A stretch of DNA of 55,429 nucleotides from an uncultured Bacteroidales bacterium (GTDB taxonomy: Bacteria > Bacteroidota > Bacteroidia > Bacteroidales > UBA932). How positions within the stretch are numbered: position 1 is the stretch's first letter; every line of letters begins with the position of its first letter. The stretch is from NCBI GenBank assembly GCA_900320545.1, contig ONSU01000011.1, positions 1-55,429 on the forward strand, written 5' to 3'. Positions 1 through 55,429 of this stretch are shown piece after piece. A program made the translations under genes and the position numbers. Below the pieces are notes generated by a model. That model did not search any database and was not told the origin of the DNA. It saw only the letters and a list, made by a program, of their open reading frames with translations.

Positions 1-659
1 GCCTGGCTATAGCGGAGAACCGCTTTGAAGAAAGCTGTGGGAACGGTCACTTTTTCGCTGGACCGGTCGATGACATAGTATTGGGCTCCCTTGGTGATGC
101 AGCCGGAGACGACATAACAGGTATCTGACTGGCCTGCCCATGAACGGACTTTACCCTCCAGATCCATCCAAAGGCCACCGCCGAAGTCCGAGTTCTGTGG
201 TACTATGTTCGTGCTGAAGAACGTCGTTGAGTTCAGCTCAAAACCGGCACGGTCAGCAGAGGGAAGCTGCTGCCCCCTCTTATACCATCCATTGTTGCCT
301 TCTCTGTAGCCGCCACTGACATTCTGCTGCCTTGCGCCCGGAAGAAGCGGATCGTAGCCCCATTCATCGGTACGTGATGCGCCTGCGAAAATGGACTTAT
401 AAAGCGGATAGGCCACCCATTTGGATACTCGGTTGTCATAATCCCAATAGAACGACCAGTTGCGGATCTTCTTTCCGTTCAAGGTGCCATCGTGGCAGAA
501 AAACTCGAATCCGTCAACTTTGAAAACTTCCGGAAGTTCAAGCCACCCAGGGGCGGATGTATCGAGCGGAGGCATCTCCTGGGTTTTATTGTCTTTCTTG
601 CAGGATGCGGCCGCCAACAGCACCAGGACTACCATCAGGAGGTAAATCAGCTTTTTCAT
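1..659 (-). CDS. DNA/RNA non-specific endonuclease-fold lipoprotein, probably inactive (3' end outside window)
   Basis: The frame runs leftward off the window, so the C-terminus is missing. It starts at 657-659 with a lipoprotein signal (MKKLIYLLMVV...AAASC, then KKD), so it is probably anchored to a membrane facing the periplasm or surface. About 90 residues later comes a NUC1 (Serratia-type, beta-beta-alpha-metal) nuclease domain: GWYKRGQQLPSADR, TFFSTNIVPQN, GGGLWMDLEGKVRSW and VTVPTAFFKAVL. Spacing matches Serratia nuclease exactly: His89 corresponds to Gln130, Asn110 to Asn151, Asn119 to Gly160 and Glu127 to Glu168. The general-base His and the metal-ligand Asn are therefore both replaced, while Arg128 (Arg87), Asn151 and Glu168 remain. 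I infer a binding or otherwise repurposed protein, not an active nuclease. It lies 22 nt behind the next lipoprotein gene, in an apparent two-gene operon. Confidence 0.85.
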   Translation of the reverse strand, partial: MKKLIYLLMVVLVLLAAASCKKDNKTQEMPPLDTSAPGWLELPEVFKVDGFEFFCHDGTLNGKKIRNWSFYWDYDNRVSKWVAYPLYKSIFAGASRTDEWGYDPLLPGARQQNVSGGYREGNNGWYKRGQQLPSADRAGFELNSTTFFSTNIVPQNSDFGGGLWMDLEGKVRSWAGQSDTCYVVSGCITKGAQYYVIDRSSEKVTVPTAFFKAVLRYSQ

Positions 660-681
660 ATCCGGGAAATTTTGAAGTTTT

Positions 682-1365
682 TTATTCTTCCCAGACGGGA
701 CGGATAGAAGCCCCGCCATACCGGTTCCCAAATGCCCAGATGCCGAATGAGGATCCGAGAGTGAGCTGGATGGCATTGTCCGGCTTTGTCTCGTTTCTGG
801 TGGAAGACCAGTAAGAGCCGTCTTCCGAAACCCCTTCTCCTATTTGGGAACCTTCAGCATAGCCGGCCAACGGAAAGAAGAGGGAATTGCCTGTGGATTT
901 TTGCGTAATGAGAACGCCGTAGACGCCTTCACCGCTGCCGTATTTGTAATTGCGATCAAAACTGTAGTCCTCTTTGCCCGACAAACTGAGCAGGGCCTGG
1001 CATTCAGCCATTGTCGGCATGCGCCATTTGCCGCCGGCCAGAATGCGGGCCGCATCTTTTTCGATAGGGATGACGGCCGGGTTATCACTGTAAGTATAGT
1101 TTGACTGCGAATAATTATCTTTGGGGGCCGTTTCTCCCCATGCAAAGAAGTCGCCGTAATCTTCCGGGTTGGAGCAGAGGCCATTCCTGCTGAGATTGGC
1201 CTTGGCCCAGTAGAGCTTATAGGTCGTTCCGTCATCCCTGGTCATAACGATGCCAAGGTCAACGGCGCCATCCGGAACCTTCGGGGTAGCGGGCTTGTCT
1301 TTTTTGCAGGATACGGCCAGCATCATCAAGGCGGCCATCGAGAGGAAGAAAATAATTCTTTTCAT
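682..1365 (-). CDS. Lipoprotein with C-terminal WRMPT / SxRPV domain (DUF1566 / TIGR02145-like)
   Basis: 227 residues. The signal peptide is MKRIIFFLSMAALMMLAVSC followed by KKDKP, a typical Bacteroidetes lipoprotein with Lys after the Cys. The body has the pattern common in Bacteroidales surface lipoproteins: a YWAKANL segment, GDFFAWGET, KWRMPTMAECQALL, YWSSTRNE and a C-terminal GGASIRPV. This recalls the Fibrobacter paralogous domain (TIGR02145) and DUF1566, whose biochemical role is unknown. It is first of a pair with the nuclease-fold lipoprotein 22 nt downstream, and its start is 29 nt after the deiminase gene's stop, so it could be cotranscribed with that gene. I see no clear TAnnTTTG element directly in front of it. 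Confidence 0.8.
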   Translation of the reverse strand: MKRIIFFLSMAALMMLAVSCKKDKPATPKVPDGAVDLGIVMTRDDGTTYKLYWAKANLSRNGLCSNPEDYGDFFAWGETAPKDNYSQSNYTYSDNPAVIPIEKDAARILAGGKWRMPTMAECQALLSLSGKEDYSFDRNYKYGSGEGVYGVLITQKSTGNSLFFPLAGYAEGSQIGEGVSEDGSYWSSTRNETKPDNAIQLTLGSSFGIWAFGNRYGGASIRPVWEE

Positions 1366-1394
1366 ACGCGAGTGATTTTAGATAACGATGCAAG

Positions 1395-2255
1395 TTAGCG
1401 ATTTTCAGCGGATTTTCCAAAGCGCTGGAACCCGGTTTCGATGTTCCAGCTGATGCAGTTGAGAGCGCCACCATCACGAACCAGGTCCTGGCAATTGTCT
1501 ATCCGGATAACCTTATGGTCCGGATAATAATCCTGAATCTGCTGCAGAGCAAGCTTATCTTCCTTTACACGAAGACCGGGGACAAAAATGCATCCTTTAA
1601 CCTGCAGAAAGTTCAAGTATGCCCACGAGAGTCTGCTGCTGCAGGGTGCGCCGTAATGTAACTCCTCCACATAGAAATAAGGTTCCAGGGCTTGAAGAAG
1701 CCGATTCCGCAGGCCCGGATCGAAATCGGCATAGTTGTTCAGCAAGACGCAATCCCGGGAGATGAATCTGACCATCCCGTCGGCGTGGCCGAACATCTCG
1801 TAACGGTCCCATGGAATCAGAACAATCCGGGCGCCCGTCAGTTTTTCCAGTTCGTCTATGAGAGCGTGCTTATGATATTTGGGATTCTCCTGAAATATCT
1901 TGTCCGTCATGATGACTTTGTCGCCGCACTTGACCACGTTACCTCCATCCAGAACTATGTCCGAGACGACGCAATCGAGGTGCATGTCCTTTACGATTGT
2001 CGGGATGTCAGGGATATAGTCTTGCTCATCCCTCAGGTAATCCGGACAGTAAAGATAATTCAGAAACTTGTCTTTACTCAACTGAATCGGCATATAGTCG
2101 CGTGCCCAGACGTGTTTTGCGGATTGGGTTCCGGGAATCGTACTTACGCTGATATCCTCGGCGCGCAATGCCTCAAGGAGATTCATGTACAAGGGCATAT
2201 AATTTTTCAGGCCCTCGGCCAGATATACCTTGTCGGTTTGATAATCCTGAATCAT
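1395..2255 (-). CDS. Agmatine deiminase / Porphyromonas-type peptidylarginine deiminase family protein
   Basis: 286 residues, no signal peptide, so cytoplasmic. The guanidino-modifying fold is shown by HVWARDYMPIQ, DIVLDGGNVV, MFGHADGMVRF and a C-terminal GGALNCISW that carries the nucleophilic Cys (C267). Family members hydrolyse agmatine to N-carbamoylputrescine and ammonia, or deiminate peptidyl arginine. The lack of a secretion signal favours a small-molecule substrate, which would link it to polyamine synthesis or acid tolerance, but no other polyamine gene is nearby. It is somewhat shorter than typical agmatine deiminases (about 340-370 residues). A good promoter lies upstream (2304-2335) with an inverted repeat in its spacer. 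Confidence 0.88.
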   Translation of the reverse strand: MIQDYQTDKVYLAEGLKNYMPLYMNLLEALRAEDISVSTIPGTQSAKHVWARDYMPIQLSKDKFLNYLYCPDYLRDEQDYIPDIPTIVKDMHLDCVVSDIVLDGGNVVKCGDKVIMTDKIFQENPKYHKHALIDELEKLTGARIVLIPWDRYEMFGHADGMVRFISRDCVLLNNYADFDPGLRNRLLQALEPYFYVEELHYGAPCSSRLSWAYLNFLQVKGCIFVPGLRVKEDKLALQQIQDYYPDHKVIRIDNCQDLVRDGGALNCISWNIETGFQRFGKSAENR

Positions 2256-2303
2256 AGGGGTAGGCTTATATTTAATTATTTAATAATCAGCCGAAACATG
2301 CGA

Positions 2304-2335
2304 CAAAGATAGGCGGTCCTTTTGAGACCGCCAAA
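2304..2335 (-). promoter_or_regulatory. Promoter of the deiminase gene with inverted repeat in the spacer
   Basis: On the minus strand, TTTG (2332-2335) is followed 20 nt later by TATCTTTG (2304-2311). This is an excellent match to the Bacteroidetes primary-sigma consensus TTTG-N19-21-TAnnTTTG. A perfect 7-bp inverted repeat, GGCGGTC (2312-2318) and GACCGCC (2326-2332) around a 7-nt loop, fills the spacer. It could be an operator, or the hairpin could be the terminator of the flavin reductase gene, which ends at 2372 on the same strand. Confidence 0.65.
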
Positions 2336-2371
2336 CGGAATTTGTTAAAAAGTGTTAAAGGAGAAATGATA

Positions 2372-2935
2372 TCACGCCAGGGCCAGCCCGTCCTTGAAGG
2401 CGTTGCCGACGGCTTCGCCGAGGACGAGGTAGCGGTTATTGAACGGGTCGAAGGTTATGGGGGCGAGGAGCGCGACGTCGATGTTGCCGTTCTCGTCCAG
2501 GATGCTTTCGTCCGCGGAGACGTTCACGATTTCACCCTTGAGGATGCCGGTCTCCTCGTCGTAGGAGATGAGCCGGCACTCCAGCGAGAGCGGAAGTTCG
2601 CGGATGAGCGGAGCGTCCACGAAAGCGGATTTCTCCACCGTCCAGCCGGCGCGGGCGACTTTGTCGGGCACTTTGTTGCCGGATACCACGCCGACATAGT
2701 CGCAGGCGACTATCTGGGCGCGCGTCCCCATACTGACGGTGAACGCCCCCCTCGCGCGGAGGTCCTTCACGGTACGGTGTCCTTTGCTCAGGTCGAGGGT
2801 GATCTCCGTGAAATCGGAAATACCGCCCCAGGCAGCGTTCATCGCGGAGGGAACGTCATTCTCGCCGTAAGCGGCGATGATAAATACAGGCTGCGGATAG
2901 CAGAGGGGTTTCGCCCCGAAATTTTTACGTGCCAT
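2372..2935 (-). CDS. Flavin reductase-like (FMN-binding split-barrel) protein
   Basis: 187 residues. The N-terminus (MARKNFGAKPLCYPQPVFIIAAYGEN) and the motifs NAAWGGISDFTEITLDLSKGHRT, GAFTVSMG, CDYVGVVSGNKVPDKVARAGW and SLECRLISYDEETGILKGEIVNV are those of the flavin reductase-like domain (flavoredoxin type), a split barrel that binds FMN. Members reduce flavins or act as small electron carriers, so the substrate cannot be read from sequence. It is a single cytoplasmic gene divergent from the vWA gene. The 172-nt shared upstream region contains a near-perfect 25-nt palindrome (3024-3048). Confidence 0.85.
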   Translation of the reverse strand: MARKNFGAKPLCYPQPVFIIAAYGENDVPSAMNAAWGGISDFTEITLDLSKGHRTVKDLRARGAFTVSMGTRAQIVACDYVGVVSGNKVPDKVARAGWTVEKSAFVDAPLIRELPLSLECRLISYDEETGILKGEIVNVSADESILDENGNIDVALLAPITFDPFNNRYLVLGEAVGNAFKDGLALA

Positions 2936-3023
2936 AGTCGTTCAGTTCTTTGAAGTTTTCGTTGCAATTTAATGATTTTCCCCGAATCCTGCAAAACGGT
3001 CCGACTTAAATTGCTTCCGACAA

Positions 3024-3048
3024 AATTTCTGCAAGTCTTGCAGGAATT
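3024..3048. promoter_or_regulatory. 25-nt palindrome between divergent genes, candidate operator
   Basis: AATTTCTGCAAG, a central T, then CTTGCAGGAATT: 12-nt arms with one mismatch, between the flavin reductase (minus) and vWA (plus) genes. It has no T-run, so it is unlikely to be a terminator. The size and symmetry suit a dimeric repressor or activator. The regulator is unknown. Confidence 0.4.
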
Positions 3049-3070
3049 ATGGCGGCGGGCGCGGCGGGCG

Positions 3071-3078
3071 TATCTTTG
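3071..3078 (+). promoter_or_regulatory. -7 promoter element of the vWA gene
   Basis: TATCTTTG matches TAnnTTTG and ends 29 nt before the ATG at 3108. The leader is A-rich without a Shine-Dalgarno sequence, as usual for this phylum. No convincing -33 TTTG was found at the expected distance. Confidence 0.55.
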
Positions 3079-3107
3079 CCGTTGAAAACCTCTAAATTAT
3101 TAAAACT

Positions 3108-3767
3108 ATGAACATCTACAATGTAATTATCCTTGACGAGAGCGGCAGCATGTCGTCGATCTACAAAGAAACCCTGGCCGGCATGAACGAGGTGCTCGGC
3201 GGCATCCGGAAAAACCAGCAGGAGTTCCCGGACCAGAAGAATTTCGTAACCGTCGTGACTTTTGAAGGGAACGGGATGAAGGGGATCAAAGTGCGGCGCG
3301 ACCGTGTCCCCATCGAGAACGTCGCGGATTTTACCGAAGCGGACTACAGGCCGGGCGGATGCACCCCGCTGTATGATGCGATGGGCAAGACGCTGAGTGA
3401 ACTGGAGGGCCTGGTCCGGGAAGACGACCGGGTGCTGGCGACCGTCATTACCGACGGGATGGAGAATTCATCCGAAGAGTATTCCGGCAAGGCCGTCAAG
3501 GCGCTTGTCGACCGGCTCCGCGGGAAGGGGTGGACCCTCGCCTATATCGGAGCCAATCAGGATGCGGTGGAAGTCGCAAGAGACCTGCACATCTCCAACG
3601 CCCTGAATTTCGACGCCACCGGCGAGGGGGTGGCAATGATGAGCGTCAAGTTCAGCAAAGCCAGGTCTAAGGCGAGTGTCCTGTGGCAGAAATTGAGTTG
3701 TGAAGGGCGCCATGAGGCACTGGATAATTTTTTCTCCGACGATCAGGTGAATGAGATAAAAGACTAG
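3108..3767 (+). CDS. Stand-alone von Willebrand factor A domain protein
   Basis: 219 residues, essentially one vWA domain. The metal-ion-dependent adhesion site is intact: DESGSMSS near residue 10 (DxSxS), the Thr in GGCTPLYDAMG near residue 85, and the Asp in TVITDGMENSSEEYSG. There is no signal peptide or membrane segment, so it is cytoplasmic. Such small vWA proteins usually act as metal-dependent binding modules in complexes, but the partner (for example a MoxR ATPase) is not in this window. The stop codon overlaps by 4 nt the stop of the convergent unknown gene, so the two transcripts must overlap at their 3' ends. Confidence 0.85.
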   Translation: MNIYNVIILDESGSMSSIYKETLAGMNEVLGGIRKNQQEFPDQKNFVTVVTFEGNGMKGIKVRRDRVPIENVADFTEADYRPGGCTPLYDAMGKTLSELEGLVREDDRVLATVITDGMENSSEEYSGKAVKALVDRLRGKGWTLAYIGANQDAVEVARDLHISNALNFDATGEGVAMMSVKFSKARSKASVLWQKLSCEGRHEALDNFFSDDQVNEIKD

Positions 3768-4765
3768 TGGTCCCAGATGACCAGGTCGCGGTCGAGGGCG
3801 ATCTTCCGGGGCTCACCATAGCGGCCGTCCACATAATAGAATCTGGCTATGCGGTCGCCGACGACATCCCGGAAGGCCTTCTTGATCCGTGAAAAACACA
3901 CGTTCAGGCCATTTCCGAAGGGGTCCAGCAACTTTTGGACACTCCCCTGTATCTTTTCGACATCGTCTCTGCCGGTGATGCCGAGGTAGTACTGGAGAAT
4001 CTCATCCCCGTAGTCCTGGAGTTCCTTGAGACGGGCCCCTTCCGGATGCCTGAGATAGAAGAAATACACCGCCTTGGTCAGGTCGTCCATCTTGACCTCC
4101 TTGCCCTCATAGTCGGGCAGGAGAAGACGGCCGGACGTGGTGATATTGAGGCGGCTGAGTCTGACCCGGTAGCCGAGAAGGATGTCCAGGTCCTCGATGG
4201 TAATGCCGAATTTCCGCTCTATCTCTTCCCAGGCCTCGATGATCTCCCGCGTCCTCGGGTCAAGGGGCGTTTCCTCGTCTGCCGCCCTCTCAAGGAGCGA
4301 TTCGTCCGCCTCCGCTTTTATTGTAGTAAACCAGCAGCCCTCTTTGGGCCAGATGCTCCCGGACCGATGGACAGGCTGACAGGCCGGGGCTCCCTCTTCC
4401 AGGATCCCGTCCGGGATCGCCCGGAAGCGGGTCTCTCCATTTCGCCTGTAGAGGAGTCCGGTCCGCCCTTGCAGACCGGCCATTTCCCGGATCCGGCGGT
4501 ACATATCCTCCACCGAAACGCCATCCTCCCGGCCCGGAGACAGATACCGGAGCAACTCCGGCGACAGCCGCTCCACCAGATCCGGCAGGAACAGAAGGGT
4601 ATAGCCCCTCTCCTTCAGGTATTGCGGAAGGTCCTTCCGGACTATATTCAAAAGAACGTCCGACGTCCCGCTCCCGCCATCCACGAAAAGCGCCATCCCC
4701 TCGCTGAGGAACGGAACAGAAAGCCGGATTTTCTCGTCTTCGTTATGATTGATATCGCCCATCAT
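3764..4765 (-). CDS. Unknown cytoplasmic protein with winged-helix-like C-terminus
   Basis: 333 residues; I do not recognise the family. There is no signal peptide or membrane segment. The N-terminal half has a hydrophobic strand (YTLLFLPDLVERLSP). A charged middle section (TREIIEAWEEIERKFGITIEDLDILLGY) looks helical. The last 110 residues (TKAVYFFYLRHPEGARLKELQDYGDEIL ... NVCFSRIKKAFRDVVGD ... YYVDGRYGEPRKIALDRDLVIW) look like a winged helix with a beta wing, as in some regulators. It lies between the vWA gene (convergent, 4-nt overlap) and lnt (same strand, upstream). The first ATG is used, and a second Met follows immediately. The DNA-binding guess is inference only. Confidence 0.7.
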   Translation of the reverse strand: MMGDINHNEDEKIRLSVPFLSEGMALFVDGGSGTSDVLLNIVRKDLPQYLKERGYTLLFLPDLVERLSPELLRYLSPGREDGVSVEDMYRRIREMAGLQGRTGLLYRRNGETRFRAIPDGILEEGAPACQPVHRSGSIWPKEGCWFTTIKAEADESLLERAADEETPLDPRTREIIEAWEEIERKFGITIEDLDILLGYRVRLSRLNITTSGRLLLPDYEGKEVKMDDLTKAVYFFYLRHPEGARLKELQDYGDEILQYYLGITGRDDVEKIQGSVQKLLDPFGNGLNVCFSRIKKAFRDVVGDRIARFYYVDGRYGEPRKIALDRDLVIWDH

Positions 4766-4808
4766 TTTTTATTTTGCCGCAAGTTAATCAAAAAACGCAC
4801 AAAAAATA

Positions 4809-4855
4809 AGACTCCGGGCGGAAACCTTTCATTTCGCCCGGAGTCTATGTTTTTT
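4809..4855. terminator. Bidirectional terminator made of a repeated palindrome, overlapping the lnt 3' end
   Basis: AGACTCCGGGCG (4809-4820) and CGCCCGGAGTCT (4835-4846) form a perfect 12-bp stem, with runs of T following on both strands (six T at 4849-4855 on plus; a T-rich run below 4808 on minus). The last codons and the stop of lnt lie inside the palindrome. Related sequence recurs twice at 22009-22094. Confidence 0.75.
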
Positions 4856-6451
4856 CCCGGAGGATCCGGCCGCGCACAGCAGGAGGAGGAAAACGAAGAC
4901 GGAGAGACGGCCGGGAATGTCGCCGACGCGGACGAAGAAGGTCTGTCGGGAGGAGAGGTTGACGCGGCCGGAAAGGGTGGCGCTCTGCCACCAGGGAGTC
5001 TTTTCGAGAATGCGGCCCCGCTGGTCGATGAGGGCGGAGATGCCGGTGTTGGCGCAGCGGGCGATGTCGCGGCGGGTCTCGATGGCGCGGAGCGAGGCGT
5101 AACTCAGGTGCTGCCTGTAGCCCGGGGTGTCGCCCCACCAGGCGTCATTGGTGATGACCGTCAGGAGCTGCGCCCCCGCCCGGATATAGTCGCGGCAGTA
5201 GTTGCCGTAAACGGACTCGTAGCAGATGGCGCATCCGACGGGAATTTCACGCCCCGCGGCGCGGAAGGTCAGGCAGGTAACGCTGTCCTGACCGACATCG
5301 CGGCCCATCACCCCGCCGAGTTTCTCGTCCAGCGGAACGAAGACGGCGGGATAAGGCGTGCTCTCGACGCCGACGACCAGTTTGGATTTGTGGAAAATGT
5401 CCTTCCTCCCGGTCGAATCCACCATCAGCGCGGAGTTGTGCGTCTCGATCCAGCCGTCGTAGCCGGCCCATTGCCGCGCCGTGCGGGAAGGGCGGTTCTC
5501 GAAGCGCTCGATCGAAACGGCGCCGAGGAGGATGTTGCACCACGGATGCTCCCGTGTGAATCCCACCATCCGGCGATAGGTCGGACTCAGCATCGGATCG
5601 TTGACCCAGATGTCGCTCGTGAAGGTTTCCGGGGTAAGGATCAGCAGCGGGGTCACGGTATCGCGGCGCTCCCGGACGGCCTTCTGCGCCTGGTCGAGGA
5701 GGATGGCGTTCTGCTGCTGCTGGCTCATCGCCGTGAATTTGTTGTAGGGGTCGATATTGGGCTGGAGAATGGCGACATCCAGCGGATCGTCCGTTTCCCG
5801 GTAACTCCACCAGATGCCGAGCGACAGGGCGACGGGAGCCAGAACGACAAGCACGAGCCCCGTGACGGCGGCCCCGCGGGCTTTGCCGTTCCGCCGGCCC
5901 CAGGAGCCGTCGGACAGCGCGACCATGATTTCGAAGACGGCGAGATTGACCGCCCAGACCCAGAGCGAGCCGCCGAGGGTGCCGGTGAATTCGTACCACT
6001 GCACCAGCGGAAGCGTCCGCGAGAAGGCGTTGCCGAGCACCAGCCACGGCCAGGAAATCTGGGCCGCATCGAGGTAATATTTCTCCCAGGCGATCCAGGC
6101 GGCCGCGAGGAAGATATAAGGCAGGACTCCCCCGTTCATTCGCTTCTTCACCCAGCGGAACAGGCCGAATACCACCGACATCTGCAGGGCGTTGGCCACC
6201 GAGGCGAAGATGCCGCCTCCGACGGTGGCGTTGCAGACCCACCAGGTCGTGAGGAGGTTCCAGACGAGGAAGAAGGAATAGTGGAAGATCCAGAAATGCT
6301 TCCTGCCCTCAAGCGTGGCGATACGCTCGGCAGAAAGCAGCGGAACCAGCGCAAGCAGCATCAGCCAGCCGCAGCCGGGCAGCAGGAAAGCGCCCGAGGC
6401 GGCCAGTACGCCGAGGAAGAAGAGCAGGATGTATTTTCCATTCTTGCGCAT
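4829..6451 (-). CDS. lnt: Apolipoprotein N-acyltransferase
   Basis: 540 residues from the ATG at 6449-6451. It transfers the third acyl chain to the N-terminal Cys of lipoproteins at the inner membrane. Several hydrophobic segments fill the first 200 residues (ILLFFLGVLAASGAFLLPG, WLMLLALVPLLSA, and others), and the C-terminal half is a nitrilase-type domain. The triad matches the E. coli enzyme (E267, K335, C387): Glu275 in LTPETF, Lys357 in FHKSKLVVG, and Cys410 in CAICYESVYG. Longer upstream starts exist in frame, but the start used here fits both the hydrophobic N-terminus and the -7 element just upstream. The C-terminal tail (RLRAK) is encoded by the first arm of the terminator palindrome. 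It is divergent from the PASTA gene. Confidence 0.93.
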   Translation of the reverse strand: MRKNGKYILLFFLGVLAASGAFLLPGCGWLMLLALVPLLSAERIATLEGRKHFWIFHYSFFLVWNLLTTWWVCNATVGGGIFASVANALQMSVVFGLFRWVKKRMNGGVLPYIFLAAAWIAWEKYYLDAAQISWPWLVLGNAFSRTLPLVQWYEFTGTLGGSLWVWAVNLAVFEIMVALSDGSWGRRNGKARGAAVTGLVLVVLAPVALSLGIWWSYRETDDPLDVAILQPNIDPYNKFTAMSQQQQNAILLDQAQKAVRERRDTVTPLLILTPETFTSDIWVNDPMLSPTYRRMVGFTREHPWCNILLGAVSIERFENRPSRTARQWAGYDGWIETHNSALMVDSTGRKDIFHKSKLVVGVESTPYPAVFVPLDEKLGGVMGRDVGQDSVTCLTFRAAGREIPVGCAICYESVYGNYCRDYIRAGAQLLTVITNDAWWGDTPGYRQHLSYASLRAIETRRDIARCANTGISALIDQRGRILEKTPWWQSATLSGRVNLSSRQTFFVRVGDIPGRLSVFVFLLLLCAAGSSGKKHRLRAK

Positions 6452-6457
6452 GGAATA

Positions 6458-6465
6458 CAAAGATA
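6458..6465 (-). promoter_or_regulatory. -7 promoter element of lnt
   Basis: On the minus strand TATCTTTG ends only 6 nt before the lnt ATG, with a possible TTTG about 22 nt further upstream (6488-6491). Transcription from it would give almost no 5' leader. Confidence 0.5.
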
Positions 6466-6478
6466 TGATTATTTTTCG

Positions 6479-6486
6479 TAACTTTG
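6479..6486 (+). promoter_or_regulatory. -7 promoter element of the PASTA-rluD operon
   Basis: TAACTTTG fits TAnnTTTG and ends 17 nt before the ATG at 6504. It is back to back with the lnt promoter, leaving only 52 nt between the two start codons. Confidence 0.5.
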
Positions 6487-6503
6487 TCAAAATCTTGTCC
6501 GCT

Positions 6504-7313
6504 ATGGCAACGACCCGAAGAAAACACAAAATCCCCGAAGGGAAACTGACCTGGAGTTTCGTGCTCAAGAATGTGGCGGCGGCCGTCGTGGTGCTCGTCC
6601 TCATCTTCCTCGGCATTTCCTGGTGGCTCAACGCATACACCAACCACGGCAAGACCGTCGTGGTCCCCGACCTCACCAACATGACCGGCAAGGAAGCCGC
6701 GAAGGCGGCCCGCAGCGCCGGCGTACGCGCCACGGTGGAGGATTCCGTCTTCATGCCCAAACTCGGCAAGGGGATCGTCTTCCGGCAGGAGCCGAGGGCC
6801 GGCCAGACCGTCAAGAAGGGCCGTCACATCCGCCTTACCGCGAATGCCGTCGTCCCCCGGAAGGTCTCGATGCCCAACCTGGTCGGCTACAACATCATGG
6901 AAGCCAAGGCCGAAATCCTCAGCCACGGCCTCACGATCGGCCGCCTGGAATATGTCCGCGACATCGCCACCAACGTGGTCATGGAGCAGAAAGTGAACGG
7001 CCGTCCCATCCGTCCGGGCGTGGAGATCACCTCCGGGTCCGAAGTCTCGCTGGTGCTCGGGCTCAACACCCGCTTCGGCACCACCGTCGTACCGAATGTG
7101 GTCGGCAGCAAATACCTCAGCGCCATCGACGGACTCCACGACAACTTCCTCAACCGGGGCCGCGTAGTGGCCGATCCCGACATCCGCACGTATGCCGATT
7201 CCATCCAGGCGTTCGTCTACCGTCAGGATCCTTCCCCGCGCACTTCCCGGACCATGGGCTCACCGGTCGTCCTCTATCTCACCAAGGACGAAAGCAAGGT
7301 TCCCGCGAAATGA
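6504..7313 (+). CDS. PASTA-domain membrane protein
   Basis: 269 residues. A short basic N-terminus (MATTRRKHK) precedes one transmembrane helix (VAAAVVVLVLIFLGISWWL), so most of the protein is periplasmic. Three PASTA repeats follow: VVVPDLTNMTGKEA to about residue 105, VSMPNLVGYNIMEA to about 175, and TVVPNVVGSKYLSA to the end. PASTA domains bind peptidoglycan or beta-lactams in penicillin-binding proteins and Ser/Thr kinases. Here there is no kinase or transpeptidase part, the usual form of this protein in Bacteroidetes. It is translationally coupled to rluD by a 4-nt ATGA overlap. The longer in-frame start upstream would lie before the promoter and is not used. Confidence 0.87.
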   Translation: MATTRRKHKIPEGKLTWSFVLKNVAAAVVVLVLIFLGISWWLNAYTNHGKTVVVPDLTNMTGKEAAKAARSAGVRATVEDSVFMPKLGKGIVFRQEPRAGQTVKKGRHIRLTANAVVPRKVSMPNLVGYNIMEAKAEILSHGLTIGRLEYVRDIATNVVMEQKVNGRPIRPGVEITSGSEVSLVLGLNTRFGTTVVPNVVGSKYLSAIDGLHDNFLNRGRVVADPDIRTYADSIQAFVYRQDPSPRTSRTMGSPVVLYLTKDESKVPAK

Positions 7314-8320
7314 GTCCGGACAGCGGCGATCTCTTCGAGCATTACCGCCTGGTGGCCGACAAGGGTCAGGCCCCCGAGCGGATCGACAAATTCATCTCCA
7401 CCCATATCGAGGGAACTTCCCGCCACCGGGTGCAGCTGGCCATCAAGGCCGGCTACGTGTTCCTGAACGACACCCCGGCCAAGGCGAACGCCATCATCCG
7501 TCCGGACGACGTCATCTCGGTCCGAATGCCGTATCAGCGCCGCGGCGTGGAAATCCTCCCCGAGGATATTCCGCTCGACATCGTCTACGAGGATGAAGAC
7601 GTGCTGGTCGTGAACAAGCCCGCCGGAATGGTGGTGCATCCCGGCCACGGCAATTTCTCCGGAACGCTCATCAACGCGCTGTCGCACTATCTCGGCATCA
7701 CCCAGGGGCCGGATGCGGAGGACGAGCGGATGGGCATCCTGGTGCACCGCATCGACAAGGACACCTCCGGCCTGCTGCTGGTGGCGAAGACCGTCGAGAT
7801 GCAGCAGCGGCTGGCCAAACAGTTCTTCGAGCACAGCATCGAACGCAAATACATCGCCGTCGTCTGGGGCAACATCAAGGAAGACGAAGGAACGGTGGAA
7901 GGCACCATCGGCCGCGACCCCAACGACCGGCTCCGCTACCGCGTCTACGATGATCCCGAAAAGGGGAAATACGCCTGTACGCACTACAAGGTCCTGGAGC
8001 GCTTCGGCTTCATCACCGTCATCGAATGCCGCCTGGAAACGGGCCGCACGCACCAGATCCGCGTCCATATGTCCTCGCTGGGGCATCCCCTCTTCAACGA
8101 CGAACGCTACGGCGGCGCCGAGATCCGCCAGGGAACCATCTACAGCAAGTACAAGCAATTCATCCAGAACTGTTTCGAAATCTGTCCCCGCCAGGCCCTC
8201 CACGCCAAGACCCTCGGCTTCGTCCATCCCCGCACCGGCGAAATAATGCGCTTCGACTCGGAAGTCCCCGCCGACATGACGGCCCTCATTGAAAAATGGC
8301 GCCGCTACGTCGCCGGCTGA
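7310..8320 (+). CDS. rluD: Ribosomal large-subunit pseudouridine synthase, RluA/RluD family
   Basis: 336 residues. An N-terminal S4 RNA-binding domain (RIDKFISTHIEGTSRHRVQLAIKAGYVFLNDTPAK) is followed by the pseudouridine synthase domain with NKPAGMVVHPGHGN, HRIDKDTSGLLLVAK (catalytic Asp149), ETGRTHQIRVH and the C-terminal ALHAKTLGFVHP. Family members isomerise uridines in helix 69 of 23S rRNA (RluD) or other rRNA sites, and the S4 domain and length favour the RluD type. It overlaps the PASTA gene stop by 4 nt, so the two are coupled. Confidence 0.92.
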   Translation: MSPDSGDLFEHYRLVADKGQAPERIDKFISTHIEGTSRHRVQLAIKAGYVFLNDTPAKANAIIRPDDVISVRMPYQRRGVEILPEDIPLDIVYEDEDVLVVNKPAGMVVHPGHGNFSGTLINALSHYLGITQGPDAEDERMGILVHRIDKDTSGLLLVAKTVEMQQRLAKQFFEHSIERKYIAVVWGNIKEDEGTVEGTIGRDPNDRLRYRVYDDPEKGKYACTHYKVLERFGFITVIECRLETGRTHQIRVHMSSLGHPLFNDERYGGAEIRQGTIYSKYKQFIQNCFEICPRQALHAKTLGFVHPRTGEIMRFDSEVPADMTALIEKWRRYVAG

Positions 8321-8333
8321 AAGCCCGGCGTGC

Positions 8334-8386
8334 CACATCATTCCAGGACTTGTTCACCACATCATTCCCGGAACAAGTTCGGGAAT
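8334..8386. repeat. Interspersed palindrome (CATTCCCGG family), one and a half copies
   Basis: A half copy (ATCATTCCAGGACTTGTTC) is followed by a full copy, ATTCCCGGAAC then AA then GTTCGGGAAT. It lies between rluD and the tRNA-Pro promoter. Related units lie at 21414-21506 (inside tsaB), 24379-24398, 41071-41091 (inside the MsrA-fRMsr gene) and 43225-43247. Confidence 0.6.
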
Positions 8387-8406
8387 CTTACGATTCTTCC
8401 AAAAAA

Positions 8407-8439
8407 TTGTACAAAATTCAAAAACTTTGATTATCTTTG
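8407..8439 (+). promoter_or_regulatory. Promoter of tRNA-Pro
   Basis: TATCTTTG (8432-8439) is a perfect -7 element, 17 nt before the mature tRNA 5' end. A TTGT at 8407-8410 may be the -33 box (spacer 21-22 nt). Confidence 0.6.
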
Positions 8440-8456
8440 CAGTCCCTTTCGGGAAT

Positions 8457-8529
8457 CTGGGTGTGGCGCAGTTGGTAGCGCACCTGGTTAGGGACCAGGA
8501 GGTCGCTCGTTCAAGTCGAGTCACCCAGA
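8457..8529 (+). tRNA. tRNA-Pro, anticodon AGG
   Basis: A full cloverleaf can be folded. The acceptor stem is CTGGGTG/CACCCAG (8457-8463 with 8522-8528), and the discriminator is A8529. The D-stem is GCGC/GCGC, the anticodon stem CCTGG/CCAGG with loop TTAGGGA, and the T-arm GCTCG-TTCAAGT-CGAGT. Positions 34-36 (8490-8492) read AGG. The C1:G72 pair, A73 and G35-G36 are proline identity elements, which supports the assignment. CCA is not encoded. An A at position 34 is unusual for a bacterial proline tRNA (normally UGG, GGG or CGG). Confidence 0.88.
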
Positions 8530-8537
8530 CACAAAAT

Positions 8538-8579
8538 CAAGCACTTGCGGAGTTTCCGCAGGTGCTTGTTTCGTTTTTT
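8538..8579 (+). terminator. Rho-independent terminator after tRNA-Pro
   Basis: A 14-bp stem with one G-T wobble (8538-8551 with 8555-8568) and a GTT loop is followed by TTTCGTTTTTT. It is 8 nt after the tRNA and fits as its terminator. Confidence 0.85.
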
Positions 8580-8603
8580 GCCGATGTTTTTTCTTTGTCT
8601 TTT

Positions 8604-8638
8604 GGGGAAGGTCTGATTTCAGGGGCCGGACCTTCCCC
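8604..8638. repeat. Palindromic repeat, GGGGAAGGTC stem (copy 1)
   Basis: GGGGAAGGTC (8604-8613) and GACCTTCCCC (8629-8638) form a perfect 10-bp stem around a 15-nt loop. It is paired with copy 2 at 8679-8713. Both lie downstream of the outer-membrane gene ending at 8725, so they may act as its 3' structure. Confidence 0.65.
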
Positions 8639-8678
8639 GTCCAAACATTGCTACAGTTCCTTCAGATGCAGGATCACT

Positions 8679-8713
8679 GGGGAAGGTCCCCGGCATGTAA
8701 TCACACCTTCCCC
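8679..8713. repeat. Palindromic repeat, GGGGAAGGT stem (copy 2)
   Basis: GGGGAAGGT (8679-8687) and ACCTTCCCC (8705-8713), with a 17-nt loop. The arms match copy 1 but the loop differs, which suggests a conserved stem in a mobile or REP-like doublet. Confidence 0.6.
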
Positions 8714-8724
8714 ACGAAAGGGCG

Positions 8725-9645
8725 TCAGAAACTGTATCCCAGCCCGATCAGGAAGGTGTTCCCGATCTCTTTGTTGGCTGTGAGGAAGGTGGCGGAGAGG
8801 CGCACGCCGTAGAAGGTGGCACCGGCGCCGAGGGAGAAGTGCGAAGGCATCACGGAGCCCGCGGAGGCGTAGCGATAGCCGGCGCGGACCCAGCCGATGT
8901 CCTTGAGGCCCAGCTGGAAGCCGGCGGCGACGGCCCATTCGCGGTTGAAGGCGAATTCGGCCGACAGGGCGGGCTGGAGGTGGACGATGCCCACGCGGGC
9001 TACGTAATCGCCGGACAGGCGGGCGACCGGCACCAGGGCGTACTTCGTCGGGACGACGGTCGACTGTGCCTTGGGACCGAAGTTGCTCACGCCGGCCATC
9101 ACATTGAAGTCCTTGCCGTGATATTGCAGGAAGGCGTCCATCGATACGCCCCAGAGGCGGTAATCGCTCATCATCTGCTGCTGGGCGTACTTGATATTGA
9201 CACCGATCCCCACGCACTTGGCGATCGAGAAGGCAAGGCCGCCGCCGATTACCATATCATAGGGCTTGAAGGGTTTGCCGTTATAGATCTCTTCCGCGTG
9301 CATATCGCGGGCGAATCCGACCGTCAGGCCGAACCATTTCCCGATCTTGAAAGCGCCGCCGGCATTCACGACGTGATCCTTCCACACGGAAGGGGCCCAC
9401 ATCGCGTAATTCACGCCGATGGCGAAATGCCGGTCCATGAAGGGAACGGCGGCGGGGTTGCCGAAGGCGGCGTAGGAAAGATCCGCACCGGAGACGGCGG
9501 ACGACGCGGCGCCGGCGAGGGCCGCATTCACGGGGTCGCGGTCCATCGCGACGAAAGGAAGCACGTTGTCGGTGGACTGGGCCGCCAGGCGGACGGCCGC
9601 AAGGGCGCAAAGGACAAGCGCCAGGATATATCTTCCGCGCATCAT
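8725..9645 (-). CDS. PorV/PorQ-like outer-membrane beta-barrel protein
   Basis: 306 residues. A signal peptide ends near residue 22 (LALVLCALAAVRLAAQ). It is followed by DRDPVNAALAGAASSAV...SYAAFGNPAAVPF, the N-terminal signature of the PorV/PorQ/UPF0164 barrels, then repeating amphipathic strands to a terminal aromatic residue (LIGLGYSF). PorV and PorQ shuttle or attach T9SS cargo at the outer membrane. The gene overlaps by 4 nt the upstream subtilase gene, whose product carries a T9SS sorting domain, so the pair may be a cargo and its dedicated partner. Which family member it is cannot be settled by eye. Confidence 0.75.
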   Translation of the reverse strand: MMRGRYILALVLCALAAVRLAAQSTDNVLPFVAMDRDPVNAALAGAASSAVSGADLSYAAFGNPAAVPFMDRHFAIGVNYAMWAPSVWKDHVVNAGGAFKIGKWFGLTVGFARDMHAEEIYNGKPFKPYDMVIGGGLAFSIAKCVGIGVNIKYAQQQMMSDYRLWGVSMDAFLQYHGKDFNVMAGVSNFGPKAQSTVVPTKYALVPVARLSGDYVARVGIVHLQPALSAEFAFNREWAVAAGFQLGLKDIGWVRAGYRYASAGSVMPSHFSLGAGATFYGVRLSATFLTANKEIGNTFLIGLGYSF

Positions 9646-12242
9646 TTCTTGACAATCGTTAGTTTATGGGTCTGTCCGTCCGTCGTGGCGGTCAGCGCAT
9701 AGCGGCCGGGAGCCAGAGAGGAAACGTCGACCACAAGCGGGTCGGATACGCTGTAGGTACCGGAAACGGCGTAGACGACCGTACCGGTGGGTCCGACCAG
9801 GCGGAAGGACATCGCGGCGGGCGTCAGGCCGGGCAGCACCGTCATGGAACTGGTCACCACATTGCCGGGATAGACGGAAAGCGGGGTCGCCGGATCCCGG
9901 ACGAGGACGGGAATCTCCGCCTCGGTCAGTTCTCCCATCGCATCCCGGGCGGTTACCTTGATCTTGCCGTAACCCTCGCGGACCGCGATCAGTTTGAGGA
10001 CGTCATCGGTCAGGACGACGCTGACGATATCGTCGGCATTGTTGAGGGTCTGGTAGGACAGCGGCTCGCCGTCGGGATCGGAGAAATGCTCGGACAGCAC
10101 CACCTCCGTCCTGGAGCCCGGAGCCGGCAGATGACAGACCTCGAAAGGTGTCCGGACGAACGGGGACTGATTCTGCAGCAGCGTATAGGAGAAGGACGCC
10201 TCCTTTACCGTATCGAACTCATCCCTGGCCGACACGGTCATCGTGAAAGAGCCCGGGTTGGCCGTCATTCCGTTGAGGACAAATGTCCAGACGCCGTTCT
10301 CGAAGAGCACCCGGGCCGGACCCGTCGTCCGGTACGTCACGGTAAAATCGTTGCCGTCCGGCTCGGAGATGTCAAGCGGCAGGTGTACGTTCTCGAACTG
10401 ATGGAACGGGCCCAGTACCGAAGGAATATTCACCACCGGCGGATGGTTGACGCCCGTCGTGACCGTCCTGACGGGAGCGGCCGCGCCATAGCGGTGCCCG
10501 TATGCATAGCCGGCCATCGTCACATAGTATGTCGTGCTGAAGGCCAGTTTCCGCAGGCGGAGGGAAACGGACTTGCCCTCCATATCCGCCGGATCCGGCA
10601 CGTCATACGAAACGGAGAAGACATCGCTTCCGGGGTGCTGCGGATCGAGATTCTCGATGGAGGACCGGGAAGCGGAGGCGAAGGCCGTATAGCCGTAATT
10701 GCCGTTGGTCGTGAAGCCGAAGTCCAGGGAATTGCCGGTGGCCTCGACGCTGTAGTCCGTCATCGGAACGGGCCTGTCGCCGTACATCAGCGCGCCGAAG
10801 GCGTCCACAAGCGGGCCAATGGGCTTGGATCCGGTCGAAGGACCGATCTTGCGGGCACCGTTGATGAGCGCCTCGCGGAGATCGTCGGCCGTGTAGCCGG
10901 GGCCGCCGCAATACGAGAGCACCAGGGCCGCGACGCCGCTCACGTGCGGGCAGGCCATCGAGGTGCCGTCGAAGATGGCATAGTCATTCGTGGGAACCGT
11001 GCTGGCGATATCCACCCCGGGGGCGCACAGGTCCACCCAGTTCCCGTAGTCCGAAAAACTGGCGCGGTTCCCCGATTTATCAATGGCGCCCACGGCCAGG
11101 CAGGGTTCGTAGTTGGCCGGAGGACCGTACGGGATGTTGTCGTTGCCCGCGGCAAACACCACCAGACCGCCCTTCATCAGGGAATTGGGGAGCTGGTTGC
11201 CGCGGTTGTCACATCCGGCGTACTTGACGAAATAGTCCACGGCGGCGGTAAAGGCCGCATCCGGATGCTCGAAATAATACTGATAGGCGTCGATGTCTTC
11301 CTGGTCGAGCCGGTCGTTCTCGTTGAGGTCGAAATAATAGCCCCAGCTGTTCTGGCTGATGAGGGCGCCGTGGTCGGCCCCTTCCTTGATGGCCGTTTCG
11401 CCGTCTCCGCCTTCATCGTACGTCACTCCATTCCTGGTGACAGTCTTGAAGATCTGGTGCGACAGCAGGGTGATGCCTCTCCGCCCGGCGGCGTAGTCTC
11501 CGCCCGCGATGCCGGCGACTCCCCTGCCGTTGTTGGTGACGGCGGCGATGGTGCCGGCCACGTGGCTTCCATGGTCGTGCGGATAGATGGTCCGGCTGTT
11601 GTCGACATAGTTGTAGTGACCGGAGGATGCGCAGTTCCACGCGAGGTCGGGATGGTTGAGCTGGATGCCGCCGTCCACCACGCAGACGATGACATCAGGA
11701 TTGCCGACGGTGTAGCCCGACCAGACCGGCTCGACGTTGACATCGTAGCCGTTGCTGTTCTTGAGACCCCACATGTAACTGCTGTAGTAGGTGTCGTTCG
11801 GGGATACGGCCGAACGGATCGGAAGACATTTCTCGAACCGTTCCACGCCGGGAATCGCCAGGAGGTCCTCCCCCGCCTTGGTGACGGGGACGGATTTGTC
11901 GAAAGTTACCTTATACCATCTGTGAAGGCCTTCGGCGCGGGTGCGCGGCTCGAATTCCCCGGCATCCGGGAAAAGGCGGCGCATCGAGGTGATGCCGAGT
12001 TCTTCCACCAGGGAATTGAGTTCGGAGGATTTGGTAACGATGCCGCCTTTGGCAAGGTCGGCTTCGATGAGCGCCGTCATCTCCTCCGAGAAATACACTT
12101 TCGCCACACCGGGAATGGCCGATGCGGCCTCCGTCGCGTCGGTTTTCACCCCGGGAGCGGGCGTCGGGTCCGAAGGGAGTTCCTTCATACAGGCCGTTGC
12201 GATAACGACAGCAACGGCCGCTGCATATATCCTTAACTTCAT
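9642..12242 (-). CDS. Subtilisin-like (S8) serine protease lipoprotein with T9SS C-terminal sorting domain
   Basis: 866 residues from the ATG at 12240-12242; longer in-frame starts antisense to the DUF389 gene are unlikely. The N-terminus is a lipoprotein-type signal (AAAVAVVIATAC), then a propeptide-like region to about residue 150. The catalytic triad is complete: Asp190 (VVDGGIQLNHPDL), His227 (DHGSHVAGTIAAV) and Ser428 (FDGTSMACPHVSGVAAL). After the protease domain there are Ig-like or cadherin-like modules (PPVVNIPSVLGPF..., DEFDTVKEASFSY). The last 80 residues resemble a type A T9SS sorting domain: LSVYPGNVV, MSFRLVGPTGTVVY, VDVSSLAPGRYALTA and KLTIVKK. It is likely exported and cell-surface attached. 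It is coupled to the PorV/PorQ-like gene by a 4-nt overlap. Confidence 0.88.
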   Translation of the reverse strand: MKLRIYAAAVAVVIATACMKELPSDPTPAPGVKTDATEAASAIPGVAKVYFSEEMTALIEADLAKGGIVTKSSELNSLVEELGITSMRRLFPDAGEFEPRTRAEGLHRWYKVTFDKSVPVTKAGEDLLAIPGVERFEKCLPIRSAVSPNDTYYSSYMWGLKNSNGYDVNVEPVWSGYTVGNPDVIVCVVDGGIQLNHPDLAWNCASSGHYNYVDNSRTIYPHDHGSHVAGTIAAVTNNGRGVAGIAGGDYAAGRRGITLLSHQIFKTVTRNGVTYDEGGDGETAIKEGADHGALISQNSWGYYFDLNENDRLDQEDIDAYQYYFEHPDAAFTAAVDYFVKYAGCDNRGNQLPNSLMKGGLVVFAAGNDNIPYGPPANYEPCLAVGAIDKSGNRASFSDYGNWVDLCAPGVDIASTVPTNDYAIFDGTSMACPHVSGVAALVLSYCGGPGYTADDLREALINGARKIGPSTGSKPIGPLVDAFGALMYGDRPVPMTDYSVEATGNSLDFGFTTNGNYGYTAFASASRSSIENLDPQHPGSDVFSVSYDVPDPADMEGKSVSLRLRKLAFSTTYYVTMAGYAYGHRYGAAAPVRTVTTGVNHPPVVNIPSVLGPFHQFENVHLPLDISEPDGNDFTVTYRTTGPARVLFENGVWTFVLNGMTANPGSFTMTVSARDEFDTVKEASFSYTLLQNQSPFVRTPFEVCHLPAPGSRTEVVLSEHFSDPDGEPLSYQTLNNADDIVSVVLTDDVLKLIAVREGYGKIKVTARDAMGELTEAEIPVLVRDPATPLSVYPGNVVTSSMTVLPGLTPAAMSFRLVGPTGTVVYAVSGTYSVSDPLVVDVSSLAPGRYALTATTDGQTHKLTIVKK

Positions 12243-12301
12243 AGTCGCGGTAAAAATTTTCCAAATATCGTGGATTTTGGGTAAGATTGCAAAAAAATCA
12301 T

Positions 12302-12309
12302 TAGTTTTG
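12302..12309 (+). promoter_or_regulatory. -7 promoter element of the DUF389 gene
   Basis: TAGTTTTG fits TAnnTTTG, with TTTG 22 nt upstream (12276-12279). The ATG follows 26 nt later at 12336. Confidence 0.5.
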
Positions 12310-12335
12310 TAACCGATACGAAACCTGACCTGCCT

Positions 12336-13493
12336 ATGGGAGCCTGGAAAAATATCCTGAACCAACTCAAGGATCTCGCCGACATCACCAATCACATCGA
12401 TACGGGAGACGCCGCCCTCCGCATCAAGAACAACATCTGGTTCCGGGGGCCCAACGTCTGGATTCTCGCGTTCTCGATCGTCGTCGCCTCGGTGGGCCTC
12501 AACGTCAATTCCACGGCGGTCATCATCGGCGCGATGCTCATCTCCCCGCTGATGGGCCCGATCGTCGGCGCGGGATTCGCCCTCGGCACCCAGGACATGC
12601 CGCTGCTGAAACAGGCCGGCTGGAACCTTCTGGTAATGGTCATCATCAGTCTCCTGGCTTCCTCGCTGTTCTTCCTCATCAGCCCGCTCCGGCTCGTCAA
12701 TCCCACGGAACTCCTCGCGAGGACCAGCCCTACCATCTACGACGTGCTGATCGCCCTCTTCGGCGGCCTCGCCGGCATCTTCGAGACCAGCCGCAAGGAC
12801 AGGGGCACCGTCCTCTCGGGCGTCGCCATCGCCACCGCCCTGATGCCGCCGCTCTGCACGGCCGGATACGGTCTCGCCCACCTCGACTGGCATTTCTTCC
12901 TGGGGGCGATGTACCTCTTCACCATCAACGGCGTCTTCATCGCCCTCGCCACTTACGCGGTGGTCAAATTCCTCCGCTTCCCCCAGGCGCAGTACCTCGA
13001 TGAGAAAAAGGCGAAACGCCAGCGCGCCTTCATTACCGTCATCGTCATCGCGGTGATGGTACCGAGCGTGCTGACCGCCATCGGCCTCATCCAGGAAAAC
13101 AATTACGAGCGCAAAGTCCTCTCGTTCATCGACGAGAACCGCGCCGTCGGTCAGCACTACATCTACGACCACAAGGTCGACAGCCACCGCAAGGTGGAGA
13201 TCTTCATCACCGGCGATCCGCTCACCGATACGGAGCGCGACAACTTCCTCGCCTCGGCCGAGCGGCACGGCATTCCGAAGGAGAGCATTACCTTCAACGA
13301 GCATTCCCTGAGCGCGAAACCCAAGGAAGATGACGTGCAGACACTTGTCCAGGGCCTCTTCGAGCAAAGCGTCCTGGAGCTGGCGAAAAAAGAAGAACGG
13401 ATCCGCGAACTGGAAGCGCAGATCCGTGATCTGAAAGGCGACACGACAGCGGCCGTTCCCGCCGCGCCGGCGCCGGAAGAGCCGGAATTATAA
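12336..13493 (+). CDS. DUF389 / TIGR00341-family integral membrane protein
   Basis: 385 residues. Several hydrophobic helices (VWILAFSIVVASVGLNVNSTAVIIGAMLISPLMGPIVG onward) carry the DUF389 signatures, including IIGAMLISPLMGPI, GVAIATALMPPLCTAGYGL and FTINGVFIALAT. A soluble C-terminal region follows: a domain of about residues 265-330, then a coiled coil (LAKKEERIRELEAQIRDLK) and an Ala/Pro/Glu-rich tail. The family has no established function, so transport is only a guess from the topology. The gene converges on GH31 with a 6-nt overlap of the coding ends. Confidence 0.87.
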   Translation: MGAWKNILNQLKDLADITNHIDTGDAALRIKNNIWFRGPNVWILAFSIVVASVGLNVNSTAVIIGAMLISPLMGPIVGAGFALGTQDMPLLKQAGWNLLVMVIISLLASSLFFLISPLRLVNPTELLARTSPTIYDVLIALFGGLAGIFETSRKDRGTVLSGVAIATALMPPLCTAGYGLAHLDWHFFLGAMYLFTINGVFIALATYAVVKFLRFPQAQYLDEKKAKRQRAFITVIVIAVMVPSVLTAIGLIQENNYERKVLSFIDENRAVGQHYIYDHKVDSHRKVEIFITGDPLTDTERDNFLASAERHGIPKESITFNEHSLSAKPKEDDVQTLVQGLFEQSVLELAKKEERIRELEAQIRDLKGDTTAAVPAAPAPEEPEL

Positions 13494-15893
13494 GTAGACT
13501 TCTATCTCAGTCTTCTCGGAGCAGCGGGTCTCGGGAAGCCGGACGATCAGACGGTCCTTCTCGAACGTGAAGGCGTCGTCCTTGAGATACAGCTTGCCGA
13601 TGCGCACGCCGTTCGGCCGTTTGGTCACGCCTTCGAGCACGAGGAAGATGCGGCGCGTATCCCCCATTCCCTTGTACGATCCCTTCCGGGCGTCGACCGT
13701 CAGCCCGATACGGCTGCCGGAAGTATTCTTGGAGATGCGGGTAACCGCATAATCGGTGGTATATGCCTGGCTGACGCCGTCGTCCTCGTAGAGGTCGAAG
13801 GTGCTGGATCCCGCCCCCGGGACGATGAGGATGCCCAGTTCGTCGGAAGGATCCTGCAGGTTGCGGATGTCCTTTCCGGCGAGCGGGAGGACCGCTCCGG
13901 CCTTCACATACCAGGGATTCTGGTCGATCGAGTAGCGGAGCGTCTTCTCCGTTCCGCCCTTGTGGGTCTGGTGGAGGGCCATGTCGTACCAGTCATTCCC
14001 CTTGGGGAACCACATCCTGCGCTCGGCCTTGCCGTCGGCGCCGGCCGGCTGGCAGACCGCCGTGGCGAGGATCCGGTCGCCGAAGAAGAATTCCTCGTTC
14101 CAGGAATAGGCGCGGTCTTCCTCCGGATAGACATAATAGAGCGGACGGCACATGCTGACGCCGGTCTCGTAGGCCTCGTGCGCCGCCGTGTAGATGTAAG
14201 GACTCAGCGTGTAACGCAGCCGCACGGCCTCGAGCATATAGTCGTAATGCGTCGGATACGCCCAGAATTTGCGCTCCAGACGGGCGTTCTGCGTGGAGTG
14301 GGTCTTGAAGATCGGGGTGAATACGCCGTACTGGAGCCAGCGGGTATAGGTCTCGGGATCGGTGTTGCGGGTGTATTCCTTCTTCATCATATGGCCGCCA
14401 ATGTCGTGGCCCCAGTAGCCATAGCCCACATTGGAAGCTGTAGCCGTGAAGTAAGGAAGGAACTGAAGCACAGACCATTCGTCATACGTATCGCCGGAGA
14501 AACCCAGCTGATAGCGGTGGCTGCCGAGGCCGCCCCAACGGTGATAGATCAGCGGCCGGCGCGCATCCTTGCCCTGTGAGGCGCTTTGGCGGACCATATC
14601 GTGGAAGAACACGTGGTTGAGCCAGAAGGTATTGCTGAGGCCCTTCACATAGCGGCTCTCGAGCCACTGCTGCCAGTCGAGCCACCAGAAGTCGACGCCC
14701 TGATTCTCTAGCGGATGGAGGACACTGTTGAAATAGGCGTCGGCCCATTCGATCTGATCGATCCGGAAAGGCACGCTGGCCTTGTAGCCGGGCTTGCCGA
14801 CGGGTTTCTTATTACCCTGATAGAGATACGGTTCGTCGCCGAAGATGTAATCCTTCGGGCCGTCATAGTCGTCAGTCCGGGAGAGATAATCCTTCAGGAA
14901 GGCATCGTAGCACTCCTCGTACGGACGAATGCCCGAGGCGGGATGCAGGTTGAGGGCGGTCTTGTAGCCCATCTCGTGGACCTCCTTCAGGAAGCCCTCC
15001 GGATCCGGGAAGAGGTCGCGGTTCCAGGTGTAGCCCGTCCAGCCTCGGCGCTGGTTGAAGTCATCGTGACCGGCGCGTTTGTCGAGATCCTTGTAGGTAT
15101 AATGCCAGTCCATGTCGATGATCATCACGTCCATCGGGATGCCGCGCTCCCGCATTTCGCGGCCGAGTTCCAGCATCTCGTCGTCCGTGTAGATCCAGTA
15201 GCGGCTCCACCAGTATCCGAGGGTATATTTCGGGGGCAGGGGAATTCTTCCCGCCACCTTGATGAAGTCGCCGAGGGCGGCGGTGTAGTCGTGCCCATAG
15301 GCGAAGATGTACCAGTCGAGACGGTCTCCCTCCGGCCGCTCGGCGATCCAGTTCTCCCAGTCGGCGTCGACTTTCTCGAAGAGGTGGCGGGAGCTTTCAT
15401 CCACGATAGCCCAGCCGTCCCGCGAAAGGATGCCGTTCTCGAGTTCCTTCTCCCGGTGGGAGAGTTTCTCGAAGCCGAGGCAGCCGTCGAGGGTGCGTGT
15501 AGTTCCCTTGAGATTTCCCGTATCCTCCAGGCCGGGATGCCAGGTGACGGGCTTTTTGCCGAGGGTGAAGGATACCTGGAGATTGGCCGCGTCGAAACGC
15601 CCGCCCGAGTAGGTCAGCTTGACCCTGGGGGTCGTGATGACGAGGGATCCGCCGCTGCGGGTCACCTTGAACTGCGGAACGGGAAGGCGGCGGTTGACAA
15701 TCGCCAGGGAGGCCCGGTCCTCGAAGCGGCCGTCTTCCGCCCATTCCATCCGGATGAGCCGGTCGGTGAGGACGGTGAAACGGGCGTTCCCCTCCGTTAC
15801 GACGGCGGCGGGATCGGCTACGGGATCAAGGTTGTCGGCATAGAGGGTCCCCGTCGCGGCAAGGAGGGTCAGGAGAAAGAGGATGCGTTTCAT
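13488..15893 (-). CDS. Secreted GH31 family alpha-glycosidase
   Basis: 801 residues. The signal peptide (MKRILFLLTLLAATGTLYA) indicates periplasmic or surface location. An N-terminal galactose-mutarotase-like domain is followed by the (beta/alpha)8 barrel: MDVMIIDMDWHYT, GYKTALNLHPASGI, DFWWLDWQQW (candidate nucleophile Asp406) and GFSGDTYDEW (candidate acid/base Asp468). C-terminal beta domains follow (GAGSSTFDLYEDDGVSQAYT is the DUF5110-like part). GH31 enzymes cleave alpha-glucosidic or alpha-xylosidic links, and the WWLDWQQW form does not by itself give the specificity. Its ATG overlaps the lspA stop by 4 nt, so it is the last gene of the ileS operon, an odd companion for housekeeping genes. 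Confidence 0.88.
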   Translation of the reverse strand: MKRILFLLTLLAATGTLYADNLDPVADPAAVVTEGNARFTVLTDRLIRMEWAEDGRFEDRASLAIVNRRLPVPQFKVTRSGGSLVITTPRVKLTYSGGRFDAANLQVSFTLGKKPVTWHPGLEDTGNLKGTTRTLDGCLGFEKLSHREKELENGILSRDGWAIVDESSRHLFEKVDADWENWIAERPEGDRLDWYIFAYGHDYTAALGDFIKVAGRIPLPPKYTLGYWWSRYWIYTDDEMLELGREMRERGIPMDVMIIDMDWHYTYKDLDKRAGHDDFNQRRGWTGYTWNRDLFPDPEGFLKEVHEMGYKTALNLHPASGIRPYEECYDAFLKDYLSRTDDYDGPKDYIFGDEPYLYQGNKKPVGKPGYKASVPFRIDQIEWADAYFNSVLHPLENQGVDFWWLDWQQWLESRYVKGLSNTFWLNHVFFHDMVRQSASQGKDARRPLIYHRWGGLGSHRYQLGFSGDTYDEWSVLQFLPYFTATASNVGYGYWGHDIGGHMMKKEYTRNTDPETYTRWLQYGVFTPIFKTHSTQNARLERKFWAYPTHYDYMLEAVRLRYTLSPYIYTAAHEAYETGVSMCRPLYYVYPEEDRAYSWNEEFFFGDRILATAVCQPAGADGKAERRMWFPKGNDWYDMALHQTHKGGTEKTLRYSIDQNPWYVKAGAVLPLAGKDIRNLQDPSDELGILIVPGAGSSTFDLYEDDGVSQAYTTDYAVTRISKNTSGSRIGLTVDARKGSYKGMGDTRRIFLVLEGVTKRPNGVRIGKLYLKDDAFTFEKDRLIVRLPETRCSEKTEIEVYL

Positions 15894-16471
15894 TTAGCGG
15901 GTTGTTTGGTTTCGTCCTTGGCAAAAAATTTCCACTGGAAGAGGATCAGGTAGAAGGCGCCGACCGTCACGCAGCTGTCGGCGAAATTGAAGATCGGCTC
16001 GAAGAAGATGTGTCCGCCGAGCCAGGGGACCCAGTCGGGCCAGGTCCAGAGCGGGAAGTAGAACATATCCACCACCTGGCCGAACATCAGCGGGGCGTAT
16101 CCCCAGATCACGCCGTAAAGGACGCTGTCGACGATGTTGCCCATCGCGCCGGCGGTGATGAGGGTGAGGCCGACGAGGACGCCGGTCGGGACGGGATTCT
16201 CCCTCCGGGCGAGTTTCGCGATCCACCAGCAGAGGACGCCGAAGAGGATCAGGCGGAAAACGGACAGCAGCAGCTTGCCCACATCGCCTCCGAAGGCCAT
16301 TCCGAAAGCCATTCCCCGGTTCTCGATGTACAGGAGCTGGAACCAGTTGCCGAGGACGGGAATGCTCTCCCCGATCGACATATGGGTCTTGACCAGGATT
16401 TTGATAATCTGGTCGATGACGACGAGAACCGTACCGAGAATCAGCAGACGGGCTCCTTTGGAAATCTTCAT
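15890..16471 (-). CDS. lspA: Lipoprotein signal peptidase (signal peptidase II)
   Basis: 193 residues, four hydrophobic segments. This aspartyl protease of the inner membrane removes the signal peptide of prolipoproteins. The conserved blocks are present: YIENRGMAFGM, GNIVDSVLYG, VVDMFYFPLW (first catalytic Asp) and FNFADSCVTVG (second catalytic Asp). The loop before the last helix is longer than in E. coli, as often in Bacteroidetes. It lies 7 nt after the dksA-like gene and overlaps GH31 by 4 nt. Confidence 0.95.
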   Translation of the reverse strand: MKISKGARLLILGTVLVVIDQIIKILVKTHMSIGESIPVLGNWFQLLYIENRGMAFGMAFGGDVGKLLLSVFRLILFGVLCWWIAKLARRENPVPTGVLVGLTLITAGAMGNIVDSVLYGVIWGYAPLMFGQVVDMFYFPLWTWPDWVPWLGGHIFFEPIFNFADSCVTVGAFYLILFQWKFFAKDETKQPAK

Positions 16472-16478
16472 AACTTCC

Positions 16479-16880
16479 CTACTTGCGTCCGCTCCTCTCC
16501 AGAATCGCCTTGCCTTCCACGGTGGTGGTGGCGTGGGGCACCAGACGCAGGCGCTCCTTCGGGATCAGCTTGCCGGTAACACGGCAGATGCCGTAGGTCT
16601 TGTTCTCGATGCGGACAAGGGCGGCCTCCAGGTTCTGGATAAACTTGAACTGACGCTGGGCCAGCTGGCTGGCCTCCTCTTTCGAGAGCTGATAGGCGCC
16701 GTCGTCCTCGACCGTCTTGAAGGTCGGGGTGGTGTCCTCGATGTCGTTGCTGCCATTGTGCATCACGATGTGGCGGAGGGTGTCGTACTCCTTGCGGGCG
16801 GCATCCAGCTTCTCGTTGATGATGGTGCGGAATTCCTCGAGTTCTTCGTCGGAATAGCGTGTTTTGATGTTCTCTTCCAT
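16479..16880 (-). CDS. TraR/DksA-family protein of the Bacteroidetes type
   Basis: 133 residues from the ATG at 16878-16880. A helical hairpin (EELEEFRTIINEKLDAARKEYDTLRHIV ... LSKEEASQLAQRQFKFIQNLEAALVRIE) precedes YGICRVTGKLIPKERLRLVPHATT, the C-terminal zinc-finger region of TraR/DksA. Only one of the four zinc-binding Cys of classical DksA is left, so the finger probably does not bind zinc. DksA-type proteins bind the RNA polymerase secondary channel and tune transcription with ppGpp. It sits 11 nt after ileS and 7 nt before lspA. Confidence 0.9.
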   Translation of the reverse strand: MEENIKTRYSDEELEEFRTIINEKLDAARKEYDTLRHIVMHNGSNDIEDTTPTFKTVEDDGAYQLSKEEASQLAQRQFKFIQNLEAALVRIENKTYGICRVTGKLIPKERLRLVPHATTTVEGKAILERSGRK

Positions 16881-16891
16881 AGTATCGTGGA

Positions 16892-19800
16892 TTAAAGCTT
16901 TGTTACTGAAATTCTTATGGTTGCGTCTTCCCACTCCGTCTCCGCCGCGCCTGCGGGAGCCTCCGCCGCGCTCTTGAGTTCGATGCTGCGGGACAGGGTC
17001 TGGGAAGCGATGTAATCGGAATAGCGGGCCAGCGAGGCGGAGATCGCTTCCGCGGCCGGGCCGTCGGCGAAGATCGTCGCGGCGATGCGGTCGGTGACGT
17101 CGAAGCCGCTGTCCTTGCGGAGGTTCTGGATCCGGTTGATGAGTTCGCGGGCGTGGCCTTCCTGGCGGAGTTCGGGCGTGATCTCGATGTCGAGGGCGAC
17201 CGTGAGGGCTCCCTGCGAGGTGACGAGCCAGCCGGGCATATCCTCGGAGGTGACGATGCAATCGCCGCTGTGAAGGACGACGTCGCCGCCCGGAAGGGCG
17301 AGCGTGTAGGGTTCCCCTGCCGCATCCGCATTCTGAATGGCGGTAATGGTCTTCTGGTCGAGGGCCGGGATGGCGGAAGCGATTTCCTTCATCCGGGGGC
17401 CGTAGACTTTGCCGAGGGTCTTGAAATTGGGCTTGATCTTCTTGGTCACGAGGCCTTCCGTGTCGGCGATGAATTCCATTTCCTTGACATTGACTTCGCC
17501 GAGAATCAGGGCCTTGACCTTCTCGAGCCGGTCGCGCACTTCGGCGGAGATGACCGGAACGAGTATCTTGGAGAGCGGCTGACGGACGGGAATTCCGACC
17601 TTCTTGCGGAGCGACAGCACCATCGAAGAGCACTGCTGCGCGAGGTCCATCCGCGCCTCGAGTTCGCTGTCGATCAGCGCCGCCTGCGCCTCCGGCATCA
17701 ACTGGAAGTGCACGCTCGCATCATCCCCGGCCTGCGTCAGATCCAGCCACAGCCGGTCCATATAGAACGGCGCGATGGGGGCGGAAAGGACCGCCACATC
17801 CACGAGCACCTCGTAAAGGGTCTGATAGGCGGCCTGTTTGTCGGGCCCGGGCTCGCCGCCCCAGAAGCGCTTGCGGTTGAGCCGGACGTACCAGTTGGAC
17901 ACCTGTTCGCAGACGAAGTCCTGGATCAGGCGGCCTGCCGTGGTGATGTCGTAATCCTCGTACGCGGCACGGACATCCCGGATCAGGGTGTTGAGCTTGG
18001 AGATGATCCAGCGGTCGATCTCGGGGCGCTCCGCGTAGGGAACCTTCCCGGCCGAAGGATCGAAGCCGTCAATGTTGGCGTAGAGCGCGAAGAAGGAGTA
18101 GGTATTATACAGGGTGCCGAAGAATTTGCGGCGGATCTCATCCACGCCGGCCTCGTCGAAACGGAGGTTGTCCCAGGGCTGGGCGTTGGTGAGCATATAC
18201 CAGCGGAGCGGGTCGGCGCCGTATTTGTCGAGCTGTCCGAAGGGATCGACGGCGTTGCCGAGCCGCTTGGACATCTTGTTGCCGTCCTTGTCGAGCACGA
18301 GACCGTTGGAAATGACGGTCTTGAAGGCGGGCGTGCCGCTGATCATCGTATGGATGGCGTGCAGGGTGTAGAACCAGCCGCGGGTCTGGTCGACGCCCTC
18401 GGCGATGAAGTCGGCCGTGCAGCCGAACGCGGGGCTGTCGAGGTTGCGGAGGCCCTCCTGGGCATACGGCATCGAACCGGAGTCGAACCAGACGTCAATG
18501 AGATCGGTCTCGCGGACCATCTTGCGGCCGCTGTCCGATACCAGGAAGAGGTTGTCGACATACGGGCGGTGGAGATCGAAATCGGGATCGTCCAGCGGAT
18601 TGTCCTTCATGATCCCGGCCGCGACGGCCTTGGCGACCTCGGCCCGGAGTTCTTCACGGGAGCCGATGCATTTCTCCTCCTTGCCGTCCTCGGTACGCCA
18701 GATCGGGAGCGGCGTGCCCCAGAAACGGCTGCGGCTGAGGTTCCAGTCCTGGATGTTCTCGAGCCACTGGCCGAAACGGCCGGTGCCGGTGGATTCGGGC
18801 TTCCAGCGGATCTGTCTGTTGAGGGCGACCATTTCATCCTTGACGGCGGAGGCCCTGATGAACCAGGAATCCAGCGGATAATAGAGCACCGGGAGATCCG
18901 TCCGCCAGCTGTGCGGATAGCTGTGGACGTGCTTCTGGATGCGGAAGGCGCGGCCGTCGGCCTTCATCATCACGCAGAGGTCCACGTCGAGCGTGGCTTC
19001 GTCGGGATCCTCATTGTGCTCGAAATATCCTTTGTATCCCTTCTTGACATAGCGGCCGGCATAAGCGGCGTAGGAAGGATCGACGTATTTCTCCACATAG
19101 GCCGGATCGAGGTCCTCGAGGCGGCAGAAGCGGCCCTGGCGGTCCACCTGGGCCTGCGGATTGCCGCTCCGGTCGACGGGCATGATGCCGGGGACGCCCG
19201 CGGCGGCGGCGACGCGCTTGTCGTCCGCGCCGAAAGTCGGGGCGATGTGCACGATGCCGGTACCGTCCGCCGTGGTGACGTAGTCGCCGGTGATCACGCG
19301 GAAGGCGCCGGGCTCGGTCGGGGTGAACCAGGGAATCAGCTGGATATAGCGGATGCCGGCGAGTTCACTGCCCCTGAAAGTGCCGTCCAGGACCCGGAAA
19401 GGAATCTTGTCGCCCTTGAACCACGCGCCGACGAGATCTTTCGCGACGACGTAGATGGCTTCCGCGCCCGTGTAGGGATTCTGCGAGAGGACGCGGACGT
19501 ATTCGATGTCCGGTCCCACGCAGAGGGCCGTGTTGGAGGGGAGGGTCCAGGGCGTGGTGGTCCAGGCGAGGATGTAGACGGGAAGCGGCTCCGTGCCGAA
19601 GAGCGGCTGCGACTTCTCGTCCTTGACGACCTCGAACTGCACGGTGGCGGTGGTGTCGGTGACGTCGCGGTAGCAGCCGGGCTGGTTGAGTTCGTGGGAA
19701 CTGAGTCCGGTGCCGTCGGTGGGGCTGTAGGGCTGAATGGTGTATCCCTTGTACAGGAGGCCCTTGTCGTAGATCTTCTTCAGGAGATACCAGAGGGTCT

Positions 19801-20269
19801 CGATGTAACGGTTGTCGTAGGTGATGTAGGGATCGTTCATATCGACCCAGTAGCCGATGCGCTCGGTGAGGTTGACCCATTCGCGGGTGTATTTCATCAC
19901 CTCGCTGCGGCAGGTGCGGTTGTACTCCTCGATGCTGACCTTGGTGCCGATATCGGCCTTGGTGATGCCGAGCTTCTTCTCGACGCCGAGCTCGACGGGG
20001 AGGCCGTGGGTGTCCCAGCCCGCCTTGCGGCGGACCCGGAAGCCGGTCTGCGTCTTGTAGCGGCAGACGGCGTCCTTGATGGAACGCGCCATCACGTGGT
20101 GGATGCCCGGCATTCCGTTGGCGGAAGGCGGGCCCTCGAAGAAGATAAAGTCCGGAGCCCCCTCACGCAGTTTCAGGCTCTGCCCGAAAGCGTCGATCCG
20201 TTTCCACCTTTCCAGCAACTCGTTTCCGGCCGCTACCAAATCCAGTCCTTTATATTCTTTAAATCCCAT
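16892..20269 (-). CDS. ileS: Isoleucyl-tRNA synthetase, eukaryotic-like (type 2) form
   Basis: 1125 residues. It charges tRNA-Ile and edits valine. Class I signatures: PPSANGMPGIHH (HIGH motif) near residue 50 and KMSKRLGN near residue 665, with the editing domain between (WTTTPWTLPSNTALCVG, and GTGIVHIAPTFGADD). The KMSKR form and overall length are those of the eukaryotic-like IleS2 group, which is generally much less sensitive to mupirocin. The start at 20267-20269 is preferred over an upstream Met at 20326, because the -7 element at 20304-20311 would place the transcript start downstream of that Met. First gene of the ileS-dksA-lspA-GH31 operon. Confidence 0.95.
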   Translation of the reverse strand: MGFKEYKGLDLVAAGNELLERWKRIDAFGQSLKLREGAPDFIFFEGPPSANGMPGIHHVMARSIKDAVCRYKTQTGFRVRRKAGWDTHGLPVELGVEKKLGITKADIGTKVSIEEYNRTCRSEVMKYTREWVNLTERIGYWVDMNDPYITYDNRYIETLWYLLKKIYDKGLLYKGYTIQPYSPTDGTGLSSHELNQPGCYRDVTDTTATVQFEVVKDEKSQPLFGTEPLPVYILAWTTTPWTLPSNTALCVGPDIEYVRVLSQNPYTGAEAIYVVAKDLVGAWFKGDKIPFRVLDGTFRGSELAGIRYIQLIPWFTPTEPGAFRVITGDYVTTADGTGIVHIAPTFGADDKRVAAAAGVPGIMPVDRSGNPQAQVDRQGRFCRLEDLDPAYVEKYVDPSYAAYAGRYVKKGYKGYFEHNEDPDEATLDVDLCVMMKADGRAFRIQKHVHSYPHSWRTDLPVLYYPLDSWFIRASAVKDEMVALNRQIRWKPESTGTGRFGQWLENIQDWNLSRSRFWGTPLPIWRTEDGKEEKCIGSREELRAEVAKAVAAGIMKDNPLDDPDFDLHRPYVDNLFLVSDSGRKMVRETDLIDVWFDSGSMPYAQEGLRNLDSPAFGCTADFIAEGVDQTRGWFYTLHAIHTMISGTPAFKTVISNGLVLDKDGNKMSKRLGNAVDPFGQLDKYGADPLRWYMLTNAQPWDNLRFDEAGVDEIRRKFFGTLYNTYSFFALYANIDGFDPSAGKVPYAERPEIDRWIISKLNTLIRDVRAAYEDYDITTAGRLIQDFVCEQVSNWYVRLNRKRFWGGEPGPDKQAAYQTLYEVLVDVAVLSAPIAPFYMDRLWLDLTQAGDDASVHFQLMPEAQAALIDSELEARMDLAQQCSSMVLSLRKKVGIPVRQPLSKILVPVISAEVRDRLEKVKALILGEVNVKEMEFIADTEGLVTKKIKPNFKTLGKVYGPRMKEIASAIPALDQKTITAIQNADAAGEPYTLALPGGDVVLHSGDCIVTSEDMPGWLVTSQGALTVALDIEITPELRQEGHARELINRIQNLRKDSGFDVTDRIAATIFADGPAAEAISASLARYSDYIASQTLSRSIELKSAAEAPAGAAETEWEDATIRISVTKL

Positions 20270-20303
20270 ATTTTTTTCTAACTTTGTCTTTGATTTTAGT
20301 TTA

Positions 20304-20311
20304 CAAATATA
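20304..20311 (-). promoter_or_regulatory. -7 promoter element of the ileS operon
   Basis: TATATTTG on the minus strand, 34 nt before the chosen ileS ATG. No T-box or other leader structure was recognised in the short leader. Confidence 0.5.
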
Positions 20312-20330
20312 GTGAATTTTACTCATAGAA

Positions 20331-20472
20331 TAAAAATAAGTTGTATCTGTTTCTGAAACTTCCGGAGCTTCGCTCCTCCATCCCTCCCACTGCGACTGAC
20401 GTCTTGTGGGCCCCTCCCGTTCACGAGGCCACGGGCGGCCACGGTTTCCGAAACCGACACAACTTATTTTTA
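20331..20472. repeat. MITE-like element with 14-bp perfect terminal inverted repeats
   Basis: TAAAAATAAGTTGT (20331-20344) is repeated as its exact reverse complement at 20459-20472. The match continues inward to 29 nt with three mismatches. The 142-bp element fills most of the ileS-cvpA spacer and contains a GGAGC-TTC-GCTCC hairpin (20364-20376). Its core (20376-20448) recurs in inverse orientation at 23301-23375. It has no coding capacity. It could be a miniature transposable element or a structured RNA. Confidence 0.6.
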
Positions 20473-20493
20473 GTTTTTTAGAGAAATCTAACG

Positions 20494-21054
20494 ATGAATA
20501 TAGTTGATATCATCCTGTTGCTCTGCTTCGTGCCGGGGATTATCCGGGGACTTTCGAAGGGGTTTATGGTGCAGGTCTGCAACCTGGTCGGATTTGTCGC
20601 GAGCGTCTGGTGCGCCTGGAAATTCGCGGTCATGCTGGGAGCTTATCTGGCGCCGCATTTCAACCTGTCCCCCACCCTCACCAACACCATCGCCTTCGCC
20701 ATCATCCTCATCATCGTCACGATCCTCTTCGCCCTGCTGGGGAAACTGCTCCGCAAACTGATGAAAGTCATCATGCTGGGCTGGCTCGACAGACTGCTCG
20801 GGGTTATCCTCGCCATCCTCGTCACCGTGGCCATCCTGGGCGTTATCATATTGATCTTCAATAGTCTGGACGCGCACTGGCACATCATCAAGAGCGACAT
20901 TCTCCAGAATTCCGCCCTGTACCGGGGCATCCGGAATATCGCGCTCGGCGTGTTCCCCTACCTGAAACAGCTTTTCGCCGGCGAGACCGCTCCGGCCGCG
21001 GAGGAAACCACCGCATTTCTGATCAACAGTCTGAAAGTCAGCTACCATGGCTAG
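20494..21054 (+). CDS. cvpA: CvpA-family membrane protein
   Basis: 186 residues with about four transmembrane segments: VDIILLLCFVPGIIRGLSKGF, LVGFVASVWCAWKFAVMLG, TIAFAIILIIVTILFALLG and ILAILVTVAILGVIILIF. The N-terminal DIILL...GxxRGxxKGF pattern is that of the CvpA family (named for colicin V production), whose members are linked to envelope integrity and stress tolerance. Its end overlaps the start of tsaB by 8 nt, so the two are cotranscribed. I found no clear TAnnTTTG promoter between the MITE-like element and the gene. Confidence 0.88.
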   Translation: MNIVDIILLLCFVPGIIRGLSKGFMVQVCNLVGFVASVWCAWKFAVMLGAYLAPHFNLSPTLTNTIAFAIILIIVTILFALLGKLLRKLMKVIMLGWLDRLLGVILAILVTVAILGVIILIFNSLDAHWHIIKSDILQNSALYRGIRNIALGVFPYLKQLFAGETAPAAEETTAFLINSLKVSYHG

Positions 21055-21994
21055 AATCATCCTGATCGAAACCGCCACCTCGCTCTGCTCGGTCGGCCTT
21101 GCGGAAGACGGGGTCTGCACCCACTACAAAGAGAGCACGGAACCGCGCGCCCATGCGGCGATGACGGCCCCGTTCATCAAAGAGATCCTGGATGAAGCCG
21201 GGCTCCGCGTGACGGACTGCGACGCGGTCTGCGTCAGCAAAGGGCCGGGTTCCTACACCGGCCTCCGCGTCGGCAGTTCCACGGCGAAAGGGCTCGCCTT
21301 CGGAGCCGGCATCCCCCTCATCGCCCTCGGCACCCTCGACATCCTCGCCGCCCGGGGCCGCGCCGTACTTGACGCCCTCGCCGCTCAGCACCTCGCCACT
21401 CCCGACAGTACTCACGTCATTCCCGGCCCCGCAGACGTCATTCCCGGACCCTCCGATGTCATTTCCGGGCCCTCCGACGTCATTCCCAGACTTGTTCCAG
21501 GAATCTCCCCCGCCGCCATCATCCCGATGATCGACGCGCGGCGGATGGAGGTCTACGCCGCCGTCTTCTCCCCCTCCGGAGAGCAGCTCACCCCCACTGC
21601 GAGCCATATCATTACCGCAGAATCCTTCGCCGCCGAACGTGCCGCCGGCCCCGTCCTCTTCATCGGCGACGGCGCCCTCAAATGCCGCGAAGTGCTTGGA
21701 GGCGCAGCGCTTGCCACCGGCCCCCTGTCCGCCGGCCCGGCCGCCAACGCTCAGCCCGCCAGCCCGGCTCCCAACGTCCAAACTGCCGCCAGCCCGGCAC
21801 CCAACGTCCAGCCTGCCGGCCCGGCCGTCACCACGCCCTCGGCCTGGTTCCTCGGCGAATGCCCTCGAGCCTCCTCGATGGCCGCGCTCGCCGAGGCCGC
21901 CTTCCGCGCCGGCAACTTCGAAGACACCGCCTACTTCGAGCCCTTCTACCTCAAAGACTTCGTCGCAGCCCTCCCGTCCAGAAAACTGTTCTGA
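21047..21994 (+). CDS. tsaB: tRNA threonylcarbamoyladenosine biosynthesis protein TsaB, with repeat-derived insertions
   Basis: 315 residues, against about 230 in most Bacteroidetes. TsaB pairs with TsaD and TsaE to make t6A37 in ANN-decoding tRNAs. The N-terminal ASKHA-fold blocks are normal: ILIETATSLCSVGLAEDG, SKGPGSYTGLRVGSSTAKGLA, and after the first insertion IIPMIDARRMEVYAAVF. The extra length comes from two places. Residues about 123-153 are heptad-like DVIPGPS repeats, encoded by 21-nt tandem units that end in a copy of the interspersed CATTCCCGG palindrome (21414-21506). Residues about 225-265 are Ala/Pro-rich with a 30-nt direct repeat (SPAPNVQ, 21761-21820). Both fall between conserved blocks and keep the frame, so the protein is probably functional. 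Confidence 0.9.
   Translation: MARIILIETATSLCSVGLAEDGVCTHYKESTEPRAHAAMTAPFIKEILDEAGLRVTDCDAVCVSKGPGSYTGLRVGSSTAKGLAFGAGIPLIALGTLDILAARGRAVLDALAAQHLATPDSTHVIPGPADVIPGPSDVISGPSDVIPRLVPGISPAAIIPMIDARRMEVYAAVFSPSGEQLTPTASHIITAESFAAERAAGPVLFIGDGALKCREVLGGAALATGPLSAGPAANAQPASPAPNVQTAASPAPNVQPAGPAVTTPSAWFLGECPRASSMAALAEAAFRAGNFEDTAYFEPFYLKDFVAALPSRKLF
21414..21506 (+). repeat. 21-nt tandem repeats ending in an interspersed palindrome, inside tsaB
   Basis: Three 21-nt units beginning ACGTCATTCCCGG or a close variant (21414-21434, 21435-21455, 21456-21476) are followed by a longer palindromic unit, ACGTCATTCCCAGACTTG continuing to 21506. That last unit resembles the intergenic copy at 8334-8386. The units are multiples of 3 and keep the tsaB frame open. 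Confidence 0.8.
21761..21820 (+). repeat. 30-nt direct repeat (two copies) inside tsaB
   Basis: 21761-21790 and 21791-21820 differ at only a few positions and each encodes SPAPNVQ plus three residues. A degenerate third copy precedes them. This is a small coding minisatellite, separate from the 21-nt repeats upstream. Confidence 0.75.
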
Positions 21995-22008
21995 TCCGCG
22001 GAGGATTA

Positions 22009-22112
22009 GGGCGGAAACGCAGGAAAACGCCCGGAGTCTCACACCGGGAGCACACGATTGGGGCGGAAACGCAGGAAAACGCCCGGAGTCTCACCAAAGG
22101 AGCCCGGAGTCT
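22009..22112. repeat. Repeats of the GGGCGGAAAC / CGCCCGGAGTCT palindrome family
   Basis: Two near-identical copies of GGGCGGAAACGCAGG... CGCCCGGAGTCTCAC start at 22009 and 22061 (52 nt apart), and a third partial CCCGGAGTCTC lies at about 22102-22112. Each can fold through GGGCG/CGCCC. The same sequence forms the lnt terminator palindrome at 4809-4846. They lie between tsaB and a convergent gene and may act as terminators. Confidence 0.65.
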
Positions 22113-22134
22113 CGCCAAAGCCACCCGGCGCCGA

Positions 22135-23238
22135 CTACTTCAGCACCGAAGAGATGTAGGTGCGGAGGGAGGCGGCGTCGGTGACGTGGGCGGAGGGATC
22201 GATTTCGCCGCCGCGGATAAAGTAGGCCATCGGGAGCTGAGTGATGCCGTAGAGGCCGATCAGCGGGGAGGCGGCGCCGCGGGTGTCGCAGACGTTGATC
22301 CAGCCGAGACCCTGGCGCTTGACGGTGGCGGCCCATTCCGCCTTGTCGGGGTCGAGGGCGACGGCGAAGATTTCGAGGCCCTTGTCGTGGAAGTCGTCGT
22401 AGAGCGGCGAAAGGGCGTCGAGGTTGAACATTTTCTCCTCATTGGAGGTCGCCCAGAAATATAGCATCACCAGCGGGGCCGAGACCTCCGAAAGCCGGAC
22501 CTGCTGCGCGCGGGTGTCCGGAAGTTCGATCTCGGGGAAGGCGGATTCGCCGGCCAGGGCGATCCGGTTGGAGAGGTCCAGGGCGTTCTGCCGCCGTTCC
22601 GCCTCTTTCCGGAGGGTGCGCACATAGCGCGAATCGGGATAGGTCAGGGACAGGGAATCGGCGACATTGCTGAAAATCAGGCCGTCCGTCGCCTGGGCGA
22701 ATACCGGAAGCTCGGGCGTCACCTTGCGAAGCAGCACGGGAACGACCGCGAGGGAATGGGAGTGGTTCATCACGAAAGTCACCGACTGACGGTAAAGCGC
22801 GACGTACTCCCGGGTGTATGCGGGACCTTCCAGCCCTTTCATACGGGCCGAGAATGCGGCGAATGTGCTGTCCTCCTCGTGCAGAAGGGCGCTCTCGGGC
22901 GATCCCTGCAGGGTTTTCAGCACGCCGAGCGTATCGGTTGCAAGACTTACCCGGTCGCCGTGACGGAGAATGAGGGAGGCGACCCGCCGATCGCCGTAAT
23001 ACAGATACGCAAACTCCGGCTGACCTTCAGCCACGGGCACGGAAACGGCGAATTTCCCCGAATCCGTCACCTTGGCGGAGTCGACGGTCCGAAGATCCGC
23101 CCCGTCCAGCACCTTCACGAAAACCTTTCCGCAGGTCGCATCGGAGAACCGGCCCTCAACACGCGCCCCGCCACGGCAGGATGCCAGCAGGGAAAGGATG
23201 AGAAGGGAAATAGTCGCAGAATGAAAAATTTTTATCAT
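22135..23238 (-). CDS. Thioredoxin-fold lipoprotein lacking the CxxC motif
   Basis: 367 residues. The signal peptide MIKIFHSATISLLILSLLASC is followed by RGG, a lipoprotein. The N-terminal third (VEGRFSDATCGKVFVKVLDG... VDSAKVTDSGKFAVSVPV) resembles the DUF4369 beta domain found in front of Bacteroidales thiol-disulfide lipoproteins. The C-terminal 130 residues are a TlpA/AhpC-like thioredoxin fold: LVMLYFWATSNEEKMFNLDALSPLYDDFHDKGLEIFAVALD and YGITQLPMAYFI. Where active members have WCxxC, this one has TSNEEK, so both redox Cys are missing. It is probably a periplasmic scaffold or sensor, not a reductase. No clear promoter was seen upstream. Confidence 0.85.
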   Translation of the reverse strand: MIKIFHSATISLLILSLLASCRGGARVEGRFSDATCGKVFVKVLDGADLRTVDSAKVTDSGKFAVSVPVAEGQPEFAYLYYGDRRVASLILRHGDRVSLATDTLGVLKTLQGSPESALLHEEDSTFAAFSARMKGLEGPAYTREYVALYRQSVTFVMNHSHSLAVVPVLLRKVTPELPVFAQATDGLIFSNVADSLSLTYPDSRYVRTLRKEAERRQNALDLSNRIALAGESAFPEIELPDTRAQQVRLSEVSAPLVMLYFWATSNEEKMFNLDALSPLYDDFHDKGLEIFAVALDPDKAEWAATVKRQGLGWINVCDTRGAASPLIGLYGITQLPMAYFIRGGEIDPSAHVTDAASLRTYISSVLK

Positions 23239-23300
23239 ATACGCTTAAAATGACAAAAAGTTGCCGGGTAATCGGCCGGTTGACGCAGGTAGTATTGTTT

Positions 23301-23375
23301 GAAAACCGTCCCCGCCCGTAGCCTCGTGAACGGGAGGAGCCCACAAGACGTATGTCACCCGCAGGAGGGACGGAC
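23301..23375 (-). repeat. Second copy of the MITE-like element core
   Basis: Reads like the reverse complement of 20376-20448, including GCCTCGTGAACGGGAGG and GCCCACAAGACGT. Terminal inverted repeats like those of the first copy are not apparent, so this copy is partial or diverged. It lies between the HIT gene end and the thioredoxin-fold gene start. Confidence 0.6.
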
Positions 23376-23386
23376 CGGACACAGAA

Positions 23387-23791
23387 TTAAAGTTTATTGA
23401 ACTCCGCCAGAATAGCGGCGGCGGTGGCGGCGAACTCGTCCTGCGTGAACTGCGGGCGTTCCTTTCGGAAGTCCATATCCCCCTCGCTCTGAAGCGGGAT
23501 CAGATGGATGTGCGTGTGAGGCACCTCCATTCCGAGGACGGCGACGCCGACCCGCTTGCACGGGATGGCCGCCTTGACGGCGACAGCCACCTTGCGGGCG
23601 AAGGCCCAGAGGCCCTCGTAGGTCGCCTCGTCCAGATGGAAGAGATAGTCGTCCTCCACCTTCCGGGGAATCACGAGCGTATGCCCCTTCGCCAGGGGAT
23701 TGATGTCGAGGAAAGCATAGAAATCCTCGCTCTCGGCCACCTTGTACGAGGGAATCTCACCGGAAGCGATGCGGGTAAAAATCGTTGCCAT
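23387..23791 (-). CDS. HIT-family nucleotide hydrolase
   Basis: 134 residues. It begins MATIFTRIASGEIPSYKVAESEDFYAFLDINPLAKGHTLVIPRK, the Hint-branch start, and has the histidine triad HTHIHLIPL. Hint-type enzymes hydrolyse purine nucleoside phosphoramidates and adenylated species; the cellular substrate is usually unknown. It starts 6 nt after the greA stop, so greA and this gene form an operon. Confidence 0.93.
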   Translation of the reverse strand: MATIFTRIASGEIPSYKVAESEDFYAFLDINPLAKGHTLVIPRKVEDDYLFHLDEATYEGLWAFARKVAVAVKAAIPCKRVGVAVLGMEVPHTHIHLIPLQSEGDMDFRKERPQFTQDEFAATAAAILAEFNKL

Positions 23792-23797
23792 ACGCCT

Positions 23798-24265
23798 TTA
23801 GATGCTGATGTCGAGGATTTTGAACTTCATGATGCCGGAGGGCGTCTGCGCGTCGACGGTCTCCCCCTTGGAATGACCGATGAGCGCCTTGCCGATCGGA
23901 GTCGTCGCAGCGAGTTTCCCCTTGGAGAAATCGGCCTCGGACTCGCCCACGATGGTGAATTCCATCACGCGCTTCAGGGCGAGATTCTCCACCTTGACCT
24001 TGCTCAGCAGCTGAACGCTGTCGGTCGTAAGCTTGGACTCGTCGATGACGCGGGCCGAAGCGATTTTATTCTTCAGGCGGGCGATCTTGACTTCGAGCAG
24101 ACCCTGCGCCTCGCGCGCAGCGTCATACTCCGCATTCTCGGAAAGGTCACCCTTCTCCCGGGCCTCGGCGATCGCCGCCGAAATCACGGGCCGCTGCGCG
24201 AGCGCGTCGGCGAGTTCTTTCTTGAGGGCGTCCAGCCCCGCCTGTGTCATCATCTCAATTTGCAT
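23798..24265 (-). CDS. greA: Transcription elongation factor GreA
   Basis: 155 residues. It stimulates cleavage of backtracked RNA by RNA polymerase. The N-terminal coiled coil carries the conserved tip GDLSENAEYDAAREAQ with the acidic residues that reach the active site. The C-terminal FKBP-like domain has FTIVGESEADFSKGKLAATTPIGKALIGHSKGE. The leader contains a strong terminator-like hairpin (24298-24327) directly after the promoter. Confidence 0.95.
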   Translation of the reverse strand: MQIEMMTQAGLDALKKELADALAQRPVISAAIAEAREKGDLSENAEYDAAREAQGLLEVKIARLKNKIASARVIDESKLTTDSVQLLSKVKVENLALKRVMEFTIVGESEADFSKGKLAATTPIGKALIGHSKGETVDAQTPSGIMKFKILDISI

Positions 24266-24297
24266 AATTATCGATATTTTAATGTTTTGCGTGAATT

Positions 24298-24327
24298 AAA
24301 AAGGAGTCCCGCCAAGAGGCGGAACCC
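24298..24327 (-). terminator. Promoter-proximal terminator hairpin in the greA leader
   Basis: On the minus strand a 10-bp stem (24318-24327 with 24304-24313, two wobble pairs), a TCTT loop and then TTTTT form a textbook intrinsic terminator. It lies between the greA promoter (24338-24367) and the ATG at 24265, about 5 nt after the expected transcript start. It could also end transcripts arriving from the outer-membrane protein gene. Confidence 0.75.
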
Positions 24328-24337
24328 TTTCTAATTG

Positions 24338-24367
24338 CAAAGATAGCAAATATTTTTGATTTGCAAA
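24338..24367 (-). promoter_or_regulatory. Promoter of greA
   Basis: On the minus strand TTTG (24364-24367), an 18-nt spacer and TATCTTTG (24338-24345). The expected start of the RNA is near 24331-24334, giving a leader of about 70 nt. Confidence 0.65.
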
Positions 24368-24378
24368 AATCGGTATCG

Positions 24379-24398
24379 ATTCCGGGACAGCCCGGAAT
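24379..24398. repeat. Interspersed palindrome, CATTCCGGG family
   Basis: ATTCCGGG, ACAG, CCCGGAAT: perfect 8-bp arms, 11 nt after the outer-membrane gene stop. It is related to the units at 8334-8386, 41071-41091 and 43225-43247. It may serve as the 3' end structure of that gene. Confidence 0.6.
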
Positions 24399-24408
24399 GG
24401 CGGGCTTC

Positions 24409-25374
24409 CTACAGATAGTACTTGAAGGCGAAGCGGAGACCGATGTTCTGGGTGCCGTAGAGGAGGGCGCGGCTGCCCGGGCTCTTGAGGGCACCATCCC
24501 AGATTTCACCCTGCTTGGTCGTCTTGTTATAGACCTCATACTTGGTGTAGGTCTGGGGCTGGAAGACAACCATGATCGGAACAAAGGTCACGGATGCGCC
24601 GATCGACATCCTTCCCGCGAAGAAGTATTCGAGACCCATGTCCGCCGTGATGCCGATACCGTGGTTCATCCCCACATTGTGACGCTCGACCGGACGACCG
24701 ACCGTATTAAGGTACTCATCGTGACCGATTGCGGCATCTTTCTTCGCAGTATTCCACTCATTCAGCGTCCCCTCCCCTGCAAGCTCCGTATACTTCATCT
24801 GGGAAGGTAACTTTGTACCGTTGTCCGTCAATTCACTCGTCAGCTCATTGCCATAGGAGAACGCCAGCGAACCGCCGCCGATCGCATACTGGATACCGAA
24901 GCCGCCCACGAAGGCCAGACGCCCGAACGGCTTGGTGAATTCGAGGCCGAGGCCGATGGTCGTCCCGTTCAGTTTGGACTTGATGGCGTCATATTTCCAG
25001 GCAAGGTCTTCATTGCTGGTTGCTTCCAGATGCGCGTCATCGTGCACATACTCCCGGTAATTGACATTGCTGCCGGTAATACCGATATTGGCCCGGAGGG
25101 AAACCAGGTCGTTGAAGTGATAACCGATCATAAACGAAACGAGCGGATCGGTCGAGAGGATAAACATCTGCTTGGGAGTGCCGCCCAGGCCCGTAACGAA
25201 ATCGCCGGCCCAGGCATTCTTGTCGGGCTGATAGTCGTGATTCTTGATGGCGAGCGGGTTGAAGGTCACTCCGATGGAGAAATCACCGCCCTGGGGGTTG
25301 TAAACCTGCTTCTTCTGCGCGCTCACACCGAGTGCCAGGAAGAGGGCCATTGCCACAATGAAAAACTTTTTCAT
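24409..25374 (-). CDS. Outer-membrane beta-barrel protein of unknown function
   Basis: 321 residues. The signal peptide ends at about residue 19 (FFIVAMALFLALGVSA, then QKK). Alternating amphipathic strands follow (GDFSIGVTFNPLAI, VSFMIGYHFNDLVSLRANIGITG, LAFVGGFGIQYAIGGGSLAFSYG, GITADMGLEYFFAGRMSIGASVTFVPI), ending LRFAFKYYL with a terminal hydrophobic strand typical of outer-membrane barrels. I do not recognise a specific family. It starts 30 nt after the Ig-like lipoprotein gene on the same strand, which suggests a lipoprotein-barrel pair at the cell surface. Confidence 0.75.
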   Translation of the reverse strand: MKKFFIVAMALFLALGVSAQKKQVYNPQGGDFSIGVTFNPLAIKNHDYQPDKNAWAGDFVTGLGGTPKQMFILSTDPLVSFMIGYHFNDLVSLRANIGITGSNVNYREYVHDDAHLEATSNEDLAWKYDAIKSKLNGTTIGLGLEFTKPFGRLAFVGGFGIQYAIGGGSLAFSYGNELTSELTDNGTKLPSQMKYTELAGEGTLNEWNTAKKDAAIGHDEYLNTVGRPVERHNVGMNHGIGITADMGLEYFFAGRMSIGASVTFVPIMVVFQPQTYTKYEVYNKTTKQGEIWDGALKSPGSRALLYGTQNIGLRFAFKYYL

Positions 25375-25404
25375 ATCAATACAGTATTAAAAGGTTAATA
25401 ATCT

Positions 25405-27555
25405 TTAGAAATAGCTGACGGGGATGACGTAATTGACATAGTTCTTGTAGGTGCTTCCCGTGAGGACCGTGTAGTTGCCCCCCTCATACTTGATGATGTA
25501 AAGCGAGGCCATCTTGTCCGTAATATCGTGATGGACCCAGTAAGTTATGCCGCTACCGAAGTCTACGGTATTGCCGGAGAACTTGCGAATGGCACCCTCG
25601 ATAATCCCCAGGCGCTCCTCCAGCGTAGCCGGAGTGGCCGACATCGCAACGCTCTGCCCGGAGAACACGCTGCTCATATCCGCAAAACCAGGGAAAAGCC
25701 AGGGAGTACCGGAGGGGTTTGAGCCCAGGTCATAACTGTGCATCCTCTGATACCGATCTTTATAATCCCCGGAAGGGCTCCCAAGGAGCGTATATAATTC
25801 CGAATTGGCGAAGTAAATTTCGGGACGGACCATATGCGAATCGCCGCGGCTCATATTGTACCAGAGCAACGCCGCGGTATTGTGGAAGGCGTAGTGCTTG
25901 CTCTTGTAGGAGGCATTCTCCCGAAGGCGGGTCATATCGATTCCTGCGATTCCGGGACCTTGACGGGTCGAAAGGTTGTCTTCCTCCGAGCAGAACTGTT
26001 CCTTCCCGTCGGAGGGCACCTGCCATCCCCAGGGGCTGGAGGTCCGGCTGGCAAAAATCTTGTCATACGGGATGATGATGCCGTGCTTCCCATCAATACC
26101 GGGTAAGGAGTAATTGGTCGCTACCAGGCAGGGATCTTCCGTGAGATGCTCGCTACCGGTATAACCGACGATGCCGATCCTGTAACGCTTGACGACGCTG
26201 CCGAATTTTTCCGTCCAATCGGGTAGCGTGGAAGAAATCGGATTCTCCTTAATCCCCCTCCCCCGGTATCCATAATCGAATGTCAGTACCTTCTTGTTGA
26301 CATTGTCGTAATACACAAGGTCGCCTAGTTTGGGCTGGAACGGATCAAATTCGGTAATGGTGAAGGGGAATTCCTGATAAACATAGTCATTCCCACTGCT
26401 GCAACACAGCGTAACGGAACCGGAATACATTGTGCCGCCCTTGGAACTGACTCTGTTGGAGGGGGCAGTCACCGTAAGGATATTATTCTCCGTGCTGAAC
26501 GAGCTATAGTTGAAGCCGTTCCCCGAATCCCTGCCGGAAATCGAGACAGACTTATTCTGGTAGGCCGTAGATGGCAGGAACAGGGGTTTCCATCGCTGGG
26601 TCTGTCCTGCACCGATATATTCCGTCGGGCGCTTGGTAAGACCCGACATACCAACCGGAATAATCTGCATCCCCGTCACCTTGGAGTAAACCCGGATCTG
26701 ACGGGTATCCAACACCGTCGGGTTCGCCATGGCATAAGCCCGCACCGTTACCTGTCCCTCCCGGACCCCTTTCAAAAGTCCCTCCGGTGTAATGGTGGCA
26801 TACGAAGATCCGCTGGAAATCTCCCAAACCACCTTGTCACCGCAATCGGCTGGCGTTGCCGTCGCCGTGAGCTGGCAGGTCTGATCCACATCCAGGGCCG
26901 ATCCTTCCGGAAGGTTCGGAACATCGATTTTGACGCTTCTGAAAGGCTCTACGACGTGTACGTTCACCCACCCACACGCTTCCTCATTATCCTCCGATCT
27001 AGCCCAGAAGGTCACATCCCCTTTCTTCTTGCCGGTCACCACGTGGTCGGTCGAAATCGACGCAACCTCTTTGTCCTGACCCGTGGTGATAAACCATTTA
27101 ACCTTGCGGTTGGTGGCATTCGAAGGCGTGAAAATGAGCTGAAGCTTGACCGTTCCACCTACGGATACGGACACCTCATCGGGCTGGATGACAAGATCCG
27201 TCACCGGGATCGGCACTTCGAGGACTTCCACCTCGCAGGTGGCATTTTTCCCACCCTTGCACGTGGCCGTAATGTCGGTCTTGCCCAGGGTATGGGCCGT
27301 AACAAGACCCGTCTCGTCCACCGAGGCGACACTCGGAGAGGACGAAGACCAGGTCACTGTCTGATTCGTCGCATTGGACGGCTTGACGATGGCCGTCAGC
27401 TGAAGGGTCTCACCAACAATGACAGTTGCGGTAGTTCCAACATCAAGCGTGACGCTGTCTACGATGACGTAATCTCCGGTCGTATCCACCTTCTTGCAGC
27501 CTGCGGCGGCAAACAAGGTGACCAGAAAAAGGATGGCGGCGAGATTCTTTTTCAT
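25405..27555 (-). CDS. Ig-like (BIG2) repeat lipoprotein
   Basis: 716 residues. The signal peptide MKKNLAAILFLVTLFAAAGC precedes KKVD. Three bacterial Ig-like group 2 domains cover residues about 30-300: VDSVTLDVGTTATVIVGETLQLTA with PSNATNQTVTWSSSSPSVASVDETGLVTA; PVTDLVIQPDEVSVSVGGTVKLQL; and LPEGSALDVDQTCQLTATATP. The remaining 400 residues (GDLVYYDNVNKKVLTFDYGYRG, SSPWGWQVPSDGKEQFCSEED, TYWVHHDITDKMASLY) form a region I cannot assign, somewhat like Bacteroidales surface lipoproteins with FISUMP-type domains. Probably displayed on the outer membrane. It follows ribF by 12 nt, so it may be read from the glycogen operon transcript. Confidence 0.82.
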   Translation of the reverse strand: MKKNLAAILFLVTLFAAAGCKKVDTTGDYVIVDSVTLDVGTTATVIVGETLQLTAIVKPSNATNQTVTWSSSSPSVASVDETGLVTAHTLGKTDITATCKGGKNATCEVEVLEVPIPVTDLVIQPDEVSVSVGGTVKLQLIFTPSNATNRKVKWFITTGQDKEVASISTDHVVTGKKKGDVTFWARSEDNEEACGWVNVHVVEPFRSVKIDVPNLPEGSALDVDQTCQLTATATPADCGDKVVWEISSGSSYATITPEGLLKGVREGQVTVRAYAMANPTVLDTRQIRVYSKVTGMQIIPVGMSGLTKRPTEYIGAGQTQRWKPLFLPSTAYQNKSVSISGRDSGNGFNYSSFSTENNILTVTAPSNRVSSKGGTMYSGSVTLCCSSGNDYVYQEFPFTITEFDPFQPKLGDLVYYDNVNKKVLTFDYGYRGRGIKENPISSTLPDWTEKFGSVVKRYRIGIVGYTGSEHLTEDPCLVATNYSLPGIDGKHGIIIPYDKIFASRTSSPWGWQVPSDGKEQFCSEEDNLSTRQGPGIAGIDMTRLRENASYKSKHYAFHNTAALLWYNMSRGDSHMVRPEIYFANSELYTLLGSPSGDYKDRYQRMHSYDLGSNPSGTPWLFPGFADMSSVFSGQSVAMSATPATLEERLGIIEGAIRKFSGNTVDFGSGITYWVHHDITDKMASLYIIKYEGGNYTVLTGSTYKNYVNYVIPVSYF

Positions 27556-27567
27556 AGCGAGGAGTGT

Positions 27568-28446
27568 TTAACGTTCAAATATACGGATAATTTCCTGTTT
27601 GTCGCACGAAAGCTGATGGCGAAGCGCCTCCAGCGAAGGGAAGGGACGCTCGTCGCGGATCTTCTTCACGAAAGAGATCCGGATGTCGAGTCCGTAGATA
27701 TCCTCGTCGAAATCCAGGATGTGCGTCTCGACGGTACGGTATTCCCCGGAACTGACGGTCGGGCGGACCCCGATGTTGCACATGCCTTTGTAGCGCCTCC
27801 CGAGCGTCTCGACCTCGACGGCATAGACGCCGTCGCAGGGGATGAGCTTGAGCGGCTCGTAGAGCTGCATGTTCGCCGTCGGGAAGCCGATGGTGCGGCC
27901 CAGCTGGTTGCCGGCGACCACGACCCCGTGCAGGCTGTAGGCATAGCCGAGCATCGCGTTGGCATCCTCCACCCGGCCTTCCGACAGGGCGGTGCGGATC
28001 CGCGTGGAGGAGACGTCCAGTCCGCGGGGGACGTGGATCACCTCCATCCCGAGACTGCGGGCGACGGCGGCCGTCTCCACGGTGGAGAGGTGGTCGTTGC
28101 CGATGCGGTTGTCGTAGCCGAGGACGATGGCGGAGGCGCCGAAACGGCCCCGCACGATATCCCGGAGGTACTCCGCCGTCGTATGCCGGCTGAAGTCGCG
28201 GGAGAAGGTAAGCACCTCCACCCAGTCGACGCCGAGCGCGGAGAGCTGCAACTTCTTCTCTTCCAGCGAAGTGAGCAGACGGAGATTGCGGGCGTCATCC
28301 TGCAGGACATTGCGGGGATGGGGCCAGAAGGTCACGACCACGCTTTCCACGCCGCGTTCGTTCGCGGAGCGGACCAGTTCCCTGATCACGAGACGATGCC
28401 CCGTATGGACTCCGTCAAAAAAACCTGTTGCGAGTACTACAGCCAT
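27568..28446 (-). CDS. ribF: Bifunctional riboflavin kinase / FAD synthetase
   Basis: 292 residues. It converts riboflavin to FMN and then FAD. The N-terminal nucleotidyltransferase domain has TGFFDGVHTGHRLVI, TFWPHPRNVL and VLGYDNRIGND. The C-terminal kinase domain has GRTIGFPTANMQL, DGVYAVEVETLG and MCNIGVRPTV. The start overlaps the end of the GT3-GT35 gene by 10 nt. No FMN riboswitch is possible at this position because the upstream sequence is coding. Confidence 0.94.
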   Translation of the reverse strand: MAVVLATGFFDGVHTGHRLVIRELVRSANERGVESVVVTFWPHPRNVLQDDARNLRLLTSLEEKKLQLSALGVDWVEVLTFSRDFSRHTTAEYLRDIVRGRFGASAIVLGYDNRIGNDHLSTVETAAVARSLGMEVIHVPRGLDVSSTRIRTALSEGRVEDANAMLGYAYSLHGVVVAGNQLGRTIGFPTANMQLYEPLKLIPCDGVYAVEVETLGRRYKGMCNIGVRPTVSSGEYRTVETHILDFDEDIYGLDIRISFVKKIRDERPFPSLEALRHQLSCDKQEIIRIFER

Positions 28447-31400
28447 CTTACAAGTTCAAAATCCTGACGATGCGGCAGTAGCGGATTCCGGGCGAAGACC
28501 CGGGTCGCTATCTGGTAGGCACCCGTACGCTCGGGCATAAACGACACCTGGTAGCGGCACACGCCGTCGTTCATCTCCGCCGGGGTGTATTCGTGCACCT
28601 CGCTGATATGGAGGTCGCCGTGGCTGTCGCGCGTGGCGAACACCACCTCGACGCCGATGTCCTGACAGTTGAGATCGCCGAGCGACAGCACCACCTCGGC
28701 CTTGAATTCATTGCCGGTCGAGAGGTCGTACGAAGTGACCGGCTTGGTCTCGGAGACCACCCGGACATTCTCCCACTCGCGGCGGACGTGCTTCTTCCAG
28801 GCCGCGATCTGCCGCGCAAGGGCGAAATCGTCCGCGACGACACGCGCGGTCCGCTCCGCCTGCGGGGCGTAGAACCGGTCGATGTAGTCGGTAAGCATCC
28901 GGTTGGTGGTGAAGTTGCAGGCCACCTTGGCGATGGTATTCTTGATATATCCCACCCACTGGGCGCTGCGGCCGGTCGCCGTGTCCACATTATAGTACGC
29001 GGGCGTGATCTCGTTTTCGAGGATGGTGTAGATGGTCGCCGCGTCGAGCTCGTTCTGATAGCGGTTGTCGTCGTAGACCTGCTCCTCGGGAAGGGCCCAG
29101 CCGGCGCCCTCGGTATAGCCCTCGACCCACCAGCCGTCGAGCACCGAGAAATGCATCGTTCCGTTCATCGCGGCCTTCTCGCCGGAAGTTCCGGAGGCCT
29201 CCTGCGGACGGGTCGGATTGTTCATCCAGACGTCGACGCCCTGTACCATCCGTTTGGCGAGGGTGATGTCGTAGCCGGGGATGAAGATGATCTTGCCGAT
29301 GAAACGCTCCTGCTTGGAAATGTCGACGATCTGCTTGATGAGGTCCTGGCCGGCCTTGTCGGCGGGATGCGCCTTGCCGGCGAAGAAGAACTGCACCGGA
29401 TGCCCGGGATCGTTGACGATGGCGTCGAGACGGTCGAGGTCGCTGAACAGGAGGGTAGCCCTCTTGTAAGTCGCGAAGCGGCGGGCGAAGCCGATCGTGA
29501 GGACGTCGTCGCGGAGGTTGTCGAGGATGGTGACGATCTCGGACGGGGAATAATGGTTGGAGACCGTGGTGTCCTGCAGGCGCTTCTTGACGAAGCGGAT
29601 GAGTTTCTTCTTGAGCTCGACCTTGGTGGCCCAGACCTCCTCGTCGGATACGTTATAAATGCCCTCGAAGCACTTCTTGTCGTAGTGATGCGTCTTGAAT
29701 TCCTCGCCGAATACGCGCTCGTGCACGGGTTTCCACTCGGGAGCGCACCAGGTCGGATAATGGACGCCGTTGGTGACGTAGCTCACATAGAGTTCCTCGG
29801 GGAGATAGCCCGGATACATATGGGCGAAGATCTGCTGGCTCACTTTGCCGTGGAGCATCGAAACGCCGTTGACGTTCTGCGAGCAGTTCGCCGCGAGGTT
29901 GGACATCGAGAATTTCTCGCCGAGATCCTCGGGGTTGTCCTTGCCGAGGGACATCAGCGTCGTCCAGTCGATCTTGAGCCGCTCGGGATAATGGCCGATG
30001 TACTTGCGGAGGAGGCCTTCGTCGAAGGCGTCGTGCCCGGCGGGTACCGGCGTATGCGTGGTGAAGAGCGAAGAGGAACGTACCACTTCCAGAGCCTCGG
30101 GGAAGTCGAGATTGTCTTTCTCGATGTATTCGCGGAGGCGCTCCAGGCCGATGAAGGCGGCGTGACCCTCGTTGCAGTGATAGATCTGCGGGTTCATACC
30201 GAGGGTGCGGAGGGCGCGGATGCCGCCGACGCCGAGGAGGAGTTCCTGCTTGAGGCGGTTCTCCCAGTTGCCGCCGTAGAGGTGATAGGTCACCTCGCGG
30301 TCTTCGGGAATGTTGGCCTCGAAGTCGGTGTCGAGGAGATAGAGGTCGGTCCGGCCGACTTCCACCTTCCACAGGCGCGCCGTGATGACCCGTCCGGGGA
30401 ATGCGAGGGAGACGGTCACCCAATTCCCTTCCTTGTCATAGACGGGAAGGGCCGGGATCTTGGTGAAGTCCTGCGCATCGTACTTGGAAACCTGGTACCC
30501 CTGTCCGGAAAGGACCTGGGTGAAGTAGCCGTAGCGATACAGGAAACCGATCGCGACGAGATTGACATTCATGTCGCTGGTCTCCTTGAGGTAGTCGCCC
30601 GCCAGGATACCGAGGCCGCCGGAGTAGATCTTCAGCGATGTGTCCAGGCCGTACTCCATGCAGAAGTAGGCCATGGAAGGGTCGGTACGCCGGGCTTTCT
30701 CGGCCATATAGGCGTCGAACTCGTCAAGGACGCGGTTCATCCTGTCGAGGAAGTCGGCGTCTTCGGAGAGCTGTTTGAAACGCTTGATGCTCACGGTGTC
30801 GAGCACGGTCAGGGGGTTGTGGCCGGAATTGTGCCAGACGCCCTGGTCGATGCTGCGGAAAAGGGCTTTGGCGCTCTCGTTCCAGCACCACCAGAGGTTA
30901 CGGGAGAGTTTCTCCAGAGGGGAAAGTTTCTCGGGAAGGTGGCGGGTCACGAGAACGGTGTTCCAGGATGGTGTATTAACATCCAGTTTAGTATATTGCA
31001 TTGTCTTGTCTTTTGTCTTGATGTATGATGCTTTGGCCGCGTCGACTTTGAGAAGCGCTTCGCTGTAGGCCTCGCTGTAATATTGGATCTGATTGTCCCA
31101 GAGGGCGATTTCCGACACCTTGCGGGCGTTTTCGCGGCAGGCGCGGCGCTCGTCGGTGCCGAGGCCGGCGATCTCCTTCACCCGTGCGGCGACGCCGTCC
31201 ACGACATCGAAATAGTTGGAGTCATCCCTGTGGAGGACGGTAATGCCGGGGTGCGCGTCCGGGCAGTGGTCCTGCACCCATTTGCCGAAGCCGGCGAGGT
31301 CGGTCGTGAGGGTCGGGACGCGGAAAGCGAGGGCCTCCAGCGGGGTATAGCCCCACGGCTCGTAATACGAGGGGAAGAGCGCCAGGTCGAGTCCGCAGAG

Positions 31401-32639
31401 AATGTCGTAGTACGAAATGTTCATCACCCCGTCGTCGCCGTTGAGGTACGAAGGGACGAAATAGACCTTGACGCGGTCGCCGATGGCGTTGACGAGGCCG
31501 AGTTCGCGGAAACGGCGGAGGATGATGTCATACTCCGGATTCTGGAGGACGTGGGTCGTCATCGATCCGGCGAGATCCTTTACCGGCCCGAGATGGCCCG
31601 AGGGGACCATGATGAAGGCCTGGATGCTCCGGCCGGACCCCTTCGAATTGACCTTCTGAAGCGCGTCGAGGAAGACGTCGATACCCTTGTTGCGGTACTC
31701 GTAGCGGCCGCCGATGCCGATGAAAATGGCGTCGGAAGGCACCGTCTCGCCGGACATCGCCGTCGCGACTTCCACAAGGCGCTTGCGGGCAAGGTCGTGA
31801 CGCTCGATGTACTCTTCGTCGGAAGCCGGGGTGAAACTGGGCTCGAAGCCGTTCGGCGTCACGACATCCACTTCCCTGCCGAGGAAACGGGCGCATTCCC
31901 GCGCGGTGATCTCGCTCACCGTCGTGAAGACGTCGGCGTGACGCGCGGAAATCTTCTCCAGCGAATGACGGGCGACCACGCCGAACTCGGACGCCTTCGC
32001 ATCGGCGTCATAGGTGGACATCTCGTCGTACAGCGGGAGATTGTGGCCCGCCAGGCAGCGGCCGATGACGGTGGCGTGGGTGGTGAACACCGTCGCCACG
32101 GGGATGCGGGTGCGGTGCACGTACAGCAGGCCGGCGCCGGTCTGCCATTCGTGGAACTGCGCGACCACCTTGTCGGTGTAGGAGAGGTTGTGGTTGTAGA
32201 AACTCTCGATGACCCGTCCGGCCACATAGCCGAAAAGGGCGTTCTCCTTGTAGTCCCAGTCACCCGAAATGGAGTCGACGCCGAATTCCTTCCAGTATTC
32301 GCCGAGAATCGTGTCGGACTCGGGAAGGAACTGCTTGTAATCGACCAGGATGGCGACGGGACGGCCCGGAACGTTCCAGTGGCCGATGCGCACGCGGATG
32401 CCATTCTCCGCCGCAGCCAGTTTCCAGGAGCGGTAGAGGGCGGGATCTTCTATGAAATCGGGATTGTCGGCCCGGTGCATCCACACGTCGGGACCGATCA
32501 TAATGTGTCTCCGGCCCAGCTGGGAATGCAGGTGCAGGGCCTTGGTGGCGATCACGGTATAGATGCCGCCGACCTTGTTGCAGACCTCCCAGCTGACCTC
32601 GAATAAATAGTCAGGATTCAGTACGTTTTTCTCGCTCAT
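28437..32639 (-). CDS. Glycogen synthase (GT3) fused to alpha-glucan phosphorylase (GT35)
   Basis: 1400 residues in a single frame. Residues 1-546 match the eukaryotic-type glycogen synthase family GT3: YLFEVSWEVCNKVGGIYTVIATKA, FTTHATVIGRCLAG, and FPSYYEPWGYTPLEALAFRVPTLTTDLAGFG, with the retaining Glu. This family uses UDP-glucose in yeast and animals. Residues 547-1400 match the TIGR02094-type alpha-glucan phosphorylases: NLWWCWNE, YFCMEYGLDTSLKIYSGGLGILAGD, HCNEGHAAF, and NNPTRPQEASGTSGEKAAMNG with the pyridoxal-phosphate Lys at 1155. An internal ATG at residue 547 could allow a separate phosphorylase. Elongation and phosphorolysis of the same polymer are thus on one polypeptide. Gaps to GH57 and ribF are 0 nt and a 10-nt overlap. 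Confidence 0.93.
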   Translation of the reverse strand: MSEKNVLNPDYLFEVSWEVCNKVGGIYTVIATKALHLHSQLGRRHIMIGPDVWMHRADNPDFIEDPALYRSWKLAAAENGIRVRIGHWNVPGRPVAILVDYKQFLPESDTILGEYWKEFGVDSISGDWDYKENALFGYVAGRVIESFYNHNLSYTDKVVAQFHEWQTGAGLLYVHRTRIPVATVFTTHATVIGRCLAGHNLPLYDEMSTYDADAKASEFGVVARHSLEKISARHADVFTTVSEITARECARFLGREVDVVTPNGFEPSFTPASDEEYIERHDLARKRLVEVATAMSGETVPSDAIFIGIGGRYEYRNKGIDVFLDALQKVNSKGSGRSIQAFIMVPSGHLGPVKDLAGSMTTHVLQNPEYDIILRRFRELGLVNAIGDRVKVYFVPSYLNGDDGVMNISYYDILCGLDLALFPSYYEPWGYTPLEALAFRVPTLTTDLAGFGKWVQDHCPDAHPGITVLHRDDSNYFDVVDGVAARVKEIAGLGTDERRACRENARKVSEIALWDNQIQYYSEAYSEALLKVDAAKASYIKTKDKTMQYTKLDVNTPSWNTVLVTRHLPEKLSPLEKLSRNLWWCWNESAKALFRSIDQGVWHNSGHNPLTVLDTVSIKRFKQLSEDADFLDRMNRVLDEFDAYMAEKARRTDPSMAYFCMEYGLDTSLKIYSGGLGILAGDYLKETSDMNVNLVAIGFLYRYGYFTQVLSGQGYQVSKYDAQDFTKIPALPVYDKEGNWVTVSLAFPGRVITARLWKVEVGRTDLYLLDTDFEANIPEDREVTYHLYGGNWENRLKQELLLGVGGIRALRTLGMNPQIYHCNEGHAAFIGLERLREYIEKDNLDFPEALEVVRSSSLFTTHTPVPAGHDAFDEGLLRKYIGHYPERLKIDWTTLMSLGKDNPEDLGEKFSMSNLAANCSQNVNGVSMLHGKVSQQIFAHMYPGYLPEELYVSYVTNGVHYPTWCAPEWKPVHERVFGEEFKTHHYDKKCFEGIYNVSDEEVWATKVELKKKLIRFVKKRLQDTTVSNHYSPSEIVTILDNLRDDVLTIGFARRFATYKRATLLFSDLDRLDAIVNDPGHPVQFFFAGKAHPADKAGQDLIKQIVDISKQERFIGKIIFIPGYDITLAKRMVQGVDVWMNNPTRPQEASGTSGEKAAMNGTMHFSVLDGWWVEGYTEGAGWALPEEQVYDDNRYQNELDAATIYTILENEITPAYYNVDTATGRSAQWVGYIKNTIAKVACNFTTNRMLTDYIDRFYAPQAERTARVVADDFALARQIAAWKKHVRREWENVRVVSETKPVTSYDLSTGNEFKAEVVLSLGDLNCQDIGVEVVFATRDSHGDLHISEVHEYTPAEMNDGVCRYQVSFMPERTGAYQIATRVFARNPLLPHRQDFELVRWL

Positions 32640-33917
32640 CTAATCTTGCTTCTTTTTTACCGTCGCTCTCTTCTTCACGGGGGCCTTGTGCGAAGCCACC
32701 TCCTTCAGGGCGGCCTGCTTCACGTCAAGGGCGGCCTTCTTCTCGTCCAGGCGGATCTGGAAGTCGGAGATTACGTTCATATAGTTGATAAAGGCCTCGT
32801 AAGGCGTGTCGTACGGATTGAAATACTTATGCACCTCTCCGTCGGAGAAGAACTTGGTGCACATATAATAGAAATGGTCGCTCTCCTGCAGGTGACCGAA
32901 GTCTTCCCAGAGTTCGGCGTCGGCGACGATGGAGAGTTTCTCGGTCATCGCATACACCTTCTGGAAGGCCTCCTGCTGGAGTTCGTTGCCCAGCCAGGCG
33001 GTCACGTCCCGCTCTTCGTCCGCCCAGGAAATGGGATCGGGAACGTCGAGGCCGGAGACCGGTTTGTGCTTCTTCGCCGCCTGCGTCGGGGTGACGAATT
33101 CGAAGGAACCGTCCGCGAGGACCGCCTCGGGCAGATAGCGCATGAAGTCCATGATGCCGCTGTCGGCTTTCTGGTGCTCGCCGAAGGTCTCGTAATCCAT
33201 AAACAGGTTGACGATCTCGCCGTCGGCCTCCTTGAGCCAGCCGAGGTATTTCTCCGCCGTGAGCGGCCAGTCGGCCCAGCCCCGGTTGGAGAACCGGAAG
33301 GCGATGTCGTCGCTGAGGCCGTAGTTCCTGAGGAGGAGTTTCAGCTTGGGCTGCGTGTCGTCGCTGTAGAGATAATTCGGGCTCTGCCATCCCATGATGT
33401 GACGGGCGCCTTCGGTAAGCATCGTCTTGAAGCCGAGGTCGTACACCATCTCGCCGATGCCGTTGGAATAGATCAGCTCGGTATTGCGGAAAGCGGTGGG
33501 CGTGACGCCGAAGAGGCGCTCGATGGCGGCTTTGTGCTTGGTGACCTGGTGCTCGAATTCGCTGTAGGAGGCCAGGGAAGCCAGCGAGTGGTAATAGGTC
33601 TCGGAGAGGAATTCCACATTGCCGGTGGCCGCGAGGGCGCGGAAGCTGTCGATGACCTCGGGGCAGTAGCGCTCGAACTGCTCCAGCGCGGAGCCGGAGA
33701 TGGAGAAGGCCACCTTGAATTTGCCGTTATACTTCTGCAGAAGCGCCAGCAGGATGGCATTCATCGGCAGATAGCACTTCTGGCTGACCCGGCGCATGAT
33801 AGTCCGGTTCTGAAAGTCGTCGTAATAATGGGAATCCTTGCCGATATCAAAGAACCTGTACAGGCGGAGCCGGGTGGGCTGATGGACCTGGAAATAAAGG
33901 CAAATACTCTTTTTCAT
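32640..33917 (-). CDS. GH57 family alpha-glucan hydrolase or transferase
   Basis: 425 residues, no signal peptide, cytoplasmic. GH57 blocks are visible: MKKSICLYFQVHQP at the N-terminus, NVEFLSETYYHSLASL (candidate nucleophile Glu), FRNTELIYSNGIGEMVYDLGF, and FMDYETFGEHQKADSGIMDF (candidate acid/base Asp). The C-terminus is Lys-rich (KKRATVKKKQD). GH57 contains alpha-amylases, 4-alpha-glucanotransferases and branching enzymes, and position in the glycogen operon fits trimming or remodelling of glycogen. The stop lies directly against the start of the GT3-GT35 gene, and the GT4 gene is 4 nt upstream. Confidence 0.9.
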   Translation of the reverse strand: MKKSICLYFQVHQPTRLRLYRFFDIGKDSHYYDDFQNRTIMRRVSQKCYLPMNAILLALLQKYNGKFKVAFSISGSALEQFERYCPEVIDSFRALAATGNVEFLSETYYHSLASLASYSEFEHQVTKHKAAIERLFGVTPTAFRNTELIYSNGIGEMVYDLGFKTMLTEGARHIMGWQSPNYLYSDDTQPKLKLLLRNYGLSDDIAFRFSNRGWADWPLTAEKYLGWLKEADGEIVNLFMDYETFGEHQKADSGIMDFMRYLPEAVLADGSFEFVTPTQAAKKHKPVSGLDVPDPISWADEERDVTAWLGNELQQEAFQKVYAMTEKLSIVADAELWEDFGHLQESDHFYYMCTKFFSDGEVHKYFNPYDTPYEAFINYMNVISDFQIRLDEKKAALDVKQAALKEVASHKAPVKKRATVKKKQD

Positions 33918-33921
33918 AGTG

Positions 33922-35211
33922 TCAACGGATTATCGATTCGTAAACTTCTTTCAATTTGGCGGTCGCTCCCGTCCATTTGAGGGAGTTGACTTCGTCGAAT
34001 CCCTCCCTGGCCGCGAAGCGGGAAAGCGCGGGATAAGTGAGGAGGGCGTAAATATCGTCGGCCATCTGGTCGATGTCCCAGAAATCGGTCTTGAAAGCAT
34101 ACCGGAGCACCTCCGCGGCGCCCGACTGCTTGGAGATGATGGAAGGTACGCCGGTGCGCATCGCCTCGAGCGGCGAAATGCCGAAGGGCTCGGAGATGGA
34201 CGGCATCACGTAGACGTCCGAGAGGGCGAACATCTTCTGCACGTCCACGCCCCGGAGGAAACCGGTGAAGTGGAAGCGGTCGGAGATGCCGTGGCGGGCC
34301 GCCTGGCGGATGGCGCGGTTCATCATGTCGCCGCTGCCGGCCATCACGAAGCGGACGTTCTTCGTACGCTTGAGGACCTTCGCGGCGGCCTCGATGAAGT
34401 ATTCGGGGCCCTTCTGGAAGGTGATGCGGCCGAGGAAGGTGACGACCTTGTCCTTGACGCCGCGCTCGACCTGGAGGTTCTCCCGGCCGCTGAAATCGAC
34501 GGCGTTGTGGACGGTGACGACCTTCTCGGGCGGAACGCCGTAGCGGTTGATGCAGGTGTTGCGCGTGAGGTCGCTCACGGCGACGACTTTGTCGGCGGTG
34601 AGCATACCTTTCTGCTCGATGGCGAAGACGCGGGTGTCGATGTTGTCGACGCTGCCGCGGTCGAATGAAGTGGCGTGGACATGGACGACGAGCGGCTTGC
34701 CGGTGAGTTCCCGGGCGGCGATGCCCGCGTAGTAGGTAAGCCAGTCGTGGGCGTGGATCACGTCGAATTCATCCTTGTGCTGCAGGGCGATCGTGCCGCC
34801 GACCATCGCGTAGCGGGCGACCTCCTCCATCAGGTTGGCGCCGTACTTGCCGGAGAATTTGTACTTCTGGCCGTAACTGATCCGGAAGTCCTTCACCTGG
34901 CGGCGGCGCTCCTCCTCCACCACGTCGTGGAATTCCTGCGGGTCGAGGTAAGGCACCAGATTGGAGCCGATGTGGATGAACTTGACCTTGTCGAGATATT
35001 CCTCGACCGAAGTGGAGACCGTGTCTACGGCGACATCGCTCGCATTGATGATGCGCGCGTAGGTCTGGTCCTCGTCGCCCGAGGCGGAGGGCATCACGAA
35101 AAGGGTTTCGACACCGTTGGCGGCAAGGCCCTTGACGATGCCTTCACAGGCGGTTCCGAGGCCGCCGGCGATATGGGGCGGGAATTCCCAGCCGAACATC
35201 AGTACTCTCAT
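33922..35211 (-). CDS. GT4 family glycosyltransferase (glycogen synthase-like)
   Basis: 429 residues. A GT-B fold of family GT4: N-terminal MRVLMFGWEFPPHIAGGLGTACEG, VIHAHDWLTYYAG in the first Rossmann domain, and the C-terminal donor site VTFLGRITFQKGPEYFIEAA, FRFVMAG-type strand and EPFGISPLEAMRTGVPSIISKQSG. Related enzymes use ADP- or UDP-glucose to extend alpha-glucans. With a GT3 enzyme in the same operon it may provide priming or a second synthase. It overlaps the debranching enzyme gene by 4 nt. Confidence 0.88.
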   Translation of the reverse strand: MRVLMFGWEFPPHIAGGLGTACEGIVKGLAANGVETLFVMPSASGDEDQTYARIINASDVAVDTVSTSVEEYLDKVKFIHIGSNLVPYLDPQEFHDVVEEERRRQVKDFRISYGQKYKFSGKYGANLMEEVARYAMVGGTIALQHKDEFDVIHAHDWLTYYAGIAARELTGKPLVVHVHATSFDRGSVDNIDTRVFAIEQKGMLTADKVVAVSDLTRNTCINRYGVPPEKVVTVHNAVDFSGRENLQVERGVKDKVVTFLGRITFQKGPEYFIEAAAKVLKRTKNVRFVMAGSGDMMNRAIRQAARHGISDRFHFTGFLRGVDVQKMFALSDVYVMPSISEPFGISPLEAMRTGVPSIISKQSGAAEVLRYAFKTDFWDIDQMADDIYALLTYPALSRFAAREGFDEVNSLKWTGATAKLKEVYESIIR

Positions 35212-37136
35212 TTCTCTTCCTCCCGATATTTAGCGATGAGCCAGTTGATATTCAGAAGGGCGGCGGTCGTCATCGCGGACGAAATGGCGCCGTGCGGCTC
35301 GTGCGGCGGATCGCCGTCGTAGAGTTCGGAGAAGGCGCCGACGCCGTGCTTCGAAAGATCCTCGTAGAAGCCCTCGGTAAGCCATTCGGCCCGTTTGATG
35401 AAGTTGGCTCCCATCATGTTGAAACTGGCGTAACAGAACTGCGACAGCAGGTGCGGGAACGCGCAGCCGTTGTAGTAGGCCAGGTCGCGGTCGATCTGCG
35501 AACCCTCGTAGACGCCCTTGTAGCGGTTGTCCCTCGGGGAGAGGGAACGGATGCCGCGGCGGGTGAGCAGCTCGGCGTTCACGACCCGCATCACCTCGCT
35601 GACGATCTCGTCGGAGACGGCCCGGTAGTCGAGGGACACGGCCCAGAGCTGGTTGGGACGGAGTTCGAGGTGCTGACCGTACCCGTCTACGTAGTCGGCG
35701 AGGAAGCCGAGGTCGGCGTTCCAGAAGGTACGCTGGTAATTCTCGTCGAGGAGGGCCTTGACCCCCGCCCATTTCTCCGCGAAGGCGCCTTTCTTCTCGT
35801 GCGCGAGGGCGAAGCAGATGGCATTGTACCAGAGGGCGTTGGTCTCGACCTGATAGCCGGCCCGCTCGGTAACGGCGCGTCCGTCGACGTAGGTGTTCAT
35901 CCAGCTGAGGGCGACGCCGTCCATCTGGGCCCAGAGAAGGCCGTTGGGATGCATCGCCACCTCGGCGCGGCGGCCGGGCAGATAACTCTCGATGATGGCC
36001 TTAAGCGTGGGGCCGTATTTGCGCCAGACGTGGGCGTCATCGGCTCCGTAGGCGATGTACTGCTGCAGCGTGACGGCCAGGAAAAGCGGCGCCTCCACCT
36101 GCGTGGTGCGGTGCAGAAGCCGTTCCTGCTCGTCGGCGATGAGGTTGTCGAGAATCTCTTCGAATTCCTTCGGATCGTGCTTGCCGTAGAGCGCAAGGCC
36201 GGGGAGGCTGTAGAGCGTCTCGCGGAGGAGACCCGTGAGCAGCCAGGAGTAGCCGGCGACAACCTGCTTGTGGCCGTTTCCGTCCCGGATCAGAAGGTCC
36301 GCCTGGCGGACGAGCTGGTCGTGGAAGGAGGTGATGGGGCCGATCTTGCCGACGGCGGAGGTGAATTTGCGCTTGATGCCCGCCTTCGGAACCGGAGCGC
36401 CCGTGCAGGCGGAGAATACGATGCTCTCGCCCGGCGCGAGCTCCGTCTCGAAGGTGCCGGGAACGAAGAGATCCTCCCGGCAGTCGAATCCGCGGCGCAT
36501 CTCGTCGGAATAGGTGATGTCCTTGTACCAGAGCGGGTTCGGCTGGAAGGCGCCGGCGCCGCTGAGCTGGAGGTTCAGGTCCGGGAATCCTTCGTAGAGA
36601 TTGAAGGAGGCGCCTCCTTCGATCTCCCTGGCCTCCGTACGGGCCGCACCGTTCTCGTGGGTGAGATCGTGCACGCGGCGGAAGGACAGGAAGGGCTTGA
36701 GACTGAGCTTCACTTTGGAAGGGGCCTTGACGAGTTCGTACCGGATGAGGAGCTGGTCGCGGTCTTCCACGAGGACCAGACTCTTGCGGAATACGATCTC
36801 GCCGATCTTGTAGGTGATCATCGGGACCGGATCGGCATCGAAGTCGACGATGTACTTGTGGCCGCGGGGCTCATAGATATCGCCGTAGCAGTGGATGCCG
36901 AGGTTGAACCGCTTGCCCCGGAGGGTGATGCTCTCGTCGAGGGACGAAAGGAGCATGTAGCAGTATCCTCCGAACCGGTCGACCGGAACGGCGAGAAGGC
37001 CGTGGTAACGACGGGTGTTGCACGTCACGATGGACGTGTTGCAGAACGCTCCCGTCTTGCTCGCAAGCAGAATCTCCCGCTTGAGGGAGTAAGACAGGTT
37101 GACAAGTTCCGCCTTGTTGAATTTCAAAAATGCCAT
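35208..37136 (-). CDS. Glycogen debranching enzyme (amylo-alpha-1,6-glucosidase, GH133)
   Basis: 642 residues. The N-terminal GDE_N-like domain carries LVNLSYSLKREILLASKTGAFCNTS and CNTRRYHGLLAV. The C-terminal (alpha/alpha)6 domain has VAGYSWLLTGLLRETLYSLPGLALYG, MDGVALSWMNTYVDGRAVTERAG and ELRPNQLWAVSL, as in the C-terminal half of eukaryotic debranching enzyme. It removes alpha-1,6-linked glucose at branch points so that phosphorylase can continue. Cytoplasmic. It lies 13 nt after the branching enzyme gene. Confidence 0.92.
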   Translation of the reverse strand: MAFLKFNKAELVNLSYSLKREILLASKTGAFCNTSIVTCNTRRYHGLLAVPVDRFGGYCYMLLSSLDESITLRGKRFNLGIHCYGDIYEPRGHKYIVDFDADPVPMITYKIGEIVFRKSLVLVEDRDQLLIRYELVKAPSKVKLSLKPFLSFRRVHDLTHENGAARTEAREIEGGASFNLYEGFPDLNLQLSGAGAFQPNPLWYKDITYSDEMRRGFDCREDLFVPGTFETELAPGESIVFSACTGAPVPKAGIKRKFTSAVGKIGPITSFHDQLVRQADLLIRDGNGHKQVVAGYSWLLTGLLRETLYSLPGLALYGKHDPKEFEEILDNLIADEQERLLHRTTQVEAPLFLAVTLQQYIAYGADDAHVWRKYGPTLKAIIESYLPGRRAEVAMHPNGLLWAQMDGVALSWMNTYVDGRAVTERAGYQVETNALWYNAICFALAHEKKGAFAEKWAGVKALLDENYQRTFWNADLGFLADYVDGYGQHLELRPNQLWAVSLDYRAVSDEIVSEVMRVVNAELLTRRGIRSLSPRDNRYKGVYEGSQIDRDLAYYNGCAFPHLLSQFCYASFNMMGANFIKRAEWLTEGFYEDLSKHGVGAFSELYDGDPPHEPHGAISSAMTTAALLNINWLIAKYREEEK

Positions 37137-37149
37137 ATAGGTTTTTTGT

Positions 37150-39141
37150 TTACACTTTCCTTAAAACGGTCGCCGTGCGGGCCGGCAGGTACAGGTATAA
37201 GGTGGCATCGTACCCGGGGTTGCCGTTGGGTGACTTTTCGGGGACGGTGAAATGGTGCTCTCCCGAAGCGATCCGCGAGAATCCGTCGAAGCGTTCCTCG
37301 TCGCTGTCCAGCACCTCCTCATATTCGCCCGCGGGGGCTGCAAAGCCGTAATCCGCAAACGATCCCGTGGCCGAAAAATTCAGCGCAAAGATACAATTTT
37401 TCCTGCGGAATATCAAGACCTTCTTCTGCTCGTCCTGCACGAGCAGCTCCGGCGCCTCTTCCAGCACCCCTTCCTCCCGGATGAGATGGATCATCGCGAC
37501 GTCGAAATTGCGGAGGTACTTGTAGCGGAGATAGTCCGGCTCGGCAAGCGACCACTGGCGCCGCGCGTGGGCGAACGACCAGCCGTTCCCCTCCCGCGGA
37601 AAGTCGATCCATTCGGGATGGCCGAATTCGTTGCCCATGAAGTTGAGGTAGCCTCCGCCGGCCGTCGCGGCCGTCACGAGGCGGATCATCTTGTGCAGGG
37701 CGATGCCGCGGTCGACAATGGGATTGCGCGACTCCTTGTTCATCGAGAAATACATCTCCTTGTCCATCAGGCGGAAGATGAGGGTCTTGTCGCCCACGAG
37801 GGCCTGGTCGTGGCATTCGGCGTAAGAAATGGTCTTCTCGTCGGCGCGCTTGTTGGTGAGCTGCCACCAGATTTCACCGACCGACCACTGCTCGTCGCTG
37901 AGTTCCTTGATCCATTTGATCCAGTTGTCGGCGATGCCCATCGCCATCCGGAAGTCGAAGCCGACGCCGCCCTCCTCGAAGGGTGCCGCCAGGCCGGCCA
38001 TTCCGGACACGTCCTCGGCGATGGTAAAAGCGTCGGGATTCATCTCGCGGATGAGCATATTCGCCAGAGCGAGGTACTGGACGGCATTCTCGTCGACCCC
38101 GGCGTTGAAATAATTGTCGTAGCCGACGAAATCCTTGCCGAGGCCGTGGTCCCAGTAGAGCATCGAGGTGACCCCGTCGAAGCGGAATCCGTCGATGTGG
38201 TATTCCTCCATCCAGTATTTGCAGTTGGAAAGGAGGAAATACTTGACTTCGTCCTTGCCGTAGTCGAAGCAGCGGGAGCCCCAGGCGGGATGATGTCCCT
38301 GCGGACCGGAGTAGAAATAGAGGTCGTCGCGGCCGTCCAGGCGGGAGAGCCCTTCGGCCTCATTGTCGACGCTGTGGCTGTGGACGATGTCCATCACCAC
38401 GGCGATCCCCTTCCCGTGGGCCTCGTCGACGAGCCGCTTGAACTCCTCGGGCGTTCCGAACCGGGAACTCAGGGCGAAGAAATTGCTCACCTGATAGCCG
38501 AACGAACCGTAATAGGGATGCTCCTGCAGAGCCATGATCTGGAGGGTGTCGTAGCCGAGTTCGACGACCTTGGGGAGGACCTTCTTCCGGAAATCTTCGA
38601 ACGTCGCGACCTTCTCGTCCTCGGAGCTCATCCCGATGTGGCACTCGTAGATGAGCGGATGGGGACGCTTTCCGGGACCGGCGTGCTTCCACCTGTAGGG
38701 ATCGGCGGGATCCCAGACCTGGGCGCAGAACACCTTCGTGACAGGATCCTGCACAGCCCGGGTGACGTAGGCGGGGAGTCGCTCTCCCCCGCCGCCCGGC
38801 CACTCGATGAAGAGTTTGTACAGCATTCCGTGCGAAAGGAACATCCCCGGCAGGGTCAGTTCCCAGTTGCCGCCGCCGACGGGATGAAGGGCGTAGGCGT
38901 CCGTCCGTTTCCAGTTGTTGCACTCCCCGATCAGATAGATCCGCGAGGCGTTGGGCGCCCACTCGCGCAGCACCCAGTGCCCCTCCGCCGTCTTGTGCAG
39001 ACCGTAATAGAGATGATTGTTGACCGCCTGCGAGAGCGTCTTCTCTCCGGCGAGTTTCTTCCTGCAGGCGAGAATCGCCTCGTGCCTCGCATCGATCGCC
39101 GCCTTGAACGGCATCAGGTAAGGGTCAGATTCGTAAAGCAT
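37150..39141 (-). CDS. glgB: 1,4-alpha-glucan branching enzyme (GH13), eukaryotic-like
   Basis: 663 residues. The order is an N-terminal CBM48-like domain (HWVLREWAPNASRIYLIGECNNW), a GH13 barrel and a C-terminal beta domain. Catalytic residues: nucleophile Asp322 in GFRFDGVTSM, acid/base Glu376 in TIAEDVSGM, and the transition-state Asp in YAECHDQALVG. The PLIYECHIGMSSEDEKV and LYWDHGLGKDF forms resemble the eukaryotic and archaeplastid GH13_8 branching enzymes more than E. coli GlgB. It creates alpha-1,6 branches. It heads the glycogen genes, 53 nt downstream of xseB, with no clear promoter between. Confidence 0.93.
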   Translation of the reverse strand: MLYESDPYLMPFKAAIDARHEAILACRKKLAGEKTLSQAVNNHLYYGLHKTAEGHWVLREWAPNASRIYLIGECNNWKRTDAYALHPVGGGNWELTLPGMFLSHGMLYKLFIEWPGGGGERLPAYVTRAVQDPVTKVFCAQVWDPADPYRWKHAGPGKRPHPLIYECHIGMSSEDEKVATFEDFRKKVLPKVVELGYDTLQIMALQEHPYYGSFGYQVSNFFALSSRFGTPEEFKRLVDEAHGKGIAVVMDIVHSHSVDNEAEGLSRLDGRDDLYFYSGPQGHHPAWGSRCFDYGKDEVKYFLLSNCKYWMEEYHIDGFRFDGVTSMLYWDHGLGKDFVGYDNYFNAGVDENAVQYLALANMLIREMNPDAFTIAEDVSGMAGLAAPFEEGGVGFDFRMAMGIADNWIKWIKELSDEQWSVGEIWWQLTNKRADEKTISYAECHDQALVGDKTLIFRLMDKEMYFSMNKESRNPIVDRGIALHKMIRLVTAATAGGGYLNFMGNEFGHPEWIDFPREGNGWSFAHARRQWSLAEPDYLRYKYLRNFDVAMIHLIREEGVLEEAPELLVQDEQKKVLIFRRKNCIFALNFSATGSFADYGFAAPAGEYEEVLDSDEERFDGFSRIASGEHHFTVPEKSPNGNPGYDATLYLYLPARTATVLRKV

Positions 39142-39194
39142 ATCTTAGTTTTCTTTTTACCGGACGGATAGTGTGCCCATACACTTCTGACGGG

Positions 39195-39386
39195 TTATTC
39201 TTCCGAAAGGGAGTCGATTTTGTCCTTCACGCCGCGAAGGTAATCGCGACAGGCCTTGATGAGGGTCTTGGAGCGGGCCACGAGGGCGTCGATGTCGTCG
39301 AGGCCCGTGGCGGGATCCTCGACTTTCTTCGCGATTTCCTCCAGTTCGGCCATCGCTTTGGCGTAATCGAATTTTTGTTCTTCCAT
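39195..39386 (-). CDS. xseB: Exodeoxyribonuclease VII small subunit
   Basis: 63 residues: FDYAKAMAELEEIAKKVEDPATGLDDIDALVARSKTLIKACRDYL, the two-helix small-subunit pattern. It assembles with XseA to degrade single-stranded DNA. It sits 71 nt after the xseA stop on the same strand; the spacer holds a GC-rich inverted repeat but no gene. Confidence 0.92.
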   Translation of the reverse strand: MEEQKFDYAKAMAELEEIAKKVEDPATGLDDIDALVARSKTLIKACRDYLRGVKDKIDSLSEE

Positions 39387-39457
39387 ATCTTTTATCTTTT
39401 CAATTCTTCCGTTTCGTCCGGGTTCCCGTCCGGGTCCCCAGACGGGAGGGGCGGCGG

Positions 39458-40879
39458 TCAGGCCGTAGAAACCTTCCTGCCGGGTTCGTCGTCGACGGCC
39501 ACTTCATTGACGGTCGCCCGGAGGTGGCCGTCCGAAAAGCGGACGCCGATGCGGTCGCCGATGCTCACGCGGGCGGTCGTCTTGAGGATGCGGTTGTCCT
39601 TCCCCGTCACCAGCACATAGCCGCGGGAGAGGATCTCGCGCGGATCGGCCCCAGCGATGCGGGCCTCCACCAGCGCAACCCTCGACAGCGCCGACGCCTG
39701 CCTGGATCCAGCCGCGAAACACAGACGCGAGACGCGGTCGCCCAGCTGTTTCTCCGCGGCCATGCTCTTTGCCAGCAGGCCCCTTGCAATGCGCCCGCAG
39801 CGCATCTCCAGCGCCGATTGCTCCGCATGATTCTTTGCAAGGAGCTCCAGGGAGATGCGGGCGGAAATCTGCTGAAGCGCTCTGTCCGCATCCGTAAAGC
39901 GGCTGCTCACCGCACGGGAAATACGGCCGGCGAGGCGCTCGACCGCTTCGGACCGGGCGTCCAGATGACGCCGCACGCCGTCCTCGACCCGTTCCTGCAG
40001 GGCCGTTATCCGGTCGTCCTCGGCGATATAGGCGTCGATAAACAGATCGGCCAGGGCCGTCGGCGTCTTGACGTACGTGTTGGCCACCATATCGGCGATG
40101 TGATGGTCCTTGTCGTGCCCGATCGCCGTCACGACCGGCGAAGGGCAGGTCGCGATGGCGACGGCCATATCGTAGTCGTCGAAGCAGGCCAGGTCGGTCT
40201 CGGAGCCGCCTCCGCGGAGCAGAAGCACGGCGTCGAAGGTGCGCCCCGCCGCTTCCTCCGCCTCGGCGATCCACCCGAAAGCCGCCACGACCGAGGCCGA
40301 AGCCCCGTCGCCCTGCATCGTCGCTTCGAAGAGCACCGGATTGAAGACATATCCGTATCCGTTGTCTTTCAAATGGTTGAGGAAGTCCTGCAGCCCCGCC
40401 GCCGTGGGCGACGAGATGATGGCCAGGTTGTAGGGAATGGGCGGAATGCAGAGCTCTTTCTGCATCTCCATATAGCCCTCCCGGGTGAGCCGCTCGACAG
40501 CCCGCTTGCGCTCCATCGCCTGTTCGCCCAGGGTAAAGGCCGGATCGATGTCCTCCACATAGAGCGACATCCCGTAAATTTCGCTGAAATTGAGGGTGAC
40601 CTTCACCAGCACCGTGATGCCTGCCCGGAGGTCGGAGCCGGTCGCCCGGCGGAACGCGGCGGAGACGGGAAGGAATTTCCACTTCCAGATGATGGAGCGG
40701 ATCTCGGCGACCTGCCGGCCGCCCCGCGATTCCGAAAGGGTCATATAACAATGCCCGTTCCCCGCCACCGAATACTGCCGGATCTCGGCTTTGACCCAGA
40801 ACGCCTCCGGAAAGGTCTCCGCGACCATTCCCTTCAGACCGGCAAGCAACTCGGACAGTGCAATATAGTTTCTATCCAT
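39458..40879 (-). CDS. xseA: Exodeoxyribonuclease VII large subunit
   Basis: 473 residues from the ATG at 40877-40879; an in-frame ATG at 40909 is possible but lies almost at the predicted transcript start and adds residues foreign to the family. An OB-fold domain (FWVKAEIRQYSVAGNGHCYMTLSE) precedes the catalytic region PYNLAIISSPTAAGLQDFLNHL, LLRGGGSETDLACFDDYDMAVAIA and PVVTAIGHDKDHHIADMVA. A long helical region follows, then the C-terminal ILSRGYVLVTGKDNRIL. Its promoter is the well-formed 40922-40953. Confidence 0.93.
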   Translation of the reverse strand: MDRNYIALSELLAGLKGMVAETFPEAFWVKAEIRQYSVAGNGHCYMTLSESRGGRQVAEIRSIIWKWKFLPVSAAFRRATGSDLRAGITVLVKVTLNFSEIYGMSLYVEDIDPAFTLGEQAMERKRAVERLTREGYMEMQKELCIPPIPYNLAIISSPTAAGLQDFLNHLKDNGYGYVFNPVLFEATMQGDGASASVVAAFGWIAEAEEAAGRTFDAVLLLRGGGSETDLACFDDYDMAVAIATCPSPVVTAIGHDKDHHIADMVANTYVKTPTALADLFIDAYIAEDDRITALQERVEDGVRRHLDARSEAVERLAGRISRAVSSRFTDADRALQQISARISLELLAKNHAEQSALEMRCGRIARGLLAKSMAAEKQLGDRVSRLCFAAGSRQASALSRVALVEARIAGADPREILSRGYVLVTGKDNRILKTTARVSIGDRIGVRFSDGHLRATVNEVAVDDEPGRKVSTA

Positions 40880-40921
40880 ACATTCGGGCCCGGCAGATCC
40901 GCGACGCATCTGTCAGACCTT

Positions 40922-40953
40922 CAAATTTACAAAATAATTCCGAGCCGCCCAAA
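40922..40953 (-). promoter_or_regulatory. Promoter of xseA
   Basis: On the minus strand TTTG (40950-40953), a 20-nt spacer and TAAATTTG (40922-40929), a full match to the Bacteroidetes consensus. No other clear promoter was seen before glgB, so xseA, xseB and the glycogen genes may share it. Confidence 0.65.
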
Positions 40954-40969
40954 TTAGTTGCGACGAACC

Positions 40970-41974
40970 TCAGCCGATGAGTCCGGCGACTTTTTCGAGC
41001 CAGAGGGCGTCGAGAGGACCGAAGGTGTCCGGCTCGGCGGAGTCGACGTCCAGGACGGCGACGGGGGAAGATTCCCGATCAGGTCGGGAATGACGCGGGG
41101 AGGGGTCGGCAGGACGGGAGGCATAGACCGGGACGACGATTTCGCTGCGGGAGAGACTGCTGCAGGCGATGTGGCCGGGGAAGCGGTCCACGTCCGGGAC
41201 GATGACGGTGCGGCGCTCCTTCCACGCCGTGCCGCAGACGCCCTTTCCGTATCCGATCCGAAGACAGGCCAAGGGGCCGGCGAAAGGGCCCAGCACCAAT
41301 TCACAATCCTCCGGGGCGATTTCAGTCCCGGCTCCGCCAGCCACTCCCCCCTTGGGCGCCACACGGTAGAATCCAACCCAATGCCAGCGCATACGCTCCT
41401 GAATGAGCGCCGAGGCTTCCGCCATCCGGGCCACGGGGTCGGGCTCGTCGCCCAGCAGGGCCTTCAGATCCTGATACAGCCGCAGGTAACGGAAAGCAGG
41501 CAGCGGAATATGGCAATATCCACCCGGATTCTTGTCGAGGTACTCCTGATGATATTCTTCCGCCGGATAGAAGTGGCGGAGCGGCTCCAGTTCCACCGCC
41601 AGAGGGGCTCCGAGACGGGAGGCCTCCTTCTCGAAACGGTCCGCGACCGGGGGCCTGTCCTCGTCTGAAACATAGTAGACGCCCGTCCGGTAGCGCGTCC
41701 CGACATCCCCGCCCTGCCGGTTCAGAGACAGCGGGTCGATCACGGTGAAATACAGATCCACCAGCTCCGGGAGCGACACGCGGGCGGGATCATACCGCAC
41801 CTCCACCGTCTCCGCAAAGCCGGTCTTGTCGGTATAGACCTCCTCGTAGGAGGGCTGATGATCCAGGTTGCCGTTGGCATAGCCCGGCGTCGCCTTCACG
41901 ACCCCGTCCACGCCCTTGAAAAAATGCTCGACGCCCCAGAAGCATCCGCCGGCGAAATAAATCTTCCTTTCCAT
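40970..41974 (-). CDS. msrA: MsrA fused to free-methionine-(R)-sulfoxide reductase (GAF-type fRMsr)
   Basis: 334 residues from the ATG at 41972-41974, 2 nt after the TSCPD gene stop. Residues 1-160 are MsrA, with catalytic Cys11 in YFAGGCFWGVEHFF, GDVGTRYRTGVYY and FYPAEEYHQEYL. Residues about 180-334 are a GAF domain of the fRMsr type: WVGFYRV, LVLGPFAGPLACLRIG, GKGVCGTAW and GHIACSSLSRSEIVVPV. The three Cys have the same spacing (10 and 24 residues) as C84, C94 and C118 of E. coli fRMsr. One protein could therefore reduce methionine-S-sulfoxide (MsrA) and free methionine-R-sulfoxide (fRMsr). The loop before VAVLDVDS contains an insertion encoded by the interspersed palindrome (41071-41091). 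Confidence 0.92.
   Translation of the reverse strand: MERKIYFAGGCFWGVEHFFKGVDGVVKATPGYANGNLDHQPSYEEVYTDKTGFAETVEVRYDPARVSLPELVDLYFTVIDPLSLNRQGGDVGTRYRTGVYYVSDEDRPPVADRFEKEASRLGAPLAVELEPLRHFYPAEEYHQEYLDKNPGGYCHIPLPAFRYLRLYQDLKALLGDEPDPVARMAEASALIQERMRWHWVGFYRVAPKGGVAGGAGTEIAPEDCELVLGPFAGPLACLRIGYGKGVCGTAWKERRTVIVPDVDRFPGHIACSSLSRSEIVVPVYASRPADPSPRHSRPDRESSPVAVLDVDSAEPDTFGPLDALWLEKVAGLIG
41071..41091 (-). repeat. Interspersed palindrome inside the MsrA-fRMsr gene
   Basis: ATTCCCGA, TCAGG, TCGGGAAT: perfect 8-bp arms. Read with the gene, the unit CGTCATTCCCGACCTGATCG and its continuation encode HSRPDRESS. It is the same family as the units inside tsaB and in three intergenic regions. Confidence 0.7.
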
Positions 41975-41976
41975 CC

Positions 41977-42282
41977 CTACAGCATCTCGAGCGACCGGGC
42001 GAGTTGATCGGGGCAACTCGTGCCGCGACCGTGGCAGTCAATCCCGCCGAGGCGGGCGATCACATCCTGCACCTTCATCCCCTTGCAAAGGGCCGCGACC
42101 CCCTGCGTATTGCCGTGGCAGCCCCGGGTATACTGCACCTCACGGATGACATCGCCCTCCAGGGTGATGTCGATCTGCTCGGAGCACACGGCCGGGCAGG
42201 TCCGGAAACTTACCTTGCGGAACCCGTCCTCCTGCCTGTCGGCGAGGAGAACCGGAGAAAAATCATCATTCATAATGCTCAC
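41977..42282 (-). CDS. TSCPD-domain protein (TIGR03905 type)
   Basis: 101 residues, with the conserved pattern FRTCPAVCSEQIDITLEGDVIREVQYTRGCHGNTQGVAALCKGM ... IDCHGRGTSCPDQLARSL. TSCPD domains are Cys-rich modules also found at the C-terminus of vitamin B12-dependent ribonucleotide reductases. Stand-alone copies have no proven role. The Cys and His suggest metal binding (inference). A second start three codons in (MNDD) is possible. It precedes the MsrA-fRMsr gene by 2 nt, so a thiol- or metal-linked function is plausible. Confidence 0.85.
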   Translation of the reverse strand: MSIMNDDFSPVLLADRQEDGFRKVSFRTCPAVCSEQIDITLEGDVIREVQYTRGCHGNTQGVAALCKGMKVQDVIARLGGIDCHGRGTSCPDQLARSLEML

Positions 42283-42324
42283 GCGCTTTTTTTCGTTTCA
42301 CGCACAAATGTGAAACTTAAGTTA

Positions 42325-42332
42325 CAAATTTA
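42325..42332 (-). promoter_or_regulatory. -7 promoter element of the TSCPD / MsrA-fRMsr operon
   Basis: TAAATTTG on the minus strand, 42 nt before the ATG at 42282. The -33 box is not clear. The LOG gene in the other direction has only a near match (TATCTTGT) upstream. Confidence 0.45.
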
Positions 42333-42393
42333 GCAAAATTCTCTGAAAATTCCGGCAGAAATGCTTATCTTGTAACGTCAAATTCCCGATACA

Positions 42394-42921
42394 ATGCAAA
42401 AGATTGTCATCTACTGCTCGTCCAGTTCCACCATTCCGGCCAAGTACAACGAGGGCGCCGCGGAAGTCGTCGCGGGCCTGTGCGCAAAAGGATACGGCAT
42501 CGTTTCCGGCGGATCCTTCCGCGGGACGATGGGCGTCGTGTCCGACACGGCAGCCCGATGCGGCGGCTATCACAAAGGCGTTCTGCCCAAATTCATGAAA
42601 GCCCTCGTCTACGACACCCTCTCGGAAACGGTCTGGACGGACACGATGGCGGACCGGAAAGAAGAGATGCGCCGGGATACCGTCGCCGCCATCGCCCTCC
42701 CCGGAGGCATCGGCACCCTGGACGAACTCATCGAAACCCACGTCCTCAAGAAACTGGACCGCTACCACGGCCGCGTCATCGCCTTCAACCTGGACGGCTT
42801 CTTCGATCCCTTCTTCGCCCTGCTCGACCACTACGTCGCCACGGGGATGCTCACCCCCGAAGGCCGCGACCTCGTCGAGCGCTTCGACTCCGCCGCCGCC
42901 CTGGTAGACTCCTTCCGTTAA
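42394..42921 (+). CDS. LOG-family (TIGR00730) nucleotide phosphoribohydrolase
   Basis: 175 residues. A Rossmann-like lysine-decarboxylase fold: IVIYCSSSSTIPAKY at the N-terminus, GYGIVSGGSFRGTMGVV, MADRKEEM and the signature PGGIGTLDEL. LOG enzymes release the base from nucleoside 5'-monophosphates, including cytokinin precursors; bacterial members often act on AMP. It is a single gene, divergent from the TSCPD gene, and is followed by a strong terminator. Confidence 0.93.
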   Translation: MQKIVIYCSSSSTIPAKYNEGAAEVVAGLCAKGYGIVSGGSFRGTMGVVSDTAARCGGYHKGVLPKFMKALVYDTLSETVWTDTMADRKEEMRRDTVAAIALPGGIGTLDELIETHVLKKLDRYHGRVIAFNLDGFFDPFFALLDHYVATGMLTPEGRDLVERFDSAAALVDSFR

Positions 42922-42953
42922 GTGCAACTACTTAACAATCAATGATATACCAC

Positions 42954-42986
42954 AAAGGCCTTACTTGAAAACGAGTAAGGTCTTTT
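42954..42986 (+). terminator. Rho-independent terminator of the LOG gene
   Basis: A 12-bp stem with one G-T wobble (42954-42965 with 42974-42985), an 8-nt loop and a T-rich end TCTTTT. Confidence 0.8.
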
Positions 42987-43049
42987 GCGTAATACATTGA
43001 TAGTTAAACAGTTCTACTTTGCGGCCCAAAGAGTTCTCCGCCACGAACG

Positions 43050-43079
43050 AAAAGAGACGGCCGTTACCGGTCGTCTCTT
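43050..43079 (-). terminator. Terminator after tRNA-Leu
   Basis: AAGAGACGGCCG (43052-43063) pairs with CGGTCGTCTCTT (43068-43079), 12 bp with one wobble, followed on the minus strand by TTTT. It starts 1 nt after the mature tRNA 3' end. Confidence 0.75.
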
Positions 43080-43080
43080 G

Positions 43081-43163
43081 TGCGGATGGGGAGAGTCGAA
43101 CTCCCACGGGCCATCGCCCACTACCCCCTCAAAGTAGCGTGTCTACCATTTCACCACATCCGC
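43081..43163 (-). tRNA. tRNA-Leu, anticodon GAG
   Basis: A class II tRNA of 83 nt with a long variable arm. The acceptor stem is GCGGATG/CATCCGC (43157-43163 with 43082-43088), and the discriminator A is at 43081. The anticodon stem CTACT/GGTAG has loop TTGAGGG, giving GAG, which reads CUC and CUU. T-loop TTCGACT. CCA is not encoded. Confidence 0.9.
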
Positions 43164-43180
43164 TCTTTGGTTTGGGACTG

Positions 43181-43211
43181 CAAAGATACAAAGGTTTTTT
43201 GAATCTGCAAA
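43181..43211 (-). promoter_or_regulatory. Promoter of tRNA-Leu
   Basis: On the minus strand TTTG (43208-43211), a 19-nt spacer and TATCTTTG (43181-43188), ending 17 nt before the tRNA. A full consensus match. Confidence 0.75.
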
Positions 43212-43224
43212 TTTTTTTTGAAAA

Positions 43225-43247
43225 GATTCCTGGGACAGGCCCCGGAA
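43225..43247. repeat. Interspersed palindrome, CATTCC family (diverged)
   Basis: GATTCCTGGG, ACAGG, CCCCGGAAC: an imperfect version of the palindrome at 24379-24398. It lies in the stretch between tRNA-Leu and rimM, which otherwise shows nothing recognisable. Confidence 0.5.
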
Positions 43248-43315
43248 CAGTTCGGCCACGGCAGACCGGACACAATCGCAGAAAGCCGCACGAGTGTACA
43301 GTAAACAGAACGCAG

Positions 43316-43798
43316 CTACAGCAGTCCGTCCGGAATGCGGAGGATAAGGGTTTCCGTATCGGGATCGGCGGAGATGAGGAGGTCGTCGTGGAACGGGAGG
43401 AGGACCTCGGAGCCGTCGGCGGTGCGGACGTAGAGACAGAGATTGCCGGGAATGTCCTCGTAGCCGGAGACTTCGCCGACCTTCGCGCCCGTTTCCGAGA
43501 GAACCGTCCAGCCTTCGAGGGCCGAAGGATCGTCCTCATCCAGCTCAAGATCGGCGTAGACGTCCCGGCCGACAATCTCCTCTGCGTCCTCCTGCGAGCG
43601 GAGGCCGGTAAGGCGGCAGATCGCCTTGGAGTTGCCCCGACGGGTCCATTCGGAAACAAAATAAGGAACCGGAAGTCCATCATCATAGATGAACACCGGT
43701 TCCTCGAGGTCGATCTCGTCGGGAGAGACACCCTGGAATCCCAGCAGGATCCGGCCGTCCGTCCCGTCCGAACGAAGGACGCTTGCGATTTTCTGCAT
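43316..43798 (-). CDS. rimM: 16S rRNA processing protein RimM
   Basis: 160 residues. It aids maturation of the 30S head domain and binds S19. The N-terminal beta barrel (GRILLGFQGVSPDEIDLEEPVFIYDDGLPVPYFVSEW) and linker (CRLTGLRSQEDAEEIVGRDVY) precede the PRC-barrel domain (WTVLSETGAKVGEVSGYEDIPGNLCLYV and EVLLPFHDDLLI). The start overlaps the rpsP stop by 1 nt (TAATG), so it is translationally coupled. Confidence 0.92.
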   Translation of the reverse strand: MQKIASVLRSDGTDGRILLGFQGVSPDEIDLEEPVFIYDDGLPVPYFVSEWTRRGNSKAICRLTGLRSQEDAEEIVGRDVYADLELDEDDPSALEGWTVLSETGAKVGEVSGYEDIPGNLCLYVRTADGSEVLLPFHDDLLISADPDTETLILRIPDGLL

Positions 43799-44340
43799 TA
43801 CGCCTCGGCGTTCTCGGCAGGCGTCTCCTCGACAGGCTCGGCGGCAGCCTCTTCGGCGGCCTTTGCAGCCTCGGCTTCAGCCTCGGCCTTCTTGGCGGCG
43901 AGGGCCTCCGCACGGGCGGCGTTAACCTTGGCCTCGGCGGCCTTGGCGGCCTTGGCCTTCTCGATAGCCTCGTTCTTGAGACCGGAGATCTTGCCGGCGA
44001 TCTTGGCGTCGCGCTCCGCCTTCCAGGCGGCGAACTTCGCGGCAGCCTGCTCCTCGGTCAGAGCACCCTTGGCGACACCGCCCTGGAGGTGCTTGCGGAG
44101 GAGGATACCCTCGTAAGAGAGGATGCGGCGGGCCGTCAGCGTAGGCTGGGCGCCCACATTGAGCCAAGCCAGCGCCTTGTCACCGTCGAGGATGATGGTG
44201 GCGGGGTTGGTGTTGGGGTTGTAAGAGCCGAGCTGCTCGATGAAACGACCGTCGCGCGGTGCGCGGGAATCAGCCACTACAATGTGGAAGAATGCGAAAT
44301 TCTTCTTTCCGTGGCGCTGTAAACGAATTTTAACAGCCAT
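43798..44340 (-). CDS. rpsP: 30S ribosomal protein S16 with long charged C-terminal tail
   Basis: 180 residues, about twice the E. coli protein (82). The S16 core is [42 protein letters not shown] to about residue 85. A middle segment ([43 protein letters not shown]) looks helical, and the last 60 residues are almost only Ala, Glu and Lys. Extended S16 is known in Bacteroidetes. The tail probably forms a helix on the ribosome surface or is disordered. It is first of the rpsP-rimM operon. Confidence 0.94.
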
Positions 44341-44378
44341 TGTGAATCTGTTTTAAATAATTAATAATTAGTTGTTAT

Positions 44379-44411
44379 GCTTCCTACCCGAGGAAGCGGA
44401 CCGCAAAGATA
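44379..44411 (-). promoter_or_regulatory. rpsP promoter element and leader hairpin
   Basis: TATCTTTG on the minus strand (44404-44411) is followed after 6 nt by GCTTCCT (44391-44397), ACCCG-loop complement, AGGAAGC (44379-44385): a perfect 7-bp hairpin at the very 5' end of the leader. The remaining leader is AT-rich. The hairpin may stabilise the mRNA or be a ribosomal-protein binding site. Confidence 0.5.
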
Positions 44412-44422
44412 GGAAAAAAATC

Positions 44423-45163
44423 TTAAAATACAAGCGAGCAGGACAAATTCACGTGATCGAGACACACGACCTGGAACACATTCTCCCGGGATGAGGACAG
44501 CGAAATGTCGATCTTGTCGACACTTCCGAGCGGAGAAAGGTCCACAAGCGTCCATTCCTCCACGATTTCTTCCTTCCCGCCCGAGAAATCCGCCATCCGG
44601 AAGGAGACCGAACCCGTCTCGGCCCCGTTCAGGGACCCCGTGAACTTCACCTCCGCCCAGTCGCCCGAGGTGAACTTGCCCTCGCCGAACCCGTTCCCGA
44701 GTTTCGCGATCTGGATGAAATTGTGCGTATTGCAGAGCATCACGCCCCGCGGGCTGATGGTGCTTTGGGCACTTGGAATGTTGAAAATAATTTGTTCCTC
44801 GGGCATATTTCCGCTCTGGCGGAATACGGCAAAAGTCTTCTCGTTCTCCAGATAAGGATGCGCGAAACAGTGGTACGGCGTTTTGGCCGCCGTCCCGGTC
44901 AGGGTGGGGTCGACGCCGCGGCAAAGGCCGAATCCGCCGAGCAGATTTTCGTTCTCTTCGCCGGAAACGACCGCGGAGAAGCCGATCAGGTTGCCGAACG
45001 AGACGAACGAATTGAAACACGTGCTGTCGTCTGCATGAAACTTCAGCCCTTCTTCCTCGAAGGAAACGTCCCAGATGAAATTCTGCTTGTTGGTGGACTT
45101 CAGGCAGGAAACGGCCGCAAGCAGCGTCACGGCCAGGACGAATATCAGTTTGATCCTTTTCAT
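44423..45163 (-). CDS. DUF4465-like lipoprotein
   Basis: 246 residues. The signal peptide MKRIKLIFVLAVTLLAAVSC is followed by LKSTNK. The body (FEEEGLKFHADDS, SFGNLIGFSAVVSGEENENLLGGFGLCRG, TYHCFAHPYLE-type segment, NTHNFIQIAKLGNGFGEGKFTSGDWAEVKFTGSL, SGGKEEIVEEWTLVDLSPLGSVDKIDISLSSS) resembles the DUF4465 beta-sandwich family seen in Bacteroidetes, of unknown function. Probably surface or periplasmic. It lies 11 nt after fabG, an unexpected neighbour. Confidence 0.75.
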   Translation of the reverse strand: MKRIKLIFVLAVTLLAAVSCLKSTNKQNFIWDVSFEEEGLKFHADDSTCFNSFVSFGNLIGFSAVVSGEENENLLGGFGLCRGVDPTLTGTAAKTPYHCFAHPYLENEKTFAVFRQSGNMPEEQIIFNIPSAQSTISPRGVMLCNTHNFIQIAKLGNGFGEGKFTSGDWAEVKFTGSLNGAETGSVSFRMADFSGGKEEIVEEWTLVDLSPLGSVDKIDISLSSSRENVFQVVCLDHVNLSCSLVF

Positions 45164-45174
45164 GGCAATAGATT

Positions 45175-45906
45175 TTAAGAATACAGACCTCCGTTGATGG
45201 AAATGACGTCCCCGGTGATATAGGCCGCGTCCTTCCCGACCAGGAAGCCGACCAGGGCGGCCACCTCCTCAGGCGTGCCGAAGCGACGGGCGGGGATGGT
45301 CTTCCTGAGTTCCGCCTCGTCGAGCCCCTCGACCATATCGGTGCGGATGAATCCGGGCGCGACGGCGTTGACCGTCACCCCGCGGGGCGCCACTTCCTGC
45401 GCCAGGGATTTTGTCGCGGCGATCAGCCCGCCCTTGGCGGCCGAATAATTGGTCTGGCCCGGAAGTCCCTTGAGGCCGGAGAGCGAGGCGATATTGACGA
45501 TCCGCCCGTAGCGGTGCAGCACCATCGGCTGCAGGCAGGGACGGGTGACGTTGTAGAAACTGTCGAGGTCGGTCCGGAGAACGGCGTCCCAGTCCTCCCC
45601 TTCCATCCAGAGGAGAAGATTGTCGCGGCGGATGCCCGCACTGCCGACAAGCACTTCGATATAATCGTCGGGATGGGCTTCCTGCCAGGCCGTGATAGCG
45701 CCGACGGCCGCCTCCCGGTCGCCCGTGTCGAACTTGAGGAGTTCGCCGTCGGAGCCGGCCGCGCGCACAGCTTCCAGCGCCTCTGCCGCGGCGGCGTCAT
45801 TGGAGACATAGTTGATGAGGACATAATAGCCCAGGGCCGCGAGTTTGACGCAGACCGCCCGGCCGATTCCCCGGCTTCCGCCGGTCACGAGTGCATACTT
45901 TGGCAT
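45175..45906 (-). CDS. fabG: 3-oxoacyl-ACP reductase, FabG-type SDR
   Basis: 243 residues. A classical short-chain dehydrogenase: TGGSRGIGRAVCVKLA (cofactor loop), INYVSNDAAAAEAL, NIASLSGLKGLPGQTNYSAAKGG (catalytic Ser, Tyr and Lys) and VNAVAPGFIRTDM. It reduces 3-oxoacyl-ACP in fatty-acid or related acyl-chain synthesis. It is isolated from other fab genes here; the divergent CrtI-like gene and the lipoprotein behind it suggest a specialised lipid or pigment role (inference). The -7 element TATATTTG is at 45927-45934. Confidence 0.88.
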   Translation of the reverse strand: MPKYALVTGGSRGIGRAVCVKLAALGYYVLINYVSNDAAAAEALEAVRAAGSDGELLKFDTGDREAAVGAITAWQEAHPDDYIEVLVGSAGIRRDNLLLWMEGEDWDAVLRTDLDSFYNVTRPCLQPMVLHRYGRIVNIASLSGLKGLPGQTNYSAAKGGLIAATKSLAQEVAPRGVTVNAVAPGFIRTDMVEGLDEAELRKTIPARRFGTPEEVAALVGFLVGKDAAYITGDVISINGGLYS

Positions 45907-45926
45907 AGTCGTTCGATTAAGGACTA

Positions 45927-45934
45927 CAAATATA
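45927..45934 (-). promoter_or_regulatory. -7 promoter element of fabG
   Basis: TATATTTG on the minus strand, 20 nt before the fabG ATG. No -33 TTTG was seen at the expected distance. Confidence 0.45.
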
Positions 45935-46024
45935 CGAAGATTTCCCGACTTCGAGCGACGCGGACAAAAAATGCGCGTGAGCGACTAAAACGGACAGTTG
46001 CGGCTTGCGAAACTTGAAAATGCT

Positions 46025-46032
46025 TATATTTG
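46025..46032 (+). promoter_or_regulatory. -7 promoter element of the CrtI-like gene
   Basis: TATATTTG ends 7 nt before the ATG at 46040, so the mRNA should have almost no leader. This argues against the in-frame Met at 45998. Confidence 0.5.
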
Positions 46033-46039
46033 CATCCGT

Positions 46040-47428
46040 ATGCGAAGTGCGATTGTCATCGGGAGCGGGCTGGGAGGCCTGGAGTGCGCGCTGGTCCTGC
46101 TGCGGCACGGATACGGCGTCACCGTCCTGGAAAAGGGACGGCAGGCCGGCGGTTGCCTGCAGACTTTCGTCCGGGGCGGACGGCGGTTCGACACGGGATT
46201 CCACTACGTCGGCGGCCTCGGCCCGGGCGAACCGCTGCGGTCCCTGGCCGACTATTTCGACCTGACCGACCTTCCCTGGGAACCCACGACGGAAGAAATC
46301 CTCATCGGGGACGAGCGCTTCCGGATTCCCGCCGGCATCGACGCCTATGTCGCCATGCTGGCCGACCGGTTCCCCGCCGAGCGAGGCACCCTGGAGGCCT
46401 ATGGCAAACTCCTCCGGGAGGTCGGCGACCACATCTTCGACGCCTTCGACAACGGACCGAGCCCGCTGATGGGCGTCAGCGCCGCGCAGTATATCCGCGA
46501 CAACTTCCGCGATCCCCTGCTCCGTAAAGTCCTTTCCGGAAGCAACATCCGCCTCTGCCAGGACGCGGACACCCTCCCCCTCTACGCATTCGCCCAGATC
46601 GGCGGCTCCTACATCCGGTCCGCCTGGCGGCTTCCCGGGGGCGGCAAAGCCATCACGGACCGCCTCGTCGCCCGGATCGAAGCCCTCGGCGGGGTCATCC
46701 GCACCGGCGCGGAAGTAACCGGCCTCCGCCTCGCGGACGGCATCGTCTCGGAAGTCCTCGTCGGAGAAAACGAATCCCTCCGGGCGGACGTCATCGTCTC
46801 GGACGCCCATCCCGCCGTCACCGTCGCGCTCCTCCAGGGCAGCGGCGTCATCAAGAAAGTCTACCGGGAAAGGATCCTCTCACTGGAGAATTCCCCCGGA
46901 CTTTTCACCGCGAATATCCTCCTGAAAGACAGCAACTTTCCCCTTCCGGAAGGCGAACTCCACATCCATCGCGAAGACGCCGACCTCTGGCGGAAGGACC
47001 CGGACCGCACCGATTCCGTCCTCGTCCACACCTACCCCGAAGGCGGGATGCTCGACATACTCTCCCCAATGCCCCTTTCCGAACGCGACGGCGACTACGC
47101 CGGGCGCAAGCGCATCAAGCTCGGGCAGTGTCTCGACCTCGCCGAAAAAGGCGTCCCGGGGCTCCGCGACGCCATCGACAAGGTCTACACAAGCACGCCG
47201 CGCACCTGGCACGAATACACCGGCATTCCCGGCGGATCCGCCTTCGGCATCCTCAAAGACTGGAAAAGTCCCCTGACGACCCTCCTCTCTCCGAGGACGA
47301 CGGCAGGGAACCTGTACCTCACGGGCGGGAGTCTCAACCTTCACGGAATGCTCGGGGTGAGCATCACCGCCCTTATGACTGCGGCCGAAATCCTCGGCCG
47401 TCAGATCTACCTAGAAATTAAACGTTAG
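46040..47428 (+). CDS. FAD-dependent oxidoreductase, phytoene desaturase (CrtI)-like
   Basis: 462 residues. An N-terminal dinucleotide-binding motif (VIGSGLGGLECALVLLRHGYGVTVLEK) is followed by GGCLQTFVRGGRRFDTGFHYVGG. The C-terminal FAD motif is GNLYLTGGSLNLHGMLGVSITALMTAAEIL, with LPGGGKAITDRLVARIEALGGVIRTGAEV in between, as in the CrtI/CrtO/retinol-saturase superfamily. Substrate (carotenoid, retinoid or other polyene) is not decidable, and no carotenoid gene is near. The coding end overlaps the convergent gene by 18 nt. Confidence 0.88.
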   Translation: MRSAIVIGSGLGGLECALVLLRHGYGVTVLEKGRQAGGCLQTFVRGGRRFDTGFHYVGGLGPGEPLRSLADYFDLTDLPWEPTTEEILIGDERFRIPAGIDAYVAMLADRFPAERGTLEAYGKLLREVGDHIFDAFDNGPSPLMGVSAAQYIRDNFRDPLLRKVLSGSNIRLCQDADTLPLYAFAQIGGSYIRSAWRLPGGGKAITDRLVARIEALGGVIRTGAEVTGLRLADGIVSEVLVGENESLRADVIVSDAHPAVTVALLQGSGVIKKVYRERILSLENSPGLFTANILLKDSNFPLPEGELHIHREDADLWRKDPDRTDSVLVHTYPEGGMLDILSPMPLSERDGDYAGRKRIKLGQCLDLAEKGVPGLRDAIDKVYTSTPRTWHEYTGIPGGSAFGILKDWKSPLTTLLSPRTTAGNLYLTGGSLNLHGMLGVSITALMTAAEILGRQIYLEIKR

Positions 47429-48145
47429 GCCGACGCCGGAAGGCGTGGCTCCGAAGTTGAACGCAGCCGTCTGCGGTCTGCCGACAGCGTTTGTGTAGCG
47501 GACCATCCGTTTGAGATTCTGATGGCCGACCGCGAGCAGCACGGCACCGGTCACCGCGATGGCCGTACCGGCCACGGCGATCGAGCCGCCCACCTTCGAT
47601 TTCTCCATAATTCCGTCCCAGAAGTTCTGGATCACCTCGGTCATATCGGCCTGTCCGAACGTGAACACGGTCACGAGGGCGACCACCACCGGCATGATCA
47701 CGGCACCGACCAGCATCATTCCGCCGCCGGCCGCCGTACCGCCGATCATAAAGAGACCGCCGCCGATCAGGAGATACATACCGGCATCCTGCATCGCAGC
47801 ATACTTCTTCCAGAGCGGATTGAAGTCGACGCCGCCGACATTGCCCAGCACGGACTGCTGCACATCCTTGGGAAGCTTGACATTTTTCTCGACTTCCTTT
47901 CCTTTCTTATTGGTCACGGTCTGCATCTGGCCGAGCCGGGTTCCGTGGAGTTTCAACTCGCCTTTCGACCAGTCGATGGCTCCGGCCTCGTCCAGGGCAG
48001 CCACTTCTTCACTTGACAGAACAACAGCCTCATTCGCGCCAAGGGGACGGTAATCGGCCCCCTGCGGGTAGGCATATTGTGCAGCCGCGGTAAACGCAAA
48101 CGCGGAAACGAACGCCGCCGCAAACACTAAAATCATCTTTTTCAT
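47411..48145 (-). CDS. Membrane protein of unknown function with signal peptide
   Basis: 244 residues from the ATG at 48143-48145; in-frame Met codons at 48154 and 48172 would extend it by 3 or 9 residues. A signal peptide (MILVFAAAFVSAFAFTAAAQ) is followed by a soluble part with KGELKLHGTRLGQMQTVTNKKGKEVEKNVKLP. Then come two hydrophobic Gly/Met-rich hairpins (GMYLLIGGGLFMIGGTAAGGGMMLVGAVIMPVVVALVTVFTFG and SIAVAGTAIAVTGAVLLAVG). The last residues (AAFNFGATPSGVGLTFNF) look like a terminal beta strand ending in Phe. I do not recognise the family. It is read after the TonB-receptor-like gene, 54 nt downstream. Confidence 0.72.
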   Translation of the reverse strand: MKKMILVFAAAFVSAFAFTAAAQYAYPQGADYRPLGANEAVVLSSEEVAALDEAGAIDWSKGELKLHGTRLGQMQTVTNKKGKEVEKNVKLPKDVQQSVLGNVGGVDFNPLWKKYAAMQDAGMYLLIGGGLFMIGGTAAGGGMMLVGAVIMPVVVALVTVFTFGQADMTEVIQNFWDGIMEKSKVGGSIAVAGTAIAVTGAVLLAVGHQNLKRMVRYTNAVGRPQTAAFNFGATPSGVGLTFNF

Positions 48146-48199
48146 ATCCTTCATATTTTTAGCCGGCGCCAAAGTGCCGCAAAAAGCATACCATTCCGA

Positions 48200-51100
48200 C
48201 TATCTAGGCCCCATCATACCGCCGCCCATCGGGCCGCGCATTCCGCCGCCGGGACCGCCCGGGCCGCCGCCATAGCGCTGCTGCATCTGCTTCCCGGCCT
48301 TGCCGAAGTTGCCGAAACGCCAGGTCAGCGACAGGATGATGTAGCGGCCGAGGGTGTTGTTGCGCACCTCCTGATGGTAGTTGGAGGCGTCCGTCACGGA
48401 GAGGTTCTTGGCCTGGTTGAAGATGTCGTAGGCCTTGAGGGAAATGGTCATCGTCTTCTTCAGCAGGAGCTTGGAAATCTCCGCATTGAGGATGTATTCA
48501 TTGGGCTGTCTGGTCGTATATCCGTAGTAGAAATTGAAGTTGAAGTCCGACTTGAGGATGACGCCGCTGTTGAAAATCTCCCAGTTGAGGGTCGCCTGGA
48601 CCTGGTTGTTCCAGGTGGCATTGGCATTGGCCGAAGAGGAGATCGTGTACCAGGGCTTCGACATCCGCGTGCGGCCGCTCAGGGTGACTTCCACCTGGTC
48701 GTTCCGATAGGTGAAGCGCAGGCGCTCCATCACGGTGAGCTGCCGGACGATGTTGGCCTCGAAATCCTCGTAAGCCGCGCTCTTCTCGAACTTCGTATTG
48801 ATGATCCTCCCCTTGCTGTCCACGTTGCCGCCCGTATCGCCGGGCCGGGCGAAGAACTGGTTGTAATTGACCGACTCGTCGGCATTGAGATACGGCGCGA
48901 GGTCGAAATCCGTCCCCACATAACTGCCCGAACGGCTGTAGGAGGTCCGGCTGATCCAGGATACGGAGAAGTTGGACTTGGCGATGGGGCTGTTGAGGAA
49001 GAGGCGGATGTTGCCGTTGAAGGAGGTCTGTCCGTTGACCGGCATCGAGTAGGCCACGCCGTTGGCGCCGTACCATGACGCGCTCACGATCGGATTCTGC
49101 ACCACGGAGCCGTCGAAGTTGATCCGGAGAGACATGAAGTTCTGCTTGTTGGAGTAACTGTAGTTGCCGCGGAGGTTATGGCTGAAGTACGGGGTGAGCG
49201 TCGGGTTGCCGTAGGCGATGTTGAGCGGGTTGGAATTGTCCTTCACCGCGAGGAGCTGCTGCGTGGAGGGCTGGTTGGACGAGCCGCGGTAGAAGAGGCG
49301 GATATTGTTGTTGTCGTTGAAGTCGTAGTAGAGCATCGCCGTCGGAGCGAACTTCCAGACCGTGTTGTCGTATTTCTTCTCGTTGCCGCCGTCGATGGTG
49401 ACGTTGTGCGTGGTGGTCGGATTGGCCGAGAAGCCGATCTGGGCGCGGGCCTTGTCTTTCTGCCAGGCGAGGGTCGCGCCGAAGCTGTGGGCCAGGGAGC
49501 GGTTCTTGATGCTGTTGGAATAGGTCACGTTCGGGGTCTGGCCTTCGGCGGCATAGTTGAGATTGTCGACATTGAAAGGCAGGGTGCCGAGCGGGCCGCT
49601 GTCCCAGGTATCCTTGTTGGAGGAGTTGTAATTCCAGTTGATGGAATAATTGCCCTCGAGGTAGAGGTTATGGCCGAGGGGTTCGGTATACACGAGACGG
49701 CCGCTGAGACTGCGGTTCTTCGCGTTGCGCTCGTAATACTGGTTGACGACGTCATCCTCCGATCCGTCAAAATAACTGGTAAGCGACTGGTTGTATCCGT
49801 TGACCCTGTTCTGGGAATAATTCCACCGGCCGAAGAACGACAGCGTACGGCCCGGAATGCCCAGCCGCTGGCGGAAGAGCATGAAGCCGTTGGTGGTGAG
49901 GTTCTTGTTGCGGCCGTTGGAGGAAGAGAATCCCTGGTTGGTCATCGCGTCGCCGCGGAGGGTCTCGAAGCGGGAAATCTCGTCGAACCGGCCGTTGCCG
50001 AAGTTGATCTGCGGCTGGATGAGGAGGGACGTGTTCTTGGAGAATTTGTAGTCGAGCCGGACGCCGAAACGATGGCCGTGGGAAATGCTCCGGTTGAAAT
50101 CGTCGATGTCGTTGCCGTCCACGTATGATCCCGTGCGATAAGTCAGCGTACTGCCGTCGCCGAGGTAGGTATCCTTGAGACTCGACTCCTTGACCAGTTT
50201 GTCCGAGCCGTTGTAGACATAGTTGCCGGAGAGGTCCATATTGCCGTCCTGAAGGGTCCAGGCGCCGTTGAGGCCGCCCATCCAGGTGGTGGAGATTCCG
50301 TTATTGTTTCCCCAGCCGCCCTGGCCGCCGCCCATGTTGCGGCCGCCGCCGCTGCCGCCCCGCATCGCGCTCATCATGCTGCCGGAGAGGTCGTTGAAAC
50401 CGCGGTTGTTGGTATTGTTGGCGTTGGCGATGAAACTGATCTGGCTCTTGTCGGTAAAATGTCCGACCATCGCCGCGCCCTGGTAGCGCCAGTAGTCGGC
50501 ATCCTTCCAGGTATCCTTCCTGATAGCCTCGGGCGTGAGGTCGTGGCCGCCGCCGGCCATGATGTTGCCGAACAGACCCTTCATCATCCCCCGCTTGACG
50601 GACAGGTCGATGACGGTCTCCTCGTTGCCGTCGTCGATGCCGGTGAATTCGGCCTGCTCGGATTTCTTCTTGACGACCTTGACCTTGTTGACGATCTTGG
50701 CCGGAAGGTTCTGCGTCGCGAGCTGCGGATCGTCCAGGAAGAAGGTCTTGCCCTCGATGGTAATCTTGTTGATGGTCTCGCCGTTGGAGGTGATGGTGCC
50801 GTCCTCGCTCACTTCGATGCCCGGAAGTTTCTTCAGCAGGTCGACGAGCATATCGTTCTCGGTGGTCTTGAAGGAGGAGGCGTTGTACTCGATCGTATCT
50901 TTCTTGATGAGGATCGGATTGCCGGTCGCGGAGACGCTGGCGGCGTCCAGCACCTGCTGGTCGGTCTCCATCTTGAAGGTGCCGAGATCTTCCGCCCTGG
51001 TCACCTCGACCTCCTTGGTAAACACCTTGTAGCCCAGAATCTCGATCTTGAGCTGGTACTTGCCCGGCTTGATCTTTTCGAGAACGGCCTTGCCCTCACC

Positions 51101-51298
51101 GTCGCTGAGCGCGTACTTGGCGGGCGTGGACGAGCCGGGGACGCTGAGCGATACGGTGGCGAAGCCGACGGGCTCGTCATTGGATGCGTCCAGCACCTGA
51201 AGCGTAATGTTGTGATGGGTCTGGGCCGCAGCCGGGAGGAAGGAAACGACCAGCAGCAGGGCTGTCAGGATCCGGGAGAAGATGCGGGGAGAAAACAT
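48200..51298 (-). CDS. TonB-dependent-receptor-like outer-membrane protein with carboxypeptidase-regulatory-like domain
   Basis: 1032 residues. The signal peptide ends near residue 25 (LLLVVSFLPAAAQ). A carboxypeptidase-regulatory-like beta-sandwich follows (ITLQVLDASNDEPVGFATVSL... KPGKYQLKIEILGYK), then a plug-like region (DTIEYNASSFKTTENDMLVDLLKKLPGIEVSEDGTITSNGE, AKIVNKVKVVKKKSEQAEFTGIDDGNEETVIDLSV). A large beta barrel follows, ending TWRFGNFGK. The tail after the barrel (MQQRYGGGPGGPGGGMRG and on) is Gly, Met and Pro-rich, as in a group of Bacteroidetes TonB-family barrels. No SusD partner is adjacent, so the substrate is unknown. 40 nt downstream of ruvC. Confidence 0.85.
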   Translation of the reverse strand: MFSPRIFSRILTALLLVVSFLPAAAQTHHNITLQVLDASNDEPVGFATVSLSVPGSSTPAKYALSDGEGKAVLEKIKPGKYQLKIEILGYKVFTKEVEVTRAEDLGTFKMETDQQVLDAASVSATGNPILIKKDTIEYNASSFKTTENDMLVDLLKKLPGIEVSEDGTITSNGETINKITIEGKTFFLDDPQLATQNLPAKIVNKVKVVKKKSEQAEFTGIDDGNEETVIDLSVKRGMMKGLFGNIMAGGGHDLTPEAIRKDTWKDADYWRYQGAAMVGHFTDKSQISFIANANNTNNRGFNDLSGSMMSAMRGGSGGGRNMGGGQGGWGNNNGISTTWMGGLNGAWTLQDGNMDLSGNYVYNGSDKLVKESSLKDTYLGDGSTLTYRTGSYVDGNDIDDFNRSISHGHRFGVRLDYKFSKNTSLLIQPQINFGNGRFDEISRFETLRGDAMTNQGFSSSNGRNKNLTTNGFMLFRQRLGIPGRTLSFFGRWNYSQNRVNGYNQSLTSYFDGSEDDVVNQYYERNAKNRSLSGRLVYTEPLGHNLYLEGNYSINWNYNSSNKDTWDSGPLGTLPFNVDNLNYAAEGQTPNVTYSNSIKNRSLAHSFGATLAWQKDKARAQIGFSANPTTTHNVTIDGGNEKKYDNTVWKFAPTAMLYYDFNDNNNIRLFYRGSSNQPSTQQLLAVKDNSNPLNIAYGNPTLTPYFSHNLRGNYSYSNKQNFMSLRINFDGSVVQNPIVSASWYGANGVAYSMPVNGQTSFNGNIRLFLNSPIAKSNFSVSWISRTSYSRSGSYVGTDFDLAPYLNADESVNYNQFFARPGDTGGNVDSKGRIINTKFEKSAAYEDFEANIVRQLTVMERLRFTYRNDQVEVTLSGRTRMSKPWYTISSSANANATWNNQVQATLNWEIFNSGVILKSDFNFNFYYGYTTRQPNEYILNAEISKLLLKKTMTISLKAYDIFNQAKNLSVTDASNYHQEVRNNTLGRYIILSLTWRFGNFGKAGKQMQQRYGGGPGGPGGGMRGPMGGGMMGPR

Positions 51299-51338
51299 AT
51301 ACTAAAATGTTAATACGAGGGGCGTTATACTGCAAAAA

Positions 51339-51902
51339 TCACACCTGTTTCGCAATGCGCTCAGGGTGGTCGGCCAGGAATTTTTCCCAGCCGCCTTTGG
51401 TAGATGCACCGGCGAGCGGATTGTTAAGTTCGTAGAAGTGACACATTGCGATGGCGAGGGCGTCGGTGGCGTCGAGGAATTTGTCGTCCAGCGTGACGCC
51501 GAGCGTCTTCTGGAGCATCAGACTCACCTGTTCCTTGGAGGCGGCGCCGTTGCCGACGATGGCCTCCTTGGCCTTGCGGGGAGCGTATTCCGTCACGGAC
51601 GTGACGCCGCACTCGAGGGCCGCGATGATGGCCGCGCCCTGCGCCCGGCCCAGCTTGAAGATGACCTGCGCGTTCTTCGCATAGAAGGGGGATTCGATGG
51701 CGAGGACATCGGGCTTGTAGTTGTTGCAGACCATCGTGATGTATTCGTGGATCATCCGGAGTTTGACATAGATGTCCTTCTCTTTCCGGATGTCCAGAAT
51801 GCCCATGTCGACATACGTCGCCTTGCGCCCCTCGGCACGGACAACCCCGAAACCAAGCACGTTGGTTCCGGGGTCGATGCCGAGAATGGTGAGGGCGGCC
51901 AT
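51339..51902 (-). CDS. ruvC: Holliday junction resolvase RuvC
   Basis: 187 residues. It cleaves Holliday junctions with RuvAB. Catalytic acids sit in LGIDPGTNVLGFGVV (Asp9), LAIESPFYAKNAQVIFKLGRAQGA, YAPRKAKEAIVGNGAASKEQV and the C-terminal DATDALAIAMCHFY. The start overlaps the serS stop by 1 nt (TGATG). Confidence 0.95.
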   Translation of the reverse strand: MAALTILGIDPGTNVLGFGVVRAEGRKATYVDMGILDIRKEKDIYVKLRMIHEYITMVCNNYKPDVLAIESPFYAKNAQVIFKLGRAQGAAIIAALECGVTSVTEYAPRKAKEAIVGNGAASKEQVSLMLQKTLGVTLDDKFLDATDALAIAMCHFYELNNPLAGASTKGGWEKFLADHPERIAKQV

Positions 51903-53173
51903 CAGCCGATCCGGTCGAAACCGGTGTAGGGACGGAGCACCTCGGGGATCTCGATGTATCCCTCTTTCTGATTGTCTTCCAGGAGCGCCGCGACGACCCT
52001 CGGGAGGGCGAGCGAACTGCCGTTGAGCGTATGGCAGATCTGCATCTTGCCATTCTCGTCCTTGTAGCGGCAGTGGAGGCGGTTGGCCTGGTAGCTCTCG
52101 AAGTTGGAGACCGAACTGATCTCGAGCCAGCGGCCCTGTGCGGCCGACCAGAGTTCGAAATCATAGGTGATGGCGGAAGTGAAACTCATATCGCCGCCGC
52201 AGAGCCGGAGGATCCGGTAGCGGAGACCGAGCGAGTTCACGAGCCGCTCCACGTGGGCGACCATCTCGTCGAGGGCGGCGTAGCTGTCCTCGGGACGCTC
52301 GATGCGGACGATCTCGACCTTGTCGAACTGATGGAGGCGGTTCAGCCCCCGGACGTCCTTGCCGTAGGAACCGGCTTCGCGGCGGAAGCACGGCGTATAG
52401 GCCGTAAGCTTCTGCGGGAAGTCCGCGTTCTGGAGGATGACGTCACGGTAGATGTTGGTGACGGGCACCTCCGCGGTGGGGACGAGATAGAAGTCATCCA
52501 GGCCGACGTAGTACATCTGCGCCTCCTTGTCGGGAAGCTGGCCCGTTCCGAAGCCGGAAGCGGCGTTGACCATCACGGGCGGCTCCACCTCGTGGTAGCC
52601 CGCGGCCGTGTTGAAGTCGAGGAAGTAGTTGATCAGCGCACGCTGCAACTTGGCTCCCTTTCCCTTGTACACCGGGAATCCGGCGCCGGTGAGCTTGACG
52701 CCCAGGTCGAAGTCGATGATGTCGAACTTGCGGGCGAGTTCCCAGTGCGGGAGGGCTCCTTCGGGAAGCACGGGATCCGTGCCGCCCATCTTGACCACCT
52801 GGTTGTCTTCGGCGCCCTTGCCGGGAACGACGAGGTCGCACGGCATGTTGGGCAGAAGCACCAGCTGGTTCTGGAGTTCCTTGTTATTCTCTTCCGCTTC
52901 CGCGAGCAGCGCGCCGCTGCGCTCTTTCAGTGCGGCGACCGCCTTCTTGGCCTCCTCGGCCTCCTCGCGGCGTCCTTCTTTCATCAGGCCGCCGATCTCG
53001 GCCGCCTTCTTCTTCTGCTCGCCGAGCAGCGCGTCGCTCTCCTGCTGGAGGGCCTTGCGGTGATCGTCGAGGGCGATGACCTTTTCAACAATAGCTCGCG
53101 CATCAAAATTCTTGACGGCGAGCTTTGCGATGACTTTCTCCGGGTCTTCCCGGAGCGCTTTGAGTGTAAGCAT
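51902..53173 (-). CDS. serS: Seryl-tRNA synthetase
   Basis: 423 residues. The N-terminal coiled-coil arm (about residues 30-105, ALQQESDALLGEQKKKAAEIGGLMKEGRREEAEEAKKAVAALKERS) binds the long variable arm of tRNA-Ser. The class II core has TAEVPVTNIYRDVI, TPCFRREAGSYGKDVRGLNRLHQFDKVEIV (motif 2), EISSVSNFESYQANRL and LNGSSLALPRVVAALLEDNQ (motif 3). It lies 2 nt after rpmA and 1 nt overlapping ruvC, in the rplU-rpmA-serS-ruvC operon. Confidence 0.96.
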   Translation of the reverse strand: MLTLKALREDPEKVIAKLAVKNFDARAIVEKVIALDDHRKALQQESDALLGEQKKKAAEIGGLMKEGRREEAEEAKKAVAALKERSGALLAEAEENNKELQNQLVLLPNMPCDLVVPGKGAEDNQVVKMGGTDPVLPEGALPHWELARKFDIIDFDLGVKLTGAGFPVYKGKGAKLQRALINYFLDFNTAAGYHEVEPPVMVNAASGFGTGQLPDKEAQMYYVGLDDFYLVPTAEVPVTNIYRDVILQNADFPQKLTAYTPCFRREAGSYGKDVRGLNRLHQFDKVEIVRIERPEDSYAALDEMVAHVERLVNSLGLRYRILRLCGGDMSFTSAITYDFELWSAAQGRWLEISSVSNFESYQANRLHCRYKDENGKMQICHTLNGSSLALPRVVAALLEDNQKEGYIEIPEVLRPYTGFDRIG

Positions 53174-53175
53174 TA

Positions 53176-53436
53176 CTAGTTCTCGAAAGGAACGACGGAT
53201 ACGTAGGATTTGTCCTCTCTCTTCCGGGTGAACTTGACGGTACCGTCAATGAGGGCGTACAGCGTATGGTCCTTGCCCATGCCGACATTCAGGTCGGGAT
53301 TGTGGGCGGTGCCCCGCTGGCGGACGATGATGTTGCCGGCCTTTACGACCTCTCCGCCGAACTTCTTGATGCCGAGTCGTTTGCTGTGGGATTCACGACC
53401 GTTCTTGGAACTGGATTGACCTTTTTTATGTGCCAT
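53176..53436 (-). CDS. rpmA: 50S ribosomal protein L27
   Basis: 86 residues: [43 protein letters not shown], the usual L27 start with an N-terminus that reaches the peptidyl-transferase centre. No Firmicutes-type cleaved extension. It follows rplU by 18 nt. Confidence 0.97.
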
Positions 53437-53454
53437 AATTCGTTCTCCTTTCGA

Positions 53455-53766
53455 TTAAGCGATAGCGTCGATGTGGATCTTGGTGAGCTTCTGGCGATGG
53501 CCATTGAGCGTCTGGTATCCTTTGCGACGGATTTTCTTGAATACGAGCACCTTCTTGGCCTTGGCGTCGTCGTCGATGACGGTCGCCTTCACCACGGCAC
53601 CCTCTACATAGGGGGATCCGACCTTGACCGCACCATCCTCGTCGATGAGCAGCACCTTGTCGAACGTAACAGCCTCTCCGTTCTTCGCGCTGAGGCGATT
53701 GACGAAGATTTCCATGCCAGCTTCTACCTTAAACTGCTGGCTTGCAATGTCTACGATTGCGTACAT
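53455..53766 (-). CDS. rplU: 50S ribosomal protein L21
   Basis: 103 residues: MYAIVDIASQQFKVEAGMEIFVNRL, KVLLIDEDGAVKVGSPYVEGAVVKATVI, FKKIRRKGYQTLNGHRQKLTKIHIDAI, the standard L21. It is first of the operon with a leader of about 90 nt. Confidence 0.97.
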   Translation of the reverse strand: MYAIVDIASQQFKVEAGMEIFVNRLSAKNGEAVTFDKVLLIDEDGAVKVGSPYVEGAVVKATVIDDDAKAKKVLVFKKIRRKGYQTLNGHRQKLTKIHIDAIA

Positions 53767-53860
53767 AAAAACAAAACCTGTTAAAGTTTGGAACCGTAAG
53801 CGGTCGCCTCCGGGGCGGCACTTCTCCTAAGCTTAGCGGTCATATCAAAATTTGGGACTG

Positions 53861-53890
53861 CAAAGATAGCAATTTTTTTCATTCCTCAAA
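53861..53890 (-). promoter_or_regulatory. Promoter of the rplU operon
   Basis: On the minus strand TTTG (53887-53890), an 18-nt spacer and TATCTTTG (53861-53868). The leader between it and rplU contains a CTAAGCTTAG palindrome and a GCCGCCCCGGAGGCG segment that could fold, perhaps for autoregulation by L21 (not shown). Confidence 0.65.
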
Positions 53891-53934
53891 AAATTATTTG
53901 TCAATATCTTCCCAAAAATTAGTTGTGTCCTTTC

Positions 53935-54317
53935 ACGCGGCAGCACCTCAGCCCCGAAATGTCGCCATATGGCTTTCTATGGGCGGAGTTAAATGTCGCC
54001 ATCCCCGGTCGGGGCCAGGCGTCCGCTATCAGTGTCCGTGGCCAAGGTGCTTCCACAGCATCCGCGAACTGGGTTAAGTCGCATTTCAGTCACAAAATGC
54101 TTCCATACCATTCCTGCGAGCGGGGTTAAGTCGCATTCCGGCCCCGAAACGCTGCCATACCGTTCCTGCGGGCGGGGTTAAGTCGCATTTCAGTCCCCAA
54201 ATGCTTCCATACCGTTCCTGCGGGCGGGGTTAAGCAGCATTTCAGCCACAAAATGCTCCCATACCGTTCCTGCGAGCAGGGTCAAGCCGCATTCCGGCCC
54301 CGAAACGCTGCCATATC
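53935..54317 (+). repeat. Left arm of a 52-nt tandem repeat array
   Basis: Four well-conserved 52-nt units begin GGGTTAAG at 54071, 54123, 54175 and 54227. A fifth unit begins at 54279 and is cut after its position 39. About three diverged units occupy 53935-54070. Each unit contains GCATTT...AAATGC (or GCATTCCGG...CCGAAACGC), CCATACCGTTCCTGCG and a GC-rich joint. 52 is not a multiple of 3, so the array is not coding. Confidence 0.9.
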
Positions 54318-54318
54318 C

Positions 54319-55176
54319 CTACAAGATATTATCCAGTTGGTAATCGTCCGTCGGGAGCAGACGGAGCAGTTGGGCCCGGGAGGAGCCGAAACGGTTGTAC
54401 ACTTTCCGGATCAGTTGAACTCTGGCTTTGGGATCCATTCTTTCCGGGGCCATCCCGCCGAAGGTTGTCCTGCAGATTTCCTGAATTCCCCGAATGACTT
54501 CTTCATCGGAATAGGGTTCGGAGATTTCTTCCCCGTGCGTGTCGTTCACGATGTCTTCCAGATTCCATTTTTTGAGCAGATTAAAAAACTGAATGGAAGA
54601 ATTCCCGAACATCTGCTCAGTAAATGCCGCGTCCACGAAACTTTCCGGAAGAATAAAGCCGTCCGGCGAAAGACGCATTTCACCCGGGACATCGTCCTTG
54701 GTCTTGAGAATCCGCATCCTTTCCCTCTTAGACAGCTGACTGACCGGCAGGCCTTGTCTTTCTATTCGGAGAAAATAGGCCGTCGTGCTGCACCAAGGAT
54801 ACGAAAAGGGACTGTCAATGCGCGCTTTATAGGCATTTCGGAGAATATAGGCGGCTTCCTGACAGAATGCTCTCCGGTCTTTAACTTCAAAAAGCCGATA
54901 TGTCAAATCGGCGGCGACAGATCGGTGGTATTTTTTCATCTGATACCGGCCAAGGCGCCTTTTCAAGCGAAGGAAAAACACGCGAATGGTCTTCTCGTCA
55001 CCTTTGAGAAGAATATGAAAATGATTGGACATCAAGCACATACAATATATCTTGATACCCATTGCGGCAGACAGTACGGCTATGCAGTTCCATAGGAAAA
55101 TATAGTCCTCGCTGTCCCGGCACAGCACATCGTGCTCGAGAGCACTGGTGCAAAGTTGATAGATGTTTTTGAACAT
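54319..55176 (-). CDS. Y1 (HUH) transposase of the REP-associated (RAYT-like) type
   Basis: 285 residues. The N-terminal Y1 transposase domain has YCMCLMSNHFHILLKGDEKTI with the HUH metal-binding pair (HFH), and the nucleophile helix EAAYILRNAYKARIDSPFSYPWCSTTAYF. The Tyr in AAYILRN is at the position of the catalytic Tyr in IS200/RAYT proteins. The C-terminus (ARVQLIRKVYNRFGSSRAQLLRLL) resembles a DnaA/Trp-repressor-type helix-turn-helix often found in stand-alone RAYTs. These enzymes nick single-stranded DNA at hairpins. The stop codon lies 1-2 nt from the repeat array on one side, and the ATG is 29 nt from it on the other. Its lower GC fits a mobile gene. No TnpB or other gene accompanies it. 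Confidence 0.88.
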   Translation of the reverse strand: MFKNIYQLCTSALEHDVLCRDSEDYIFLWNCIAVLSAAMGIKIYCMCLMSNHFHILLKGDEKTIRVFFLRLKRRLGRYQMKKYHRSVAADLTYRLFEVKDRRAFCQEAAYILRNAYKARIDSPFSYPWCSTTAYFLRIERQGLPVSQLSKRERMRILKTKDDVPGEMRLSPDGFILPESFVDAAFTEQMFGNSSIQFFNLLKKWNLEDIVNDTHGEEISEPYSDEEVIRGIQEICRTTFGGMAPERMDPKARVQLIRKVYNRFGSSRAQLLRLLPTDDYQLDNIL

Positions 55177-55205
55177 ATATTTAATGTATTTGTTGTTTCC
55201 AAAAT

Positions 55206-55429
55206 ATTCCTGCGGAAGGGGTTAAGTCGCATTTCAGCCCCAAAATGCTTCCATACCGTTTCCGCGGAAGGGGTTAAGTCGCATTCCGGCCCTCAAATGC
55301 TCCCATACCGTTTCTGCGAGCGGGGTTATGTCGCATTCCGGCCCTAAAATACTCCCATACCGTTCCTGCGGGCGGGGTTAAGTCGCATTTCAGCCCCCAA
55401 ATGCTTCCATACCGTTCCTGCGGGCGGGG
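55206..55429 (+). repeat. Right arm of the 52-nt tandem repeat array (continues past window)
   Basis: It resumes at unit position 40 (ATTCCTGCGG at 55206), then has full units at 55219, 55271, 55323 and 55375, and the start of another at 55427. Same orientation and sequence as the left arm. Together the two arms reconstruct one uninterrupted array if the 888-bp cassette 54318-55205 is removed. Confidence 0.9.

Follow-up and report, generated by a model that had tools for sequence, protein, structure and literature searches.

A head-to-tail array of 52-nt units at one end of the window, the whole stretch of 55,429 nt from an uncultured Bacteroidales bacterium that was analysed, is interrupted precisely at a unit boundary by a gene for a RAYT-like Y1/HUH nuclease. 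The locus probably represents a variant of the RAYT-REP system, in which a low-copy chromosomal Y1/HUH gene is accompanied by its own palindromic repeats as a head-to-tail multimer with a pitch of 51–53 nt. The boundaries of the units, the position of the gene on such a boundary, arrays nearly private to their genome, an empty homologous site and one pitch with changing sequence are directly visible in the DNA.

The window locus, its repeat units and the encoded protein

The gene (54319–55176, minus strand) encodes a protein of 285 aa and is contained in an 888-bp cassette (54318–55205, minus strand) located exactly between two unit boundaries. The array arm 3′ of the gene (54058–54317, minus strand) consists of five 52-nt units, the arm 5′ of it (55206–55429, minus strand) of four 52-nt units and a partial spacer. 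The latter arm is cut by the contig end at 55429, so the number of units seen is a minimum. Tandem Repeats Finder revealed a period of 52 at 54064–54315 (4.8 copies, 83% matches) and at 55207–55429 (4.3 copies, 86% matches). Read on the gene's strand, the last element of the 5′ arm is a full-length 14-nt spacer that reaches 55206, and the 3′ arm opens with unit position 1 at 54317, which places the cassette exactly on a unit boundary. The first-pass annotation had described an array of 52-nt units cleanly split by the 888-bp cassette, with arms sharing one orientation on both sides of the gene and a stop codon 1–2 nt from one arm. All of this was confirmed on the window sequence, and the register of the array is restored when the cassette is removed. 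No target duplication was seen at the cassette. Decayed unit-like remains, out of register, are present at the outer array end (53936–54057, minus strand; 53940–53970 computed, the rest by eye). No Rfam match was obtained within 53700–55429 up to an E value of 1.

We refer to the 52-nt units of the window array as family A. Each unit is composed of a 38-nt imperfect palindrome (GGTATGG...CTTAACC), which includes GCATTT/AAATGC, and a 14-nt spacer. Among 64 family A units (61 different) from ten stretches, or eleven sites when the window is counted, of its genome, the palindrome is conserved and the spacer more variable. The spacing between neighbours is exactly 52 nt in all 52 within-array cases, counted without the cassette and without the interval that separates two arrays on contig C44. 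Family A units of one array are on average 83% alike; similarity amounts to 0.831 within arrays versus 0.755 between them, and this difference of 0.076 compares with at most 0.025 in label shuffles. Higher-order periods of 104–156 also occur in arrays. A CRISPR-like reading was dropped, as the 14-nt spacers are variants of one sequence.

The ends of ten family A arrays were inspected by eye. Five arrays start at [G/C]GTATGG, four in a spacer-like stretch ahead of it, and one start is decayed; five arrays end right after CTTAACC, two in the next spacer, and three break off within a palindrome. Array ends are thus partly precise and partly ragged, and the raggedness counts against a RAYT-REP variant. 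A deviant left half (GCATCAAAAAAGGCC-like) is common to the first units at L015:5096, L017:3165 and L020:3167, which may be a distinct terminal unit.

Two results on folding also count against this reading. Hairpins of single units are no more stable than those of shuffled sequences (z 0.03 to 1.28; three units, both strands), and covariation in the stem of family A was not found, with 349 of 366 pairs formed versus a shuffle mean of 349.7. On the gene's strand the inner stem of family A contains 45 G–T wobbles versus 5 A–C pairs. Strand-specific folding failed as a general rule, with 39 G–T versus 52 A–C over 16 other families, whose stems were chosen automatically and in several cases look wrong.

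In a fold search the window protein matched E. coli TnpA_REP (RAYT) clearly better than IS608, with residues 197–285 barely covered. The HUH residues H52 and H54 as well as Y110, the candidate catalytic Tyr, are invariant in all 16 family members. The Pfam model Y1_Tnp matches the family, the window protein scoring under the curated cut-off. The NCBIfam model NF047646 (REP_Tyr_transpos) matches all 16 members at E ≤ 1; here the window protein reaches 22.9 bits, below the curated cut-off of 80 bits. Six RAYTs (the window protein and five paralogues) were recognised in the window's genome. The nearest paralogue, on contig C47, is 51% identical, and is not the near-identical gene-bearing copy by which an IS200/IS605 element is recognised.

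A search with the window protein gave a match in 52 of 101 genomes including its own, comprising 51 of 60 genus relatives and none of 40 genomes from other families. With a 16-row profile (E ≤ 1e-12), 12 of 294 genomes of the order were hit, two of them over the whole profile (both of the genus) and ten over the catalytic core only. A scan of named genomes yielded 11 homologue loci, one in Candidatus Cryptobacteroides faecigallinarum, and included a full-length homologue with 26% identity in Muribaculum sp. An289. The genus may be Cryptobacteroides and the organism a gut bacterium. Judged by these matches, some members of the protein family occur outside the genus. On contig C66 of genome G246 (L172) a gene closely related to that of the window is broken into two frames.

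Distribution and turnover of the repeat units

A 15-nt core of the family A unit occurs at 68 places in the genome (up to 2 mismatches) and the reversed control at none, so that the repeat goes beyond chance. The well-matched places correspond to the window and ten other sites, one of which is a single unit; the site at the end of C44 is perhaps the same locus as the window. A gene of the RAYT kind is found beside none of these ten sites, the window being the only site with such a gene. By simple ORF listing the sites are intergenic, one overlapping an ORF end by 18 nt. Three of them, including the single unit, are situated 55–90 nt 3′ of tRNA-Ala, tRNA-Phe and tRNA-Asn genes (L015:4966-5133, L018:3167-3744, L019:3012-3351). 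A longer family A pattern (up to 3 mismatches) was detected in only one of 400 genus genomes, the window's own. Common occurrence of such arrays in relatives, which had been named in advance as speaking against a link between array and gene, was thus not observed.

Contig C39 (L020:2581-3629, G000) carries three sequence-unrelated 52-nt arrays in a row, of families C, B and A, in a stretch of 1,049 bp. None of the six RAYTs of the window's genome could be assigned to family C. In G246, the closest relative among 300 sampled genomes (93% over the rplC region), these arrays are absent, and both flanks lie on one contig, 2 nt apart. This is the one site for which an empty counterpart with both flanks was seen. 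For six further sites (C25, C26a, C34, C37 and C44 twice) one flank, or both on separate contigs, could be located in G246; a period near 52 was not found at these flanks, one contig ending 34 nt past the match. The ends of C44 and C34 have 105 nt in common at 98.1%, the highest value of all array pairs, and may belong to one locus. In G246, however, comM and rplU (names by eye) are located beside other genes.

Searching 14 unit families against 18 genomes resulted in 203 matches, the best of which were listed; two matches in G017 are not among these. Among the matches listed, ten families match their own genome only and two also match one genome with a close RAYT. The family of G033 also matches G049, the genome of a related family, and the family of G049 is restricted to its own genome, again among the matches listed. 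On this basis unit families appear to be nearly private to the genome of their RAYT. Within the same listed matches, 8 of 14 families are found on contigs other than that of their RAYT or far along the contig from it, while 5 of 14 are confined to their RAYT and one to a place 8 kb from it. The latter two counts argue against a RAYT-REP variant.

Some RAYT genes are syntenic between species, which argues against frequent gene movement. The loci L027 and L169 (G000 and G246) share both flanks, and L026, L050 and L171 from three species have 2.5 kb of upstream sequence in common and a pitch of 52 in all three cases. Units of L026 and L171 are 0.42 alike versus a shuffle mean of 0.39, hence no more alike than shuffled sequence; those of L026 and L050 are slightly more alike (0.52 versus 0.41). 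The same spacing of 51–53 nt beside unlike repeats in sister species suggests that the protein may set the spacing.

Repeat pitch at related RAYT loci

The C47 paralogue is also located between two arms of a 52-nt array with a different unit sequence, and for this reason a wider set of RAYT loci was surveyed. The repeats of the C47 paralogue belong to family B, of which two 52-nt units also occur in the window (22004–22103, minus strand). Beside this pair a cluster of 21-, 27- and 30-nt repeats was observed at 21414–22128. The survey set comprised 95 loci, namely the window, five paralogues and 89 loci from other species, picked from hit lists and including some sister pairs. We used 93 of them, as L212 and L218 gave no match to the window protein; L178 had been left out earlier, also for want of a match.

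A direct repeat at a lag of 50–54 nt (score ≥12) was present in the first 200 nt past the stop codon in 42 of 93 RAYT loci, compared to 3 of 400 control windows (20 stretches, same genomes) and 2 of 304 ORF ends (ORFs of at least about 200 aa). When lags from 30 to 120 nt were considered, 51 of 93 loci gave a 3′ repeat signal, 41 of them at 50–53 nt. The pitch was 50 nt in one locus, 51 nt in 12, 52 nt in 24, 53 nt in four, 74 nt in one and 82–85 nt in five; the other four loci had pitches of 33, 40, 103 and 109 nt. Control windows showed a signal in 15 of 1000 cases, and the seven of these at 51–52, 75 or 84 nt possibly represent scattered cognate arrays. Inverted pairing (≥14) was found in 9 of 93 loci (control 2 of 400), six of which also have a direct repeat, versus direct repeats (≥12) in 42 of 93. 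The window locus itself has direct scores of 89 and 114 and an inverted score of 7.5.

Two observations from the survey count against a RAYT-REP variant: the 3′ repeat signal was absent in 42 of 93 RAYT loci, and no 52-nt repeat was found in the 3′ flank of six named homologues outside the 93 (L224–L229), for which the best lags, several with weak signals, were 60, 82, 124, 75, 160 and 158.

On a tree of 91 proteins (two of the 93 were left out by length) the pitch changes six times, and four of six loci labelled 82–85 fall into one clade; these are raw counts. The label of L085 is ambiguous, as its two flanks differ in pitch (83 and 52), and L073 has a 77-nt repeat, which is no whole number of helical turns. 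The window's clade consists of seven proteins (support 99), and all seven loci have a 52–53 nt repeat. In the six loci of this clade that were set out, the stop codon is located in, or adjoins, the first bases of the first unit.

Other kinds of repeats were also observed beside RAYT genes. L087 (G016) has its RAYT gene between 74-nt arrays, and the 74-nt unit is found at several further places in G016. In the window's genome, contig C50 carries complex repeats with lengths of 52, 228 and 299 nt immediately 3′ of its RAYT gene (L028:4903-6196). In an uncultured Bacteroidales genome (L227:3907-4114) a RAYT homologue is followed by a tandem repeat of 37 nt, which was also detected as 75.

Because 41 of 93 related loci carry a 50–53 nt repeat immediately past the stop codon and unit families are nearly private, the core of the first-pass annotation stands: its identification of the gene as a RAYT-like Y1 nuclease and its assignment of the array to this gene are supported. 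Its alternative, in which the array merely served as a safe target, has become less likely, because the pitch and the junction at the stop codon recur in many loci. Its statement on the embedding of RAYT genes in arrays went too far, as set out below together with the known systems.

Possible mechanism, alternative explanations and known systems

Nicking, mobility and the setting of the pitch are putative activities of the RAYT protein. In the mechanism we propose, the protein would recognise the units as single-stranded DNA and cut them at their edge, beside GGTATGG or CTTAACC; it would then join or copy whole units, much as in the rolling-circle model proposed for BIMEs (Nunvar et al. 2010, PMC2817692). 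By such joining or copying, arrays would lengthen, shorten and spread as non-autonomous elements, and the geometry of the protein or the spacing of its subunits on DNA would determine the pitch. At 10.5 bp per turn, the pitches of 51–53, 73–75 and 82–85 nt correspond approximately to 5, 7 and 8 turns, a suggestion only given the few independent classes and the misfit of the 77-nt locus. A more far-reaching and rather doubtful proposal is that the RAYT acts as a molecular ruler, units being copied or joined only in helical register (5, 7 or 8 turns), so that the pitch would be passed on together with the protein even as the unit sequence changes. Homogenisation of units by recombination probably acts too.

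The arrays could instead expand by replication slippage or unequal recombination only, the RAYT insertion having landed in or beside one of them by chance. The greater likeness of units within arrays than between them (0.831 versus 0.755), the higher-order periods of 104–156 and the cassette without target duplication would all fit such an origin. Nevertheless we consider it unlikely, as it leaves unexplained why the pitch appears in 42 of 93 RAYT 3′ flanks versus 3 of 400 control windows, why one pitch extends across sequence-unrelated families and why units are almost restricted to the genome that contains their RAYT. An active insertion sequence of the IS200/IS605 type with ends repeated by chance would account for the Y1 fold and for the Pfam Y1_Tnp matches, among which the window protein remains under the curated cut-off. 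It is highly improbable, however, with the nearest paralogue in the genome only 51% identical, TnpA_REP the clearly better fold match than IS608, and the unit at ten sites without a gene of the RAYT kind and at one with it.

Another reading is that the units serve a host function (nucleoid organisation, termination, replication or segregation) as phased binding sites, the RAYT being a domesticated DNA-binding protein and not a nuclease. A pitch near whole helical turns, the syntenic RAYT genes, the C-terminal part barely covered by the fold search and the three sites 3′ of tRNA genes are in line with it. HUH and Tyr are, however, invariant in 16 of 16 members, the C39 arrays are missing in the closest relative, no 52-nt array was found beside the flanks located for six other sites, and the unit sequences turn over. 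We give this reading little credence as well.

To our knowledge there is no settled answer to the question of how REP clusters are generated and dispersed by RAYTs and how the host benefits from them. If the RAYT-REP variant reading holds, a genus whose genomes contain several RAYTs, many of which have a repeat family of their own but share one pitch, would separate the sequence that the enzyme reads from the spacing that it measures, and provides dozens of natural pairs of enzyme and substrate that can be tested directly. The arrays may also account for assembly breaks, as the window and contig C44 both stop inside arrays.

Among known systems, RAYT/TnpA_REP with REPtron and BIME-2 of E. coli, as described in PMC2817692, resembles the window locus in the Y1/HUH fold, cognate clusters on both sides, scattered copies and species-specific repeats. 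In that account BIME-2 elements flank the E. coli rayt gene on either side, and one in three RAYTs is directly associated with BIMEs (Nunvar et al. 2010, PMC2817692), so the claim that RAYTs are not embedded in arrays was too strong. The REPs of E. coli alternate in orientation (PMC2817692), whereas the window units run head to tail with one pitch. Furthermore, the canonical REP foot GT[AG]G is absent from family A, whose inner stem has the foot GG[CAG]A (by eye, one family), and the first unit abuts or overlaps the stop codon in the window's clade, unlike in the E. coli system as presented there (PMC2817692). With 64 units, family A is multi-copy and species-specific like REPs, but less numerous than classical REPs with >100 copies (PMC2817692).

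By description, the window family is similar to TnpA_Y1 subclass 2.6 (RAYT group 5; PMC6006769) in its Bacteroidetes host and the NHxH motif. Genes of this subclass are reported to have atypical flanking secondary structures with copies elsewhere in the genome, as is the case here (PMC6006769). Their Y motif is YIH[QN]NP with WQ (PMC6006769), whereas the window family mostly has Y[IV]xxN, and WQ is not evident by eye. The main text of PMC6006769 contains none of the terms tandem, array or direct repeat. GTAG/CGTC REP clusters are described as reiterated in tandem, with head-to-tail dimers absent, under-represented or negligible in most genomes (PMC3733652); the description shows no shared pitch for them, unlike in the window family.

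REPINs likewise contain two or more palindromic units at a set spacing. A REPIN is an inverted REP doublet, whereas neighbouring window units pair only weakly in inverted orientation (7.5 versus 89 and 114 for direct repeats), and both window arms run the same way where flanking REPs would be inverted. With BIMEs the family A arrays share the regular spacing but not the alternating orientation. In the open-licence literature we found no report of RAYT-associated head-to-tail arrays of fixed pitch. Since inverted flanking REPs, the GT[AG]G foot and a score above the curated cut-off are all lacking, we refer to the locus as a RAYT-REP variant and not as a canonical REPIN or BIME. A rayt gene inside REP clusters is already known; the arrays of fixed pitch and a single direction seem to be new.
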